Shown here one piece after another: positions 1-64,000 of a stretch of 64,000 nucleotides of DNA. Both the position numbers and the translations under genes were made by a program. Within the stretch, counting starts at the first letter, position 1. Each line of letters starts with the position of its first letter. This DNA is from Rhodothermus profundi. GTDB lineage: Bacteria > Bacteroidota > Rhodothermia > Rhodothermales > Rhodothermaceae. Location of the stretch: positions 62,001 to 126,000 of the forward strand of contig NZ_FRAU01000009.1 of assembly GCF_900142415.1 (NCBI RefSeq), given 5' to 3'. The notes beneath the pieces are model-generated. The model saw only the letters and a program-made list of their open reading frames with translations. It did not search any database and was not told where the DNA came from.

Positions 1-1
1 C

Positions 2-133
2 GTAGTCCGCGCACCCTATCTGCTTGTTACAAATGGGCAGGTGCACTATGCCTGGCGTATTGATTCTGCGCGCCATACCATGACTCCCCTGACCCATCTT
101 CCTTCGTTTGCGGAGATGATACGCAGGATGTAG
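2..133 (+). CDS. C-terminal end of an HsdR_N-like protein (partial)
   Basis: The open frame enters from the left edge and stops with TAG at 131-133, leaving 43 residues. It contains PYLLVTNGQVHYAWRID followed by LPSFAEM. This resembles the end of the short type I restriction enzyme R N-terminal (HSDR_N_2) proteins common in Bacteroidota, which have a nuclease-like fold but no helicase. No catalytic residues fall inside the window, so the family call rests on the tail motif only. It converges on ftsK. Confidence 0.5.
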   Translation, partial: VVRAPYLLVTNGQVHYAWRIDSARHTMTPLTHLPSFAEMIRRM

Positions 134-181
134 CCAGCCAGCTGATGCGCCTTCTGAAGTCTTCTAGAGGTAGGGGACAAA

Positions 182-212
182 AGGAGCGGCCCTGAACGTT
201 GATGCCGCTCCT
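182..212 (-). terminator. Intrinsic terminator of ftsK (possibly bidirectional)
   Basis: A 9-bp perfect stem (AGGAGCGGC / GCCGCTCCT) encloses a 13-nt loop. Read on the minus strand it is followed by TTTTG, so it suits the end of the ftsK transcript. It also lies 49 bases beyond the HsdR_N-like stop codon and could serve that gene from the other side. The bases between it and ftsK hold no other gene I can see. Confidence 0.6.
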
Positions 213-323
213 GCTCTGGTCTTGTTCTGTTGGGAAGTGCGGGGGGCCTCCCCGGGGGAATGCCGGCAAATGGTGGGAGGAAGGAGCTGTTCGGTAGGCA
301 GGGATTGCAGGAGCGCTGGCGAA

Positions 324-2789
324 TCAGGAAGGGGAGCGGAGCGTGCGAAGCAGTTCGTCAAGCTCAGCTTCGGTCTGCACGAGCACGCGGCGGGCTTTGG
401 AGCCTTCAAACGGGCCTACAATGCCGGCGGCTTCGAGCTGGTCCACAATCCGCGCGGCCCGCGTGTAACCAATAGAGAGCTTGCGCTGGAGCAGCGAGAC
501 CGATCCCTGCTGGCTGCGGACGATTATGCGGGCCGCTTCCTCAAAGAGTTCATCGTAGCTGTCGCCACTTCCGTTGCCGCCCACTTCATCGCTTTGCTCG
601 TCTTCGAGACCGGGCAGCAAATAGGGACCGGGGCCTGGCTGCTCGGCAATAAAGCGTGTGACGCGTTCTACCTCGTCAATTGAGACAAAGGGACCCTGCA
701 GCCGTACCAGGTGGCTACCCATCATGAAGAGCATGTCGCCATTTCCTACCAGGCCTTCGGCTCCGTTCTGGTCGATAATGGTGCGGGAGTCCACCTTGGT
801 GGCTACTTGATAGGCAATGCGGGCAGGAAAGTTCGCTTTAATCAGCCCTGTGATGACGTCGACCGAAGGACGCTGCGTGGCTAGTACCAGATGAATGCCG
901 ACGGCACGAGCCATCTGAGCCAGGCGAGCGATAGGACCTTCGATGTCTTTGCCCGCTGTCATCATGAGATCGGCCAGTTCGTCGATGATCACAACGATGT
1001 AAGGCAGGTGACGATGTCCTTCTTCCGGAGAAAGGGCACCTTCCTGGAGGCGACGGTTGTAATCTTTTATGCTTCGCACGCCAGCCTTAGCGAGCAGGTC
1101 GTAGCGTTGCTCCATTTCGCGCTCGCAGCTTTTCAGGACGGCCAGCGCCTGCGCACAGTCAGTGATGATCGGGTCTTCAGCGTTTTCTGGAAGTGCCAGA
1201 AAGTGATCGACCACGGTCGCGTATTGCTGCAGTTCAATTTTCTTAGGGTCGATCATCACGAATTTGAGGTTGGCCGGGTGGCAGGCGTAGAGCAGCCCGG
1301 TGATGAGGGCATTCAGACCTACCGATTTGCCCGAGCCTGTTGAACCCGCTATGAGCAGGTGAGGCAAGCGGGTCAGGTCCTGCAGAAACACTTCTCCTTC
1401 GATCGTCTTGCCCAGGGCAATGGGCAGTTCCATCTGCGCATCCCGGAAGCGGGCCGTGCCAATTACGTCACGAATGCGGACCAGCTCGCGGTGTCGGTTG
1501 GGAATTTCCACGCCAATGGCCGACTTGCCCGGGATAGGAGCAATCATGCGGATGCCAGGAGCGGCAAGGGCCATGGCAAGGTCGTCTTCCAGCGCCGTGA
1601 TTTTGCTGATCTTGACGCCGGGTGCAGGGGTTAACTCGTAAAGCGTGACGGTCGGTCCGACGATCGCATTGATTGAAGTGATTTCGATATTATAGGTGGC
1701 CAGCTTGTCCAGCAGGATGCGTTTGTTTTCTTCCAGTTCCTCGTAATCGATGCGGCGTTCGTGCGTTTCGGCTTCGTCGAGCAGATCAATGGGCGGTGGG
1801 GTGTACGGGGGGAGTGTAGCAGTAGCGGGAAGTGCTGCAGGGCGTTCGATGTGGTCGGCGCGTTCTTCCTTGATGCCCTGGCGGACGACCAGTTCAGGTT
1901 GGCGAGGAGCTGGAGGAGCGGAGGGCGGTGCGTCATGCATCAAGTTGCGCAGCAGTTCATGCCGCGGCACAGCTTCTTCTGAGGGAGTACTGTCTGTGAT
2001 GGCTGGTGTGGGACGAGGTTCAGGAGTGGGGGGAGCAGGTGAGGAGGAAGCCCGGGATGGTGGAGTGTTTGGGCGGTGCGGACGTTGGGAGCTTCCTGCG
2101 CGTTCGCGACGGCGTTCGGTCTGGCGTTGCCGCCAGCTTTTCCATCGACGGCGCACACTTTCTTGCAGGCTAGCCAGCAGGCGTTCTAGCCGGTCGAACG
2201 AGCGCTGAAGGTCATGGTCAATGAGCAGCAACGTGGTGGAGACCAGACCGAGTAGTAGCAGCCCCAGCGCTCCGACGGAGCCGAAGACCTGCGTCATCCA
2301 GCCGGCCAGGGCCAGTCCCAGATCACCGGACCAGGTATGGAGATCGGTGTTGAAAACCACGCCAATCCACCCGAAACTGGCGGCCAGTAAGGGCACCAGG
2401 AGCAACAGAAGGCTCGTAAACAAAGGTAGGGCGCGCGGGCGTCGGCCGCGAAAAATGGTATAACCCCAGGCGACCAATAGACCTGTGAGCAGCACCGAAG
2501 CATAGCCAAACAGCCGCGCCACCAACAGGTAAGCCAGCGCCGCTCCTACCAGTCCCAGCGCATTTTCTGCGCGATTGTTGCCTGGATCCAGCGCAGCTTG
2601 AAGCGAGAAATGCCGGGCGAGCGCATTGTCAGAAGGCTGATAGGTTACAAGCGCCAGGGTGAGAAGCACCCCGAGCACCATGAGCGTCAGCCCCAGAATT
2701 TCGCGCCGACGAGCCGGTGAAATAGCTGGAGCCGCTTCGGTCGTCGTTTTACGTGCGCTGCGCCGACGCCTGGACGTTTTAGTGGCCAT
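324..2789 (-). CDS. ftsK: DNA translocase FtsK/SpoIIIE family
   Basis: This 821-residue protein pumps chromosomal DNA through the closing septum so that the dimer-resolution site can be processed and sister chromosomes separated. The N-terminus has about four membrane segments (residues 30-190). A low-complexity Pro/Arg linker follows (about 215-340). The RecA-like motor has Walker A GSTGSGKS near 482-489, Walker B VVIIDELADLMM, and the LATQRPSVDVITG motif typical of FtsK. The C-terminal winged-helix gamma domain (about 755-815, LLQRKLSIGYTRAARIVDQLE) reads KOPS-type sequences. The length is normal. The ATG at 2789 puts a basic segment before the first membrane helix. It is the last gene of a leftward run and ends at a terminator. 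Confidence 0.97.
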   Translation of the reverse strand: MATKTSRRRRSARKTTTEAAPAISPARRREILGLTLMVLGVLLTLALVTYQPSDNALARHFSLQAALDPGNNRAENALGLVGAALAYLLVARLFGYASVLLTGLLVAWGYTIFRGRRPRALPLFTSLLLLLVPLLAASFGWIGVVFNTDLHTWSGDLGLALAGWMTQVFGSVGALGLLLLGLVSTTLLLIDHDLQRSFDRLERLLASLQESVRRRWKSWRQRQTERRRERAGSSQRPHRPNTPPSRASSSPAPPTPEPRPTPAITDSTPSEEAVPRHELLRNLMHDAPPSAPPAPRQPELVVRQGIKEERADHIERPAALPATATLPPYTPPPIDLLDEAETHERRIDYEELEENKRILLDKLATYNIEITSINAIVGPTVTLYELTPAPGVKISKITALEDDLAMALAAPGIRMIAPIPGKSAIGVEIPNRHRELVRIRDVIGTARFRDAQMELPIALGKTIEGEVFLQDLTRLPHLLIAGSTGSGKSVGLNALITGLLYACHPANLKFVMIDPKKIELQQYATVVDHFLALPENAEDPIITDCAQALAVLKSCEREMEQRYDLLAKAGVRSIKDYNRRLQEGALSPEEGHRHLPYIVVIIDELADLMMTAGKDIEGPIARLAQMARAVGIHLVLATQRPSVDVITGLIKANFPARIAYQVATKVDSRTIIDQNGAEGLVGNGDMLFMMGSHLVRLQGPFVSIDEVERVTRFIAEQPGPGPYLLPGLEDEQSDEVGGNGSGDSYDELFEEAARIIVRSQQGSVSLLQRKLSIGYTRAARIVDQLEAAGIVGPFEGSKARRVLVQTEAELDELLRTLRSPS

Positions 2790-2841
2790 GCCTTAAAGAT
2801 ACAACTCCCTACCGCGCCACGCCAGCATCTGTACGCCGGTA

Positions 2842-3591
2842 TCAGCTCGCGGATTCGGAGGGCTTTTGTTGTTTGTGTACTACGAGGCGATTTTCTCGGT
2901 AATAGGGTAGCACCGAACAGACGTCCAGTTGCAGGCAGTACTCCACGTCCGCGCCGTAGCCTTTTGCACTGAGCCAGCGGGCATGGTTGCTATGGCGCAG
3001 CGCGTGTGCCAGCCGATCTCGGTCGTGCAGATACTGGGTCAGTGCGATGTGGGCGGCGTCACTAACGTGTTCAGGTTCCTGGCCTTCCCAGAGGCGATAG
3101 AGGATCAGGCCGGCGCAGAGCGTATCGTCTAGCGCAACCCGGTTATTGCGGCCCGCGCAGATAATCGTAACATCCAGTTTCGCTTTTCGGATAAATTGGA
3201 CAACCTGGTCTGCGTTCAGAAAGCTGCCAATTACCAGGTGCTGTGCGCTGCGGGCGTTCCAGATGGTACGTGTGCCATTTGTTGTGTTCAGAATGATTGT
3301 TTTGCCCTGGACTACGTCCGGCGTGTATTCCAACGGTGAATTGCCCAGGTGATAGCCGTCGATGCGATCGCCGTCGCGTTCGCCTCCCAGCAGATAGGTA
3401 CTGGGGTCTAGGTTCATGGCGATCTTGCCCGCCTGGTCCATATCGGCTACGGGAATGACGGCGCGCGCGCCATTTGCCAGGGCTGTGATAATGGTCGAAG
3501 AAGCCCGCAGCACGTCGATCACCACGACGGTGCGCCCTTCGACATCTTCTTCGCCGACCTGATGACCGGTCAGAAAAACCTCTACGTTCAT
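2842..3591 (-). CDS. comB: 2-phosphosulfolactate phosphatase family protein
   Basis: The ComB family removes phosphate from 2-phosphosulfolactate to give sulfolactate, a Mg-dependent step first known from coenzyme M synthesis. Family landmarks are visible: TVVVIDVLRASSTI near the start, LLGGERDGDRIDGYHLGNSP in the middle, NTTNGTRTI, and CAGRNNRVALDDTLCAG. I chose the ATG at 3591 (249 residues, MNVEVFLTGH) because the frame continues 28 codons upstream without family similarity. The gene lies between gcvT and ftsK. No ComA or ComC partner is in the window, so the physiological substrate here is unknown. It may feed sulfonate or sulfonolipid metabolism, which is inference. Confidence 0.85.
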   Translation of the reverse strand: MNVEVFLTGHQVGEEDVEGRTVVVIDVLRASSTIITALANGARAVIPVADMDQAGKIAMNLDPSTYLLGGERDGDRIDGYHLGNSPLEYTPDVVQGKTIILNTTNGTRTIWNARSAQHLVIGSFLNADQVVQFIRKAKLDVTIICAGRNNRVALDDTLCAGLILYRLWEGQEPEHVSDAAHIALTQYLHDRDRLAHALRHSNHARWLSAKGYGADVEYCLQLDVCSVLPYYRENRLVVHKQQKPSESAS

Positions 3592-3699
3592 CGCAATCGG
3601 GGTTTCCTGCGCTGCGCTCGGTCTTTTCGGGCTTCGGTCTGAATGGCGTGAGACGTAAAAGTTACGACAGCGCACCGGAGTCGTCGGCCTACAGGGTTG

Positions 3700-4827
3700 T
3701 TATTTTTTGTGAAGCTTGACGAACGGTGGTTTATGCACGTGGGCTGGTAGAATCTGGCGTCTGATCTGTACGCCAAGCGGTTGTCCCGGCTCGGTGTAGG
3801 CGGGTTGGTTGGGAACGTATCCCAGGGCAATACCCTGTTGCAAAACAGGAGAGAGACTGCCGCTGGTTACCTGGCCGATAGGGGTTTCGGTAGCATCAAC
3901 GATGGGGTAACCTGCGCGGGGAATCCCCCGTGCCTCCAGAACAAGCCCGATCAAGCGCCGTGCTGGTCCGGCTTCCTTAATGCGCAGCAATGCTTCGCGG
4001 CCAATAAAATGTCCCTTATCGAATTTAACGACCCAGCTTAATCCGGCCTCCAGCGGATTGGTGGATTCATCCAGTTCGTTCCCATAAAGGCAGTAGCCGG
4101 CTTCCAGCCGGAGCGTGTCGCGGGCGCCCAGGCCGGCTGGCTTCAGGCCATGCGCCTGGCCTACTTCGAGCAGGGCATCCCAGACGTTAGCGGCTTCGTC
4201 GGCGTAGCAGTAGATTTCCAGGCCTGGCTCACCGGTGTAGCCTGTGTGTGAGAGGACGGCCCAGCGACATCCCAGAAAGGTGCCGGGTTCCATGACCCGA
4301 AAATGGTAGTAGCGGGGGTTGTCCGGGGACAGATCGGGCACAAAGTGCCGGGCAATCGTAAAGGCGGCCGGTCCCTGCAGTGCCAACAGGGCGATTTCGT
4401 CTGAGCGATTTTCTAGCTGGGCTCCCATGGAGTTGTGCTCCTGCATCCAGGCAAAGTCTTTTTCAATGTTGGCTGCGTTAACGACCAGCAGGTACGTCTC
4501 CGCGTCGAAGCGGTAGACCAGCAGATCGTCCACAACGCCGCCCTCAGGTGTGCACATGACAGTGTAAAGCGCCCGGCCGTCGTAGAGCCGGCTGGCATCG
4601 TTTGTGATAAGCTGTTGCACGAATTCAAAGGCGCGGGGGCCTCGGACGAAAATCTCTCCCATGTGGGACACGTCAAACAGGCCGGCTGCCTGGCGGACGG
4701 CCAGGTGTTCGTCAATGATACTGGTGTACTGCACCGGCATTTCGAAGCCGCCAAAGCGCATCATGCGAGCACCCAGGGCCATATGCCGGTCGTAGAGAGG
4801 CGTGCGTTTTTGCATGGTTTCAGCCAT
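3700..4827 (-). CDS. gcvT: Aminomethyltransferase (glycine cleavage T protein)
   Basis: The T protein moves the aminomethyl carbon from the lipoylated H protein to tetrahydrofolate and releases ammonia. The 375-residue length is usual. The N-terminus KRTPLYDRHMALGARMMRFGGFEMPVQY, broken here by family-typical FDVSHMGEI at about residue 50, is diagnostic. The folate-binding region has LALQGP and TGYTGEPGLEIY, and the C-terminal barrel has the RLIGLVLEARGIPRAGYPI region. The H and P proteins are not in the window. The gene is 30 bases downstream of tyrA and 108 bases upstream of comB on the same strand, so co-transcription is likely. Confidence 0.96.
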   Translation of the reverse strand: MAETMQKRTPLYDRHMALGARMMRFGGFEMPVQYTSIIDEHLAVRQAAGLFDVSHMGEIFVRGPRAFEFVQQLITNDASRLYDGRALYTVMCTPEGGVVDDLLVYRFDAETYLLVVNAANIEKDFAWMQEHNSMGAQLENRSDEIALLALQGPAAFTIARHFVPDLSPDNPRYYHFRVMEPGTFLGCRWAVLSHTGYTGEPGLEIYCYADEAANVWDALLEVGQAHGLKPAGLGARDTLRLEAGYCLYGNELDESTNPLEAGLSWVVKFDKGHFIGREALLRIKEAGPARRLIGLVLEARGIPRAGYPIVDATETPIGQVTSGSLSPVLQQGIALGYVPNQPAYTEPGQPLGVQIRRQILPAHVHKPPFVKLHKK

Positions 4828-4857
4828 AATTGCATCGATGGTTGGTTTTTTGACGGC

Positions 4858-5976
4858 TTATCTTTCATTGTCAGGACGGAAGGCTTCAATGCCAGCTTGC
4901 CGGAGCACCTGGCAGGCCTGATCGGCATCGGCTTCGGTGGCAAAGCCCAGGCGGAATGTACCGCCCATGCCTTCGCGGATTTTTAGCAGTTCGATATCCT
5001 GAATATTGAGTCCGGCTTCATAGAGGGCGCGCGTGATTCGGTAGAGTGCGCCGGGGCGATCCTCGATGCGGACAAACAGATCAGCCAGGGGATGTAGAAA
5101 GCCTTTGGTATCACGAGGGATGCGGGCGCGCGTCTGACGGGCCTGTTCAAAGGCCTGTTGGAGTGCCTGCTCATCTTCTTCGATGAGGCGGTTGCGCAGG
5201 CGCTGCAGGTTGGCAGCAAAATGGCCGAGCGTGTCGAGTAGGGGGCCTTCGTTGGCAAAGAGCACGTCGCGCCACAGGTCAAAGGGAGAGGAAGCGATGC
5301 GGGTCATGTCCCGAAAGCCGCCGGCTGCCAGTTGCAGGAACGTGTCGTCGCCCTTGCTCCGTTCTGCGGCGGTGTTGACAAGCAGGACGGCCAGCAGTTG
5401 AGGAAGGTGGCTAACGGTAGCTGCAATGGCGTCATGGCGCTCGGCGTCGAGCAGGAGCACGCGAGCGCCCAGGAGACGGATCAACTCCAGCAGGTCGCCG
5501 TGCGCTTGCTGCAGGGTTTCAGCCGAGAGGGTGGGTGGGGGGCACAGCACGTAGGTAGCATTCTCGAACAGAAACGGATCGGCATGAGCCAGACCGCGTC
5601 GTTCCGAGCCTGCCATTGGATGGCCCCCGATGAACGTGACGGTGTCTGGCAACGTAGCCCGGGCATGCGCCATAATAGGACGCTTGACGCCGCAGACGTC
5701 GGTTACGCGGGTGCCTGGCTTAAGGTGGGGCCCAATTTCTTCCAGCAAATACAGAATGCCACGTACGGGTGCTGCTAGTACGACCAGGTCAGCTTCTGCG
5801 ACTGCGTCGGCTATGTCTTCTGCGGTCGCATCCACCACGCCAAGATCGCGCGCCTGGGCCAACACCTCGCGTCGGTCAAAAGCAGTCAGATGCAGCTCAG
5901 GGCGCGCTCGCTTCCAGGCCATTGCCAGGGACCCGCCGATCAGACCCAGGCCGCAGATGGTGATCCGCTCGATCAT
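4858..5976 (-). CDS. tyrA: Prephenate dehydrogenase with ACT domain
   Basis: The enzyme oxidatively decarboxylates prephenate on the way to tyrosine. The NAD-binding motif GLGLIGGS is at residues 9-16. The family signature GGHPMAGSERRG lies near residue 145 and a helical dimerisation domain follows. The C-terminal 75 residues (from about 297, VRIEDRPGALYRITRALYEAG) form an ACT domain, expected to give tyrosine feedback control. The total of 372 residues fits the dehydrogenase-plus-ACT architecture. It starts 3 bases downstream of the amidinotransferase-fold gene stop, so the two are almost certainly one transcript. No chorismate mutase domain is present. Confidence 0.93.
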   Translation of the reverse strand: MIERITICGLGLIGGSLAMAWKRARPELHLTAFDRREVLAQARDLGVVDATAEDIADAVAEADLVVLAAPVRGILYLLEEIGPHLKPGTRVTDVCGVKRPIMAHARATLPDTVTFIGGHPMAGSERRGLAHADPFLFENATYVLCPPPTLSAETLQQAHGDLLELIRLLGARVLLLDAERHDAIAATVSHLPQLLAVLLVNTAAERSKGDDTFLQLAAGGFRDMTRIASSPFDLWRDVLFANEGPLLDTLGHFAANLQRLRNRLIEEDEQALQQAFEQARQTRARIPRDTKGFLHPLADLFVRIEDRPGALYRITRALYEAGLNIQDIELLKIREGMGGTFRLGFATEADADQACQVLRQAGIEAFRPDNER

Positions 5977-5979
5977 TGC

Positions 5980-6870
5980 TCAGAAGAACATCAGTTTCAT
6001 GCAAAAGACAGAACCGCCAGACTTTAAAAATTCACTGGTTTCCAGTTCAATAGGTTCGAAACCTGCTGCGCGGAGCCGCGCAATAGTTTCGGTGCAACCT
6101 CGCTGGATCAATACATGACGGCCATCCGGGCAGTGGGCGTTGCAGGCCAAGAGTTCACGAGCTTCGCGCTCAGGCACTTCGATTAGATGGGGGATCAGGC
6201 GATGCAGCAGGGCGCGGCCTTCGTCGTCGAAAGCGGCCGGCACGTAGAGTGCGGTGCCTGCGTCCAGCAGGCTCAGACAAGTGTCCAGGTGGTAAAAGTC
6301 TGGATCGGTTAGATGGAGCGTAATCACGCGGACGCCCAGCGTTTGCGCCAGCCATTCGTAGACGGCCGGATCGGTTCGAAAGCCGTATCCTCCCCAGAGG
6401 AGGGCGTGGCCGGGGTGCCAGAGCGCATCTCCCATGCCCTCAAAGCTCCCTGGCACGTCCTCTGGAATAGAGCGTAGCGTATAGCCCTGGGCTTCAAAGA
6501 AGCGGGCAAGGTAAGGTACCTCAGCGCGGCGCTGGGGGGCGTGCATCCGGCTCAGCACGACGCCGCGCTGGCCGTTTTCTTGCAGAAAGGGAAGGGTCTG
6601 GTTGGCGCAAAACACCATGTCAGGTAAGCCAGGCGCCCCTTCCAGCACGTGCACGTCAAAGCCAAGCTTCTGGTAGGTGTCGCGCAAGGCTTCCCATTGC
6701 TGACGGGCGAGGGTGCGGTCTATTTGCCCGACGTGTCCTTCCATGTGCGGGTTGATCACATAGACCACGTCGAAGTGATCAGGGGTTACCATGAGCACGC
6801 GCCGGGGCAGGGGCATGGGCGGTGTCGTTTCAATTGTGAAGTCGAGCTGGTCGGCTTTCAGATAGCGCAT
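5980..6870 (-). CDS. Amidinotransferase-fold hydrolase (arginine dihydrolase / DDAH-like)
   Basis: This 296-residue protein has the five-bladed fold of guanidino-group hydrolases. The catalytic Cys is C290 in SGGSVFC near the C-terminus and the catalytic His is H194 in DFYHLDTCLSLL. The first substrate loop reads PDMVFCANQT with Asn at 90. Dimethylarginine hydrolases and arginine deiminases usually carry Asp in this loop, while arginine dihydrolases carry Asn, so conversion of arginine to ornithine is a real possibility (inference). Likely substrates are arginine or a related guanidine; the sequence alone does not settle it. It heads the leftward group with tyrA, gcvT and comB. Confidence 0.75.
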   Translation of the reverse strand: MRYLKADQLDFTIETTPPMPLPRRVLMVTPDHFDVVYVINPHMEGHVGQIDRTLARQQWEALRDTYQKLGFDVHVLEGAPGLPDMVFCANQTLPFLQENGQRGVVLSRMHAPQRRAEVPYLARFFEAQGYTLRSIPEDVPGSFEGMGDALWHPGHALLWGGYGFRTDPAVYEWLAQTLGVRVITLHLTDPDFYHLDTCLSLLDAGTALYVPAAFDDEGRALLHRLIPHLIEVPEREARELLACNAHCPDGRHVLIQRGCTETIARLRAAGFEPIELETSEFLKSGGSVFCMKLMFF

Positions 6871-7008
6871 GACACTTTGCCTTTCTGATGGTTGGCGAAG
6901 TAGCTGGGCTAAAAGTTACAGCCTGAATCCAGCCTGCAGATAATTCAGGGAAGACTGTTTGCGGCATCCGCCAGCGTACACGTATCCCCTGGAAGGGCTT
7001 CCGTACGA

Positions 7009-7035
7009 AAAGCCCGACCTCTGGAATCGGGCTTT
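7009..7035 (-). terminator. Intrinsic terminator of pgk
   Basis: A 9-bp stem, AAAGCCCGA / TCGGGCTTT, has a 9-nt loop. On the minus strand it is followed by TTTTCG. It lies about 20 bases past the pgk stop codon, which separates the pgk transcript from the amidinotransferase gene downstream. Confidence 0.8.
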
Positions 7036-7055
7036 CCTGAAACGCTTCAGGAAAG

Positions 7056-8273
7056 TTATGGCTTGTCGGTTAGCGCTGCCAGGCCCGGCAACGTTTTGCC
7101 TTCCAGGAATTCTAACATGGCACCGCCACCTGTCGAGACATGGCTGACGCGGTCTGCGTAGCCAGCCTGCGTGATGGCGGCCACCGAGTCGCCGCCGCCT
7201 ACCACGGTCAGGGCGCCTCGGTCGGTAGCCTCCGCCAGCGCCTCAGCGATAGCAAAGGTGCCCTGGGCAAAGTTGGACATTTCAAAGACCCCCATGGGGC
7301 CATTCCAGACTACTGTGCGCGCCTGTAGGATTTCTTCGCGGTAGCGCGCGATCGTCTTGGGACCAATGTCTAAGCCCATGAGGCCTTCGGGAATGTCTCT
7401 TTCGACAACCTGCCTGGGGGCGTCGTTGGAAAATTCAGGGGCCACCACGTGATCGACGGGGAGCATCATTTTACCGGCTGCTGTTTCGTAGAGCGTTCGG
7501 GCCTCTTCCAGGCGATCTTCCTCTACGCGCGAGGCGCCTACCCCGTGGCCCAGAGCTTTGAGGAAGGTATAACTCATGGCGCCTCCAATGAGCAGCCGAT
7601 CAACACGGGGTAGCAGGTTTTTAATCACCCCGATCTTATCAGAGACCTTGGCACCCCCCAGAATTGCCACGAAGGGGTGCTCAGGATGGTCCAGCAGGCG
7701 ACTCAGATATTCCACTTCGCGCTTCATCAGATAGCCCATAGCCGCCTGCCTGACATAGTGCGCAACGCCCTCGGTGGAAGCGTGAGCGCGATGGGCCGAC
7801 CCAAAGGCATCGTTGATGTATACATCGGCCAGTTCGGCCAATTGACGGGCCAGTTCCGGATCGTTTTTCGTCTCACCGGGATGGAAGCGTGTGTTTTCGA
7901 GCAGAAGTACGCCGCCCTCTGGCATGCTGTGAATGGCCTGGCGAACGGCCTCTCCCACAATATTGCTCACGAAGCGGACGCGCACGCCCAGCAGCTCTTC
8001 GAGGCGGCGGGCTACCGGCGCCAGGCTGTATTTAGGGTCGGGTTTGCCCTTGGGGCGACCCAGGTGGCTCATCAAGATCGCCTTGCCGCCTGCCTGCAGG
8101 ATAGCTCGAATGGTAGGCAGGGTTTCCCGAATGCGCGTGTCGTCGGCAACGACCAGGTTGCCCTGTTCGTTTTCTTTGAGCGGCACGTTGAAATCGACGC
8201 GTACCAGCACGCGTTTGCCTTTCAGGTCGAGGTCGTCAATGGTCAGCTTGCGAAGCGTTGGCATGGCAGGCAT
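7056..8273 (-). CDS. pgk: Phosphoglycerate kinase
   Basis: The enzyme transfers phosphate between 1,3-bisphosphoglycerate and ADP in glycolysis and gluconeogenesis. The N-terminal substrate domain begins [13 protein letters not shown] and has SHLGRPKG and the basic patch around HRAHAST. The nucleotide domain has [26 protein letters not shown] and the Gly-rich end [10 protein letters not shown] start at the ATG at 8273 (405 residues); the ATG at 8264 is an equal alternative, since no strong ribosome site marks either. The frame runs further upstream across the gap terminator and is not coding there. It lies downstream of gap but behind a terminator, so it depends on read-through or its own promoter. 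Confidence 0.96.
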
Positions 8274-8296
8274 AGGGTTTGATCGGCAAATGCATG

Positions 8297-8334
8297 AAAA
8301 AGGGAGAACGGCAGGTAGGCCTGCCCGTTCTCCC
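8297..8334 (-). terminator. Intrinsic terminator between gap and pgk
   Basis: On the minus strand the hairpin GGGAGAACGGGCAG...CTGCCGTTCTCCC (13 pairs with one bulged base) is followed by five T residues. It lies just after the gap stop codon and just before pgk, so it can end or attenuate the gap transcript and set different levels of the two glycolytic enzymes. Confidence 0.8.
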
Positions 8335-8358
8335 TGCGTCTGTCTGTGCGCAACGCGT

Positions 8359-9461
<1,103 letters not shown>

Positions 9462-9531
9462 CTACGGAATTTAACGAAAATCTGAGCAAAACACGTGTTA
9501 TCTGATAGGGAAACGTTCTGGCAGGCCAGCG

Positions 9532-9559
9532 TTGAACCAACGTCCGTTGTTTCTATAGG
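9532..9559 (+). promoter_or_regulatory. Possible sigma-70 promoter of the TPR-ntrC-lolD operon
   Basis: TTGAAC and TATAGG are separated by 16 bases, about 50 bases upstream of the ATG at 9613. The match is moderate and was found by eye. A good ribosome site, AAGGAG, precedes the ATG by 6 bases. Confidence 0.35.
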
Positions 9560-9612
9560 GAAAGGCGACTATTTTACCACCTTCATTCTACAATCAAGCA
9601 TAAGGAGTCGAA

Positions 9613-10320
9613 ATGGCCGTTGCTTCGCGAACGGATGCGTCAAAGCGCAAAGCGCTGCGGGAAGATACGGTTGTCACGCTTTATGCCCGCTGGCTGGATT
9701 TTTACTACCGTCGTCGCAGGGAAATCTATGTGGGGGGGGCAGTCATTGTGGTGATCATTTTGGGCTTGATTGGCTATTCTTATTACCAGCAACAGCAAGA
9801 GCAGCAGGCGCAGCAACTGCTGGGCGAGGTGCTTCCGCTTTACGAGCAGGGGAAGTATCGGGAGGCGCTGGACGGGGCAGACGGCCGTTCCGGATTGCTG
9901 GAGCTGGCCCGCGCCTATGGCCATACAAATGCCGGTAATCTAGCTCGTTTCTACGCAGCCGATGCGCTGTATCGGCTGGGCGAATATGAGCAGGCGCTGG
10001 AACTATGGGCGGCTTTTGACAGCGATGATCCCATGCTAGCGGCCGCTGCGCTGGCCGGGCAGGCGGCGGTCTATGAAAACAAAGGAGAACATGAACGCGC
10101 TGCCGAGCTGTATCGACGAGCGGCGGATCGCTACGACAACCCGGTCCTGACGCCGCACTACTTGCTGCGTGCAGGACGCAACTACGAAATCGTTGGCAAT
10201 CTGGAGGCTGCCCGGCGCATGTACGAGACGCTGCGGGAGCGCTATCCAGAGGCCCTGCAGGCCACGGAGGCCGAAATCGCGCTGGCGCGCATTGCAGCGC
10301 GTGCTTCGCAGGCATCCTGA
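9613..10320 (+). CDS. Single-span membrane TPR protein (YfgM/TPR_21-like)
   Basis: The 235-residue protein starts with a charged cytoplasmic stretch, followed by one membrane helix (about residues 40-57, IYVGGAVIVVIILGLIGYS) and a Gln-rich segment. TPR-like helices rich in Ala, Tyr, Glu and Leu then run to the end (LARFYAADALYRLGEYEQAL; AGRNYEIVGNLEAARRMY). This matches the layout of YfgM-type proteins, in which a periplasmic TPR domain is anchored near the Sec translocon and chaperones exported proteins. That role is inferred from architecture only. A strong ribosome site, AAGGAG, precedes the ATG. It is the first gene of a rightward group with an NtrC-type regulator and a LolD-type ATPase. 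Confidence 0.75.
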   Translation: MAVASRTDASKRKALREDTVVTLYARWLDFYYRRRREIYVGGAVIVVIILGLIGYSYYQQQQEQQAQQLLGEVLPLYEQGKYREALDGADGRSGLLELARAYGHTNAGNLARFYAADALYRLGEYEQALELWAAFDSDDPMLAAAALAGQAAVYENKGEHERAAELYRRAADRYDNPVLTPHYLLRAGRNYEIVGNLEAARRMYETLRERYPEALQATEAEIALARIAARASQAS

Positions 10321-10338
10321 GCCGACCGATCCTTATCC

Positions 10339-11724
10339 ATGGCGGCAACTATTCTGGTCGTCGACGACGAGCGCAGCATCCGGCGCACGCTTCGTGAAAT
10401 TCTGGAATATGAAGGATATACCGTCGATGAGGCGGTTGATGGAGACGAAGCGCTGGAAAAGCTGCGTGCGGGACGTTATGACCTGGTGCTGCTCGACATT
10501 AAAATGCCGCGGCGTGATGGCATGGAAGTGCTGCGCACGTTGGCGGCCGAGCAGCCGGAGGTACCGGTGGTTATGATCTCCGGTCACGGTACGATTGAAA
10601 CGGCCGTGGAGGCCACGCGCCTGGGCGCCTTTGACTTTATTGAGAAACCACCGGACCTGAATCGGCTGTTGCTGACGGTCCGCAACGCGCTGGAGCGCGG
10701 TCAACTCCAGACTGAAAACCGACGGATCCGCCAGGTACTGAGCGAGCGGTGGGAAGGAGAGCTAACGCCCATCCTGGGTGAAAGTCCGGCCATTCGACAG
10801 GTGCTGGAGACAATTCAGCGGGTGGCTCCCACAGAGGCCCGGGTGCTCATCACCGGAGAGCCCGGCACCGGTAAAGAACTGGTGGCCCGCTGGATCCATC
10901 ACCTCTCTCGGCGTAAGGATGGCCCCATGGTGGAAGTAAACTGTGCGGCTATCCCCAGCGAATTAATTGAAAGTGAACTGTTCGGGCACGAGAAGGGGGC
11001 GTTTACCGGGGCTACGCGGCTGCGCATTGGTAAGTTCGAGCAAGCGCATGGCGGCACGCTGTTCCTGGACGAAATCGGCGACATGAGCCTGGCCGCCCAG
11101 GCAAAAGTGTTGCGGGCCCTTCAAGAAAACCGGATTCAACGCGTAGGCGGGGAGCGTTCCATTCCCGTGGATGTACGGGTGGTGGCTGCTACGAACAAAG
11201 ACCTCTGGAAGCTGGTGGAAGAAGGGAAGTTCCGCGAAGATCTCTACCATCGGCTCAGTGTTATTCTGATTCAGGTCCCCCCGCTTCGAGAGCGACGCAG
11301 CGACATTCCCATCATTGCCCAGTATGCGCTGGAGCGTCTGGCCCGGCGAAACGGTATGCCTCCCAAAGCGTTCGAGCCGGCAGCTCTGGAACAGCTCAAG
11401 CGATATGAATGGCGCGGGAACGTGCGGGAGCTATACAATGTCGTCGAACGACTGCTCATCTTAAGTGATGGCCCGACCATTACGGCGCGCGATGTGCAGC
11501 GCTATGTGCATCCGGCCGAGGTGTCTGGGTCGGGCTCGCTTCAGGAATTAATCGAGCGCTATCCGACATTTGCGGCGTTTCGGGATGCGGCTGAAAAGCT
11601 CTTCCTGGAGCACAAGCTTCAAGAATTCGGCTGGAACATCAGTAAGACGGCCGAAGCCATTGGCATTCAACGTTCGCATCTGTACAACAAGCTGGCCAAG
11701 TACGGCATCCGCCGGGAAGCCTGA
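10339..11724 (+). CDS. Sigma-54-dependent response regulator, NtrC family
   Basis: This 461-residue activator has three standard parts. The receiver domain (1-120) has the acidic pair DD at 9-10, the phospho-acceptor Asp53 and the conserved Lys in EKPPD. The AAA+ domain (about 145-380) has Walker A GEPGTGKE at about 173-180 and an intact GAFTGA loop at 220-225 that contacts sigma-54. A Fis-type helix-turn-helix ([20 protein letters not shown]) lies at the C-terminus. It should remodel RpoN-bound promoters when phosphorylated. No partner sensor kinase sits beside it. Spacing of 18 bases from the TPR gene and 8 from the ABC gene indicates one operon. Confidence 0.95.
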
Positions 11725-11732
11725 GGACGCGC

Positions 11733-12422
11733 ATGCCCCTGCTGGAAGTCATCGACCTGTGGAAAAGCTATCCAACCGGCTCAGGTGGGCGGTTGCAGGT
11801 ATTGCAAGGACTGCACCTGACGGTTGAAGCAGGGGAGGTGGTGGCTATCGTAGGTGAAAGCGGCACGGGTAAGAGCACGCTATTGCATCTGCTGGGCGCG
11901 CTGGATCGACCAGATCGGGGGGAGGTGCGCTACGATGGCCGAAATATCTTTACGTTGGATGACGAAGCGCTGGCTGATTTCCGCAACCGGACCATTGGAT
12001 TCGTCTTTCAATTTCACCACTTGCTTCCAGAATTTACAGCTCTGGAGAATGTGGCCATGCCTGCCCTTATCCAGGGCCAGACGCTCCGCGAAGCGCGTCC
12101 GCGCGCGTTGGCCTTGCTGAAACTGCTGGGCCTGGCTGATCGGGCAGAGCATCGACCTTCGATGCTCTCGGGCGGTGAGCAGCAGCGCGTGGCCGTGGCG
12201 CGGGCGCTCATGAACCGACCAGCCGTTGTGCTGGCCGATGAACCTACCGGCAATCTGGACGTGCGCACAGCCGAAACGCTCCATCACGAGATCCTGCGCC
12301 TGAGCCGCGAAGTGGGGCAAACCTTTGTTATTGCTACGCACAATTTGACATTGGCCGCCCAGGCCGATCGAGTGCTCCGACTCGAGCAGGGACGCCTCGT
12401 GCCTGAGTCCATTCCTTCCTGA
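11733..12422 (+). CDS. ABC transporter ATPase, LolD/MacB type
   Basis: The 229-residue ATPase has Walker A GESGTGKS, the Q-loop in [18 protein letters not shown], the signature LSGGEQQR, Walker [13 protein letters not shown] and the switch His in IATHN. The [11 protein letters not shown] segment is typical of LolD/MacB-type ATPases that drive lipoprotein release or extrusion with FtsX-like permeases. No permease gene is adjacent, so the cognate membrane partner must be elsewhere. It follows the response regulator by 8 bases. Confidence 0.9.
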
Positions 12423-12486
12423 ACGTCTTTGTCTGCCTGGCGTAAAAGCGGACCGGAAGATCAACCGCTGCAATGGCTCCTGCGTT

Positions 12487-13479
12487 ATGACCGAACCCGT
12501 AGTGCTGGATCCGGTAATTGGCTATATCGACATTCCGATCGATCCGTCGCTCGACCTGATCGCAGAAATTAACCGTCTCCGAAAGGAGAAAAACGCGATC
12601 ATTCTGGCGCATTATTATCAGGAGCCAATTATTCAGGACCTGGCCGACTATATCGGCGACTCGCTGGGGCTGTCCCGCAAAGCTGCCGAAACCGATGCCG
12701 ACCTGATCGTCTTTGCCGGCGTTCACTTCATGGCCGAAACGGCCAAGATTCTCAATCCGGATAAGAAAGTGGTCATTCCCGACTTGAATGCCGGTTGCTC
12801 GCTGGCCGATAGCTGTCCGGCCGACGCTTTCGCAGCATTCAAGGCGCAGTATCCAGACCACCTGGTTATTTCCTACATCAACTGCTCGGCTGCTGTTAAG
12901 GCGCTCAGCGACATTATCTGCACCTCGTCCAATGCGGAGCACATTGTCCGCCAGATTCCTCCGGAGCAGCCCATTCTGTTCGCGCCGGATCGCAACCTGG
13001 GACGCTACCTGATCCGCAAAACCGGACGCGACATGGTGCTCTGGGATGGAATCTGCATTGTGCACGAAACCTTCAGTGAAAAGAAGATCTTGCAGCTCAA
13101 GGCCCGCTACCCGGATGCGCTGGTGCTGGCCCATCCAGAATGCGAAGAGGCCGTGCTGCAGCATGCGGACTTTATCGGCTCAACCTCGGCCATTCGTCGT
13201 TTTGCCCGGGAAAGTCCGCATACCACGTTTATTGTGGCCACAGAGGAGGGGATTCTGCACCAGATGCGCAAAGATTGTCCGGAAAAAACGTTTATTCCGG
13301 CACCGCCGGATAACGGTTGCAACTGTAGCCAGTGCCCCCACATGCGACTGCACACGCTGGAGAAACTGTATCTGGCGCTGCGCTACGAGCAACCTGAAAT
13401 TACCATGGACGAAGAGCTCCGGCAGCGGGCGCTGCGACCCATCCTGCGCATGCTGGAAATGAGCCGCGACATTCGATAG
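12487..13479 (+). CDS. nadA: Quinolinate synthase A
   Basis: NadA condenses iminoaspartate (from NadB) with dihydroxyacetone phosphate to quinolinate, the NAD ring precursor, using a [4Fe-4S] cluster. The 330-residue protein has [22 protein letters not shown] near the start. Candidate cluster cysteines are in [10 protein letters not shown], in the INCS...IICTSSNA region and in [11 protein letters not shown] near the end. The first and last sets match family positions. NadB and NadC are not in the window. The stop codon ends exactly where the stop of the convergent barrel gene begins. Confidence 0.96.
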
Positions 13480-14826
13480 CTACAGCGTCCATCGGAAACC
13501 TGTCATCGGTTCAAAGCGGCGTTGCACCAGATACCGGCGCGTGCCGTCAGCGGCAGGACGCAGGCGCTCAAACGTATAGCGTGCATGCACCAGCAGCCAC
13601 AGCGCGCGGCCAAGCCGATAGCGCACCTCAAACAGCAGCCAGCTCTGGTCGCTCATTTTCTGAAACAACGAAAAAAAGTCGTCGAGTCCCGTGCGACTGA
13701 TACCCGTCTGAAATTGCAGCTCGCGGGTGCGCAAAAAAAGCCGTAGGTGAAAGGTGCTGAGGCGCTGCGTGCCGTAGTGGCGCCGGAAGTAGTACCAGAA
13801 TTCAAAGCGACGGGGGAAAAGCAGATGGATTTCCGTGAAAAATGCATTGCCGCCCCGGGCTTCGTTAAGAGCAACGCCCGCGTAGCGTGTGGCCTCCGGG
13901 TAAGCATCGGCATCCAGAATCCGCGTCTGCAGGTTATGGACAGGATAAAAAGGCCCCACAAAACCAGGTAGAAAGGCTTCGCCATCGTAATCAAGGCCCA
14001 GGCGGAGCTGGAATGCCATCAGATCGATAAAGTTGGGACTCTGGAAGGAGACGCCCAGGCGCAGACCACTTCCATAGTGACGATAGTGGGCCAGGCTAAC
14101 AAAGGGCATCAGGGCAAACGTGCGGGCGCGCAGTGTATTAAAGCTCAGATCCACATTGAAGGCTTCCAGGCGGGCATGGCGGCGAAAAGCAGGATCGCGC
14201 ACGTAGCTAAAGCCCAGCGTGAAGGACTGGGTGCGCACGTCACGTGCCCAGAAGAAAGGGCGCAGACCGATGCGTCCGCCAGCCACCTGAGCGGACAGCA
14301 GGTCGGCCACAAACCATTCCAGATCGATGATGGAGTCAGACCATCCCAGTTCCAGCCCGATCGTGCGGTCATCCCAGGCGGTCGTCGTGTTGAAAAAATC
14401 CACCACGTGCCCGGTGCCCAGTCGCGTGCGCGTCAGGGGGCCCACCCGCAGGTGGACGGGGCGGTGACGGGGGGGATTGTAGCGTAGAAAGTCAATGAGG
14501 CGCAGGGCGTCGTAAGGGCTATCGAAATCGGCTCGGTAGGTGCCGTACAGTCCGGTTCGTAGCGTGGCGTCGAGCCGCCCCGTCAGCGAACGGGTAACGA
14601 AGGTAAAAATCCAGCGTGTGCCCAGCCGCCAGTGGGCACCAATGAGGGAAGCCCCTCCCCAGCTTTCCACCTGGTGTTCTCGGCGCCACCAGACGCGTTG
14701 CACCTGTTCGGCCGGATCGTCGGCCGACCCAAAACGGAACGGCTGCCAGAGCGTCTGGGCCGGCGTTACGTCGGTACGTAGCAGAAGCAGCCAGACAGTG
14801 ACGATTGCGCAGCGACGGGGCACCAT
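13480..14826 (-). CDS. Predicted outer-membrane beta-barrel protein, unknown function
   Basis: The 448-residue product has a signal peptide (about residues 1-24, ending TPAQT). A long run of alternating aromatic and polar strands follows, such as RWIFTFVTRSLTG, FEFWYYFRRHYG and LWLLVHARYTFERL. It ends in FRWTL, an aromatic close typical of barrel insertion signals. I do not recognise a named family. It resembles the generic outer-membrane barrels of Bacteroidota in composition. It stands alone on the minus strand, divergent from the LON gene and touching nadA tail to tail. Confidence 0.65.
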   Translation of the reverse strand: MVPRRCAIVTVWLLLLRTDVTPAQTLWQPFRFGSADDPAEQVQRVWWRREHQVESWGGASLIGAHWRLGTRWIFTFVTRSLTGRLDATLRTGLYGTYRADFDSPYDALRLIDFLRYNPPRHRPVHLRVGPLTRTRLGTGHVVDFFNTTTAWDDRTIGLELGWSDSIIDLEWFVADLLSAQVAGGRIGLRPFFWARDVRTQSFTLGFSYVRDPAFRRHARLEAFNVDLSFNTLRARTFALMPFVSLAHYRHYGSGLRLGVSFQSPNFIDLMAFQLRLGLDYDGEAFLPGFVGPFYPVHNLQTRILDADAYPEATRYAGVALNEARGGNAFFTEIHLLFPRRFEFWYYFRRHYGTQRLSTFHLRLFLRTRELQFQTGISRTGLDDFFSLFQKMSDQSWLLFEVRYRLGRALWLLVHARYTFERLRPAADGTRRYLVQRRFEPMTGFRWTL

Positions 14827-14912
14827 AGAAAGCCTACAGGTCTACCAGACGCAAAAATACAACATCCTCACAAGGAATCCCTGTTCAACCTGTTCGAAAT
14901 GGAAACTCGCTC

Positions 14913-14946
14913 CCCCGCCCGTTCATTACGTTTCTGCCGGGCGGGG
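14913..14946. repeat. Inverted repeat in the divergent intergenic region
   Basis: CCCCGCCCG / CGGGCGGGG is a perfect 9-bp inverted repeat with a 16-base spacer. It lies 20 bases upstream of the LON-domain gene start, in the gap between that gene and the barrel gene. It could fold in the leader RNA and mask the start; no T tract follows. Confidence 0.4.
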
Positions 14947-14965
14947 AAAGACAGTCCAGACCATT

Positions 14966-15607
14966 ATGCTAATCGAACGGTTACCACTTTTCCCACTGGA
15001 AGTCGTCTTATATCCTGGCGAGCAGCTTCCTTTGCACATTTTTGAGCCCCGCTACCGCATGTTAATGGCGCGTTGCCTGGAAGAAAATCGGCAGTTCGGC
15101 ATTGTGTTGGCCGAAGCTGGAAAGCTGGCGCAGGTGGGATCGCTGGCTCGTATTACCCAGGTGCTGGCGCGCTATGCCGATGGTCGCATGGATATTCTGG
15201 TAACCGGCGAAGAACGGTTTCGGATCGTTCAGCTCTACTCGGATCAGCCTTATCTGACAGCCGATGTTGAGCAGATCGTCGAACCCTGGCAGACACCAGA
15301 GCGCGCCCTGCGCGAGCGCCTGATCACGCAGCACATGCGTCTGTTAGAGCTGGTGGGGCGCACCGTGCGCCCTTCGATCTATCAGAATGTGCGGTATCTG
15401 TCCTACAGAATTGCTCCAAATGCCGGGCTGACGGTGCAACAGCAGCAGGAAGTGCTGGAGCTACTGACAGAAAACGAACGCGTGGCGTATCTTGTGGCGC
15501 ATCTGGAACGGTTGCTGCCGCAGGTCGAGCAGATGGAGGCCGTGCGGCGGCGCGTGCAGTCTAATGGCCATTTTCCGGAAGATCGTTCATCGAAGCCCTC
15601 GAAGTAA
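14966..15607 (+). CDS. LON substrate-binding domain protein
   Basis: The 213-residue protein consists only of the N-terminal domain of Lon protease: LPLFPLEVVLYPGEQLPLHIFEPRYR at the start, then a helical bundle. It has neither the ATPase nor the protease part. Such stand-alone LON proteins are common, and their role in substrate recognition is poorly known. I chose the ATG at 14966 because family similarity starts there; the frame extends upstream into barrel-gene sequence without meaning. It is followed after 13 bases by the metallo-hydrolase gene. Confidence 0.88.
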   Translation: MLIERLPLFPLEVVLYPGEQLPLHIFEPRYRMLMARCLEENRQFGIVLAEAGKLAQVGSLARITQVLARYADGRMDILVTGEERFRIVQLYSDQPYLTADVEQIVEPWQTPERALRERLITQHMRLLELVGRTVRPSIYQNVRYLSYRIAPNAGLTVQQQQEVLELLTENERVAYLVAHLERLLPQVEQMEAVRRRVQSNGHFPEDRSSKPSK

Positions 15608-15620
15608 CGGAGTTACTATC

Positions 15621-16478
15621 ATGCCACGCATTGGATCGTACACGCTCTACACGGTGGAAACAGGACGTTTTCGGCTGGACGGTGGCGCTATGTTCGGAAT
15701 TGTGCCCAAGCCACTGTGGGAACGCTATGCCCCCGCCGACGAACGTAATCGCATTCTGCTAAACATGCGTTGCCTGCTGCTCGAAGGCAACAATCGCCTG
15801 ATTCTGATTGACAATGGCATTGGTGATAAACTTGATGAAAAATTTCGCGACATCTACGCCGTTGATCACGACTATGCCGAACTGCATCGTTCGTTGCAGC
15901 GCCTGGGCTTTTCAGCAGCAGATATAACCGACGTGATCCTGACGCATTTGCACTTTGACCACTGCGGCGGCAGCACGCGACGCGTAGGAGATCGGCTGGA
16001 GGTAACCTTTCCCAACGCTACCTTCTACGTGCAACGACGTCACTGGGAATGGGCCCGCCATCCTAATTTACGCGAACGGGCATCGTTTTTGCCCGAAAAT
16101 CTAGAGCCGCTGGAGGCTTCCGGACAGCTCCGGCTGTTAGAGGGACCGGGTGAAGTGCTTCCGGGCATAACCGTGGAAGTGGTGAACGGACATACCGAGG
16201 CGCAGCAAATTGTGCGCATTGATGGGCCTGAGGGAACGCTCGTCTTTGTCGCCGATCTGATTCCAACGCATGTGCATCTGCGACCCGTCTGGAACATGGG
16301 CTACGACATCCGGCCCCTGGTAACGCTTGAGGAAAAACTGGCTTTTTTAGAACGCGCGGAAGCGAACGGGTGGCATCTGTTTTTTGAGCATGATCCGGAA
16401 GTGGTGGTGGTCAGCCTCCATCGAACAGAACGCGAAATTGCTGCTGTGCATCCGCGTCCCTTAGCAGAACTCTTCTGA
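15621..16478 (+). CDS. Metallo-beta-lactamase-fold hydrolase
   Basis: This 285-residue enzyme carries the di-metal motif THLHFDHCGG, a downstream ligand His in NGHTEAQQ, the bridging Asp in VFVADLIP and a final His in LFFEHDP. The layout is that of quorum-quenching lactonase or general MBL-fold hydrolases (MRCLLLEG...ILIDNGIG near the start). The substrate cannot be told from the sequence. The ATG at 15621 begins the family similarity. It lies between the LON protein and the orphan DHp protein, with gaps of 13 and 3 bases, so the three are probably co-expressed. Confidence 0.88.
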   Translation: MPRIGSYTLYTVETGRFRLDGGAMFGIVPKPLWERYAPADERNRILLNMRCLLLEGNNRLILIDNGIGDKLDEKFRDIYAVDHDYAELHRSLQRLGFSAADITDVILTHLHFDHCGGSTRRVGDRLEVTFPNATFYVQRRHWEWARHPNLRERASFLPENLEPLEASGQLRLLEGPGEVLPGITVEVVNGHTEAQQIVRIDGPEGTLVFVADLIPTHVHLRPVWNMGYDIRPLVTLEEKLAFLERAEANGWHLFFEHDPEVVVVSLHRTEREIAAVHPRPLAELF

Positions 16479-16481
16479 GCC

Positions 16482-17090
16482 ATGGCGTCCTCCCGAGCTT
16501 CTGGTGTGGTACTGCTGGTTGCCCAGCCCTCTGCATCCGCTTCGGTCGCTAAGGTGCTGGCCGATGCCGGTTGGGACGTGCTGCGGTGTACCCCTGAAGA
16601 GCTACCTCAGCACATAGCGCAAGAGCAGGTGCGCGGAGTGATTGTGCAGGTAGGCCCAGAGGCTGAAGCGGACTGTCTTCAGGTGCTGTTGACAGCGCAG
16701 TCAGCAGCGGCACGGCCTGTGCTGCTGTTGACCGAATCTTCTGTCCTGCGGATGGTTGCGGCAATGGCGCAGGCAGGATGGCTGGCCGCAGCCGCGCCGG
16801 ATCAGACCGAGGAGCTGCAGGCCTGGGTTCAGCGACTGGCTGCGGCCGGTGGCGCGTCAGCGTCGGTGCCGCTGCGCCACGTGCGCCGGGAGCTTTCTCG
16901 ACTTAATCATGATCTGAAAAATCCGCTGGCCATTATTTCAGGCAATGCCCAGTTCCTGCATGAATTGATTCGGATGCGGGGTGGCGATACAGAGCTGGAG
17001 GGACCGGTACGCGACATTGAGGAGGCCTGCCAGCAGATTCAAGGATTGTTGCAGCGACTGGTAGCATTGCGCGATACGCTGCCAGACTGA
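16482..17090 (+). CDS. Orphan histidine-phosphotransfer (DHp) protein with degenerate receiver
   Basis: The 202-residue protein has two parts. Residues 8-120 look like a receiver fold (VVLLVAQPSAS, VLLLTESS) but lack the acidic pair and the phospho-acceptor Asp. Residues 135-195 are a histidine-kinase dimerisation helix pair with an intact H-box, LSRLNHDLKNPLAIISGN, where the acceptor would be His143. No ATP-binding (HATPase) domain follows; the frame ends in TGA and the next 300 bases are noncoding. It may be a phosphotransfer relay, a dominant regulator, or a kinase that lost its catalytic half. Confidence 0.7.
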   Translation: MASSRASGVVLLVAQPSASASVAKVLADAGWDVLRCTPEELPQHIAQEQVRGVIVQVGPEAEADCLQVLLTAQSAAARPVLLLTESSVLRMVAAMAQAGWLAAAAPDQTEELQAWVQRLAAAGGASASVPLRHVRRELSRLNHDLKNPLAIISGNAQFLHELIRMRGGDTELEGPVRDIEEACQQIQGLLQRLVALRDTLPD

Positions 17091-17388
17091 ATCCAGATCA
17101 GAAAAAAACGCGCGTCGCCAGGCAGCAGTTGTCCTTCGATGCGGTCTCCTCCGCGTGCCCGCAGCATAACAGGTAAGCCGAGCTGCTTCCCTTTGCTACA
17201 GCTTCTCTCAAAGAGCGCAGGAATCCGTGCCAATCGCTGGCGCCCACAGCGTCTTGGCGCGTGCAATGGCATTGCGGGCGAGCGTCAGGTGGGGCTTGGG
17301 ACGTTTTTCACAAACTGTAATCGGTTTCACCGTGGAACCCCCTATGGGAGGGTCCGTAGAACGGCCCCAACAAGGATGTTCTTACCAG
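17091..17388 (+). other. Noncoding stretch before the SAM riboswitch
   Basis: There are about 300 bases with no supportable gene between the DHp gene and the riboswitch. A short reverse open frame (17039-17272) crosses it but has no recognisable domain. The operon promoter should lie in the last 100 bases, though I could not pick one with confidence. Confidence 0.5.
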
Positions 17389-17511
17389 CTCATCCAGAAG
17401 GGTGGAGGGACCAGGCCCTGTGAAGCCCTGGCAACCGCCCCGTTGATCGTCGGGAGACGATGCGGGGAAAGGTGCCAATTCCTGCCTCGCACGACCGCGA
17501 GGGGAGATGAG
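17389..17511 (+). promoter_or_regulatory. SAM-I riboswitch (S-box)
   Basis: The leader has the S-box core in order. The P1 5' strand is CTCATC (17389-17394). The conserved GGTGGAGGGACCAGGCCC and TGAAGCCCTGGCAACC follow, then the J3/4-P4 element GGTGCCAATTCCTGC and the P1 3' strand GATGAG (17506-17511). P1 is a perfect 6-bp match. S-adenosylmethionine binding should favour the terminator at 17551-17586 and shut down the downstream metY-metX-aspartokinase-asd genes. This is the classic methionine-pathway switch. Confidence 0.95.
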
Positions 17512-17550
17512 CTGTTCAAGGCGGGTTCATCCGTGCCGTGAACAGTGTAG

Positions 17551-17586
17551 CCTCTTCCGCGGGTCGGCGTGCGGGAGAGGTTTTTT
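17551..17586 (+). terminator. Riboswitch-controlled terminator
   Basis: CCTCTTCCGC pairs with GCGGGAGAGG (10 pairs including T-G wobble) around a 10-nt loop and is followed by six T. It sits 40 bases after the riboswitch P1. A second hairpin (CTGTTCA 17512-17518 / TGAACAG 17539-17545) lies between them. The competing antiterminator pairing was not resolved by eye. Confidence 0.88.
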
Positions 17587-17649
17587 AGTGGCCGTCCGGC
17601 ACGCCAGCCTATGGCCATGGGCCTGTGGCCCGTCCAGCCTTCCGGGTGA

Positions 17650-19020
<1,371 letters not shown>

Positions 19021-19045
19021 AACCGCATCCCACAGGGAATTGCCC

Positions 19046-20122
19046 ATGACGCAGACGTTTGTGTTACCCGAATTCACGCTGGAAAGTGGTGTGGTGCTGC
19101 GTCAGGTGCAGGTAGCCTACCGGACCTGGGGGCGCCTGAATGCGGAGGGTACGAACGCCCTGGTGGTATGCCATGCGCTGACCGGAAGCGCCGATGTAGA
19201 TCAGTGGTGGGGGGATCTCCTGGGGCCTGGCCGTGCCTTTGATACGGATCGTTTCTTTGTGGTGTGTGCCAACGTGCTGGGCTCTCCCTATGGGACTACC
19301 TCGCCACTGACGATCAACCCGGATACCGGTCGGCCGTATGGGCCAGCGTTTCCGCAGGTAACGATCCGTGATACGGTAAACCTGCACCGAAAACTGCTGG
19401 AGCACCTGGGGGTGCGGCAGGTAGCGGTTGCCGTGGGAGGCTCCATGGGGGGCATGCAGGTGCTGGAGTGGGCCTTTCAGGATGATTTCGTGCGGGCAAT
19501 TATTCCAATTGCTGTGGGCGGACGCCACTCGGCCTGGTGTATTGGTTGGAGCGAAGCCCAACGACAGGCCATCTATGCCGATCCCCGCTGGCAGGGGGGA
19601 TGCTATGACCCCAACAATCCGCCCGCGCACGGACTGGCCATCGCCCGCATGATCGCCATGATTTCGTATCGCTCCTACCAATCCTTCGAGGCCCGTTTTG
19701 GACGCCGTCGCATGCTTCGAGGTGAACAGGAGCTTTTTGCCGTCGAAAGTTACCTGCACTACCAGGGCGAAAAGCTGGTGCGCCGGTTCGATGCAAACTG
19801 CTATGTGCGGCTGACGCAGCAAATGGATTCTCACGACGTGTCGCGGGGACGGGGACCCTATCCAGAAGTGCTGGCCGCCGTGCGCCAGCCTGCCCTGGTG
19901 GTCGGGATCGACTCGGACGTACTCTACCCGCTAACTGAGCAGGAAGAACTGGTGGCGCACCTGCCGAACGCATCGCTTTACGTGTTGCACTCGCCGCACG
20001 GACACGATGCGTTCCTGATCGAAACACAAACCCTTAACAAGGTCCTACGCGAATGGATTGCCCAGAACGTTTCCGTGCCGGCAACACCCAGTCCCTGGCC
20101 TTCCAACGAGACCGCCGCCTGA
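19046..20122 (+). CDS. metX: Homoserine O-acetyltransferase
   Basis: MetX acetylates homoserine from acetyl-CoA. The 358-residue alpha/beta hydrolase has nucleophile Ser133 in GGSMGGMQVLEW, the Asp in VVGIDSDVLYP and the His in SPHGHDAFLIE. The N-terminal VCHALTGSADVDQWW and NVLGSPYGTTSP are family signatures. I chose the ATG at 19046, preceded by AGGGAA; the frame runs upstream into metY without similarity. It is 25 bases after metY and overlaps the aspartokinase start by 70 bases. Confidence 0.95.
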   Translation: MTQTFVLPEFTLESGVVLRQVQVAYRTWGRLNAEGTNALVVCHALTGSADVDQWWGDLLGPGRAFDTDRFFVVCANVLGSPYGTTSPLTINPDTGRPYGPAFPQVTIRDTVNLHRKLLEHLGVRQVAVAVGGSMGGMQVLEWAFQDDFVRAIIPIAVGGRHSAWCIGWSEAQRQAIYADPRWQGGCYDPNNPPAHGLAIARMIAMISYRSYQSFEARFGRRRMLRGEQELFAVESYLHYQGEKLVRRFDANCYVRLTQQMDSHDVSRGRGPYPEVLAAVRQPALVVGIDSDVLYPLTEQEELVAHLPNASLYVLHSPHGHDAFLIETQTLNKVLREWIAQNVSVPATPSPWPSNETAA

Positions 20123-21039
20123 AGGTACTTAAATTTGGCGGAACGTCGGTTGGATCGGCTGCCCTGATTGCGAGGGTAGCTGATCTGATCACCCGGGCTA
20201 CCGCTACGCATCAAATTGTGGTGGTAGTGTCGGCGGCGGCTGGCGTTACCAATGAGCTCGTAAACGCCTGGGACGCCTTGCAGCAAGGCGCCTTAGATGT
20301 CCCGGCATTGCTGGCGCGCATGCGTCAGCGCCATCGCACACTGGCCCACGTGCTGGGCCATCACGCGGCACTGCGGCGCGGTTACCTGGCTACCCTTGAA
20401 GAAACGCTGTCGCAGTTGGCGCGCGTGCTAAGGATGGCGCAGTCCCAAAATGCGAAGCCGGCCTGGCGGGACGAAGTGCTGGCTACGGGAGAGCGTTTGA
20501 TGGCACCGTTGCTGGCTGCCACGCTGAAAGCGCGGGGCGTAGCCGCCTTTGCACAGGACGCAACCACGCTGATCTGCACCGACGCGCGGCACGGCGAAGC
20601 CAATGTGAACCTGGAGGCCACGCGCGAACGTGTGCAACAATGGTTTGCCCGGCTCGGAAAGCAGACGGTTCCGGTTGTTACCGGCTTTATTGGTGCTACC
20701 CCTGAGGGGCAAACAACGACACTGGGACGCGGTGGCAGCGACTATTCGGCTGCGCTGCTAGCTGCCATGCTCGGGGCTGAGGTGCTGGAGCGCTGGACCG
20801 ATGTGGACGGTCTCTATACAGCAGACCCGCGCAAAAATCCGGAAGCCCGCCGGTACCAGACCCTGGTGCTTGAAGAAGCCTGGGCCTGGAACCATGCTGG
20901 TAAGCTTGGAATGCACCGCAAAGCGCTTGATCCACTGGTAGCCGCCGGTATTCCAGTGCACGTGCGCTCAACACTGGCGCCCGAGCAGCCAGGTACCTGG
21001 CTGCTTCCAGCCGATACGCCGCAGACTCTGGTCGGTTGA
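20053..21039 (+). CDS. Aspartate kinase catalytic domain without ACT domains
   Basis: Aspartokinase phosphorylates aspartate, the first step to threonine, methionine and lysine. The 328-residue protein contains KVLKFGGTSVGS (from residue 23), GRGGSDYSAAL, ERWTDVDGLYTADPRK and the helical EVLATGERL segment. It stops after the kinase fold: both C-terminal ACT domains that bind amino-acid inhibitors are missing, as is any fused homoserine dehydrogenase. The only in-frame ATG is at 20053, inside metX, implying translational coupling. Its place under SAM-riboswitch control suggests a methionine-dedicated, feedback-insensitive isozyme (inference). Confidence 0.9.
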   Translation: MDCPERFRAGNTQSLAFQRDRRLKVLKFGGTSVGSAALIARVADLITRATATHQIVVVVSAAAGVTNELVNAWDALQQGALDVPALLARMRQRHRTLAHVLGHHAALRRGYLATLEETLSQLARVLRMAQSQNAKPAWRDEVLATGERLMAPLLAATLKARGVAAFAQDATTLICTDARHGEANVNLEATRERVQQWFARLGKQTVPVVTGFIGATPEGQTTTLGRGGSDYSAALLAAMLGAEVLERWTDVDGLYTADPRKNPEARRYQTLVLEEAWAWNHAGKLGMHRKALDPLVAAGIPVHVRSTLAPEQPGTWLLPADTPQTLVG

Positions 21040-21075
21040 AAATCCTCTAATCACCCATAAACCCATAATGCATCT

Positions 21076-22158
21076 ATGGATCAGCCCAAACTTCGCGTAG
21101 GCATTCTAGGTGCTACAGGCGCTGTTGGCCAGAAGTTTGTCGAATTGCTGGCCGATCATCCCTGGTTTGAAATCAGCGTACTGGCAGCCTCCGACCGTTC
21201 GGCTGGCAAGCCCTACCGAGAGGCAGCCCACTGGATTGGCACCCGCCCCATTCCTCCGCAGGTGGCCGACCAGGAAGTGGTGCCAATCTCAACGGAGCTG
21301 GACTGCGATTTTGTGTTTTCGGGGCTCAGTGCCAGTGTGGCCGGTGAGATTGAGCACCAGTTGGCGGAGGCTGGCTATCCGGTCATTTCAAACGCCCGTA
21401 ATCACCGCATGCGGGAAGATGTACCGCTTCTGATTCCAGAAATCAATCCGGATCACACGGCCCTCATCGAACGCCAGCCCTGGCGTGCAAGGGGGGGGTT
21501 CATTGTGACCAATCCGAATTGCTCTACGGTCGGACTGGTGTGCGCGCTCTATCCATTGGTCAAAACGTTCGGGGTGACGCAGGTGCACGTTACCACCTTG
21601 CAGGCGCTATCCGGCGCTGGATATCCAGGCGTTCCGTCGCTGGACGCTACGGCTAACGTAATCCCCTTCATCGGGGGCGAAGAAGAAAAGATGGCGACCG
21701 AGCCCCGCAAGATTCTAGGAAAGCTGGTGGACGGCCGCGTCGAACCTGCTGCTATTCAGATCAGTGCGCAGTGCAACCGGGTGCCGGTTCTGGAAGGACA
21801 TCTGGAATGCATCTCGGTCAAGCTGGCGCGTGCCGCCTCGGTTGAGGAAGTGCGCGCAGCGCTGCAGACGTTCCGGAGCCCGATTGCTGATTTACAGCTC
21901 CCAACAGCGCCGGATCCGTTGCTGCAGGTATTCGATGAGCCGCATTTTCCGCAACCGCGTCGCCACGCCGAGCTCGGCCGAGGCATGACCGTCTCTATTG
22001 GACGCATTCGGCCCTGCGAAGTATTTGACGTGAAGTTCGTGGCGCTGGTGCACAACACGATCCGCGGTGCTGCAGGGGGAGCTGTGCTCAACGCCGAGCT
22101 GCTGGTGCGTCAGGGATACCTGAAACCACGCCGCTCGCTTATCGTTGCCGAGGCCTGA
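21076..22158 (+). CDS. asd: Aspartate-semialdehyde dehydrogenase
   Basis: The enzyme reduces aspartyl phosphate to aspartate semialdehyde with NADPH. The 360-residue protein has GATGAVGQKF at residues 12-21, catalytic Cys149 in VTNPNCSTVGL, and SAQCNRVPVLEGHLE around the substrate site. The sequence is of the archaeal/fungal-like branch rather than the E. coli type. It lies 36 bases after the aspartokinase, so the two successive steps are co-transcribed. Homoserine dehydrogenase, the next step, is not in the window. Confidence 0.94.
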   Translation: MDQPKLRVGILGATGAVGQKFVELLADHPWFEISVLAASDRSAGKPYREAAHWIGTRPIPPQVADQEVVPISTELDCDFVFSGLSASVAGEIEHQLAEAGYPVISNARNHRMREDVPLLIPEINPDHTALIERQPWRARGGFIVTNPNCSTVGLVCALYPLVKTFGVTQVHVTTLQALSGAGYPGVPSLDATANVIPFIGGEEEKMATEPRKILGKLVDGRVEPAAIQISAQCNRVPVLEGHLECISVKLARAASVEEVRAALQTFRSPIADLQLPTAPDPLLQVFDEPHFPQPRRHAELGRGMTVSIGRIRPCEVFDVKFVALVHNTIRGAAGGAVLNAELLVRQGYLKPRRSLIVAEA

Positions 22159-22174
22159 ACCGGGCCTCGTGCCG

Positions 22175-22684
22175 ATGAATATGGAAAGTGTAGCCATACG
22201 GCCAGCACGATGGGAGGACGCCGATGCGCTGGAAGCGCTCTGGTGGCGGCTGCTGGAAGAACAGGCAACCCTGGATCCCACGTTTGCTCCTGCCGACGAT
22301 GCGCGCCGTCGCTGGCGCAACGATTTTATGCTGTGGGTGCGCGACCGAATGTACCGCCTGCTGGTGGCAGACCGGTCTGGCAAGCTGATCGGCTTCATCT
22401 CGGCCCACCAGTGGAGCCCTCCGCCCATTTACCGCCAGGAGCTGGAGGTTTACATTGATGAGCTGTACGTACTGCCGGATTACCGGCGGCAGGGAATCGG
22501 CGCACAGCTCGTAGCCGCCGTCCGAGCCTGGGCACGAGAAGTGGGAGCGGTGCGGCTGCGCTTGGGGGTGCTGGCTGCTAATCATGGCGGGTTGGCCTTC
22601 TGGGAACGCCAGCATGCCCGACCTTTTTCCATCACGCTGACCATCCCTTTGAGGGATTTTCAAAACCCGAAATCGGAAACCTGA
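22175..22684 (+). CDS. GNAT-family N-acetyltransferase
   Basis: The 169-residue protein begins VAIRPARWEDADALEALWW and has the acetyl-CoA loop YVLPDYRRQGIGAQLV, a clear motif A of GNAT enzymes, then ANHGGLAFWERQ of motif B. The acceptor substrate is unknown. The start is the ATG at 22175, with a second ATG two codons later. It is 16 bases after asd and probably the last gene of the methionine operon. Confidence 0.85.
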   Translation: MNMESVAIRPARWEDADALEALWWRLLEEQATLDPTFAPADDARRRWRNDFMLWVRDRMYRLLVADRSGKLIGFISAHQWSPPPIYRQELEVYIDELYVLPDYRRQGIGAQLVAAVRAWAREVGAVRLRLGVLAANHGGLAFWERQHARPFSITLTIPLRDFQNPKSET

Positions 22685-22720
22685 GCCCCCCTTTCGGCGA
22701 TAAAAAGCATCGCCAGCGGG

Positions 22721-22750
22721 TTGACAGACGATACCAAGATGTTGTATCAT
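22721..22750 (+). promoter_or_regulatory. Sigma-70 promoter of tRNA-Gly
   Basis: A consensus -35 TTGACA (22721-22726) and a near-consensus -10 TATCAT (22745-22750) are 18 bases apart. The tRNA begins 19 bases after the -10. The promoter is bracketed by a 9-bp inverted repeat, GCCAGCGGG (22712-22720) / CCCGCTGGC (22755-22763). Confidence 0.8.
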
Positions 22751-22768
22751 ACAGCCCGCTGGCAATGA

Positions 22769-22841
22769 GCGGAAGTAGCTCAGTTGGTAGAGCGTCTGCT
22801 TGCCATGCAGAAGGTCGCGGGTTCGAGTCCCGTCTTCCGCT
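22769..22841 (+). tRNA. tRNA-Gly (anticodon GCC)
   Basis: The 73-nt cloverleaf has acceptor GCGGAAG / CTTCCGC, D arm GCTC-AGTTGGTA-GAGC, anticodon stem TCTGC / GCAGA with loop TTGCCAT (anticodon GCC at 22802-22804), variable AGGTC, and T arm with TTCGAGT. The discriminator base is T. The CCA end is not encoded. It reads glycine codons GGC and GGT. Confidence 0.97.
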
Positions 22842-22843
22842 CT

Positions 22844-22877
22844 ACCCGCCTGCTTAAAAAGCAGGCGGGTTTTTTTG
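22844..22877 (+). terminator. Intrinsic terminator of tRNA-Gly
   Basis: A 12-bp perfect stem, ACCCGCCTGCTT / AAGCAGGCGGGT, has a 3-base loop and is followed by a run of T. It begins 3 bases after the tRNA. Confidence 0.93.
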
Positions 22878-23278
22878 TTACAGGCGATGCATGCTCCCAG
22901 GGCTGCTCTTAAAAACAGTTGCTTTGATGGAGTATCCGCCTGGGGGAACGCTTCTGGGAAAGGGAACCGAGTGAGGAGGTTTGCAGTCGGCGTGCTGCTT
23001 CAGGAGTGCGGCATCTCTGCAGGAAGCAAGTATCAGGGGAGGAGCTTCTCTGAGAGGGGAGCGTCTCTCTGAAGCCAGCCAAAGAAGCTGTTGGCAGGGG
23101 AGTGTACCTTACGCTGGGGGCGACGAGAAGGCTCATGACCGGAAGGAGCAGGGGAGCCTGTCGCCTGAAGGAAGGCCAGAGACTCCAAGGCCTCGCGGGT
23201 CTCCCATTTTGGAGAAAAGGAACCCGCGAGGCCTTCGCAGATAGCCAGGCCTCCTACTCAAAGGTTCAGGAAGGAAGC
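22878..23278. other. 400-base purine-rich noncoding stretch
   Basis: No supportable gene lies between the tRNA terminator and the first SusD gene. The plus strand is strongly purine-rich (repeated GGAG and GAGG) with several small inverted repeats. Open frames crossing it show no domain and read poorly. It may be a remnant or a long 3' region of the SusCD transcript. I recognise no known RNA family here. Confidence 0.5.
23187..23235 (-). terminator. Large stem-loop downstream of SusD-1
   Basis: AAGGCCTCGCGGGT (23187-23200) and ACCCGCGAGGCCTT (23222-23235) form a perfect 14-bp stem with a 21-base loop, 44 bases after the SusD-1 stop codon. Neither strand has a T tract after it. It is better described as a strong 3' stem-loop or processing barrier than a proven terminator. 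Confidence 0.5.
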
Positions 23279-24598
23279 CTAGAGATTTTCGGTGGCTGGA
23301 ATGGGAAACTGGCGCCAGACGTCGTCGCCCGGCCGATCAAGAGGCAGTTCGTCCAGACGGTTGTAGCGGCGCAGGTCGATCCAGCGGTGACCTTCGCCAT
23401 AGAGTTCATAACGGCGCTGGCGGAGCAGTTCGTCAAGGAGGGCTTCCTGAGTTACAGGGCCGGTGTAGTCGGGAAGTCCGGCTGTATTTCGGATGTGGTT
23501 CAGCAGCGTGACAGCACTGTTGAGGTTGCCCAGTTGAATGTGAGCTTCGGCCGCCAGCAGGATCAGCTCCGCGTTGCGGATGATAGGAATGGGAGCGCTG
23601 GCGCTGGGATACACATAGAAGCCATAGGTGGAGGTCAGCCCATCGAGCGAAGCAGGCTCATTCCGCTGAACGACTTTGCTCAGGCGCTGGTCGCCCGGTT
23701 CTGCATCGGCGGCGAAAGAAGGATGAGCCACCAGGGCATCACCTGCGGGCGCGTTGGGATCGAAAAAGAGCGGATTGACCAGGTCGCCTGAGGCCGTTGA
23801 GAAGCTGTGATAGACACCGGTGCGGAGATCACCGGAGGGGTTGTAAAAGGATTCGGCCAGAAGCGTCAGGACCTGGTCGAACTGCTCTCGGTAAGCTGCT
23901 ACGCGAGCAGCCAGCGCCCGGTTAAACTGGCGAAACGTGGCGGGTGTGTTGAAGCCAGCAAAGCCGGAAGAGAGCGGAAAGGGAAAAGCATCGCCGCCGG
24001 CCGACAGGTCCTGAGCCGCTTCGTCCAGCAGACGAGCAATAAAGGCGAGAGCTTCGCTGCGGGAAACAATTGGTCCGGGTTCGGGTCCCGCGACGTCCAC
24101 TCGGATGCCGTTATCGTAGGTGAGATTCAAATTCAGCAGGAGCTGGTAGGCGATAAATGTCTTGGCAAACCCGGCGGTAGCTTTTTTCTCAGCTTCGTTC
24201 AGATCGGCTGCCCGAGGAAGGGCCTCCAGCAGAATGTACGCGTTGCGCACGACCCGGTAGCGCGCGCCCCAGGGACGGGTGATGTAAAACGTGTTATTGT
24301 CAAGCACGGCGGTGCCTTTGCCCAGCAGGTCGCCCGTGAAGCGAGGGTCTGCGGAAGAGAACCGCCAGTACTCGCGGCCGATCATACCGACATCAATCAG
24401 ATAGATGCCCAGCTCAAATCGGCTGGCCGACTCGATGCCGATGGCCAGGTTAGCCAGTTTGGCTCGGGTAGGATTTTGCAGGAGATCCTCCAGGCTGGGG
24501 CCATTGGGATCTGGCCGGTCCTCAATGCTCAACAGATCGCAGCTCCCGGTGAACAGGAGCAGCATCAGGATAAGGATATAGCGCATTGATTGTCTCAT
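23279..24598 (-). CDS. SusD/RagB-family outer-membrane lipoprotein (pair 1)
   Basis: SusD proteins sit on the cell surface as lids over SusC channels and capture glycans or peptides. The 439-residue protein has a lipoprotein signal with lipobox LFTGSC near residue 20. TPR-like helices follow, including LILLAAEAHIQLGNLNSAVTLLNHIR. Near the end comes the diagnostic LLRQRRYELYGEGHRWIDLRRYNRL. The ligand cannot be told: no glycoside hydrolase or peptidase lies next to it. It follows the SusC gene by 12 bases and is surely co-transcribed with it. Confidence 0.93.
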   Translation of the reverse strand: MRQSMRYILILMLLLFTGSCDLLSIEDRPDPNGPSLEDLLQNPTRAKLANLAIGIESASRFELGIYLIDVGMIGREYWRFSSADPRFTGDLLGKGTAVLDNNTFYITRPWGARYRVVRNAYILLEALPRAADLNEAEKKATAGFAKTFIAYQLLLNLNLTYDNGIRVDVAGPEPGPIVSRSEALAFIARLLDEAAQDLSAGGDAFPFPLSSGFAGFNTPATFRQFNRALAARVAAYREQFDQVLTLLAESFYNPSGDLRTGVYHSFSTASGDLVNPLFFDPNAPAGDALVAHPSFAADAEPGDQRLSKVVQRNEPASLDGLTSTYGFYVYPSASAPIPIIRNAELILLAAEAHIQLGNLNSAVTLLNHIRNTAGLPDYTGPVTQEALLDELLRQRRYELYGEGHRWIDLRRYNRLDELPLDRPGDDVWRQFPIPATENL

Positions 24599-24610
24599 GG
24601 TTATCAGGCG

Positions 24611-27598
24611 TTAAAGTTCAAAGCCCAGGTAGAACAGGAAGGTACGGTAGGCAGGGTAGGGAGTAACCTCGACGCCATCGGCGACGGGCTGGGTGCCGAA
24701 GTTGTTTACTTCCGGATCGTAGCTCTTATAGGGCGTGATTGTGATGGGATTGCGCGCCGACAGGCCGATGCGCAGCCGTCGTACAGTGCGGCTGAGCGTT
24801 GGCCAGATGCGCTTGAGCGGGACCTCGTAGTAGAGGCCAATCTCTCGAATGCGGAAATAAGAAGCATTCTGCACAAACGGTCGGGCCGAGACGCCCAGCA
24901 GGTTGATGCGTTCGATCCCATTGGGAATGCCGTCGCCATCGTCATCCTGGTCGAAGTCGGCTGTGGTTCCAAACAGGTCGAACAGCAACATAGTCAGGTT
25001 CAGGTTATCCCCTCCGTATTTCCAGTGGGCCAGCACCGACAGGGTCAGGCGTCGGCCAATGGTCCATTCGTTTGAAAGGGAAAGCTGAAATTTGGGGGCC
25101 ACGTCGCCCAGTTTGAAGACGCCATCGGGGCGTCCATCGCCGTCAATATCGTCGATGCCGACAATCTGGGTAGGACTCTGGCCTTCTTCGATGCGGATTT
25201 CACCCAGCGTGGCGCCAAAGCCGCCGCCCAGGGCGCGGAAGGGTGGAACCGGTAGTCGGGTAACGGTAGCACGGTTGGTCCAGAAGCGGATCTGACTGAT
25301 CCAACGCAGATCCGGACGGTCGAAGGGTACCAGCGACAGGCCCAGCTCCAGCCCGACATTTTCCAGTTCGCCTCCATTAAACGTTTCCAGGCCGAAACCC
25401 GTGGACGGTTCCACTTCGCGTTGCAGGAGCAGGTCGGTGATCACCTTGCGATACAGCGTAAATTCCAGGGCAGCGCGGCCGTTAAGCAGGCTCAGGTCGA
25501 AGCCTCCTTCCAGCTCGGTCTGGCGTTCGGGTTTGACCTGGTCGAAGCCTCTCCGTCGGCTGATGATTGAACCTGCCTGCCCGCCGATGACGGTGGGATC
25601 AAACGAAGTGTATTTGATGCCAAAGCCTGCGATGTTGCCGGTCTGACCCCAGGCCAGGCGCAGCTTCAACTGGTCGATGGCGGTCCAGCGCCAGAAGCCA
25701 AACTGGTGCAGGTTGAGTGCAATGGAAGCCTTGGGATAGAGAAAGAAGCGGCTGACGTTACCGTTGATAGAGCTTTTGTCGCCGCGCAGTCCGACCGTCA
25801 GGATGAGGCGATCGGCCCAGTTGGCTTCTTCCTGGAAGAAGAAGCTGCGATCCCGCTGAAACTGGCGGGTTTGTTCGCGATCAATGGTAGAAGCCTGATC
25901 CAGGTTCTGTTGCCCGGGTACGAGACCGTCGGCCACAAACAGGAGCTGGTTCTGATCGAAATTGGCTCCCGTCAGGCCGCCCTGCGAGGTCAGGGTCAGG
26001 TCCAGGGCCGGTGTCCAGGTATGCACGAAAAGAGCCCGCCAGTTGGTATTGAACGTGTTGGCCTCGCGCAGAATGAGCGTGCCCGGCCCCCGGCCGTCCA
26101 CATTGAGGCGCTCAAATTGGAGCTCAACCGGAAAGCGTGCATCATTTTCCAGGTTGTAATAGTCCACGCCTCCTTCCAGAATGAGTTGCAGGGCCTGTCG
26201 GGACTGCTGGAGCAGGTTGACCCGGAGCCGTCCTGAACCGATGAAACGGTTGACAGTCTCTTCGTTTTTCATCAGGGCGGCAGTCTGCAGGGGATTGGCC
26301 GAGTTGAAGGGATGATCCGGATAAAGTCCGTTCTCGTCCGGCAGCAGATAGACAAAGTTAGGGGTTGCGGCCAGCGAGATGCCAAAGGTAGTGCCCGAGT
26401 TATCGTTGCCGGTCAGGCCGCGACGCGTTGCAGCGCGGATATAGTTCGTAGTGGTTTCGAGCTGAATGCGGTCGGTCAGACGGTGATTCAGGTTCAGGCG
26501 CAGGCTGTATTTGTCATAGCCTGTGCGTTTAACGATCCCTTCCTCGTTGTGCACGAGTCCGGAAGCATAGAACTGGGTGCGCTCGCTTCCACCGCTGATG
26601 GAGAGGCTGGTGCGGTAGAGCAGCCCGCGGTTGCCATAAAGGAGGTCTTCGTAGTCGTAGAAGCCTCGGCCATTCAGGGCTGCCTGAAATTCTTCCAGGC
26701 CTCTGGGACCAAAAAAGGCCAGTGCAGTTTCTGCGGTGAACGTGCGGGTGCCCAGGCGTTTGGCGATCTCATTGAACCCGACTTCCTGGCGGACGCGCAC
26801 GACGGTCTGCCCAGGACGGCCGCGTTTGGTGCGAATAATGACGACACCGTTGGATGCCCGGGCACCGTACAGGGCAGCGGCAGAAGCACCCTTAAGGATT
26901 TCGATGGACTCGATGTCCTCGGGGTTCAGGTCGGCAATTCGGTTGACCGGATTGTCCTGAGCTACGCCACTACCGCCGCCGGTGGCATTGGTGACCGCAT
27001 CGACACCGCTCTGAATCTGGGAGTTGTCAACCAGGACGCCGTCGATTACGAAGAGGGGTTGCGCATTGCCGTTGATCGTGGAGATGCCGCGTAGCTTAAT
27101 GGATAAGCCCCCACCGGGAGCTCCGCTGTAGGCGCTGATGTAAGCCCCCGTCACTTTACCGCTGAGGGCCGCGTCCAGCGTGGGTTGCGCCGTTACCTCA
27201 GCCAGCTCGGCTGCATTAACTGTGGCCACCGCATGCGCGAGGTTGCTGCGCCGCACCGAAGTGGCCAGTCCCGTTACGACCACTTCCTCCAGTCCCAGCA
27301 CGTCCTCTTCCAGGCGGATATGCAAGGTCGTTACCTCGGGACCAACCTCGACTTCCCGGGTGCGATAGCCGACAAAAGAAAAAACGAGAACGTGAGGGCC
27401 GGGAGGGAGCGTAATGGAAAAACGCCCATCCACGTCTGTGGTGGTGCCCTGCATGGTGCCTTTCAGCACAATGCTGACGCCGGGAAGGGGCGTGTCCGAT
27501 TGGGCATCAACCACGGTTCCTTCGACGACCCGTTGTCCCCAGGCAGGAAGGGCCAGGAATACTCCAGCTAAAAAGCAGACCAGTAGCGGAATGCGCAT
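24611..27598 (-). CDS. SusC/RagA-family TonB-linked outer-membrane channel (pair 1)
   Basis: This TonB-dependent importer starts with a signal peptide (RIPLLVCFLAGVFLALPAWG). A carboxypeptidase-D-like domain follows (VVEGTVVDAQSDTPLPGVSI), then the plug domain with IDGVLVDNS and ASAAALYGARASNGVVIIRT, and a long barrel ending YRTFLFYLGFEL. I take the ATG at 27598 (995 residues). The frame can start with TTG at 27619. A strong ribosome site, AAGGAG, further upstream instead faces an out-of-frame ATG at 27629. It works with the SusD lipoprotein directly downstream. Confidence 0.94.
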   Translation of the reverse strand: MRIPLLVCFLAGVFLALPAWGQRVVEGTVVDAQSDTPLPGVSIVLKGTMQGTTTDVDGRFSITLPPGPHVLVFSFVGYRTREVEVGPEVTTLHIRLEEDVLGLEEVVVTGLATSVRRSNLAHAVATVNAAELAEVTAQPTLDAALSGKVTGAYISAYSGAPGGGLSIKLRGISTINGNAQPLFVIDGVLVDNSQIQSGVDAVTNATGGGSGVAQDNPVNRIADLNPEDIESIEILKGASAAALYGARASNGVVIIRTKRGRPGQTVVRVRQEVGFNEIAKRLGTRTFTAETALAFFGPRGLEEFQAALNGRGFYDYEDLLYGNRGLLYRTSLSISGGSERTQFYASGLVHNEEGIVKRTGYDKYSLRLNLNHRLTDRIQLETTTNYIRAATRRGLTGNDNSGTTFGISLAATPNFVYLLPDENGLYPDHPFNSANPLQTAALMKNEETVNRFIGSGRLRVNLLQQSRQALQLILEGGVDYYNLENDARFPVELQFERLNVDGRGPGTLILREANTFNTNWRALFVHTWTPALDLTLTSQGGLTGANFDQNQLLFVADGLVPGQQNLDQASTIDREQTRQFQRDRSFFFQEEANWADRLILTVGLRGDKSSINGNVSRFFLYPKASIALNLHQFGFWRWTAIDQLKLRLAWGQTGNIAGFGIKYTSFDPTVIGGQAGSIISRRRGFDQVKPERQTELEGGFDLSLLNGRAALEFTLYRKVITDLLLQREVEPSTGFGLETFNGGELENVGLELGLSLVPFDRPDLRWISQIRFWTNRATVTRLPVPPFRALGGGFGATLGEIRIEEGQSPTQIVGIDDIDGDGRPDGVFKLGDVAPKFQLSLSNEWTIGRRLTLSVLAHWKYGGDNLNLTMLLFDLFGTTADFDQDDDGDGIPNGIERINLLGVSARPFVQNASYFRIREIGLYYEVPLKRIWPTLSRTVRRLRIGLSARNPITITPYKSYDPEVNNFGTQPVADGVEVTPYPAYRTFLFYLGFEL

Positions 27599-27639
27599 GA
27601 CACTCAACCGTTGAATCAAATTTGTGCATTATGACTCCT

Positions 27640-27668
27640 TAAATAGGGGATCACTGGCAAAAAAGCAA
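27640..27668 (-). promoter_or_regulatory. Possible promoter of the SusCD-1 operon
   Basis: On the minus strand TTGCTT and TATTTA are 17 bases apart. If used, transcription would start close to the AAGGAG ribosome site at 27634-27639, leaving a very short leader, which weakens the call. Confidence 0.25.
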
Positions 27669-27800
27669 CTTTCTTTGAGACCACTCGACCGCGGAAGAGA
27701 ACGGTTCAGTAAAGGTCTGGGATGACTGGGATAAGGAATAAATACAATTTTTTCTTAAAATGTCCACTTACCCATCCGGGTGGCGCTGCTGAGGAGCGCG

Positions 27801-28619
27801 CTATGTGCGTGGTGTGGGGACCAGCGCCAGAATGCGCAGGGGAGCGCCGCTGCCGCGCTGAATTTTCATGGGGAGTGCGATCAGTAAGGTGCCGCGGGGA
27901 GGCAGGCGGTCCAGGTGAGCGACGTTTTCAAAAGCGGGGACGTTCGCGGCAAATAGAAGCTGATGCGTCTCAAAGCGGGTTGACTGGCCATAGTCGATAC
28001 TGGGGGTATCGATGCCGATGGCCTTGGGGCGGCGATTTTCGAGTAGCCAGCGGGCAGCGTCTGGATGCAGTCCTGGGAAGTGGAGTTGCGGGACAGCTTC
28101 CGGTCCGCGGGCATCGGTGCCCATGTAGCGGGTTCGGTCGGGCCAGAACTGGCCGTAGCCTGTGCGCAGCAGTACGATAGCTCCTTCGGGGATGGGGCCA
28201 TGCGTGGCTTCCCAGGCTTCCAGGTCGGCTACCTGGATCTGGTAGTCACGGTTGGCCAGGGCTTTTTCGGATACGTCGATGACGACGGCCGGGCCCATGA
28301 GCCGCGTGAGGGGAATTTCATCTACGCTCCATTTCCCTTCCGCAAAATGCACGGGCGCGTCGATGTGGGTGCCGCCGTGTTCGGCGGTGCAGAAGGTGTT
28401 TGCTTCGTAGTAATAGCCTGCTTCGGTGTAGCCGCGGTGGTCAATGCGCAGTTGAAAGCCTTCGGCTGTGGGCCAGTAAATTGTTGAGTCATTATAGGCA
28501 TAGCTTAGATCAAGCACTTCATAGCCCGCAGGAGGCCACGTGGTCAGCTCCAGAGCCGGGGCTTCGGGACGGCAGCCTGCAGCAAGTAGCATCAAGCTCA
28601 ATAGACCCAGCGGACGCAT
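27801..28619 (-). CDS. Lipoprotein cyclase-family metal hydrolase (kynurenine formamidase-like)
   Basis: The cyclase/KynB family hydrolyses amide or cyclic bonds with a bound divalent metal. This 272-residue member has the signature HGGTHIDAPVHF near residue 80, ligands in DYGQS and the typical ending YDLxxL-like LRILALVP. Unusually it carries a lipoprotein signal with lipobox LLAAGC, so it should be anchored in the envelope rather than act in the cytoplasm. That points to an extracytoplasmic substrate. It lies upstream of SusCD-1 with a 181-base AT-rich gap, so shared use is possible but not shown. Confidence 0.82.
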   Translation of the reverse strand: MRPLGLLSLMLLAAGCRPEAPALELTTWPPAGYEVLDLSYAYNDSTIYWPTAEGFQLRIDHRGYTEAGYYYEANTFCTAEHGGTHIDAPVHFAEGKWSVDEIPLTRLMGPAVVIDVSEKALANRDYQIQVADLEAWEATHGPIPEGAIVLLRTGYGQFWPDRTRYMGTDARGPEAVPQLHFPGLHPDAARWLLENRRPKAIGIDTPSIDYGQSTRFETHQLLFAANVPAFENVAHLDRLPPRGTLLIALPMKIQRGSGAPLRILALVPTPRT

Positions 28620-28672
28620 GGCATGCGAAGCAGGTTGGTCTGGCTTAGCCTCAACGCAAAAATATACAAAAC

Positions 28673-28702
28673 AAAAAAGCCCCGGTGGGTATCCACCGGG
28701 GC
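28673..28702 (-). terminator. Intrinsic terminator of lpd
   Basis: A 10-bp perfect stem, GCCCCGGTGG / CCACCGGGGC, has the loop GTAT. On the minus strand it is followed by six T. It lies 20 bases past the lpd stop. Confidence 0.92.
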
Positions 28703-28721
28703 CGTAAAGTCCGCGTATCGG

Positions 28722-30146
28722 TCAGATATTGATGGGCTCGCCAATGGCGGCGCGGGCGGCTTCCATGATAGCTTCGGAGAGCGTAGGGTGTGGATGGATT
28801 GATTCAATGATTTCGTGGAAGGTGGTCTCCAGCGTTCGGGCTGTGACGGCCTCGGCAATCAGTTCGGTGGCGTCGTGGCCAATGATATGGCACCCGAGAA
28901 ATTCGCCGTACTTTGCGTCGAAGATCACCTTGACGAATCCTTCTGTGTGTCCGAGGGCTGTGGCTTTGCCCGAAGCAGTAAAGGGAAATTTACCTACTTT
29001 AATGTCGTAGCCTGCCTCCCGCGCTTTTTCTTCGGTGTAGCCTACCGAAGCGATCTGCGGCTGGCAGTAAGTGCACCCCGGGATGTTGTTGTAGTTCAGG
29101 GGTTGCACTTCTTTTCCGGCGATTTTCTCTACGCACAGGATGCCTTCGTGGCTGGCTTTATGAGCGAGCCAGGGAGGACCAGCTACGTCCCCAATGGCAT
29201 AGATGCCTTCGACGTTTGTGCGATAGAACTCGTCCACGACGATCTGGCCAGGCTTCGTTTCAACCCCGAGTTCCTCCAGCCCCAGGTCTTCAATATTGCC
29301 CACCACGCCAACGGCCGAGAGCACCTGGTCGGTCTGGATAACTTCCTCGCCTTTTTTGGTTTTTACCTTTACCTTCAGCGTCTTGCCTTTTGTGTCCACC
29401 GATTCTACCTGGGCACCGGTCATGACCTTGATGCCCATTTTCCGGTAAGCCCGCTCCAGTTCTCTGGAGATATCGGCATCTTCAATGGGCACAATGCGAT
29501 CCATCAGTTCGATCAGCGTAACTTCGGTGCCCATGTGGTGATAGAAATATGCAAATTCAACGCCGATGGCGCCAGCTCCGACAATGACCAGGCGTTTAGG
29601 CTGCTGCTTCTGGAGCAGGGCTTCCTTGTACGTAATAATCTTCTTGCCATCAACCGGGAGCGCCGGAATCTGGCGAGCGCGGGCACCGGTTGCCAGAATG
29701 ATATGCGTGGCTTCAACGGTACGCGGCTCTCCAATTTTTTCGCCGTCCATGTTGACGGACGGCTGCACATCGATCTTGCCTTTACCGATCAGACGGGCGT
29801 GGCCAAAGATGACATCAATCTTGTTCTTTTTCATCAGAAAGGCCACGCCTCGGTTCATCTTATCCGCAACAGCCCGGCTGCGTTCAATCACCTTGGCAAA
29901 ATCGGGCACAATTTCGCCCTTGAGTTTGAGCCCATAGGCGTCCAGGTGACGGGCTTCGGCTGCCATTTCCGCACTTTTTAGCAGCGCCTTGGTGGGAATG
30001 CAGCCAATGTTCAGACAGACCCCGCCCAGTTTGTTCTTTTCAATAATCGCCGTTTTAAAGCCAAGCTGTGCGGCTCGAATCGCGGTTTCATAACCGCCTG
30101 GCCCCGAACCGATCACAACGACGTCATAGCGGGCGTTCTTAGCCAT
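28722..30146 (-). CDS. lpd: Dihydrolipoyl dehydrogenase
   Basis: The E3 enzyme re-oxidises the dihydrolipoyl arm of the 2-oxo-acid dehydrogenase and glycine cleavage complexes with FAD and NAD. The start MAKNARYDVVVIGSGPGG at the ATG 30146 gives 474 residues, the usual length; upstream codons are not family-like. The redox pair is in GGVCLNIGC. The second nucleotide motif is VGAGAIGVEFAYFYHHMG. FAD site YAIGDV and the active-site His-Glu in HPHPTLSEAI are intact. It is a single-gene unit with its own terminator. Confidence 0.96.
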   Translation of the reverse strand: MAKNARYDVVVIGSGPGGYETAIRAAQLGFKTAIIEKNKLGGVCLNIGCIPTKALLKSAEMAAEARHLDAYGLKLKGEIVPDFAKVIERSRAVADKMNRGVAFLMKKNKIDVIFGHARLIGKGKIDVQPSVNMDGEKIGEPRTVEATHIILATGARARQIPALPVDGKKIITYKEALLQKQQPKRLVIVGAGAIGVEFAYFYHHMGTEVTLIELMDRIVPIEDADISRELERAYRKMGIKVMTGAQVESVDTKGKTLKVKVKTKKGEEVIQTDQVLSAVGVVGNIEDLGLEELGVETKPGQIVVDEFYRTNVEGIYAIGDVAGPPWLAHKASHEGILCVEKIAGKEVQPLNYNNIPGCTYCQPQIASVGYTEEKAREAGYDIKVGKFPFTASGKATALGHTEGFVKVIFDAKYGEFLGCHIIGHDATELIAEAVTARTLETTFHEIIESIHPHPTLSEAIMEAARAAIGEPINI

Positions 30147-30265
30147 ATTTGATCTGCGCAGAATTTTTTGCTGGATGGAAGACCCTGAGCTCCCCAAAAA
30201 TAACCGATGCCTCAGGTAAATGCCCAGATTCTCCGGCAAGCTTATGTGAAATTGCCGAAAGGCAT

Positions 30266-31456
30266 TTAGCGAGGACGCAGCCAGGGCATGGGGTTGAGCA
30301 CTTCACCGCCCCGAAACAGGGAAAAGAATACGCCAGCGCGTTTGGGTTCGGCTTCGGTACCGGCCCGACCGATGATCTGACCGGCCCGGACTTCCTGGCC
30401 GATGGATACGTACACCAGCGAAAGATTGCTGTAGAAGGTCTGGTATTCGCCGTGCTGGATGAGGATATAGGTGCCGTATTCTGGCATTGCGTCGATGGCA
30501 ATGACGCGGCCATCGAAGACGGCCCGAACTTCTGCCTGTGGGGCCGTGGCGATTAGAATGCCGGGATTAGGGGTGCGCGTGCCGTAAACGGGATTGACTA
30601 CTTCGCCAAAAGGCTCAACAATGGCACCTTCCGCTGGCCAGGGAAGCCGTCCGCGGTTTTGTTCAAACGATCCGGTCAGTTCGGCAAAAGCTACGGCAGC
30701 AGCGGGATCCGAGGCCTCCCGGGCCCGCTGCCGCTCGCGTTCGGCAGCCAGCAGGGCCTGGATGCGCGATTCCAGTTCTCGGGCGGCTCGGCGTTTTTGC
30801 GCTAACGATTGTTCCAGGGAGACGCGCTGCGCGCGGAGTGCTTTGATGACGCGGCGCCGCTCGCGCTCCAGGCGAGCAAGGCGCCGTCGTTCGGTTTCGG
30901 CCTCTTGAAGAAGCTGCTCAGTTTCCTGACGTGCTGCCAGCAACTCCTGACGGCGGGCTTCCAGGGCAGCGGTTGCCTGCTGGATCGCCTTGAGCTTGGC
31001 CTCGCGCTGGCGCGCAAAGCGGCTCAAATACCGGGCGCGGATGAGCATTTGATTGATGGATTGTGCCGAAAGCAGCAGGGCCAGGTCGTGCATGCGGCCG
31101 TACTTGTAGGCATGCAGGGCGCGGCGACGATACTGGGCTTTCAGGTGGTCAATTTCCTGGCTGAGTGCTTGAGCGGCCTGTTGCAGGGAGTCGATTCGGC
31201 GGGCTAGCTCCTGCAGGCGTTGCCGATAACTCCGAATTAGCTCGCGACGGATAGCGATCTGGCGTTCGATGCGCTCGAGAGTCTGGAGCGTCGCTTGCTC
31301 CGCCTCCGCCGTTTCGGCTAACCGCGCTTCTTCCTGGCGAATTTGCTCGCGGAGCCGCTGCAACCGGCGCTCAATCTCGGTGCGGTCCTGCGTGTGCTGG
31401 GCAAGGACCGGCAAGGCAGGCAGCATCACCAACAGCCATAGCAGCAGGCGCCTCAT
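30266..31456 (-). CDS. EnvC-like murein hydrolase activator with degenerate LytM domain
   Basis: The 396-residue exported protein has a signal peptide (LLLWLLVMLPALPVLA), a long charged coiled coil (about residues 25-270) and a C-terminal LytM/M23 domain. Several zinc-site residues of active M23 peptidases are replaced: the HxGxD position reads NPGILI, and the usual HL turn and HFE motif read YSNLSLV and VFFSLF. It should therefore not cut peptidoglycan but activate an amidase at division, as EnvC does. It follows the DUF4292 gene with a 4-base ATGA overlap. Confidence 0.88.
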   Translation of the reverse strand: MRRLLLWLLVMLPALPVLAQHTQDRTEIERRLQRLREQIRQEEARLAETAEAEQATLQTLERIERQIAIRRELIRSYRQRLQELARRIDSLQQAAQALSQEIDHLKAQYRRRALHAYKYGRMHDLALLLSAQSINQMLIRARYLSRFARQREAKLKAIQQATAALEARRQELLAARQETEQLLQEAETERRRLARLERERRRVIKALRAQRVSLEQSLAQKRRAARELESRIQALLAAERERQRAREASDPAAAVAFAELTGSFEQNRGRLPWPAEGAIVEPFGEVVNPVYGTRTPNPGILIATAPQAEVRAVFDGRVIAIDAMPEYGTYILIQHGEYQTFYSNLSLVYVSIGQEVRAGQIIGRAGTEAEPKRAGVFFSLFRGGEVLNPMPWLRPR

Positions 31457-32238
31457 GGTTGCTCCAGCATGGCTTGAAAGGGAAGGCGACGCAGGCGCGC
31501 GTCCGGATTCCAGACAAACTGTAGGTTCGGTGGATTCAACTGTAGCGTGCGGTAGTAGAGCCGAACCGTCATGCCAAGGTCGGGGCGTTCAAAATGAATC
31601 CGGCGAGGCAGGAAGATCGAGCCAAACCGGCTGAACGCCTCAAAACGATATACTTCAACAAGTATGCCGGTAGGGGTGTAACGTTCGTAGCGAACGACAC
31701 GCCATCGGGTTGGATCTACTATATACCGCTGTTGCCGGCTAGGATCTTGTAAGTAGTAGTAGCCAGAGTCGGCGGTTACGTGCCAGAAACCAGAAGAGGG
31801 ATAGAGGATACCCAGCAGACTCAGGAACGGATCGCGTCCGGCAGGCAGGGGCAGGTGGCGGACAGCCTGTTCGGTGCGGGTCCCTGCGTAGAGCCGGTGG
31901 TGGACCCGATCGTGCAGCAGCACGCTGTCGGGCGTAATCAGCAGACGGGCTGCCTCGATGCCCCAGCCCGGACTCAGCCGAATCAGCAGTGAGTCGTTCC
32001 GGCGCGCTACAATCGTGATAGAGAGGTTATCGGTGCCTGCTGGCGTGCGCACCTGCAGACGGGCCCGACCGGTAAACGCGTGGATGGTGTCGGCCGGCAG
32101 GCGAAGCTGGTAGCAAATTTGCTCTGCTGAATGATAGGGAAACTGATCGGGTAGCGCCGGACGCTCGGTCAGGCGAGGACCACGGGCACATCCGCTCAAA
32201 AACAGCACAGCGCTGACCAATAAGAAAACCAGGCGCAT
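31453..32238 (-). CDS. DUF4292-family lipoprotein
   Basis: The 261-residue protein has a lipobox, LFLSGC, near residue 17. A beta-rich body follows, resembling LolA/LolB-like folds (HAFTGRARLQVRTPAGTDNLSITIVARR, broken here by family-wide variation). The DUF4292 family is found between a TPR gene and an EnvC-like gene across Bacteroidota, exactly the order here. A role in outer-membrane lipoprotein or lipid handling is inferred from fold similarity only. The ATG at 32238 is chosen because it starts the signal peptide; the frame continues upstream inside the TPR gene. Confidence 0.82.
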   Translation of the reverse strand: MRLVFLLVSAVLFLSGCARGPRLTERPALPDQFPYHSAEQICYQLRLPADTIHAFTGRARLQVRTPAGTDNLSITIVARRNDSLLIRLSPGWGIEAARLLITPDSVLLHDRVHHRLYAGTRTEQAVRHLPLPAGRDPFLSLLGILYPSSGFWHVTADSGYYYLQDPSRQQRYIVDPTRWRVVRYERYTPTGILVEVYRFEAFSRFGSIFLPRRIHFERPDLGMTVRLYYRTLQLNPPNLQFVWNPDARLRRLPFQAMLEQP

Positions 32239-32245
32239 TGAGGCA

Positions 32246-33883
32246 TCAATAGATGGTGAGCAAGTGCTGGAGGTAAGGGTTACTGGGGTCTCTGCGGAGC
32301 GCTTCCTGCCAGATACGTCGGGCTTCATCCAGGTGGCCCAATTGGGCCAACGCCTCGCCCAGGTACGCATAGGTAAGGGGGCCAGCGTAGCCTGTCTGCA
32401 GGACCCGGCGGAGCACAGCGCGGGCTCGCTCGGGTTGTGCTGTTTGCAGATACAGCCAGCCAAGTGTTTCGAGCATCCAGGGCTCAGGTTGAGCGGGAAG
32501 GGCCGCCTGGCCTTTCTGGAGCACTGCGTCGGTGCGACCATCTGCTAGCCAATCTACGACGGCACAGTGGAGGCGCACGGAGACGGAGCGACGCGCCTGC
32601 CGCCGCGCTTGCCGGCAGGCTTCCCGGGCTGCTTCAAAATGCTGTAAGCGGGCCGACAGATGGCCTTTCAGGGCCCAGAGTTCCGCAGCTACTTCCGGAG
32701 GATGCTCAGGCCATTCTGGTAGCAATTGCAGGAACTGTTCTGCGTAGGAGAGGGCGGTATCGGGTCTTCCAAGGGCCAGATAGGCATAGGCGGCCAGCCG
32801 CAGGAGCGGAAGCTGGTCTGGAAAAAGGAACAGGCCTTCTTCCGCCACCCGGGCGCTGCGACGGGGCAGGCCCGCCAGCAGCCAGGTCCGGGCAGCGGTA
32901 ATCCAGGTTGGAAGGTGGCCGGGATCGTACGCCAGGCTTCGCGTGAGCAGCTCAGCAGACCAATCCGGACGTTGAGCCTGATACAGCTGGGCCAGCAGAC
33001 GCAGCGCTTCGACATGCGTCGAGTCGCGGCGCAGCACTTCCTGAAGTAATGCGCGGGCTTCTTGAAGGGCCTCTGGAGTTAAGGGTTGCTGCTGGATCCG
33101 TTGTCGGGCACGGGCCAGAAGGGCGGTAGGGGTCGATGAATGCATTGTAAGGTGGGCCAGCAGGCGGGTTGCCAGGGTATCCCGAGGAGCAAGTTGGAGC
33201 GCGCGTTCCAGAGCCCAGCGCGCTTTACTGAGTTGCTTGTAATGCAGGTAAAGACGTCCCAGGGTGCGCCATAGATGCGCATTAGCCGCATCAAAAGACA
33301 GCAGGGTTTCCAGCGTGTGTAGGGCAGCCAGTGAATCGCCAGTGGCTAGCTGGAGGGGCCAGAGTGTTCGGTACAGGCTAGTGTCTGTGCGGTTGCGTTC
33401 TTGCAGCGCTTCATACAGACGGCGTGCTGTTAGCAGGTCGCCGCGCTGGTAGGCCCATTGTGCCTGGTAGCGCAGCACGCGGGGATCCTCGGGGTGGTGT
33501 TGCTGCACAAACCGGACGGCCTGTTGCAACGCCGAGGTTGCACCGGCAGCTTCCAGCACTTCAAGCCATTCGTGGCAGTAACTGACCTCTCGGGGGGCTG
33601 CTCGGCAGGCCTTTTCCGCGTAGAAACGTGCGGCGCTTAGATCGTGTTGCTGTCGGTAAGCCTGGGCCAGGAGGCTCATCAGGGCAGGTGCTTCAGGTAC
33701 CAGCGAGAGTGCTTCTTCGAGCAGCGGAATTGCTTCGTCGGGCTGGTCCATTTCCAGATAGGTCAGGCTCCGCACCAGCAATTGTTGCGCCCGCAGCGAG
33801 TCGGGAAGCATGTATTGAGCGAAAGCCGGGAGAGAGACCAGCAGAAACAGTCCGGTCACGCGCAATGGCAGCCAGGGAGTCAT
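32246..33883 (-). CDS. Exported TPR-repeat protein
   Basis: The 545-residue protein has a signal peptide (about residues 1-22, ending PAFAQ), then TPR motifs along nearly its whole length. Clear examples are YLEMDQPDEAIPLLEEALSLVP, LYLHYKQLSKARWALERALQLAP and AYLGEALAQLGHLDEARRIWQEAL. It should be a periplasmic scaffold. It is first in the TPR-DUF4292-EnvC operon, 7 bases before the DUF4292 gene, and the three are likely to act together at the envelope or septum. Confidence 0.85.
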   Translation of the reverse strand: MTPWLPLRVTGLFLLVSLPAFAQYMLPDSLRAQQLLVRSLTYLEMDQPDEAIPLLEEALSLVPEAPALMSLLAQAYRQQHDLSAARFYAEKACRAAPREVSYCHEWLEVLEAAGATSALQQAVRFVQQHHPEDPRVLRYQAQWAYQRGDLLTARRLYEALQERNRTDTSLYRTLWPLQLATGDSLAALHTLETLLSFDAANAHLWRTLGRLYLHYKQLSKARWALERALQLAPRDTLATRLLAHLTMHSSTPTALLARARQRIQQQPLTPEALQEARALLQEVLRRDSTHVEALRLLAQLYQAQRPDWSAELLTRSLAYDPGHLPTWITAARTWLLAGLPRRSARVAEEGLFLFPDQLPLLRLAAYAYLALGRPDTALSYAEQFLQLLPEWPEHPPEVAAELWALKGHLSARLQHFEAAREACRQARRQARRSVSVRLHCAVVDWLADGRTDAVLQKGQAALPAQPEPWMLETLGWLYLQTAQPERARAVLRRVLQTGYAGPLTYAYLGEALAQLGHLDEARRIWQEALRRDPSNPYLQHLLTIY

Positions 33884-33958
33884 GTGAGCCTAGCTGGAGA
33901 AGCCCGAATCGAGTGTTTTGCGCTCACCAAACGAAAGCGCTGCCGTGGATGTTTCAGC

Positions 33959-33984
33959 AAAAAAGCCCGGCCTGAAAGCCGGGC
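33959..33984 (-). terminator. Intrinsic terminator of SusCD pair 2
   Basis: A 7-bp stem, GCCCGGC / GCCGGGC, has a 6-base loop. On the minus strand it is followed by six T. It lies about 30 bases after the SusD-2 stop codon. Confidence 0.88.
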
Positions 33985-34012
33985 GTTGTGGTCGCTCTGT
34001 CTGTTGCTTGCG

Positions 34013-35527
34013 TCAGGAGCCAGGCAATAGAGGATTCTGCACCACCAGTCCGCGCGATTCAGCCAGTACCCGGTTCATATCAATGCGGATGGTAACCTCA
34101 TTGGAGAGCAGATTGCCCTGTTCGTCGTAGAGGATCAGCGGGTCGTACAGATCCATTTCGTTAGCGGGCGGAATGTAGTCGGGCACAAAGACCCGGGTGC
34201 CGAAGTCGCCATCGTTAATATTGGGATTGGTGTTGATTTCGCGGAGCATGATCGGAAGGCGAATGCCCAGGTCATGCATGCGACGGGCTTCTAAGAACAG
34301 GATTTCCTGGCGCATCAGGTAAAGCAGCCGAACCAGCGCCGTTCCCGTAGCGCCATCAATGTCTGCATCGGTAACAGAGGTGGCAGAGACTAAAGGAACG
34401 GTAACCAGACCGGGGCGGTCTTTGACGAGCCCGGCTCGGAAGGGGGCTCCAGGCTCGTCGGCAATCAGGATCGACGAGCTGCGCGGCCGAGGATTCAGGT
34501 CGTTGTCCAGCCGGGGATCGTCGTCTTGAAACTGGGCAACCGGTCGGGAGGCGGCCAGCGCACGCGCTGCCTTCATGAAGCTGCGGGCTGCGTCTTCGTT
34601 GCCATTGGCCAGGGCGACCTCGGCCCGAATTAAAAGCATTTCTTCGGCTTTTGCGACCGGAATTGGGCTTTCTCGGTCGATATATTTAGGATCCAGAAAA
34701 TCCAACCGGGGCAGCGGTTGCATTTCTTGCAGGGCGCGGGCTACCAGATAAGCCCAGGGGGCATTGTCAATAGAACTCGCATCAAAGCCCTGAGCAAAGA
34801 GGAAAGCAGGGTCGGCACTGAGCACCTGCTGCGCATATTGATCGGCGAGCTCGGCATGACCGAGGGCTCGGTGCGCGCGGGCCAGGGCTGCGCGCGCTGC
34901 CAGGTCCAGCGATACGCCGTCGGGCAGTTCAGCGTTGGTGTCAAGCGCATTTTCCAGATCACTGATCGCGCGTTCCAGGAGCTGGGCCGCTGCTACGGGC
35001 GTGCCATCTTGCTCTACCGGGGCGGCGACGAAGTTTTCGCCCAGCATGAGATAAGCCATGCCCCGGTAGTAGCGGGCTTCGGCCAATTGTTCAGGGGTAG
35101 CCCGGCTGTCTGCAGGCGCCACTTCGTTAAGCAGAAAGTCAGCCAGAGCGCGCAGCTCCTGCAAGTTCCAGTAGGGACCAGTAAAGCGGCTGGTCCGGTC
35201 CAGATCTACGGGCTTAATATCACGGGGAAAGTCATAGACCGTGCCGCCCAGTCCCGTGCCGTTGATTGAGAAGTTGTCGGTAACGAACTCTGTGATAACC
35301 ACCACGGCACCCAGCGCCCGGGCAAACTGGGCACGCAGTCCAGGAAGCAGGGCTGCAACCGGTTCTGGCGCCTGTTGGAAGTCTTCCAGGGTCGTGCGCG
35401 GGTTTTCCACGCGGGTGGGATCAAGGAAATCACACCCGGCGCCATAAAGACCCAGGAGCAACAGGCAGGTTGCCAGAGCAATCAGACGAATATTGCGTCG
35501 CATAGCCTTAACGGAATGGTTTTCCAT
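34013..35527 (-). CDS. SusD-like outer-membrane lipoprotein (pair 2)
   Basis: The 504-residue protein has a lipoprotein signal with lipobox LYGAGC near residue 32. A helical body follows with TPR-like segments (AEARYYRGMAYLMLGE; EMLLIRAEVALANGNEDAA). The C-terminal part, RQEILFLEARRMHDLGIRLP, replaces the usual RRxELxxEGxRxxDL motif, so it is a divergent SusD. It follows SusC-2 by 4 bases. The ligand is unknown; no degradative enzyme adjoins. Confidence 0.87.
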   Translation of the reverse strand: MENHSVKAMRRNIRLIALATCLLLLGLYGAGCDFLDPTRVENPRTTLEDFQQAPEPVAALLPGLRAQFARALGAVVVITEFVTDNFSINGTGLGGTVYDFPRDIKPVDLDRTSRFTGPYWNLQELRALADFLLNEVAPADSRATPEQLAEARYYRGMAYLMLGENFVAAPVEQDGTPVAAAQLLERAISDLENALDTNAELPDGVSLDLAARAALARAHRALGHAELADQYAQQVLSADPAFLFAQGFDASSIDNAPWAYLVARALQEMQPLPRLDFLDPKYIDRESPIPVAKAEEMLLIRAEVALANGNEDAARSFMKAARALAASRPVAQFQDDDPRLDNDLNPRPRSSSILIADEPGAPFRAGLVKDRPGLVTVPLVSATSVTDADIDGATGTALVRLLYLMRQEILFLEARRMHDLGIRLPIMLREINTNPNINDGDFGTRVFVPDYIPPANEMDLYDPLILYDEQGNLLSNEVTIRIDMNRVLAESRGLVVQNPLLPGS

Positions 35528-35531
35528 CGCG

Positions 35532-38399
35532 TTAGAGGGTTACCTGGACAGCAAAGCGGAACTGGCGTGGCGGCGATAAGGTGATGCTCTGCACGCCTCC
35601 CAGTTGGAGGTCTCCGGGGGCGGCCCAGCCCGCCAGTTCCGGGTCAACCAGGTCTTGTTTGGCGAACGTGTAGACGTTGCGGACGCTGAAGGTCACGCTA
35701 GCGCGTTGCACGGGCAGGTTTTGCAGCAGGGTGCGCGGTATGCTGTAGCGTAACGAGAGCTCACGAATCTTGAGATAATCGCCGTTTTTGAGCAGGGCAA
35801 TAAATGCTTCCCGGTAGCGGAATTTGCCAATCTCATTACCGTTGAGGTCATAGCGCGTGGGAAAGACCGTGCGTTCAATGCCATTGAACGAAGCCCAGGC
35901 GCTTCCATAGTCGGCCACGAGGCTTCCAGTAGCCCAGTCGGCCAGTGCATAGAACTGCAGCCGGTTGTCAAACAGCGACAGGGTGGTCGAGATGGATCCT
36001 GTTTTGGTAGGATAAGGCGTCTTCCCAATAAACTGGAACTCCGAATCGTCCGGCAAGCCGTCTCCGTTGGTGTCGATAGGCACCGTTACGTACCACTCTC
36101 CGACCGGATGGCCCTCTTCAACGCGCTGCCAGGGTTCAAAGATGGCAAAAGGTGGAGCTCCCCCCATGTCGACCATCCGGTTTCGGAAGCCATGGTAGCT
36201 AAGTCCAATCGACCATTGCAGGTCCCGGCGGTTGAACACGTACACTTCGGCAGCCAGTTCGATGCCCGTGTTTTCGATAACGCCCACGTTGCGTAGCTGG
36301 GTACCTTTGCCGGTTACAGGTTGCTCGGGCACGTAAAGCAGGGCATCGCTCGTGCGCGCTCTGTAAAATGTCACGTTCAAGCTGAGTCGATTCTGAAGCA
36401 GCAGCGCATCAAACCCTGCTTCCAGCGTTGCGGTGCGTTCGGGCTTTAGTTCAGGGTTGCCCGGATTGTCGAAGCGGGGAGCGCTTTCGCCTCGGAAGGG
36501 AGTAGCCTGGAAGGTGACGTCCCGTGCAAAGGGGGAGGGGAACTTTCCTGTCTCTCCATAAGCGGCCCGCAGCTTCAAAACCGAGATGTAGCGGGCCAGG
36601 GTACCTCGCCAGAAGGGTTCATCATGAATGTTGTAGGAAATCCCGATTTTGGGATAAGCTTGTAGACCTACGTCCTTACCGAAAGCGCTGTTGCCATCCA
36701 GTCGCAGGCCGGCCTCCAGAAACAGCCGGTCAAAGAAGCTAAGCTGTTCCTGGAAGAAGATGCCGCCGTTGAAGATCTGGGTGCGGGTCTCTTCGGCTGT
36801 AACCGTGGCCGCTTCGTCCAGATCTTCGGTGCCAGGCAGGGCGAAGGTTGTTCCCGTGGCAGTGATGATGCTTTCATCCTCGCGAAAGCCCTGCACGCCA
36901 AACGTAAACGTTGAGGAGACAGGGCCAAGCTGGGGATAGTTGATCGTCCCCACATATTCCAACGTTACGACGGAGAAATCGCGGTTGTAGCGGCTTAGTT
37001 CGCCGCGGTCTCCCGACACCGGTTCAAACTCAATGGGCAAAAACACGCGCTGTTCGTTGGCGCGCATGTCGATACCCACGGTTAGCCTGGTGCTAAACAG
37101 AGGGGATGGCGTAAACCGAATCGTCGAGCCGGCAGTGAACCGGTGAACCCCTTCGTTAACGTCGGGCAACAGGAAGATGCGCAGCGCCTCTTCAAAGGTT
37201 TCGGCGCCGCTAAAGAACAGGGCGTCGCCTACTTCGAAAGTAGTCAGCGGGTCGAAAATGGACTGGCCGTTGAAAAGCCGCTGGAACTGAGAGCGTACAT
37301 ACGAGCCCGAAAACGAAACCTCCAGCTCGGGGCGAACCCTGGCCTGCAGGTTGGCCCGCAGCGCGTACAGGGTGTTTTCGTTTTTGGGCTGCACGCCGGT
37401 ATCATGTTGCAGGCGTCCACTTACATTGTACGTAAATGTTGGCGAGCCACCCGAAAAGCCTACGTAGTAGTTCTGATAGAACCCGTTTTTCAGAAAGTGG
37501 TCGCGAATAAAGCTGGTTTTGCCATAGTTCGGGTCGTTAGGATCTTCGCGCGTTTGGGGAAACGAAAAGCCGGTATCTTTGAGAAAACGGGTCTCCGGTT
37601 GGTCGAAGCCCAGCTCGGTGCGAATCGTAACCGTGGAGCGACCGGCCTGTCCGCGCTTCGTAAAGATCTGGATAACGCCGGAGGCAGCGTCCGATCCATA
37701 GAGCGTGCTTGCGGCTCCTCCTCGTGTGATTTCAATGCGTTCAATGTCGCTGGTAATTAGCTCAGCCAGTGCCGAGGTCAGTTCGCCTCCCAGGCTGAAG
37801 CTGGTGCCCAGCTCGGTGTCAACGCGAATGCCATCGATGTAGATGACGGGAGTCTGGCTACCAATGACGCTTGTGATGCCTCGGAAATCAATCAGGGCAG
37901 CCTGGCCCGGCTGGGCACTCTGCAACCGAATTGTGGCACCGGCCACGCGTCCCTGCAGCAATTGATCGACCGAGAGCACCGGCGCTTCCTCAATATCGCG
38001 CGTTGTCAATACCGCTACATCAGTCGCGAGCTTGCGGCGCGCCACGCTGGTTCCCTGACCCGTTACCACTACCTCGTCCAGTTGCAACAGATCTTCTTCC
38101 AGCGTAATGTCCTGCGTAACGGTAGCTCCCGGTTGCAACGTGACCACAAGCCGGCCCTCACGATATCCTATGAAGCGTGCAACCACCTCATAGGTGCCGG
38201 CCGGCAGATCTTCAATGCGATAGCGGCCTTCCACATCTGTAGCCGCTCCGCGCATCAGAGAAGGAATGACCACATTGGCGCCCGGCAGCGGCTCACCTGT
38301 CCGTGCGTCCAACACGCGGCCCTGCAAGGTAGCAGGCTGTGCCTGAGCGGTTGTTGTCCAGAGCAGGCAACCGAAAAGGAACAGTAAACCGTTTCGCAT
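35532..38399 (-). CDS. SusC/RagA-family TonB-linked outer-membrane channel (pair 2)
   Basis: The product is 955 residues from the ATG at 38399, which opens a signal peptide MRNGLLFLFGCLLWTTTAQA. A CarboxypepD_reg-like domain (LQGRVLDARTGEPLPGANVV) is followed by the plug with VIYIDGIRVDTEL and ASTLYGSDAASGVIQIFTKRG. A barrel closes with PPRQFRFAVQVTL. The frame extends upstream to 38468, but that part overlaps the promoter and is not signal-like. It pairs with the divergent SusD downstream. Confidence 0.94.
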   Translation of the reverse strand: MRNGLLFLFGCLLWTTTAQAQPATLQGRVLDARTGEPLPGANVVIPSLMRGAATDVEGRYRIEDLPAGTYEVVARFIGYREGRLVVTLQPGATVTQDITLEEDLLQLDEVVVTGQGTSVARRKLATDVAVLTTRDIEEAPVLSVDQLLQGRVAGATIRLQSAQPGQAALIDFRGITSVIGSQTPVIYIDGIRVDTELGTSFSLGGELTSALAELITSDIERIEITRGGAASTLYGSDAASGVIQIFTKRGQAGRSTVTIRTELGFDQPETRFLKDTGFSFPQTREDPNDPNYGKTSFIRDHFLKNGFYQNYYVGFSGGSPTFTYNVSGRLQHDTGVQPKNENTLYALRANLQARVRPELEVSFSGSYVRSQFQRLFNGQSIFDPLTTFEVGDALFFSGAETFEEALRIFLLPDVNEGVHRFTAGSTIRFTPSPLFSTRLTVGIDMRANEQRVFLPIEFEPVSGDRGELSRYNRDFSVVTLEYVGTINYPQLGPVSSTFTFGVQGFREDESIITATGTTFALPGTEDLDEAATVTAEETRTQIFNGGIFFQEQLSFFDRLFLEAGLRLDGNSAFGKDVGLQAYPKIGISYNIHDEPFWRGTLARYISVLKLRAAYGETGKFPSPFARDVTFQATPFRGESAPRFDNPGNPELKPERTATLEAGFDALLLQNRLSLNVTFYRARTSDALLYVPEQPVTGKGTQLRNVGVIENTGIELAAEVYVFNRRDLQWSIGLSYHGFRNRMVDMGGAPPFAIFEPWQRVEEGHPVGEWYVTVPIDTNGDGLPDDSEFQFIGKTPYPTKTGSISTTLSLFDNRLQFYALADWATGSLVADYGSAWASFNGIERTVFPTRYDLNGNEIGKFRYREAFIALLKNGDYLKIRELSLRYSIPRTLLQNLPVQRASVTFSVRNVYTFAKQDLVDPELAGWAAPGDLQLGGVQSITLSPPRQFRFAVQVTL

Positions 38400-38439
38400 G
38401 GCTGCGATATACTGTGCATTGTTCTTTAATATATCACCC

Positions 38440-38468
38440 ATACTAATGACCGCGTTGCTATAATGCAA
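38440..38468 (-). promoter_or_regulatory. Sigma-70 promoter of SusCD pair 2
   Basis: On the minus strand -35 TTGCAT and -10 TAGTAT are exactly 17 bases apart. This gives a leader of about 35 bases before the ATG at 38399. It also supports the shorter SusC start. Confidence 0.55.
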
Positions 38469-38475
38469 GAAGAAA

Positions 38476-40329
38476 TTGGAGGAGCATCAACGAATACGGC
38501 GCCGCATGATTGAGGCGTTGCTGCGAGATCTGGAGGCCCTGGCGCGGATGCTGGAATCGGATCTCATTGAACAGGGCATCTGTCGGCTGGGAGCTGAACA
38601 GGAGTTGTTTCTGGTAGATGCCTGTGGCAATCCGGTACCGGTAGCCGAACAGGTACTGGCGCAGAATCGCGATCCTCACCTGGTACCTGAGCTGACGCGC
38701 TTCAACTTAGAGCTCAACCTGGATCCTGTCCAGCTTGAAGGCAATGGGCTTCGTCTATTAGAACGACAGCTTGTGCAACGACTGGCTCATGCGCGGGCGC
38801 TGGCTCGCGAACTGGGCCATGACATTGCGCTGTGTGGGATTCTGCCTACCATCCATCTGTCGGATCTCGCGCTGGAAAATATGACGCCTCGGCCGCGCTA
38901 CATGCAACTGAATGAGGTGATCACACAGTTACGAGGAGGGCCTATTCAACTGCAGATCACAGGCATTGACGAGCTGTTTGTGCAGTTGGACTCCATAATG
39001 GTGGAGGGCTGCAATGCCAGTTTCCAGGTGCACCTGCAGGTTGACCCCGACGCTTTCGCACCGTTCTATAATGCGGCTCAGGTAGCTGCGGCGCCGGTTC
39101 TGGCAGCGGGAGCTAACGCGCCGGTGCTTTTTGGTAAGCGTCTCTGGCATGAGACCCGCATTGCTGTTTTTCGACAGGCTATTGATACGCGCAGAGGGCA
39201 TCTGTATCTCCGAGAGATGAGTCCCCGGGTGCATTTTGGCACAGACTGGGTGCGGGCGTCGGTTCTGGAAATCTATCGGGAGGATCTGGCACGCTTCCGG
39301 GTGCTGCTAATGCCAGAGACTCCTCTGGAAGATGCGCTTGCTGTGCTGGAACAGGGAAGTATTCCCCAGCTGCAGGCATTGCAACTTTTTAACGGAACCG
39401 TTTATCGCTGGAACCGGGCCTGTTATGGGGTTACAGGGGGGCGTCCACATCTTCGCATTGAAAACCGGGTGCTTCCTGCCGGTCCGACCCCTGCCGATGA
39501 GGTCGCCAATGCCGCTTTCTGGGCGGGACTGGTCCTGGAGCTGGCGCATCGGGAGCCAGACCTGCACCGGCAGCTTGATTTTGACGAAGCGCGCGGCAAC
39601 TTCATTGCGGCGGCGCGTCTGGGGCTGGGCGCGCATCTTACCTGGCTGGATGGCGCGCGCTGGCCGGCTGCTCGCTTGATTCTGGAAGAGCTGTTACCAA
39701 TGGCCCGGGCAGGGCTGCGGCGCGCCAGGATTGATCCGGCGGATATCACCCACTATCTGGACATTATTCAGGAACGCGTGAGGCGCTATCAGACCGGCGC
39801 CGAATGGCAACTGCGTTCGCTGGCCGCTCTGAAAGGGCAGGGGAGTCGCGCGGAGCGCCTGGAAGCGCTGGTATTAACCATGCAAGCTTATCAGCAGGAA
39901 AACCGTCCGGTGCATACCTGGGAGCTGGCGCGGCTGGCAGCTGTGCGTCGGCGTGAAGCCCAGGGAAACCGACGGGTAGAGCATGTTATGACAACTGATT
40001 TGTTTACTGTTCACGAGGATGAGCCCCTGGTGTTTGTGGCTGCTTTGATGGACTGGAAACAGTTGTCTTTTGTGCCAGTCGAAGACGCGCAGCACCGCCC
40101 TGTCGGCTTGCTGAGCCGAGAGGCGGTACTGCAGGCCCTGGCGGAGGAGGCCGACGCGCCGCTACGGGTACGGCACGTCATGCAGACCGATCCTCCACTT
40201 CTAACGCCGGAAACTTCAGTAGAAGAAGCGCGGCGTCTGTTAAGCGCAGGAGCGCACCAGGCATTGCTGGTGGTTCACAAGGGACAGTTAGTGGGGGTGG
40301 TAACCAGAAAGGATCTGGCAGGAGCGTGA
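38476..40329 (+). CDS. GCS2-type carboxylate-amine ligase fused to a CBS pair
   Basis: Residues about 30-440 match the glutamate-cysteine ligase GCS2/YbdK superfamily: RLGAEQELFLVD, ELTRFNLELNLDP, GCNASFQVHLQVDP and LRIENRVLPAGPTPADEVANA, broken here by variation. These enzymes join an amino group to a glutamate-like carboxylate with ATP. Residues about 495-610 are two CBS motifs (VEHVMTTDLFTVHEDEPL; VRHVMQTDPPLLTPETSV) that usually bind adenosine nucleotides. The fusion suggests energy-state control of the ligase. The start is uncertain: TTG at 38476 (617 residues) or ATG at 38506. The stop touches the stop of the next gene. Confidence 0.82.
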   Translation: MEEHQRIRRRMIEALLRDLEALARMLESDLIEQGICRLGAEQELFLVDACGNPVPVAEQVLAQNRDPHLVPELTRFNLELNLDPVQLEGNGLRLLERQLVQRLAHARALARELGHDIALCGILPTIHLSDLALENMTPRPRYMQLNEVITQLRGGPIQLQITGIDELFVQLDSIMVEGCNASFQVHLQVDPDAFAPFYNAAQVAAAPVLAAGANAPVLFGKRLWHETRIAVFRQAIDTRRGHLYLREMSPRVHFGTDWVRASVLEIYREDLARFRVLLMPETPLEDALAVLEQGSIPQLQALQLFNGTVYRWNRACYGVTGGRPHLRIENRVLPAGPTPADEVANAAFWAGLVLELAHREPDLHRQLDFDEARGNFIAAARLGLGAHLTWLDGARWPAARLILEELLPMARAGLRRARIDPADITHYLDIIQERVRRYQTGAEWQLRSLAALKGQGSRAERLEALVLTMQAYQQENRPVHTWELARLAAVRRREAQGNRRVEHVMTTDLFTVHEDEPLVFVAALMDWKQLSFVPVEDAQHRPVGLLSREAVLQALAEEADAPLRVRHVMQTDPPLLTPETSVEEARRLLSAGAHQALLVVHKGQLVGVVTRKDLAGA

Positions 40330-40806
40330 CTAGTCTTCCTCCTCCTCATCTTCTTCTTCAAAGTTTTCCTCATCAAATTCGTCTTCTGCTTCGTCCTCTT
40401 CGTCAAGTACTTCTTCAACTTCCTCTAATGCGGCAGCGTCTGCGCTGTCGGCCAGACCACCCAGAATGGTTTCCATGGTATCCGGCTCAGGCGGCTCAGA
40501 CGTGCGAGGACGAGGGGGAGGTTGCTCGGCCTTGACTTCAGGGGCCAGTTCATAGATCAGGCCCAGGTGGTGTTTGCCTGTCTGCACGACCAGACCCTGC
40601 TTGATCATCGCCTGCGCTATGTCATACGGACACATCTCGTACCCTTTGCCGCGCAGGTAAAAGTTCGCGTTGCGCCGTTCCGTGCCAACGATGAGTACGT
40701 AACCCCGAGCTAGCTTATTTTTCGCGTGATTGATCCACTTATCTTTGGAAACTGTGGGACCGATGCGTCGCTCGGGTTCCGGCTGATAGCCGCTGACCAG
40801 TTCCAT
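40330..40806 (-). CDS. Small conserved-looking protein with polyacidic tail
   Basis: The 158-residue product has a compact N-terminal part with SKDKWINHAKNKLARGYVLI and CPYDIAQAMIKQGLVV, and a Pro-rich hinge. Its last 45 residues are almost all Glu and Asp. I do not recognise the family. The acidic tail resembles those of nucleic-acid-mimicking or chaperone-like proteins, but no function can be assigned. I use the ATG at 40806; a GTG lies two codons earlier. It is divergent from mscS and touches the ligase gene stop to stop. Confidence 0.7.
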   Translation of the reverse strand: MELVSGYQPEPERRIGPTVSKDKWINHAKNKLARGYVLIVGTERRNANFYLRGKGYEMCPYDIAQAMIKQGLVVQTGKHHLGLIYELAPEVKAEQPPPRPRTSEPPEPDTMETILGGLADSADAAALEEVEEVLDEEDEAEDEFDEENFEEEDEEEED

Positions 40807-40934
40807 ACGCACCTGCTATGGAAGGTCCTTCCGAATGAGCAGCAGCATCAACCGCCACAAAAAATCCCTGTTCCAGCCTGAGCAGCTTGCACCGTATATT
40901 TTTCGGAAGAAAAGCGCCAACCTAAAGAGCGGAC

Positions 40935-42062
40935 ATGATGCAGCCTCTGGGATTGCAACTCGGTGAATTCGGCCAGACCCTGATAGCTGGTGCACCGCTG
41001 GTAGCCTGGCTGAAGGCGATTGGCATCTGGGCCGTGCTGTCCGTGATTTTCATTGTGGTGCAGCGGGTACTGGCCCGAAGACTGGAAGCGTTGGCCAAGC
41101 GCACGCGCACAAACATTGACAATGTTATTGCAAACGCCCTGCGCCGGACACGTGCCTATTTCCTGGTAGGGCTGGCCTTTTACGCCTCGGTAGCGCTTGT
41201 CCAGTTACCGCAGCCGGTCGTGCGGTGGGGTGGCCGGATTGCGTTTGTGCTTTTGCTCCTGCAGGTCATTCGCTGGGGTAATGGGCTGATCACCTTCTAT
41301 GTGGAGCGCTATCGCAAGCAAAAGCTTGAGGAAGATCCGGCCGCTGTCATGTCGATGCAGGCGCTGGGCTTCATTGGGCGCCTGGTGCTCTGGACGCTTG
41401 TGCTGCTGGTCGCGTTGGATAATTTCGGAGTGGACATCACCGCGCTGGTGGCCAGCGTCGGGATTGCCGGCGTGGCCATTGGTCTGGCCGTGCAGAATAT
41501 TCTGGGGGATCTGTTCGCGTCGCTTTCCATTGTGCTCGACAAGCCTTTTGTGGTGGGCGATTTTATTATTGTCGATAACTACATGGGAACAGTTGAGCAC
41601 ATTGGCCTCAAGTCCACGCGCATTCGTAGCCTTACCGGCGAGCAACTGGTCTTTTCCAACAGCGATCTGCTCAACAGCCGCATCCGCAACTACAAGCGCA
41701 TGCGGGAGCGGCGCATTGTGTTTACGGTAGGGGTCGTTTATCAGACACCTAAGGAAAAGCTGGAGAAGATTCCTGAGATCATTCGCGAAGTCGTGGAAGC
41801 GCAGGAGCGCGTGCGCTTCGACCGCGCGCACTTTAAAGAATTTGGCCCTTCATCGCTCAACTTTGAGGTCGTCTACTGGGTGCTGGATCCGGATTATACA
41901 CTTTACATGAACATTCAGCAGGCCATTAATCTGGCCATTTTTGAGCGTTTTGCCCAGGAAGGCATCGAGTTCGCCTACCCGACGCAGACGCTCTACGTCT
42001 ATCCAATGAAGCCCGTGGAGGCTTCGGCATCGCCCGACGCCGACCGGCAGGCGCAGGCCTGA
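40935..42062 (+). CDS. Small-conductance mechanosensitive channel (MscS family)
   Basis: The 375-residue protein has about four membrane helices. The last is the glycine/alanine-rich pore helix (LVASVGIAGVAIGLAVQNIL). The MscS beta domain follows with VLDKPFVVGDFIIVDNYMG, TVEHIGLKSTRIRS and FSNSDLLNSRIRNYKRM, then the C-terminal alpha/beta part. It opens on membrane tension to release solutes after osmotic downshock. The length is typical of the smaller MscS forms. It is monocistronic and convergent with the M28 gene, with only 3 bases between stops. Confidence 0.93.
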   Translation: MMQPLGLQLGEFGQTLIAGAPLVAWLKAIGIWAVLSVIFIVVQRVLARRLEALAKRTRTNIDNVIANALRRTRAYFLVGLAFYASVALVQLPQPVVRWGGRIAFVLLLLQVIRWGNGLITFYVERYRKQKLEEDPAAVMSMQALGFIGRLVLWTLVLLVALDNFGVDITALVASVGIAGVAIGLAVQNILGDLFASLSIVLDKPFVVGDFIIVDNYMGTVEHIGLKSTRIRSLTGEQLVFSNSDLLNSRIRNYKRMRERRIVFTVGVVYQTPKEKLEKIPEIIREVVEAQERVRFDRAHFKEFGPSSLNFEVVYWVLDPDYTLYMNIQQAINLAIFERFAQEGIEFAYPTQTLYVYPMKPVEASASPDADRQAQA

Positions 42063-42065
42063 AGT

Positions 42066-43697
42066 TTAGCGGGTGCCTTCCGGAAGCGGCAGCGGTTTAC
42101 GCGGGATGCGCTCGTCGCGCTCGGCTGCGTGGTAGGCAAAAGCCGCAACGATGGTGGCCGCCTGTTTCAGGTCGTCTGCGATGACATGGTCGAAGACGTC
42201 CATATTGGAGTGATGCGTGCGCGTGCCATAGGCCAGATGGTCCTGGATGAACTGGAAGCCCGGCAGCCCCACAGCATCGAACGACAGATGATCGGTGCCG
42301 CCGGTGTTGCGCAGCGAGATCGTCGCAGCCCCCAGGTCGTGAAAAGGCGCCAGCCAGGCGCGGAAAATCGGGGCGACCGCTTCATTTCCCTGGAGATAAA
42401 TGCCCCGAATTTTGCCCCCGCCGTTGTCGAGGTTAAAGTAGACGGAGAACTTTTCGTGGGCCGGCTTAAGGCGGGCAGGGGGCTGGCCCCAGCCTTGTAG
42501 TTCTGCAAAGTGCTGGTTGACATACGCGCGGGAACCTAACAGGCCTTGCTCTTCGCCGGTCCAGAGCGCCAGCCGGATCGTGCGGCGGGGGCCCCGGCCC
42601 AGTTGGTCATAGACCCGCTTTAGAATGCGCATGGCTTCCATCATGACCGCCGAGCCTGCCGCGTTATCGGTAGCACCGGTGCCGGCGTGCCACGAATCGA
42701 AGTGGGCGCCCAGCATGACGAGCTCGTCGCCAATCCGGGGGTCGGTGCCAGGCAGCTCAGCAATCAGGTTGTATTCATAGGGGTCGTTTTCATGATAGGA
42801 CACGTCGAGGTCTATTGTCATTTCTACCCGAAAGCCCCGTTCGAGCAGTCGGTAAATCCGGTTATAATGCTCGACCGCTACGGTGAACTGGGGAATCACC
42901 TGTACGCCAGGTTTCCAGGGGCCGGGGCGTTCGAACCAGGGCGTTCCTGGAGGAGCAGGCACGCGAGCGGCCGAGACGAAGACGGTACCATAATCCCCGC
43001 GGAAGTTGCGATCCAGAATGGCCAGGGGCTGCTCCTCATAAAGAAACTGGAGGCGTTGCTGGGCCAGCTCCAGTCGCCGCAGGGCGGCGGCGCTGTAACG
43101 CCGGCCCCCGCCTTCCGGATGGGCAGCGTTCGCCAGCGCCAGCAGGTCGTCCGCGTCGCGGCGCCGCGCCAGCGGCTCAAAGGGTTCGTTGAGTTCCCGG
43201 GGCGGCTCCAGGAGCACGATTTTGCCGCGCAGCTTACCCCGGTACGCGGCAAAGGCACTGGTGTCTTCGACGTCAAATCGAACCACTTCGGCAGTTACCG
43301 GACCCTCAATGTCTGGCGACCAGGCCTTTGGATAGGCAAGTACTGGAAACGACACAGGCGCCGTTACTTCCATGCGAAAATGATGCAGCGTCCACCCGCG
43401 GCCAAAAGGTCCCCACGGTTCCTGGCGAACATGCTGCACGCCCCAGGCCTGAAGCTGACGGGCCGCCCAGGCCATTGCGCTGTCAAGCTGGGGGGAGCCG
43501 GTCAGTCGAGGGCCATACACATCGGTAAGCCAGAAAAGCGTCTCCATCACCTGGCTGCGCTGCAGGCCTTCTTCCCGAATCAAGCGGATCGCCAGCGTGT
43601 CAACTGGCTCTTGAGCATGGAGTAGCGGGCTCCACAACAGGAGAGCCAGCAAGAACGTCAGCTTACGTTTCCGGGCGGTGACGATAGCGGACCACAT
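42066..43697 (-). CDS. Secreted M28-family zinc aminopeptidase
   Basis: The 543-residue protein has a signal peptide (KLTFLLALLLWSPLLHA), a PA-like insert (about 130-290) and the M28 core. Metal ligands are visible in GAHFDSWHAGTGATDNAAG, the catalytic Glu pair in WTGEEQGLLGS, and a last His in GTDHLSFDAVGLPGF. It should trim peptides in the periplasm or outside. Its start overlaps the DUF190 stop by 35 bases, so translation may be coupled to the fluoride-channel operon upstream. Why a peptidase follows those genes is unclear. Confidence 0.9.
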   Translation of the reverse strand: MWSAIVTARKRKLTFLLALLLWSPLLHAQEPVDTLAIRLIREEGLQRSQVMETLFWLTDVYGPRLTGSPQLDSAMAWAARQLQAWGVQHVRQEPWGPFGRGWTLHHFRMEVTAPVSFPVLAYPKAWSPDIEGPVTAEVVRFDVEDTSAFAAYRGKLRGKIVLLEPPRELNEPFEPLARRRDADDLLALANAAHPEGGGRRYSAAALRRLELAQQRLQFLYEEQPLAILDRNFRGDYGTVFVSAARVPAPPGTPWFERPGPWKPGVQVIPQFTVAVEHYNRIYRLLERGFRVEMTIDLDVSYHENDPYEYNLIAELPGTDPRIGDELVMLGAHFDSWHAGTGATDNAAGSAVMMEAMRILKRVYDQLGRGPRRTIRLALWTGEEQGLLGSRAYVNQHFAELQGWGQPPARLKPAHEKFSVYFNLDNGGGKIRGIYLQGNEAVAPIFRAWLAPFHDLGAATISLRNTGGTDHLSFDAVGLPGFQFIQDHLAYGTRTHHSNMDVFDHVIADDLKQAATIVAAFAYHAAERDERIPRKPLPLPEGTR

Positions 43698-44007
43698 AGG
43701 CTTTCTCCATCGTGATTAATCCTTCCTGTACAGCTTCGTCCAGGAAAGGTAAGAGTTTTTGAATATTTTCCTCCGTATCGACAATCTCCACTACCACGGG
43801 AAGATCCTCGGAAAGCCGAAGCAGCTTGGCGGTGTGCACGCGGCTGGAGGCACCAAAACCCATAATGCCCCGCAAGACGGTAGCACCGGCCAGGTTCAGC
43901 TCGCGAGCTTTCAGCACAATCTGTTCGTACAGCGGCCTTCCCTGGTAGCGGTCGGTTTCGCCTATAAAGATACGCAACAAGACGCCTTCGGCAGGAAGCT
44001 TGGTCAT
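43663..44007 (-). CDS. DUF190-family protein
   Basis: The 114-residue protein has the DUF190 pattern: RIFIGETDRYQGRPLYEQIV, then ELNLAGATVLRGIMGFGAS and LPVVVEIVDTEENI. The fold is PII-like. DUF190 genes often lie next to or are fused with crcB fluoride channels, and they do so here with a 4-base overlap (ATGA). It is probably a regulatory or sensing partner of the channel; the mechanism is not established. Confidence 0.93.
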   Translation of the reverse strand: MTKLPAEGVLLRIFIGETDRYQGRPLYEQIVLKARELNLAGATVLRGIMGFGASSRVHTAKLLRLSEDLPVVVEIVDTEENIQKLLPFLDEAVQEGLITMEKAYVVRYRHRPET

Positions 44008-44393
44008 AGGAGACCTCCCAGGTGTAGTAGCAGCCGGGCGGTTAGAAATCCTAACGCGACGCAGAGCAGCCCGGCCAGGCTGCTTCCGAGCAAGTTCATC
44101 AGGCCCAGCAGGAGCTCACCGTCACGCAGCAGTTGGAAGCTTTCCAGGCCGTACGTGGAAAACGTGGTGAATGCACCGAAAAACCCTATAAAGATCAATG
44201 GAGAAATCGCGGGAGGGAGTGCAACGCTTTCAGAAAGCGCCCATAGCAGGCCCAGTCCGTAGCATCCTGTCAGATTGACAACCAGGGTGCCCCAGGGAAA
44301 GGTAGGACCCAGCCAGGTATAAACAAAACCTGAAAGCGCGTAGCGCGCGAGTGCGCCCAGGGCGCCTCCCAGGGTGATCCACAGAAGTTTCAT
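44004..44393 (-). CDS. crcB: Fluoride exporter (Fluc/CrcB)
   Basis: The 129-residue four-helix protein forms a dual-topology dimeric fluoride channel. Signatures are GGALGALARYALSG, FPWGTLVVNLTGCYGLG and FGAFTTFSTYGLESF, holding the sodium-site Gly/Thr and the Phe box. The ATG at 44393 is used; the frame extends 14 codons upstream inside ykvA. It is sandwiched by 4-base overlaps with the YkvA-like gene and DUF190. I see no fluoride riboswitch ahead of the operon. Confidence 0.95.
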   Translation of the reverse strand: MKLLWITLGGALGALARYALSGFVYTWLGPTFPWGTLVVNLTGCYGLGLLWALSESVALPPAISPLIFIGFFGAFTTFSTYGLESFQLLRDGELLLGLMNLLGSSLAGLLCVALGFLTARLLLHLGGLL

Positions 44394-44854
44394 ACGGATT
44401 GCTTGCTGATACGACCATGCTTCCCGGCTTCCCACTGTCGAAAGCGATCGAGGTCTGAGCGGATGGCACGGGCAACCGCTGCAATGACCGCCGCGTCGTC
44501 AACCAGTCCCAGTCCCACCAGCATGTCGGGCAGCAGATCGGCGGGATTGACAAAGTAGGCGAGGGCTGCCACGCCGTAGAGGAGGGAATGCCAGGGAACG
44601 AGGCGGTACTCACGACGCGCCCAGGCCTGCACCATGCGCACGAGCGTGTATAGCTCGCGGCGCACCGAAGCCAGCGCGGTTTCGTCTCGGAACAACTGAC
44701 GGTAAGCATGCAGGGTCAGCCTCATGAGCCGACTTCTGCGCACGAGCGAGCGTCGGGCTGCGCGCAGCGCCAGCGCAAAGGCGCGCGAGCGAAGTGGTGC
44801 CGGGCGTCGAAGCTGAAGAGATACCGCCATCACGTCCAGAGCGTGCCGGAGCAT
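44390..44854 (-). CDS. YkvA-like DUF1232 membrane protein
   Basis: The C-terminal part of this 154-residue protein has the DUF1232 signature VPWHSLLYGVAALAYFVNPADLLPDMLVGLGLVDDAAV, split here by a single helix turn. The N-terminus is a basic amphipathic stretch. Homologues are small membrane proteins of unknown function. Start ATG 44854 is chosen, with ATG 44830 as alternative. It is the first gene of the ykvA-crcB-DUF190-M28 run, each junction overlapping. Confidence 0.82.
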   Translation of the reverse strand: MLRHALDVMAVSLQLRRPAPLRSRAFALALRAARRSLVRRSRLMRLTLHAYRQLFRDETALASVRRELYTLVRMVQAWARREYRLVPWHSLLYGVAALAYFVNPADLLPDMLVGLGLVDDAAVIAAVARAIRSDLDRFRQWEAGKHGRISKQSV

Positions 44855-44920
44855 GGCAAAAAATAAAACGATCTCGTAGTTTCTGCTGATACCGAAACGC
44901 ACCGAAGATATAGCAAAACG

Positions 44921-47863
44921 ATGAGAAAACCCAACGTCTTTCGGGATACCATGCGCAGGGGCCTCCTGCTGGGCCTTGTATGGCTGGTTCTGACGGCGCA
45001 GGCGCAGGAGCGCCCACCGGTTCCGCCAACACCCGCTGAGGTTCGTTTGCGGTCGTTTCAGGAGCGGATGGCCCGTCTGGAGCGCTCGCTCGTGCGCAAC
45101 GTGCCATTCCGGAGCATTGGCCCCACGATCATGAGCGGCCGGGTGGTGGACATAGACGTTAACCCGGACAACCCGACCGAATTCTATGTGGCCTATGCCT
45201 CGGGAGGGCTCTGGAAGACGGAAAACAATGGAATTTCCTTTCGGCCGCTCTTCGAGCGCGAGGCAACCATGACGATGGGGGACATTGCGGTGGACTGGCA
45301 GCGCGGGATTATCTGGGTGGGGACCGGCGAAAGCAACTCCAGCCGTTCTTCGTACGCTGGCACCGGCGTGTATCGCTCGACAGACGGTGGGCGCACCTGG
45401 GAACATCTGGGACTGGCCGAAACGCACCACATTGGTCGTATCGTACTGCATCCCGATGATCCCAACACGGTCTGGGTAGCTGCCGTGGGGCACCTGTACT
45501 CCCCTAACCCGGAACGAGGGGTCTACAAAACAACCGATGGGGGACGCACCTGGCGCCGCGTGCTCTACGTGGATGAAAATACAGGGGCTATCGACCTGGT
45601 GATCGACCCGACTAATCCGGACGTGCTCTATGCAGCGATGTGGCACCGAGAGCGGCGCGCCTGGAACTTTGTCGAGGCCGGTCCCGGCTCCGGCATCTAC
45701 AAATCGACGGACGGTGGCGAGACCTGGCAACGCCTCAACGTAGAAGGCAGCGGATTCCCAACTGGCGAAGGTGTTGGGCGCATCGGACTGGCCCTTTATC
45801 CGGAGAATCCGCAGATCCTCTATGCGTTGCTCGATAATCAGTACCATCGCCCCGAAGAAAAAAAGGAAAAGCGCGCGCTGACCAAAGAGGACTTCCTGGA
45901 AATGCGCCGGGAAGATTTTCTGGCGCTGTCAGACGACTCGCTGGAAGCGTTTCTTCGGGAGCATAACTTCCCGCGCATCTATACAGCCCAGAAGGTTAAA
46001 GCTATGGTGCGGCGCGGAGAGATTGAGCCGCGCGCGCTTTACGATTACCTGACCGACGCGAACCGAGAGCTGTTCGAAACACCAGTCATTGGTGCCGAAG
46101 TTTATCGCTCAGACGACGGAGGACGTACCTGGCGCCGCACGCACGAGGCGTACCTGGACAACGTGTACTTCTCCTACGGCTACTACTTTGGCCAAATTCG
46201 GGTCGACCCCAGTGATCCAGATCATGTCTATATCTTGGGCGTGCCCATTCTGGTCTCTGAAGACGGCGGACGCACCTGGCGCTCCATCAACGAGGAGAAC
46301 GTGCACGTGGATCACCATGCCCTCTGGATCAATCCCATGCGACCCGGACATCTGGTCAATGGCAACGACGGCGGCGTGAACCTGACCTATGATAATGGAA
46401 AGACGTGGTTTAAGGCCAACACGCCACCGGTAGGGCAGTTCTACTCGGTAGCGGTTGACAGCGCTTTTCCTTATAACGTTTATGGGGGGTTGCAGGACAA
46501 CGGCGTCTGGGTAGGGCCCAGCACCTACACGTTCAGTTATGAATGGTATGCCGAGGGACGTTATCCGTACGAGCGCTTGCTGGGCGGCGACGGCATGCAG
46601 GTGCAGGTTGATCCGCGCACGAATGATATCGTCTACACGGGCTTCCAGTTCGGTAATTACTTCCGAATTGAGCGCAAAACAGGACGGCGCATTTCGATCA
46701 AGCCCCGTCACAAACTGGGCGAAACGCCGCTGCGGTTCAACTGGGAAACACCTATCTTTCTCTCGCGCCACCACCCCGACATTCTATATCTGGGCTCAAA
46801 CAAGCTGCATCGATCCCTGAACCGAGGGGACGACTGGGAAACCATCTCAGGCGATCTGACGCGCGGCGGTCGCAAAGGGGACGTCCCCTACGGCACGCTC
46901 ACCACCATTGCAGAGTCGGAGCTCCGGTTTGGGCTCATCTATGTGGGTAGTGATGACGGCCTAGTACACGTAACCCGGGATGGCGGCGTTACCTGGACCC
47001 GCATCTCGGACGATCTCCCTCAGCATCTCTGGGTGAGCCACGTGGAGCCCTCGCAGCATGTGGAAAGCCGGGTCTATGTGGCGCTCAACGGGTATCGATG
47101 GGACGATTTCACCCCGTATCTCTATCGCTCAGAAGATTACGGCCAGACCTGGACGCGCATTGGAACGGACCTGCCCTACGAGCCGATTAACGTCGTGCGC
47201 GAAGACCCTTACAATCCAGACATCCTCTACGTAGGCACCGATGGGGGGCTCTACGTCTCACTCGACCGGGGACGTTCGTTCATGCCCTTTTACGAAGGAT
47301 TGCCCCATGCGCCGGTGCATGATCTGGTCATTCATAAACGGGCTCGTGATCTGGTAGTGGCCACGCATGGTCGCTCGCTTTATGTTGCGGATCTGGAGGA
47401 GATACAGCAACTTACGCCGGAGCTTTTGCGCCAGCCGCTCCACGTGTTTGCCATCGATACGCTGCGGCACAATCCAACCTGGGGGCGTCGGCGGGCGGTC
47501 TGGATGGAACCAGATACGCCTGTGGTTCGGATCCCGTACTATAGTCGAGAAGCGGGTCTGGTAACCATTCGGATCCTGACAGAGGATACCCTGCTTCTGG
47601 CTACTCGGGTAGACACGGCTGAGGTCGGTCTTAACTATCCCGTCTATGACCTGACCATTGACACGGCACAGGTGGCAGCCTTCAATGCCCGACGCGATGC
47701 GAAAGCGCAGGTAAAGGCAGCCGACAATGGGCGCTACTACCTCCCACCGGGCACCTACACGGTAGAGCTGGTACGGAGTGGGGCTGTTGCGCGCGGAACG
47801 CTGGTAGTTCGGGCTGGGGATCGCTCCCGGTTTTCGTCTCGTTTTGAACCTTACCGGGAATAA
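44921..47863 (+). CDS. Secreted sortilin/VPS10-type beta-propeller protein
   Basis: The 980-residue protein has a signal peptide (LLLGLVWLVLTAQA) and many Asp-box hairpins of the type STDGGRTW, spread over about residues 85-790. Together these form one or two large propellers of the VPS10/BNR kind. A Lys/Glu-rich insert lies near residues 300-390. The end (about 870-980) is a beta-sandwich segment. Related proteins are annotated as glycosyl-hydrolase-like, but I see no catalytic motif, so binding or peptidase-accessory function is equally likely. ATG 44951 is an alternative start. It has its own terminator. Confidence 0.85.
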   Translation: MRKPNVFRDTMRRGLLLGLVWLVLTAQAQERPPVPPTPAEVRLRSFQERMARLERSLVRNVPFRSIGPTIMSGRVVDIDVNPDNPTEFYVAYASGGLWKTENNGISFRPLFEREATMTMGDIAVDWQRGIIWVGTGESNSSRSSYAGTGVYRSTDGGRTWEHLGLAETHHIGRIVLHPDDPNTVWVAAVGHLYSPNPERGVYKTTDGGRTWRRVLYVDENTGAIDLVIDPTNPDVLYAAMWHRERRAWNFVEAGPGSGIYKSTDGGETWQRLNVEGSGFPTGEGVGRIGLALYPENPQILYALLDNQYHRPEEKKEKRALTKEDFLEMRREDFLALSDDSLEAFLREHNFPRIYTAQKVKAMVRRGEIEPRALYDYLTDANRELFETPVIGAEVYRSDDGGRTWRRTHEAYLDNVYFSYGYYFGQIRVDPSDPDHVYILGVPILVSEDGGRTWRSINEENVHVDHHALWINPMRPGHLVNGNDGGVNLTYDNGKTWFKANTPPVGQFYSVAVDSAFPYNVYGGLQDNGVWVGPSTYTFSYEWYAEGRYPYERLLGGDGMQVQVDPRTNDIVYTGFQFGNYFRIERKTGRRISIKPRHKLGETPLRFNWETPIFLSRHHPDILYLGSNKLHRSLNRGDDWETISGDLTRGGRKGDVPYGTLTTIAESELRFGLIYVGSDDGLVHVTRDGGVTWTRISDDLPQHLWVSHVEPSQHVESRVYVALNGYRWDDFTPYLYRSEDYGQTWTRIGTDLPYEPINVVREDPYNPDILYVGTDGGLYVSLDRGRSFMPFYEGLPHAPVHDLVIHKRARDLVVATHGRSLYVADLEEIQQLTPELLRQPLHVFAIDTLRHNPTWGRRRAVWMEPDTPVVRIPYYSREAGLVTIRILTEDTLLLATRVDTAEVGLNYPVYDLTIDTAQVAAFNARRDAKAQVKAADNGRYYLPPGTYTVELVRSGAVARGTLVVRAGDRSRFSSRFEPYRE

Positions 47864-47886
47864 AGGCAGTTGCGGCTGGCTCGGAA

Positions 47887-47918
47887 GGGCGCTCCAGTGT
47901 TCTGGAGCGCCCTTTTTT
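47887..47918 (+). terminator. Intrinsic terminator of the VPS10-type gene
   Basis: An 11-bp perfect stem, GGGCGCTCCAG / CTGGAGCGCCC, has loop TGTT and is followed by six T. Confidence 0.95.
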
Positions 47919-48158
47919 GCTGGAGATACCGTTGCGTGGTGAGCCGCGGGGGGTGTTCGGTTATCTGGGACACCTTTTGCGCGAAAAGAAAAGCGCTCCG
48001 CCTTGCATCCTGTTTATAAGGAGCACATCTTCTCTGTCAAGCGGGCGTTTCATCCTGAATGATCAAACCTCCGGGTAGGAACGGAAAACGTTCGGACCTT
48101 ATCTCCGGAGAAAAGGCGCGCAGCGTTTAGGCTGCTGGCGTGATTTGCCGGCGCGAGG
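47919..48158. other. Intergenic region between convergent genes
   Basis: About 240 bases hold no gene, promoter or clear terminator for the leftward propeller gene. I see nothing specific in it. Confidence 0.4.
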
Positions 48159-49259
48159 CTACCGCTTCGGGCGAAGTCGTAGCCGGGCCTTTTCGATAAC
48201 CGGCAAATCCTCCTGCCACCGCAACAGATAAAACGTGTCCCTGTCCGGTTCTTTCCACAGGATGTCGTACGGAGGCGACTGAAGCTCGGCATAACCCAGA
48301 TACTGGCCCCGCCCATCCCAGATCTCCAGAAAACCAATCGGCGGATCATGCTGCTGGTCTATACTGAAATGCCCCCACCCGCCATTGGCCAGCGCAAAGA
48401 CGCCCAGGCTGCGACGATGAATGCGCAGGGCAAGGCGCCCATACGGACCGCTGAAAAAGGACACGTTGTTTTTTTCCGAAGGCGGCAGGTCCCAGGGAGC
48501 TGTGCCGTCTGGCAGTTTGGTGTAGGCCGATTTGCCGGGGTGGAGGCCGGTAAGCTGCGTTGCCTGCCACTGGTCACGGTGGCGTTCCAGGCGGAAGAGT
48601 ACGCCTTCATAGAGCCAGGGCGCGGCCATGAGGACGCCCTCACGATAGGCCACCCGAATGGCGCTCCGAAATGTTTGCATGGCGTAGAGGGGATCCTCGG
48701 GCGACCAGAAAAGCGAAGCGCGGGCCAGGCAGGAAGCCTGGCTAAGCCGAAACGCGCTATTGGTGAGAAAAAGAATGCAATCGTCTTTTCGGGTTCGATG
48801 ACGCCCCACAAGCAGGAGGGAATCCGCCGAAAGCGGCAGCACCTGCCGTATCATCAGGGGCGGACGAGGCCGAGTGTGGAACGTTGTGCGGGCCGCATCT
48901 GCATAGATTGTGATGCGGCCGTTGATGGGATCGTTTACGTACAGCCGATTGTTTGCATCGACAAAAAACAGGCTGATCGATTCGAATTCCCCAGGTCCCT
49001 GTCCTTTGCGCCCGATGTATTTGACGAAGCGTCCGTTTGCATCAAAGACCCGCAGACGCGTGTCGCCATAGTCGTGGATGTACACATACCCCTGCCGGTC
49101 CGTAATCAGATGCTCTGGGAAGCGAAAGAAGTGGGGCTTCGTTTCTTGGGTTCCTACTGTCCATTCCGTGGAGAACGAGGCGGTCCAGGTCTGCGCCAGA
49201 CAATAGGATGGTGGCAAAGCAACAAAGAGTATTGCCATAGAAATGGCTTTGGGCAACAT
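48159..49259 (-). CDS. Exported 6-bladed beta-propeller protein
   Basis: The 366-residue product has a signal peptide (AISMAILFVALPPSYCLAQ) followed by NHL/6-bladed-propeller strands: HLITDRQGYVYIHDYGDTRL, RVFDANGRFVKYIGRKGQGPGEF and LFFVDANNRLYVNDP. The GxGPGEF turn is a hallmark of this Bacteroidota family. Function is unknown; ligand binding at the surface is likely. The ATG at 49259 starts the signal peptide; the frame runs on 14 codons. Two decayed relatives lie immediately upstream. Confidence 0.82.
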   Translation of the reverse strand: MLPKAISMAILFVALPPSYCLAQTWTASFSTEWTVGTQETKPHFFRFPEHLITDRQGYVYIHDYGDTRLRVFDANGRFVKYIGRKGQGPGEFESISLFFVDANNRLYVNDPINGRITIYADAARTTFHTRPRPPLMIRQVLPLSADSLLLVGRHRTRKDDCILFLTNSAFRLSQASCLARASLFWSPEDPLYAMQTFRSAIRVAYREGVLMAAPWLYEGVLFRLERHRDQWQATQLTGLHPGKSAYTKLPDGTAPWDLPPSEKNNVSFFSGPYGRLALRIHRRSLGVFALANGGWGHFSIDQQHDPPIGFLEIWDGRGQYLGYAELQSPPYDILWKEPDRDTFYLLRWQEDLPVIEKARLRLRPKR

Positions 49260-49270
49260 GGTAAACTTAT

Positions 49271-49405
49271 TCAGGTTGTGAATAGGGGGCAATCGCCCCA
49301 TGTGTCTAGATCAACATAGCAGTACGGTCTTCCATCAAAGACAAACTGATAGCTTGAAACTCCACCGGCATCGAACAGCTCCGCAGCAATTAGGTGTGTA
49401 GGAGA
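49271..49405 (-). pseudogene. Startless small open frame, possible peptide-gene remnant
   Basis: A frame of about 44 codons ends in TGA just before the propeller gene and reads ELFDAGGVSSYQFVFDG followed by RPYCYVDLDTWGDCPLFTT. It has two Cys and looks protein-like, but there is no ATG, GTG or TTG start and it is cut off by a stop at 49406. It may be the tail of a small exported peptide gene broken by the same events as the neighbouring pseudogenes. Confidence 0.3.
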
Positions 49406-49770
49406 TTATGGTTGTCCATCAAAAGGTAATCGATAACGAACCACCTCTTGGAGGCCATCGGGGTCATTCCTGATGCCCCAGGCCTGTCCCTGCTGCACCA
49501 CTTCCAGATTAACGGAGCCTTCCAGAACAATCTGGCGTTGGTCTTTTTTGGAAACGACCAAATACACGGCCTGGTCTGTGACTTCTGGTCCCTGTTGCAG
49601 CCGGAGCCACACGCGTCGCTGGTCGTCCAGCAGCAGATCGTCGGTATAGGGCCAGTAATTGCGCTGGGGGCGAGGATAGCAAGAGATTTGTACCTCGGGG
49701 GAGCCAGCCGCCGCATCCGGTCCACGGCCTGCTGCCACTGCGCCTGCGTAAACGGGAGGCGTTGCGTGAT
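49406..49770 (-). pseudogene. Decayed 6-bladed propeller gene, C-terminal remnant with frameshift
   Basis: One frame ends with NYWPYTDDLLLDDQRRVWLR, then GQAWGIRNDPDGLQEVVRYRLP, the usual C-terminal blade of a 6-bladed propeller family. Just upstream, near 49670-49690, the similarity moves to another frame reading RLPFTQAQWQQAVDRMRRL. So at least one frameshift separates the two. No propeller core or signal peptide follows further upstream; the sequence up to about 50040 is unrecognised. The C-terminal text closely parallels the remnant at 50102-50567. Confidence 0.65.
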
Positions 49771-50101
49771 CCAAAAGAGAAGGTGGATCCAACGCTGGCG
49801 TATTCCTCGGTTTCCCAGGCACATAGAATAGAAGGTCTGAAAAACTGACGCTGGGGACAAAAAATGGCTCAGTAAGCCCAGCACGACTATGGGCAGGATT
49901 GCGGGCCAAGAGATTCCCTGCTTCGTAGCACCTCTCCTCTGAGCTTGGCAGTTCGCACCCGATGGGCCTCGGGCCGGCCACCGAAGGGGCGGGCCAGACG
50001 ACCGGCCGCGCACCCGGAAGTAACACACATTGTCAAGCACCTGAGCGATTTATGTCAAATATGGAGTGGCGGAGGGAACAATCGCTGTCTGAAAAAAGGG
50101 T

Positions 50102-50567
50102 TCATTGTGACGGGAGACGATAGCGTACCACGGAGGTCAAACCATCCGAATCAACCTGAATGCCCCATGCGTAACCGTGATGGATCGTTTTTAATTCGAC
50201 GGCTCCCTCAAAGACAACAAATCCAAGTTTTTCAGTCCAGTAAATCGTTCGATGAGGCGTCTGCTTCCCGGATTCAATCCGCACCCAGATACGTCCCTGA
50301 GCATCCATGAGTAACGCATTCACATATGGCCAGTGTGTGCGTTTCGGTTGCTTTTGGAGCTTAAGTGGATATCCCGGAGGAATTACGTCCGGATGAATCA
50401 GTGGCCAAAGCAATGACGCGACCGAAATGTTCAGGCGGAAGAATAAGGTCCGGGGACAGGTACAGCGTGTCCTGTCCCCGGACCGCACCTCCCAATCCTA
50501 ACCACAGGCAGAGTGTCAGAATCCCTCTCTTCCAGGGCCTCCTCGCTGTTGCGAATCTCGCTACCAT
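50102..50567 (-). pseudogene. Decayed 6-bladed propeller gene, internally deleted
   Basis: The 5' part (50567 to about 50385) encodes a signal peptide and first blade: ILTLCLWLGLGGAVRGQ, DTLYLSPDLILPPEHFGRV, LATDSSG. Without a gap, another frame continues with LIHPDVIPPGYPLKL, HWPYVNALLMDAQGRIWVRI and AWGIQVDSDGLTSVVRYRLP, the last blade. The middle of the propeller, perhaps 250 codons, is missing and the two ends are out of frame. The gene is dead as read, unless a fusion peptide is made. Confidence 0.7.
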
Positions 50568-50579
50568 AGGCTTTGCGGT

Positions 50580-50840
50580 TCAGGAAGCACGGTCTGCCTG
50601 GCGCTGCTGCCGGCGGGTATGCACCAGATAGAAAAAGGCCAGCGTAAAGAAGGCCAGGACAAAGCCCAGATGTTCAGTTGCCTGGGCCAGGAAGGCTGCC
50701 AGCACCATCAGGCCGATGACGGCCCAGTAGAGGCTGTAGGCCACCCAGTCCGGCAACTGTTGATAGACCCGGCGAAAGGGGAGAAAGAGTAAAAAGATGC
50801 TCAGGATCAGCAGGATCGGTAACCAATCTTGAGGCTTCAT
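50580..50840 (-). CDS. Small membrane protein A, unknown family
   Basis: The 86-residue product has three hydrophobic segments (LPILLILSIFLLFLPF; SLYWAVIGLMVLAAFLAQA; GFVLAFFTLAFFYLV) and a basic tail HTRRQQRQ. It resembles the 82-residue neighbour in helix order and in the polar break after the second helix. No family is recognised. It lies 25 bases after that neighbour on the same strand. Confidence 0.6.
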   Translation of the reverse strand: MKPQDWLPILLILSIFLLFLPFRRVYQQLPDWVAYSLYWAVIGLMVLAAFLAQATEHLGFVLAFFTLAFFYLVHTRRQQRQADRAS

Positions 50841-50865
50841 GGGACCGTCTCCTTTTGTTAAAGGT

Positions 50866-51114
50866 TCAGCTTTGATCTGAAAATGCTTGGAATGTGCGAT
50901 ACCTCTTCAGATATCGTACGCCTGCTCCCAGAGCAATAGTGGCAAGAAATAGAGAAAAATATTTATTCTGTTCCTCCATGAAGGCAACAGCCAGAAAGAA
51001 CAGCGCCAGTCCGCCCATGATGAGCAAAGCAAGGAGCGGCGGCATCCTTTTCCATGTAAATGTCAATGGGTAGAGCAAAAGAATCAGCAGCAAAGGCAAG
51101 ATTGTTGTAATCAT
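50866..51114 (-). CDS. Small membrane protein B, likely paralogue of A
   Basis: The 82-residue product has hydrophobic segments ILPLLLILLLYPLTF, LLALLIMGGLALFFLAVAF and YFSLFLATIALGAGV, then a basic end KRYRT. The layout matches the 86-residue protein downstream, including a charged EEQNKY break after helix two where the other has AQATEH. A plausible promoter (51174-51202) and two palindromes precede it. Function unknown. Confidence 0.6.
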   Translation of the reverse strand: MITTILPLLLILLLYPLTFTWKRMPPLLALLIMGGLALFFLAVAFMEEQNKYFSLFLATIALGAGVRYLKRYRTFQAFSDQS

Positions 51115-51130
51115 GGTTACAAGCTACCGT

Positions 51131-51144
51131 TGTCAATATTGACA
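51131..51144. promoter_or_regulatory. 14-bp perfect palindrome, candidate operator
   Basis: TGTCAATATTGACA is a perfect palindrome 17 bases ahead of the 82-residue gene and about 30 bases downstream of the candidate -10. Its size and symmetry fit a dimeric repressor site. Confidence 0.5.
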
Positions 51145-51173
51145 GACAGAACCATCCCTTCCTTCACAGAAGG

Positions 51174-51202
51174 AGCATAATGTCAGATACGCACAAGGCC
51201 AA
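51174..51202 (-). promoter_or_regulatory. Candidate promoter of the small membrane protein pair
   Basis: On the minus strand TTGGCC and TATGCT are 17 bases apart. It lies between the palindromes at 51131-51144 and 51231-51246. Confidence 0.4.
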
Positions 51203-51230
51203 TATATAACTGGACCTGCCGTGGTACAAA

Positions 51231-51246
51231 CCAGTAACGCTACTGG
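51231..51246. promoter_or_regulatory. Inverted repeat upstream of the candidate promoter
   Basis: CCAGTA-ACGC-TACTGG is a perfect 6-bp inverted repeat with a 4-base spacer, about 30 bases upstream of the candidate -35 of the small membrane gene pair. It could bind an activator. Confidence 0.35.
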
Positions 51247-51457
51247 ATGTTCGACCCAGCCACAGCAGTGAGTTCAGGATTCTGTTGCCCGCAAAGTGAT
51301 GGGCTGCCTACGCCTCCGGCCTTTAAGCCACAGGCAGGGAAAGAGCGGATTCCCTGCTACCACGCGCAGCGGATCGTCGGGAAAAACACTGAGACCACGC
51401 CATGCAGCTTGCCGCCTGGTTCGGTGGGATCGACAGATGAGGGCGTTGATGCTGCTG

Positions 51458-52759
51458 CTATTGCAGGAGGGCAGCGTTGGAGGGTCGGGAGGTGGCCGTC
51501 TCAGCGTAGGCAAGCGGCTCGAACAGAAGGCGGGGCATGAGTTGGTCCCGCACGTGAAAAAACGCATCGCGCAGGGAGTCGGGTACCGGTTTGCCGGGCG
51601 GTAGCTTTTCGCGCAGGGGATCTACCTGGCGACCGTTTTTCCAGAAGCGGTAGCACACGTGCGGGCCGGTGGCCAGGCCGGTGCTGCCCACGTAGCCGAT
51701 CACCTGTCCCTGGCGCACGCGCACGCCCCGCCGAATGCCTTTCGCAATGCGCGAGAAGTGCAGGTAGCCGGTTGTGTAGGTTGCATTGTGCCGGATCTTG
51801 ACGTAGTAACCGTTGGCGCGCGTGTAGCCGGCGGCCACCACGACGCCGTCGCCGGTAGCATAGACCGGCGTGCCGGGCGGGGCAGCATAGTCGGTACCCA
51901 GATGGGGTTTGTAGCGCTTCTGGATCGGATGAAACCGGCGCAGACTGTAGCGTGAGGTGATTCGGCTATAGCGCAACGGAGCTTTCAGGAAGGCCTTGCG
52001 CAGGTTGTAGCCGTTTTCGTCGTAGTAATCCACACCGCCAGCGTGTTCAAACCGAAACGCATAGAAATCTTCACCCCGGTGCTGAAAGCGGGCGGCCAGG
52101 ACGCGGGTGATGCCTACCGGCTCACCGTCGATGCGCGTCTCCTCGTAGAGCGCCACGAAGCGGTCGCCCTGCTGAATGCGGTAAAAGTCGATCTGCCAGG
52201 CAAAAATTTCAGCAAGCCGGAGGGCCAGTTCCGGATCGGCATGGGCTTCCTGCAGGGTTTCGTACAGGGAGCGCGTGATCGTTCCGGCTACGCGTCGAAC
52301 GACGTGCTCGGCAGCGCGTCGGCCCACATAGACCTGCAGGGGCTTCCGCAGATCAAAAACAACAAAGCGTATGGGATCGGGCTGGTAGACGAATACCCGG
52401 GCGCCGCTGGTGTCGCGATACACATGCAGGGGGCGTCCGGCCTGTAGCCGTCGCACGTTGAACACGTCGCGGGCGGCCCGGGCTAGCGCCAGCACGCGAG
52501 CGTAGGGTACGTCGTAGCGCGTCAGGATGTCGGCGAACGTCTCGCCGCGTCGGATGCGATGGGTCTCGCGCTTGAACCGCCCTTCCTCGATGCCAAAGGC
52601 ATCATAATAGATAACAGGAACCGAAGATGTGGAGGAAGGCGCTTCTGCAGGCATAGAAGATGAGCGCGGAAGGGTATGGCGGGCATACCAGAAAGCCGGC
52701 AGCGCCAGCGCGAAGAGCAGTGCACCTTTGAGCAGCCACGAACGAAGCAATGCCCGCAT
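51458..52759 (-). CDS. M23 peptidoglycan endopeptidase with LysM/OapA-like domain
   Basis: The 433-residue protein has an N-terminal membrane anchor (GALLFALALPAFWYA) and a LysM/OapA-like segment (HRIRRGETFADILTRYDV). The M23 domain has intact zinc ligands: HLGTD near residue 290, YLHFS and GPHVCYRF. It should therefore cut peptide crosslinks in the cell wall, unlike the degenerate EnvC-like protein at 30266. The layout matches the MepM-type enzymes. It lies 78 bases after hutG on the same strand but is functionally unrelated. Confidence 0.92.
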   Translation of the reverse strand: MRALLRSWLLKGALLFALALPAFWYARHTLPRSSSMPAEAPSSTSSVPVIYYDAFGIEEGRFKRETHRIRRGETFADILTRYDVPYARVLALARAARDVFNVRRLQAGRPLHVYRDTSGARVFVYQPDPIRFVVFDLRKPLQVYVGRRAAEHVVRRVAGTITRSLYETLQEAHADPELALRLAEIFAWQIDFYRIQQGDRFVALYEETRIDGEPVGITRVLAARFQHRGEDFYAFRFEHAGGVDYYDENGYNLRKAFLKAPLRYSRITSRYSLRRFHPIQKRYKPHLGTDYAAPPGTPVYATGDGVVVAAGYTRANGYYVKIRHNATYTTGYLHFSRIAKGIRRGVRVRQGQVIGYVGSTGLATGPHVCYRFWKNGRQVDPLREKLPPGKPVPDSLRDAFFHVRDQLMPRLLFEPLAYAETATSRPSNAALLQ

Positions 52760-52837
52760 GATGGTCTATCTGGCCTTTGCCAATCAGGAACGCAATATAC
52801 AAACCGGTCTGCAGCGGAGGCAGCCCTGAAGTTTTTT

Positions 52838-53788
52838 TCATCGGAGGCGTTCTGCCAGCCCGCAAAAATATGTCCAGAGCGTAAGCGCAGCGAGCCGGAT
52901 GGTCTGCCGGTCGCGATCCAGGCGAGGGTTGCACTCGACCAGATCCATGGATTGGACGGCCGGGCAGCGGCCGGCTTCGTAGGCCGCCTGCAACCAGCGC
53001 TCCGGAGACAGGCCATCGGTGGCCGGTGCGCTGACGCCTGGCGCGAAAGCCTGGTCAACCAGGTCGAGGTCGAAGCTGACCATGAGGGGGGTGCGCTCCG
53101 GGGAGTAAAGGTCAGCAATGCGGTCCTCTGTCAGAGCGTCGCGCCAGAAGTAGTGGGCCTGATGCTGATGCAGAAAGCGCAGATGGTCCGGGGCGGTGCT
53201 GTGCGGCAGCAACCCGGCAACGGTGTAGCTCTGGCAGCAGCCGGAGGGATGGGTAAGCGCCTGGCGAAACGGGGAACCCGAGTGGGCTTTGCCGTCGCGC
53301 AGCGGACGCACATCAGCGTGGGCATCCCAGTTCAGGATGTGGACAGGCTGCGCCGCGTGCACGTAGGCCAGAAAATGCGCGTACGCCGTCTCGTGGCCTC
53401 CGCCCAGGATGATCACCAGCTTACCGGCACGGAGCAGCGGTGCGATCAGGCGACCGAAATGCTCCTGCGAGGCCTCCAGGGTGCGCTTCATGCGAAAGTC
53501 GCCCAGATCGAACGTACGCTCCAGCAGCGCAATGAATGCCTGGCCAGCCCGGGGATCCGGAGTCAGACGGTAGAAGGCTTCGCGGATGGCCTGAGGGGCC
53601 TGGCGGGCACCGGGGCGCCCTCCATTGCGGCGCACGCCGGTGTCGGAGGGAAACCCCACCAGGACGACGGTAGCTTCTTCGGCCGAACGAACCGCCCGGC
53701 CCAGCAGTTGTCCCACGCGCAGGTCGGTGGGATCCCAGACGTCCGAGGGGACAGGTGGGGAGGTAAAGGCGTCAGCCGGTAACAGCAT
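52838..53788 (-). CDS. hutG: Formimidoylglutamase
   Basis: HutG splits N-formimidoyl-glutamate to glutamate and formamide, the last step of histidine breakdown. The 316-residue arginase-fold enzyme has manganese ligands in GGGHE, NWDAHADVRP and SFDLDLVD. I use the ATG at 53788; the frame opens with TTG at 53812. The start overlaps the hutI stop by 17 bases, so translation is coupled. It ends the hutU-H-I-G operon. Confidence 0.92.
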   Translation of the reverse strand: MLLPADAFTSPPVPSDVWDPTDLRVGQLLGRAVRSAEEATVVLVGFPSDTGVRRNGGRPGARQAPQAIREAFYRLTPDPRAGQAFIALLERTFDLGDFRMKRTLEASQEHFGRLIAPLLRAGKLVIILGGGHETAYAHFLAYVHAAQPVHILNWDAHADVRPLRDGKAHSGSPFRQALTHPSGCCQSYTVAGLLPHSTAPDHLRFLHQHQAHYFWRDALTEDRIADLYSPERTPLMVSFDLDLVDQAFAPGVSAPATDGLSPERWLQAAYEAGRCPAVQSMDLVECNPRLDRDRQTIRLAALTLWTYFCGLAERLR

Positions 53789-55004
53789 AGTTTTCAAAGC
53801 GCTGTCCGCCAATAAAGGTGGCCTGCACCGCGTTTGGGCGAAAATGATAGAGCCAGTGGTCCACGCTTGCTGCGTCGATCAGGATAAAGTCGGCTTTTTT
53901 GCCGGGTTCAAGCGTGCCGAGCTCGTGGTCGCGCCCGATGGCGCGGGCGGCGTAGCAGGTGGCGCCTTTCAGGGCTTCGGCTGGCGTTAGCCCGCAGAGG
54001 ATGCAGGCCAACGTCATGGCCAGGGGCAGATGATAGGTGGGCGCGCTGCCCGGATTAAAGTCGGTGGCAACGGCTACCGGGACGCCAGCCTCGATAAAGC
54101 GGCGGGCATTCATCGGGCGCTGCCGCAGGTACAGCGTGGCCAGGGGAAGGGCAACGGCCACCACGCCCGCCCGGGCCATAGCCCGAATCCCTTCTTCGGC
54201 CGCATATTCCAGATGGTCGGCCGAAATGGCTCCGACTTCGGCGGCCAGCTGCGCCCCACCGCCGTCGTGCAGCTGGTCAACGTGCAGCTTGGGGCGCAGC
54301 CCGAATGCTTTGCCCCGTTCCAGAATCTGCCGGGCTTCGTCCACCGTGAAGGCCGTTTCTTCCACAAACACGTCGCAGAAGTCGGCCAGGTGCTGGCTGC
54401 CTACGTAAGGGATCAACTCATCCATCAGGAGCTGCAGGTAGGCCTCGCGGCGCTCTGCGTACTCTGGAGGGACAATATGGGCGGCCAGAAGTGTGGCAAT
54501 TAGGCGCACGGGCTGGTGCGTTTGCAACCGTTGATAGACGCGCAGCAACTTCAGCTCTTCCTCAAGCGAAAGCCCGTAGCCGGTTTTGGCCTCGACCGTG
54601 GTAATGCCCAGCAGGGCCATTTCCTGCAAAAAGCGCAGGCAGCGACGGTAGAGATCGTCTTCCGAAGCTGCTCGCGTCTGTTGTACCGTGCGCCGGATGC
54701 CGCCACCCTGCCGGGCAATCTCCAGGTAAGAGACGCCCTGACAGCGCATCCGGAACTCGTCGGCCCGCCACCCTCCGAAGGCCAGGTGGGTGTGGCAGTC
54801 GATCAGGCCAGGAGCCACCAGACACCCACCGGCATCGAAGCGTTCCGCTGCCCGAAAGCGAGCCGGTAACGCAGCTTCGGGACCCACCCACACGATGGTG
54901 TCGCCTTCCCAGACCAGCGCAGCCCGCTCAATGGCGTGCAATGCAGCCTGGCCCCCTTCGGCCCGGCACGTCAGGAGCTGGCGAATGTTCGTCAATACGG
55001 GCAT
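53772..55004 (-). CDS. hutI: Imidazolonepropionase
   Basis: HutI hydrolyses imidazolone propionate to formimidoyl-glutamate. The 410-residue amidohydrolase has the metal motif DCHTHLAFGG, AKTGYGLSLEEELKLLR, HVDQLHDGGGAQLAAEVGA (split by normal variation), SADHLEYA and the Asp in ATDFNPGSAPT. The start ATG shares one base with the hutH stop (TGATG), and hutG overlaps the other end. Confidence 0.95.
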   Translation of the reverse strand: MPVLTNIRQLLTCRAEGGQAALHAIERAALVWEGDTIVWVGPEAALPARFRAAERFDAGGCLVAPGLIDCHTHLAFGGWRADEFRMRCQGVSYLEIARQGGGIRRTVQQTRAASEDDLYRRCLRFLQEMALLGITTVEAKTGYGLSLEEELKLLRVYQRLQTHQPVRLIATLLAAHIVPPEYAERREAYLQLLMDELIPYVGSQHLADFCDVFVEETAFTVDEARQILERGKAFGLRPKLHVDQLHDGGGAQLAAEVGAISADHLEYAAEEGIRAMARAGVVAVALPLATLYLRQRPMNARRFIEAGVPVAVATDFNPGSAPTYHLPLAMTLACILCGLTPAEALKGATCYAARAIGRDHELGTLEPGKKADFILIDAASVDHWLYHFRPNAVQATFIGGQRFENYAVTG

Positions 55005-56530
55005 CAGTGTAACGGCTGGAGTTCACGGGCGACCAGGTCCGGGAGCTCCCGACTCCGGATCATTGCCAGGCAGCGGGCAATGTCCTCCTGATAGAAGTGG
55101 TCGGCTTCCCGATGGGGTACCTGTTTTCGAACGTACCGGTGGACGATTTCCACGCCTCGGCCAGGCCGCAGTGGAAGCCGGTAGTCGAGCGCCTGCGCAG
55201 CCGTGAACAGCTCAATGGCCAGCACGTGCTCGACATTCTCCAGCACGTTGAGCAGCTTGAGGGCGCTGATGCTGCCCATGCTCACGTGATCTTCCTGACC
55301 CAGGCTGGTCGGGATGGAATCGACCGAGGCTGGGTGGCAGAGCACCTTGTTTTCGGAAACCAGCGCGGCGGCTGTGTACTGCGGAATCATGAAGCCCGAA
55401 TTGATGCCCGTGTCTTTCATCAGCAGGCGTGGCAGGCCGTCGTGCCCTTCCAGGAGCAGGTAAATGCGGCGCTCCGAAATGCTGGCCAGTTCGGCCAGGG
55501 CCATGGCGGCCAGATCGAGCGCCAGGGCCAGCGGCTGGCCGTGAAAGTTGCCTCCGCTCAGAATGTCGCCGTTTTCAAAGACAAGCGGATTGTCGGTGGC
55601 TGCGTTGATTTCGATTTCCACGACGCGTCGGGCATAGTCCAGCGCGTCCCGGCTGGCGCCGTGCACCTGGGGCACGCAGCGCAGGCAGTAGGGATCCTGC
55701 ACCTTGCCACAGTGCCGGTGCGATTCGAGAATTTCGCTATCGACCAGCAGGATGCGGACGTTTTCGGCCACGCGGATCTGCCCGGGATGAGGACGCACAG
55801 CCTGGATGCGGGGGTCAAACGGCTTGATGCTGCCCTGCAGGGCCTCCAGGCTCATAGCGGCCAGGATGTCGGCCACTTTCACCAGGTTCAGGGCTTTTTC
55901 GAGCACGTAGGCCCCGCAGGCGCTCATAAGCTGGGTGCCGTTGATGAGCGAAAGGCCGTCTTTGGGTTGCAGCCGGATGGGGGACAGGCCGGCCTCAGCC
56001 AGCACCTCAGCAGCCGGACGCACCGCGGTGCCCTCTCTGTTCCAGAAGTAGCCATGCCCGATCAGCGGCAGGGCCAGATGGGCCAGGGGGGCCAGATCGC
56101 CTGAAGCGCCCACGCTGCCCCGGCTGGGCACGGCCGGGATCAGGTCGCGCTCGGCAAAATCCAGCAGCCGCTCGAAGGTGGAAAGGGAGATGCCCGAATA
56201 GCCAAGGCCCAGAGCGTGGATTTTGAGCAGCAGCATCAAGCGGCATAGCTCCCGAGGCAGCCAGGGCCCTGCGCCGACCGCGTGGCTGATGAGCAGGTTC
56301 TCCTGCAACTGAGCCAGTCGGTCGGCTGGAATACGCGTGCGCGCCAGAGCCCCGAAGCCTGTGTTGATGCCGTAATAGACGCCGCCGCTCTGGAGGGCTG
56401 CTTCTACGCGTGCCCGGGCGGCAGCTACGGCCGATGCATCCTGCCGCAGTTCCTGGAGGCGCCGCTCCAGGTCGTCGTACAGAGAAGCGATCCGGACCGA
56501 ACAGGTAAGCGCTGGGGTAACGGGTTCCAT
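55004..56530 (-). CDS. hutH: Histidine ammonia-lyase
   Basis: HutH removes ammonia from histidine to give urocanate. The 508-residue enzyme carries the self-made MIO cofactor triad Ala142-Ser143-Gly144 in GSVGASGDLAPLAH. YYGINTGFG near residue 52 and GNFHGQPLAL in the core are also family-typical. The length is usual. It starts 10 bases after the hutU stop. Confidence 0.97.
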   Translation of the reverse strand: MEPVTPALTCSVRIASLYDDLERRLQELRQDASAVAAARARVEAALQSGGVYYGINTGFGALARTRIPADRLAQLQENLLISHAVGAGPWLPRELCRLMLLLKIHALGLGYSGISLSTFERLLDFAERDLIPAVPSRGSVGASGDLAPLAHLALPLIGHGYFWNREGTAVRPAAEVLAEAGLSPIRLQPKDGLSLINGTQLMSACGAYVLEKALNLVKVADILAAMSLEALQGSIKPFDPRIQAVRPHPGQIRVAENVRILLVDSEILESHRHCGKVQDPYCLRCVPQVHGASRDALDYARRVVEIEINAATDNPLVFENGDILSGGNFHGQPLALALDLAAMALAELASISERRIYLLLEGHDGLPRLLMKDTGINSGFMIPQYTAAALVSENKVLCHPASVDSIPTSLGQEDHVSMGSISALKLLNVLENVEHVLAIELFTAAQALDYRLPLRPGRGVEIVHRYVRKQVPHREADHFYQEDIARCLAMIRSRELPDLVARELQPLH

Positions 56531-56540
56531 AGGCGTTCAG

Positions 56541-58205
56541 TTAGCCGGTGATCATGGGTAGGTCAAGGCCCCGTTCGCGGGCTGTCTGGATGGCCAGTTC
56601 GTAGCCGGCGTCAGCATGACGCATGACGCCAGTTCCCGGATCGGCAGTCAGCACCCGTTCCAGCCGCAGATCAGCCTGTTCGGTGCCATCGGCCACACAG
56701 ACCATGCCCGCATGGATCGAGTAGCCAATGCCCACGCCCCCACCATGATGGATCGATACCCAGCTAGCCCCGCAGGCCGTGTTAAGCAGCGCGTTGAGGA
56801 GCGGCCAGTCGGCAATCGCATCGGAGCCGTCTTTCATGCCTTCGGTCTCCCGATTGGGCGAGGCAACAGAGCCCGCATCCAGATGATCGCGGCCAATCAC
56901 AATGGGCGCTTCAATCTTGCCTTTTCGGACCAGCCAGTTGAACTTCAGGCCCATTTCGGCCCGTTCGCCATATTCAAGCCAGCAGATGCGTGCCGGCAGA
57001 CCCTGGAAACGCACCTTTTCGCGTGCTTTCTGGATCCAGCGCACCAGGCTTTCTTTGTGAGGGAACGTTTCGATGACGGCCTGGTCGGTGACTGCAATGT
57101 CGTTCGGATTGCCTGACAGCGCCGCCCAGCGGAACGGCCCGGCTCCCCGGCAAAAGAGCGGGCGGATAAAGGCCGGCACAAAGCCCGGGATGCGGAAGGC
57201 CTCCTGCATGCCACGGTGGTCGGCCACCTGTCCGCGCAGGTTGTTGCCATAGTCGAAGACGATCGCACCCTGTTCCTGCAAGCTGAGCATGGCCTCCACG
57301 TGCCGCTGCATGGAGTCGAGCACGGCCTCCTCGTAGCCTTTCGGGTCTTTTTCCCGGAAGGCCGCCGCCGATTCCACCGTGTGGCCCGAGGGGATATAGC
57401 CATAGCGCAGGTCGTGGGCTGCCGTCTGATCGGTAACGACGTCGGGCACAATGCCCCGGCGCACGAGCTCAGGCAGCACGTCCGCGATGTTGCCCAGGAG
57501 TCCCACGGAAAGGGCTTCGCCGTTGGCGCGGGCCCGTAGTACCTTGTCCAGGGCCTCGTCCAGGTCTGTGCACATCTCATCCAGATAGCCCGTTTCAAGG
57601 CGGCGCTGAATGCGAGCCGGATCGATTTCCACGCCGAGGAAGGCTGCTTCATTCATCGTGGCGGCCAGGGGCTGAGCGCCGCCCATGCCGCCCAGACCTG
57701 CAGTGACTACCAGCCGTCCTTTGAGCGTGCCTCCAAAATGCTGGCGGGCACATTCGGCGAAAGTCTCGTAGGTTCCCTGGAGGATGCCCTGCGTGCCGAT
57801 GTAGATCCAGGAGCCCGCGGTCATCTGGCCATACATGATCAGGCCCAGGGCTTCCAGCCGCCGAAATTCGTCCCAGGTAGCCCAGCGCGGCACCAGGTTG
57901 CTGTTGGCGATCAGCACGCGCGGAGCCATTTCGTGCGTGCGAAAGACACCGACCGGCTTGCCGCTCTGCACCAGCAGCGTTTCGTCGTTCTCCAGCCGCT
58001 TGAGGGTTTCAACGATTTTGTGGAAGCAGGCCCAGTTGCGGGCAGCCTTGCCCGTGCCACCGTAGACGATCAGCTCATCCGGCTTTTCAGCGACGTCCGG
58101 ATCCAGATTATTCATCAGCATGCGGAGGGCGGCTTCCTGGTGCCAGCCTTTGCAGTGCAACTGGGTGCCGCGAGGAGCCCGAATGACGGTCCGTGTCGTT
58201 TCCAT
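56541..58205 (-). CDS. hutU: Urocanate hydratase
   Basis: Urocanase adds water to urocanate using tightly bound NAD. The 554-residue protein has the NAD site [12 protein letters not shown], the active region [18 protein letters not shown] and the start [19 protein letters not shown]. It is the first gene of the hut operon, so the operon promoter should lie in the 70 bases before it. No HutC repressor gene is in the window. Confidence 0.97.
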
Positions 58206-58227
58206 GGCCGTGTGAGTGGATGGTGTT

Positions 58228-58261
58228 CGAAGCGCTTCCGATCTGCATGCAAAACGCTTCG
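58228..58261. repeat. Inverted repeat between the adenosyltransferase gene and hutU
   Basis: CGAAGCG (58228-58234) and CGCTTCG (58255-58261) form a 7-bp stem with a 20-base loop in the only gap before hutU. No T tract follows. It may end the adenosyltransferase transcript weakly or serve as a hut control site. Confidence 0.35.
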
Positions 58262-58275
58262 GCCTCTGGGAAAGT

Positions 58276-58839
58276 TCAGGCTGTTGAGTGCTTTTCTGGC
58301 ATCCAGGGGGTCTCTGCTGTGCCCCGGCGATGGTTGACCCAGCGCGCCAGCACGAACAGCAGGTCCGAAAGGCGATTCAAAAAACGTAAGACCTCTGGGT
58401 TAAGCGTCTCCTGTTGCAGGGCTTCGACCACGAGCCGTTCGGCCCGGCGGCAGACCGTGCGGGCTACGTGCAGCGTGGCCGCAGCGGGTGCACCGCCTGG
58501 CAGAATGAAGGTTTTCAAAGGGGGAAGCTGGGCTTCCAGACGGTCGATTTCCCGTTCAAGGCTGTCGATGTGGTCTGCTTTGATGCGGACGGTACGGGCC
58601 CGGCTGTCGAGCGGGGTGGCCAGGTCGGCTCCCACCTCGAAGAGCATGCCCTGAAGACGCTGAAGAAGGGTTTCCAGGTCAGATTCCTCAGAGAGCAACT
58701 GCGTACGTGCCAGTCCCAGCCAGGCGTTCAGCTCATCTACGGTCCCATAGGCGGCAATCAGCGGATGGCTTTTGGGCACGCGTCCGCCGCCAAACAGGCC
58801 GGTTGTGCCGTCGTCTCCTGTGCGGGTGTAGATCTTCAT
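58276..58839 (-). CDS. Cob(I)alamin adenosyltransferase, PduO type
   Basis: The enzyme transfers adenosine from ATP to cobalamin to make coenzyme B12. The 187-residue protein starts [18 protein letters not shown], the ATP-binding signature of the PduO group. It has [14 protein letters not shown] and [13 protein letters not shown] toward the end. The ATG at 58839 overlaps the ABC-gene stop by 4 bases (ATGA), tying it to the ATPase upstream. Confidence 0.94.
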
Positions 58840-59624
58840 GAGAGCGTCGGGGTTTCGGTGATCGGATGAAGGTAGTGAATGCAACGCATGCCATCGGGCA
58901 GGTCGTGGATACGTGCTTTCATGCGAAAGACGCGAGCGATCAGGTCTTCGGTGAGCACCTCATCGGGTGGTCCGTCGGCTACCAGGTGTCCCTGGTGCAG
59001 GACCAGCAGTCGGTCGGCGTAGCGGGCAGCCAGCGACAGATCATGAAAGACCGCCACGACTGTGCGGCCGGCCGCGACCAAGTCGCGCACGCGATCGAGA
59101 AATTCAAACTGATAATGCACGTCCAGGTGGGCGGTGGGTTCGTCGAGCAGGAGCAGGTCTGCTTCCTGAGCCAGTGCCTGGGCCAGAAAGACGCGCTGTT
59201 GCTCTCCGCCGCTGAGCGTGTGGATCAGGCGATGCGTGGCGTCTGCCAGATCAACGGTCGCCAGAGCCTCGCGCACGCGGACCCGATCGGTCGTCGTGAA
59301 AGGTTCCAGCCAGCCTTTATGGGGCGCTCGTCCCAGCAACACGATATCTTCAACGGTGAAGTCGAAGGCGAGCGTGGGGGCCTGGCGCACCACAGCTACC
59401 CGCCGGGCCAGGGCGCGGCGGGGCCAGCTCTGCAGCGGCCGCCCTTCCAGGAGCAGTTGTCCGCTGTAGGGCAACACGCCGCTGATCGTACGAATCAACG
59501 TCGTTTTACCGCTGCCGTTTGGTCCCAGCAAGCCCACAAAGGAACCGGCCGGAATCTGGAAGGTGAGTCCGTGTAGAATCGTGCGCCCACCAAGCGCTAC
59601 CTGTAATCCATTTGCTGTGACCAT
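58836..59624 (-). CDS. ABC transporter ATPase, BtuD/FecE type
   Basis: The 262-residue ATPase has Walker A GPNGSGKTT, Q-loop VVRQAP, signature LSGGEQQR, Walker B LLLLDEPTAHLD and switch His in VFHDLS. The sequence is of the vitamin B12/haem/siderophore importer class. Coupling to the cobalamin adenosyltransferase by a 4-base overlap argues for cobalamin uptake. The permease and binding protein are not adjacent. Its start codon overlaps that of the divergent lipoprotein gene at CATG. Confidence 0.88.
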   Translation of the reverse strand: MVTANGLQVALGGRTILHGLTFQIPAGSFVGLLGPNGSGKTTLIRTISGVLPYSGQLLLEGRPLQSWPRRALARRVAVVRQAPTLAFDFTVEDIVLLGRAPHKGWLEPFTTTDRVRVREALATVDLADATHRLIHTLSGGEQQRVFLAQALAQEADLLLLDEPTAHLDVHYQFEFLDRVRDLVAAGRTVVAVFHDLSLAARYADRLLVLHQGHLVADGPPDEVLTEDLIARVFRMKARIHDLPDGMRCIHYLHPITETPTLS

Positions 59625-60159
59625 GCAGCCAGTAACCTGTCTCCGGAATCGACGCTCTTATGCTACAACGGTCGGAGGTCTGGTGCAAGCCGGTTTGCTG
59701 CTTCTTCTGATTTTGACCGGATGCGACACGCGGCAACAGGAAGATTTTCTGAGCGCGGCCCTCCGGCCGCCGGAAGGCTTCACCCGAACCGACGAAAATG
59801 GGCAGGTGCTTTCTGTGGATCCAGACGACTGGCGCGTGGCGCCGGCCTACCGGGGATATCTTCGTTTTGATCCGGCCTATCCCAACCCGTTTTCTGGCGG
59901 CGAGGTGCGGTTGCCCTTTTATGTCTTTTCTTCGCTGAGCGGCGGGTTGAGCCTCTGGGCCAACGATGTAGAGGGCCGGCCGCGCTTGCTCGACGAGCAT
60001 CCGTCGCTCACGCAGCCCGGTGCCTATGTGTTTACGTTCGATCCTGCTGTGCTGACACCCGACCGCAACCTGGCTCGTCTGGAAGGGCTCCACCGACTCT
60101 ACGTCTACCGGGGCACCGATCTAGTTTCGTACGGAGACCTGATGATCCAGGTGCCCTGA
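59623..60159 (+). CDS. Lipoprotein of unknown function
   Basis: The 178-residue product has an N-terminal basic segment, a hydrophobic stretch and lipobox LILTGC. The body contains YLRFDPAYPNPFSGGEVRLPFYV, split by normal variation; the YPNPF motif is common in Bacteroidota secreted proteins. No domain is recognised. The ATG at 59623 overlaps the divergent ABC start. A GTG at 59683, preceded by GGAGG, is an alternative that would leave a shorter signal peptide. It is 4 bases before the GWxTD gene. Confidence 0.65.
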   Translation: MQPVTCLRNRRSYATTVGGLVQAGLLLLLILTGCDTRQQEDFLSAALRPPEGFTRTDENGQVLSVDPDDWRVAPAYRGYLRFDPAYPNPFSGGEVRLPFYVFSSLSGGLSLWANDVEGRPRLLDEHPSLTQPGAYVFTFDPAVLTPDRNLARLEGLHRLYVYRGTDLVSYGDLMIQVP

Positions 60160-60163
60160 TAGC

Positions 60164-61600
60164 ATGCGGGTAATTTCTAGAAGGAAAATGGCTGTCGTGA
60201 GGACGCACCTGGCACCCACCAGGATAGGCTGCATCCTGCTGGTGGGGTGGGGAAGCGTGTTGGTGGGGAGCGGAGGATGTCGCAGTGTTCCTGCAGCATT
60301 GGAGGCATCGGACGCCTTCGAAGCGCCTGCGTTCGTACTGGAAGCTATTCCTGTGTTGCGAAATGGCAGGTCAGGCGTTGAGCTATATCTAGGGCTCAGA
60401 CCACGTTCGCTGGTTTTTGTGGAGGTGGACACAGCCTATCGGGCGACCTATGAAGTGCTGGTTCGACTTCTGGACGAAATGGGACAGGTGCGTTATGAAC
60501 AGGCTTTTCATGATACGCTCTGGGTTCCGAGCTTTGCGGCGACGCGCACGCACGCCTTCCAGGTGTGGCATCGGTTTGTAGCCTATCAACCGGGCCGGTA
60601 TCGGCTGGAGGTGACGGTGATGGATCGGAGCAGCCGGCGCTATGCGACGCATCGCCGTCAGATCCATCTGTTAGATCCGACCGCTCAGGGCCCTGTGCTC
60701 AGCTCTGTGTGGTTGATGCAGCGTGCGGCCGATGGACGCTATGCGGTCTATCCGGGTCTCCATGTCGCGGCCGCAGGCGATTCGCTGCGGGCTGCAGTCA
60801 AGCTGTTCAGGCTGAGGCCGCAGCATCAGGTGCAGGTGCAAATGCGCCTGATGTATTTTCTAACGGATACCAGTGCGGCGCGTTTGCCGTATGACCTGAT
60901 GCCAATGCCTGGCACGCTGCCTTATCAGGGCATCCGGTATGACCGTCCGGAGACGCTCCGGGTGTCTACGCGCCGGGTGGAAGGGTTAAGGGGTCAGATA
61001 CAGGTAGATTTTCCCTTACCTCCTCTGGTGAAACGGGGTGTCTATCGGGTGGAGGTGGTCGCTCAGGTTGAAGGGCAGCACCGTTCGATCCTTAGTCGCC
61101 GCGAGCTGGCTGTGCATAGCCCTGCCTTTCCACAGGTGACGACGCTGGATCAGATGGTCGAGGCTCTGGTCTATCTGACCTATCCAGAGGAATGGGCGTT
61201 TCTGCGCGCGGCTCGGACGCCCGTGGAGCTCCGGCATCGCTTTGATGCCTTCTGGGGACGCCTGATCGGCGATCGACGTAGGGCAGCGCGTTTGCTTCGC
61301 CTGTACTATGAGCGCATTGAACAGGCCAACTGGCAGTTCACTACCTTTAAAGAGGGCTGGCAGACGGATCGGGGCATGGTCTACGTGATACTGGGGCCTC
61401 CTTTCTTTATCGAAGAGCGGTTTGATGCGCACCTCTGGTATTACACGTACAATGAGCAGGATTCGCGCTACGTGTTTGTGTTTGAGCGTGTGTACCAGTC
61501 CGGGGCAGCGTTCGGGCATTACGTGCTTCGTCGCCACCCTTTCTACTACGAAGTATGGCAACAAGCGCTGAGGCGCTGGCGCACGGGGCAGGTGCTTTAA
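60164..61600 (+). CDS. GWxTD-motif lipoprotein
   Basis: The 478-residue protein has a lipoprotein-like signal (VLVGSGGC), an immunoglobulin-like beta region and a C-terminal GWxTD domain with KEGWQTDRGMVYVILGPP. GWxTD proteins occur in Bacteroidota, Gemmatimonadota and relatives; their role is unknown, though they are often tied to surface or secretion loci. It runs with the lipoprotein before it. Its TAA overlaps the serA stop on the other strand. Confidence 0.85.
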   Translation: MRVISRRKMAVVRTHLAPTRIGCILLVGWGSVLVGSGGCRSVPAALEASDAFEAPAFVLEAIPVLRNGRSGVELYLGLRPRSLVFVEVDTAYRATYEVLVRLLDEMGQVRYEQAFHDTLWVPSFAATRTHAFQVWHRFVAYQPGRYRLEVTVMDRSSRRYATHRRQIHLLDPTAQGPVLSSVWLMQRAADGRYAVYPGLHVAAAGDSLRAAVKLFRLRPQHQVQVQMRLMYFLTDTSAARLPYDLMPMPGTLPYQGIRYDRPETLRVSTRRVEGLRGQIQVDFPLPPLVKRGVYRVEVVAQVEGQHRSILSRRELAVHSPAFPQVTTLDQMVEALVYLTYPEEWAFLRAARTPVELRHRFDAFWGRLIGDRRRAARLLRLYYERIEQANWQFTTFKEGWQTDRGMVYVILGPPFFIEERFDAHLWYYTYNEQDSRYVFVFERVYQSGAAFGHYVLRRHPFYYEVWQQALRRWRTGQVL

Positions 61601-62949
61601 AAGTCGGTGCCATTGGCAGGCACATAAAACTGACGAATCGCCCGGATGGCAGTAGGGTCACCCGAAATGCGCCGTGCTGTTTCGACAATGCGCATCAGTT
61701 GCTCCTGGGAGAGCGGCTTATCGATGGCGCTTACCTCATAGGCAAACCCGTAGCGGCTAAAATCCCGGTGGCTTGATTGCAGGTTGCTGGCCCCGGCTTC
61801 GTAGATGGCGTCGCTGATTGCTTTTTTTGTTCCTCGCGCATCGCTATGCACGACGCTGAGCACCCAGTATGGTGGTTCGGCTTCGACGCCAATCACTTGT
61901 CCTGGACCAAACACCGTGTCGCGCACGGTGCCGTACTTATTGAACAGATGGGCCGTGCCGGCTACGTAGGCCGCAATGCGCGGCTGAGCTTCCTGCGTTG
62001 CTGCGCCGATGTGGGGCGTGCAGACAATCTCTGGAATGCCGGCATACGGGTTGTGCCAGGTGTCGTCCTTGCTGGCAGGTTCACTGGGGTAGACATCGAC
62101 CGCGGCTGCCTGCACATGTCCCTCCTGAACCGCTCGGATCAGGTCTTCCGGTTTATGGATAAAGCCTCGGGCTGCATTGATAAAGATGCGGGGGCTATTG
62201 GGTCCGCGTTCTGCTCCGAGCTGGGCGAAGTGTTCGTACGTGATCAGGTTGCGATTGGAGCGGCCGCGGTGATCTTCGGCCGACACATGGACCGTCACAA
62301 AGTCGGCCACGCGGAATGCTTCGGTCAGCGTTCGGCAGGCTGTCCAGCCCAGCGTGCGGCCTACTTCGCGGGCTACTTCACGGTTGTCGTAGAAGTAAAC
62401 CTGCATGCCAAACTTTTCGGCCATCTGGGCCACCTGCTTACCGATATTGCCCAGGCCGATGATGGCGATGGTTTTGCCCTGCAGCTCGTACCGTTTGCGA
62501 TTATCCTTGGTCCATACGTGACGATGAGCTGCTTCATTGGCCTGGAAGACCCGACGCGCCAGGCAGATCATCTCGCCGAAGACCAGCTCAACGACCGAGC
62601 GCGCGTTGCTGATGGGGTCGTTCATCACCATGACCCCTTCCCGTGCGCAGGCTTCCTTGTCTACTGAGTCGTCTCCAATGCAGCAGAGAATGACAGCGGC
62701 CAGGTTTTCCGAGGCCTGCAGCACGCGCTCGTCGACAAGAAAGCGGCTGCGCTTAAAAATTAGATCATGCTGCCCTTCCTTCAGGCGCTCAATGACGGCC
62801 TCGGGCTGTTGCACGACGGCATCCGGTAGCCGTTCGGGTTCAATGCCCTGAGCGCGCAGGTAATCATCCAGGCTGGGATCGGGGTGCTCCAGAATGAGCG
62901 CCTTTTTGAACTGATCGTTGAGGAAGCGGACGCCATCAATTTTGGCCAT
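61597..62949 (-). CDS. serA: D-3-phosphoglycerate dehydrogenase-like 2-hydroxyacid dehydrogenase
   Basis: The 450-residue protein has the NAD site IIGLGNIGKQV and catalytic Arg in INAARGF. VDVYPSEPAS carries the catalytic Glu and CTPHIGAATQEAQ the catalytic His. A C-terminal tail (about 365-450) looks ACT-like and could bind serine. The first step of serine synthesis is the likely reaction, but other D-2-hydroxyacids are possible. SerB and SerC are not in the window. It converges on the GWxTD gene. Confidence 0.85.
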   Translation of the reverse strand: MAKIDGVRFLNDQFKKALILEHPDPSLDDYLRAQGIEPERLPDAVVQQPEAVIERLKEGQHDLIFKRSRFLVDERVLQASENLAAVILCCIGDDSVDKEACAREGVMVMNDPISNARSVVELVFGEMICLARRVFQANEAAHRHVWTKDNRKRYELQGKTIAIIGLGNIGKQVAQMAEKFGMQVYFYDNREVAREVGRTLGWTACRTLTEAFRVADFVTVHVSAEDHRGRSNRNLITYEHFAQLGAERGPNSPRIFINAARGFIHKPEDLIRAVQEGHVQAAAVDVYPSEPASKDDTWHNPYAGIPEIVCTPHIGAATQEAQPRIAAYVAGTAHLFNKYGTVRDTVFGPGQVIGVEAEPPYWVLSVVHSDARGTKKAISDAIYEAGASNLQSSHRDFSRYGFAYEVSAIDKPLSQEQLMRIVETARRISGDPTAIRAIRQFYVPANGTDF

Positions 62950-63061
62950 GGGACCCTGAGGGAGTGATCACGTGGGGGCAGAAGCCTGGCACTTCAACGC
63001 AATGTGTGGGAAAAGGTGCGCTGCCTTCACAGGGTCCCCACAAAAGAAAGCGCTTCCTTTC

Positions 63062-63090
63062 TTGATTTATCACTTGCTACGGTTTATTTT
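63062..63090 (+). promoter_or_regulatory. Promoter of the TetR-hydrolase pair
   Basis: TTGATT and TATTTT are 17 bases apart. The predicted transcript start falls near 63097, inside the palindrome that follows. Confidence 0.5.
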
Positions 63091-63092
63091 TA

Positions 63093-63749
63093 ATGAACGG
63101 TTGTTCAATCTTTCGTGTAGTACCATTGAGTCGTAACGAACTGCAGGAAGCGATCCTGGAAGCCGCCCAGTACCTGCTGATCCGCGAAGGATACGGCAGT
63201 TTGACCATGCGGCGCATCGCGCAGCGGGCTGGTTGCAGTGTCGGAAGTCTTTACCTGTATTTTGACAATAAGGAAGGACTGCTGTTTTCGCTGCTGGATC
63301 GGGCGCAAGAGCGACTGGCCGAACGCTTCTTTGATCCGAAGATTCAATCCATTGAGGAGCCACGAGCGCGGTTGCAGGCGTTAGCCCGAGCCTATGTAGA
63401 CTTTGGACTGACGTATCCTGAATCCTACGAAATTCTGTTCATGCTGCATCCGCGGGAGCTGGCTTCCTATCCGGAGGAGCGGATGCAGCGGGCTTATCGA
63501 TTGCTGGATCCCATTGTGGAGGCCATTGAGGACTACGTGCACCGCCATGGGTTGGAAATGCCGGACGTTCGCGTAGCAGCGGTGTCGTTCTGGAGCGCGC
63601 TGCATGGCATTGTCAGCTTGCTGCTGGCCGGACGCCTGGTGCGGCTACGGCTGGAAGTGGACCACGAAGCGCTGATCGAACACGCTATCCGGCAGGCCAT
63701 CGGTGGACTCTGCCGGCTCATGCGACGCAAAGATAATCGCGAAGTATGA
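63093..63749 (+). CDS. TetR-family transcriptional regulator
   Basis: The 218-residue protein has an N-terminal helix-turn-helix (ILEAAQYLLIREGYGSLTMRRIA, split by normal variation; then GCSVGSLYLYFDNKEGLL), typical of TetR. A helical ligand domain includes a run of hydrophobic residues. The frame opens at ATG 63093, but this lies in the operator and before the likely transcript start. TTG at 63126, just before SRNELQEAI, may be the true start (207 residues). Its stop overlaps the next start (ATGA), so it probably regulates that hydrolase and itself. Confidence 0.88.
   Translation: MNGCSIFRVVPLSRNELQEAILEAAQYLLIREGYGSLTMRRIAQRAGCSVGSLYLYFDNKEGLLFSLLDRAQERLAERFFDPKIQSIEEPRARLQALARAYVDFGLTYPESYEILFMLHPRELASYPEERMQRAYRLLDPIVEAIEDYVHRHGLEMPDVRVAAVSFWSALHGIVSLLLAGRLVRLRLEVDHEALIEHAIRQAIGGLCRLMRRKDNREV
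63094..63107. promoter_or_regulatory. TetR-type operator
   Basis: TGAAC-GGTT-GTTCA is a perfect inverted repeat of the size and spacing used by many TetR repressors. It overlaps the predicted transcript start, fitting autorepression by the gene next to it. Confidence 0.55.
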
Positions 63750-64000
63750 CCGAACTGGACGGCAGCGTACGTTACCTGGATCTGAACTATCTGGGCACAG
63801 ATCAACTGATCGCCTGTGCCGTCCTGGAAGCCCCTGAAGGATTGTTGCTGGTAGATCCAGGGCCAACTTCTACGCTAGCGCATCTGAAGGCTGCCTTGCA
63901 AGAGGCGGGTGCTTCGCTGAATGATGTGCGCGCGCTGCTGCTAACGCACATTCATCTGGACCATGCCGGCGCGACCGGGTCCATTGTGGCCGAAGCCCCG
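63746..64000 (+). CDS. Metallo-beta-lactamase-fold hydrolase (partial, runs off the window)
   Basis: The visible 85 codons start MTELDGSVRYLDLNYLGTDQ and reach the metal motif THIHLDHAG. The frame is open at the right edge. A glyoxalase II-like or lactonase-like enzyme is possible. It is coupled to the TetR gene by the ATGA overlap. Confidence 0.85.
   Translation, partial: MTELDGSVRYLDLNYLGTDQLIACAVLEAPEGLLLVDPGPTSTLAHLKAALQEAGASLNDVRALLLTHIHLDHAGATGSIVAEAP

Follow-up and report, generated by a model that had tools for sequence, protein, structure and literature searches.

Phase variation through promoter repeats is best known in host-adapted pathogens, and small secreted peptides of the NVEALA type adjoin propeller genes in Bacteroidota. 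Repeats in the promoter spacer switch hif in Haemophilus influenzae and alter the transcription of porA in Neisseria meningitidis (PMC3899988). Bacteroidota promoters carry a −33 TTTG and a −7 TAnnTTTG element (PMC7366714), and the TTGAC and TAnnT elements of the cassettes described here, assigned by consensus, resemble them. A search of the literature returned no paper on DUF5128 or NVEALA, nor one pertinent to the Rhodothermus cassette family or its phase variation.

The window, i.e., the whole 64,000 nt analyzed, is positions 62001–126000 of contig C9 of Rhodothermus profundi (G000, a 3.14-Mb draft genome in 18 contigs). It was compared with the other members of a set of seven Rhodothermus genomes (G000–G006) and with 107 other genomes of the order. 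We think it likely that positions 48159–51264 hold a degenerating copy of an array of secreted-protein cassettes that can be exchanged, a reading that includes putative switching by TG tracts and putative matching of peptides with propellers. An earlier note on this DNA was right about the decay but missed the peptide, the leader and the TG promoter that surround it. On the minus strand the order is lipoprotein tail, two small membrane proteins, remnant 2, promoter and leader, followed by a dead peptide gene, remnant 1 (49799–49419), a peptide scrap and the intact propeller gene P (49259–48159):

48159–49259, minus: P, intact 366-aa secreted six-bladed propeller with signal peptide (PF17170, 53.6 bits)
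48179–48725, minus: 3′ half of P; identity to paralogue D (contig C1) 94.5%, with several 60-bp blocks at 100%
48728–48944, minus: replaced core segment of P, 57% GC, from the comparison with D
49274–49405, minus: scrap of another small Cys peptide, SPTHLIAAELFDAGGVSSYQFVFDGRPYCYVDLDTWGDCPLFTT, located between P and remnant 1; no start codon; read from the sequence
49419–49799, minus: remnant 1, C-terminal part of an A-type propeller (A residues 236–362, blades 5–6), by paralogue match
49792–49799, minus: deletion junction of remnant 1, imperfect repeat GCCAGCGT/GCCAACGC, fusing the peptide gene to propeller codon ∼236
49800–49926, minus: dead pepA peptide gene, start codon ACG rather than ATG, 3′ half deleted
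49924–50018, minus: decayed copy of the conserved leader motif (R1) before remnant 1 (89.9 bits, E 1.2e-22)
50019–50036, minus: promoter spacer TTGACAA(TG)3T, the shortest of all copies (TTG–TA gap 11)
50102–50383, minus: remnant 2, C-terminal part (blades 5–6), 85% nt identity to G005:C95
50386–50567, minus: remnant 2, signal peptide and first ∼56 residues, 84% nt identity to G005:C38
50580–50840, minus: 86-aa small membrane protein (MKPQD), lipoprotein-cassette member
50866–51114, minus: 82-aa small membrane protein (MITTI), lipoprotein-cassette member
51136–51264, minus: tail of a 186-aa lipoprotein gene, its 5′ end and leader absent in the window

That two propeller remnants lie beside an intact gene, as the earlier note had it, is borne out by the PF17170 match of P, by the tblastn matches of the tails and by the full-length relatives. 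The tails match propellers with E = 1e-60 and 7e-18, so that the relatedness is not due to chance. In an AlphaFold2 model of the full-length paralogue A (pLDDT 82), strand order gives six blades and both tails map to blades 5–6; the tails are propeller tails as proposed, but the predicted structure makes each of them two blades rather than the last one only. The predicted fold of A matches NHL and Bacteroides propellers, the solved relatives by fold being B. fragilis BF0058 (4raa) and a DUF4221 member (3s9j), and the predicted model of P itself is weak across residues 159–263. Like the known PF17170 (DUF5128) propellers, P, B, C and D score above the gathering cut-off of 22.9 bits and A is modeled with six blades; unlike them, the A and E types fall below it (16.6 and 16.0 bits), and the Rhodothermus genes come with Cys peptides and stand behind a TG promoter. 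PF17170 matches number 15 in G000, 14 in G004, 25 in G005 and 26 in G006, and 0, 1 and 3 in G001, G002 and G003.

The tail of remnant 1 is 92–93% identical at the nucleotide level to gene A (363 aa; L023:5673-6764, contig C1 of the same genome), and the stretch that precedes it is 82–83% identical to the leader and peptide gene of A. Relative to L023, 789 bp are missing at the junction, where the ends join at an imperfect GCCA.CG. repeat. As the earlier note stated, the remnant is frameshifted, by a one-base deletion at about 49680–49698, and the stop codon of A has also been lost. The signal-peptide-like stretch upstream is not part of the propeller; it comes from a separate gene for a small secreted peptide, dead in the window. 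Full-length relatives are A (L023) and A′ (L029, L030); equivalents exist in G000 itself and in G004/G006, with G004 keeping the order A then P.

Remnant 2 joins an N-terminal ORF (50361–50567) to a tail ORF in another frame (50102–50488), so the signal peptide does run into the tail out of frame as described before. The tail comprises the last ∼93 residues of a propeller, and the match of the N-terminal part to G005:C38 continues upstream to 51234. Longer in-frame pieces on either side of the junction are found in G005, on separate contigs, the full-length relative being split in that draft assembly.

Both deletions are clean and lie between imperfect repeats of 8–10 bp, a junction microhomology from which, together with the alignments, remnants 1 and 2 are evidently deletion derivatives of full-length six-bladed-propeller genes, formed via short repeats. 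Together with the full-length equivalents in G000 and G004/G006 and the longer pieces in G005, the clean deletions also uphold the earlier proposal that tandem copies have been lost, and the comparison with other Rhodothermus genomes finds intact or longer copies in the relatives. Substitutions in the tails are mostly silent, with dN/dS of 0.021/0.183 and 0.077/0.448 (ratios about 0.11 and 0.17), which argues that selection constrained the propeller genes until a short time ago. The short ORFs are open over 128 and 206 aa, which could suggest functional small proteins in place of remnants, but this is hardly credible: the tail frame of remnant 2 has no signal peptide and starts inside the N-terminal part, out of frame with it; remnant 1 lacks one base as well as its start and its stop; and the relatives carry full-length genes.

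Decay reaches as far as about 51264, in the tail of the lipoprotein gene, a copy of which in G005 (C182) has its own leader. Probably the decay also takes in the peptide scrap at 49274–49405, a tentative assignment with no homologue among the loci compared. The sortilin-like and M23 genes that flank the site in the window are not adjacent in those relatives where both were placed. Two deletion pseudogenes that have also lost start codon and frame are what would be seen if redundant tandem duplicates were simply being lost, with exchange and switching of no biological importance; we think this unlikely, for reasons that begin with the intact gene P.

P has an orthologue at L030:8059-9159 (70% aa identity) and a paralogue, D, in its own genome at L023:9758-10876 (76% aa identity). 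Compared with each other, P on C9 and D on C1 are 89–97% identical over the first ∼120 bp, then 62–88%, only 28–57% in the core, and 95–100% over most of the 3′ half. Quartet sites place the core of P with G004 and the AT-rich core of D with G005, and one 60-bp island at which P and D are 83% identical splits them in the same way. When the informative sites were shuffled, the observed split was reached in 0 of 2000 permutations. These comparisons support P and D as mosaics formed by recombination between full-length paralogues, with the ends homogenized and the core replaced. A replaced core disfavors plain loss of redundant duplicates as the whole explanation.

The D core (L023:10100-10310) has a GC content of 28% within a genome of ∼60% GC, looks unrelated to the P core and is common to G005; an import from outside the genus is possible. 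Elsewhere in G000, the ORF at L138:4058-5134 (contig C6) is 77% identical over residues 106–225 to the N-terminal part of propeller E while its ends differ, and is possibly another chimera.

Conserved ends, a replaced core and exchange between paralogues are shared with the mosaic surface-protein families of the pilE and vls type, whereas in Rhodothermus the partners in the exchange are two full-length genes, each at its own locus, and no silent donor array is seen. The earlier note had suggested a cassette system in which core blades are swapped. Swapping is supported between the full-length genes P and D, but not with the fragments as donors: the tail of remnant 1 lies at a dS of 0.18 from A, i.e., no recent donation is seen. 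A system of the pilE/vlsE kind, with truncated remnants donating tail segments to an expressed copy, would account for tails that retain frame and low dN/dS and for the near-identical 3′ halves of P and D. We nevertheless regard it as very improbable, since exchange is found only between two full-length genes, remnant 1 has diverged from A, and the remnants keep the conserved blades 5–6 and lack the core, which is the part that is swapped.

Exchange between full-length genes, our preferred reading, can be set beside the cassette content of a conserved chromosomal site. The trpE–ccmF interval of G000 contains A, B, C and D together with an E interrupted by a nonsense mutation; that of G003 contains C, then B with a frameshift (B-psi), then F, and those of G001 and G002 are empty. 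In G006, where the site is split over contigs, a pepB cassette lies towards trpE, and a P tail with pepA-A lies towards ccmF; G004–G006 are drafts with contig breaks at the cassette repeats, and the order of cassettes in G005 and G006 is partly uncertain. G004 has a leader-pepA-A-P-C array, located beside thrC and not between trpE and ccmF. Cassette content at this conserved site thus varies between species and is absent in some, and the same site holding different cassettes per species is again at odds with the simple loss of duplicates.

A typical cassette consists of TTGAC-(TG)n-TAnnT, a leader of ∼95 nt with a Shine–Dalgarno sequence, a secreted Cys peptide of ∼65–100 aa and a secreted six-bladed propeller. 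The leader (95–96 nt) is present in five of the seven Rhodothermus genomes (G000 and four others) and in none of the 107 other genomes of the order. Intact leaders end in a Shine–Dalgarno sequence and the start codon (ATG) of a small, cysteine-containing secreted peptide, after which the propeller follows; the pairs behind the leader are pepA-A, pepB-B, pepC-C, pepE-E and pepF-F. Other copies precede either a lipoprotein gene together with those of two small membrane proteins, or a Gly-rich, hydrophobic peptide accompanied by a DUF5687 permease. One such Gly-rich peptide, at L035:2646-2951, has a bacteriocin-like look and is followed by its DUF5687 permease at L035:1145-2698.

Many propellers that lack the leader also have a small Cys peptide upstream of them; with automatic filtering, a candidate turned up for about 36 of 104 propeller ORFs, a count in which a few are doubtful and some true ones are missed. 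From gene order only, we infer that peptide and propeller are partners. Glu is the last residue of most of the small peptides that precede propellers, and often the ending is Pro-Glu, which could be a feature of the peptide or an effect of an overlapping ribosome-binding sequence. The arrangement is like that of NVEALA-type peptides in that a gene for a small secreted peptide lies directly upstream of a propeller, but unlike them none of five Rhodothermus peptides tested matches Pfam at E ≤ 0.5, and none has a meaningful NCBIfam match, on which grounds an NVEALA identity was rejected for these five. A PADLOC search of seven proteins for anti-phage defence gave no match.

An Rfam scan of 47800–51300 at E ≤ 1 gave no relevant match for the leader, a sub-threshold microRNA match being taken as chance. 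A hairpin between GGGGUGCG and CGCACCCC at the 5′ end of the leader, proposed by eye, was rejected because G004 does not preserve its 5′ side and because RNAalifold favors pairing with a downstream GGGUGCG; two-sided covariation in the RNAalifold alignment is weak. About 30 bp upstream of TTGACA, most leader copies (e.g., L023:6885-6964) have a near-palindrome CTGAA..TTCAG, altered in G003 and G004, that is possibly a regulator site.

In the cassette promoters a (TG)n tract lies between TTGAC and TA(nnT). The seven genomes contain 19 distinct TG tracts of at least six units (three in G003, four in G004, five in G005 and seven in G006, none in G000–G002). Each of the 19 begins 0–6 nt beyond TTGAC and, wherever the sequence continues, has a TA at its 3′ end, the tract on C191 being cut off by the contig end. 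The reversed pattern, used as a control, occurs 0 times across the seven genomes, and the combination of TTGAC with a TG tract is absent from the other genomes of the order that were searched. In 0.82 Mb of loci, a sample biased by having been picked around propellers, tracts of at least five units number 15 for TG and two for all other dinucleotides together. Such an exclusive association with one kind of promoter also tells against mere attrition of redundant duplicates.

Tract length, as read from the assemblies, varies. One orthologous locus has (TG)6 in G006:C53 (L303:3695-3716) and (TG)13 in G005:C75 (L304:3445-3475) with the same flanks, a difference between species, and three closely similar paralogous promoters in G006 have n = 8, 10 and 12. 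Over all copies the TTG–TA spacing ranges from 11 nt, in the dead copy of the window, to 31 nt. So wide a range could mean that the tracts, instead of being phase switches, are elements for recombination or structure, within a promoter region that is constitutive and can cope with different spacings. We find this rather unlikely, though it carries some weight, because TG tracts of at least six units are found nowhere else in the genomes of the genus, tract length differs at an orthologous locus, and repeats in the promoter spacer act as switches in hif and alter porA transcription (PMC3899988). By analogy, the length differences suggest phase variation of the cassette promoters. As in the (TA)n of hifA/hifB and the poly-G of porA, a simple repeat lies between promoter elements and its length varies, here between copies and species; unlike those systems, Rhodothermus has (TG)n, promoter elements of the Bacteroidota −33/−7 type and many dispersed cassettes with a shared leader, and its switching is putative. 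In G000 itself no tract exceeds (TG)5, so that switching may have been lost in this genome.

If the tracts do act in this way, slippage of (TG)n would alter the −33/−7 spacing and turn each cassette on or off. Peptide and propeller would act as a matched secreted pair with specificity in the variable core, and recombination together with the loss and gain of cassettes would keep up the diversity. In the window, breakage has affected the promoter with its (TG)3, the start codon and the peptide as well as two propellers, leaving P alone, which is probably silent or reliant on another promoter. The Rhodothermus-only cassettes are probably an undescribed system that switches genes on and off. Tentatively, since the case for it is nearly balanced, we extend this to a genus-specific, phase-variable repertoire of Cys peptides and propellers, switched by (TG)n behind one shared leader, placed at varying sites and diversified by swapping of cores between paralogues. 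If true, a dedicated and genus-limited set of TG-switch promoters in a thermophile that lives free would mean that bet-hedging of this kind is of use in the absence of a host too, perhaps against phages, against predators or against rival strains. The cassettes also offer a concrete, testable lead to function for PF17170, a large and uncharacterized propeller family, and for the small peptides that go with it.

At L296:936-3370 (G005:C92) a TG promoter is followed by a Cys peptide, a propeller with a weak PF17170 match and a redoxin-like protein, which suggests a connection with disulfide chemistry. TTGAC-(TG)n-TAnnT promoters, with n = 6 to 12, also precede another gene present in several copies, whose product (MSAxQKIGLGLLLL..., ∼165 aa) matches nothing in Pfam and which has a conserved upstream sequence of its own (L292:2340-2929, L293, L295, L298, L299 and L301).
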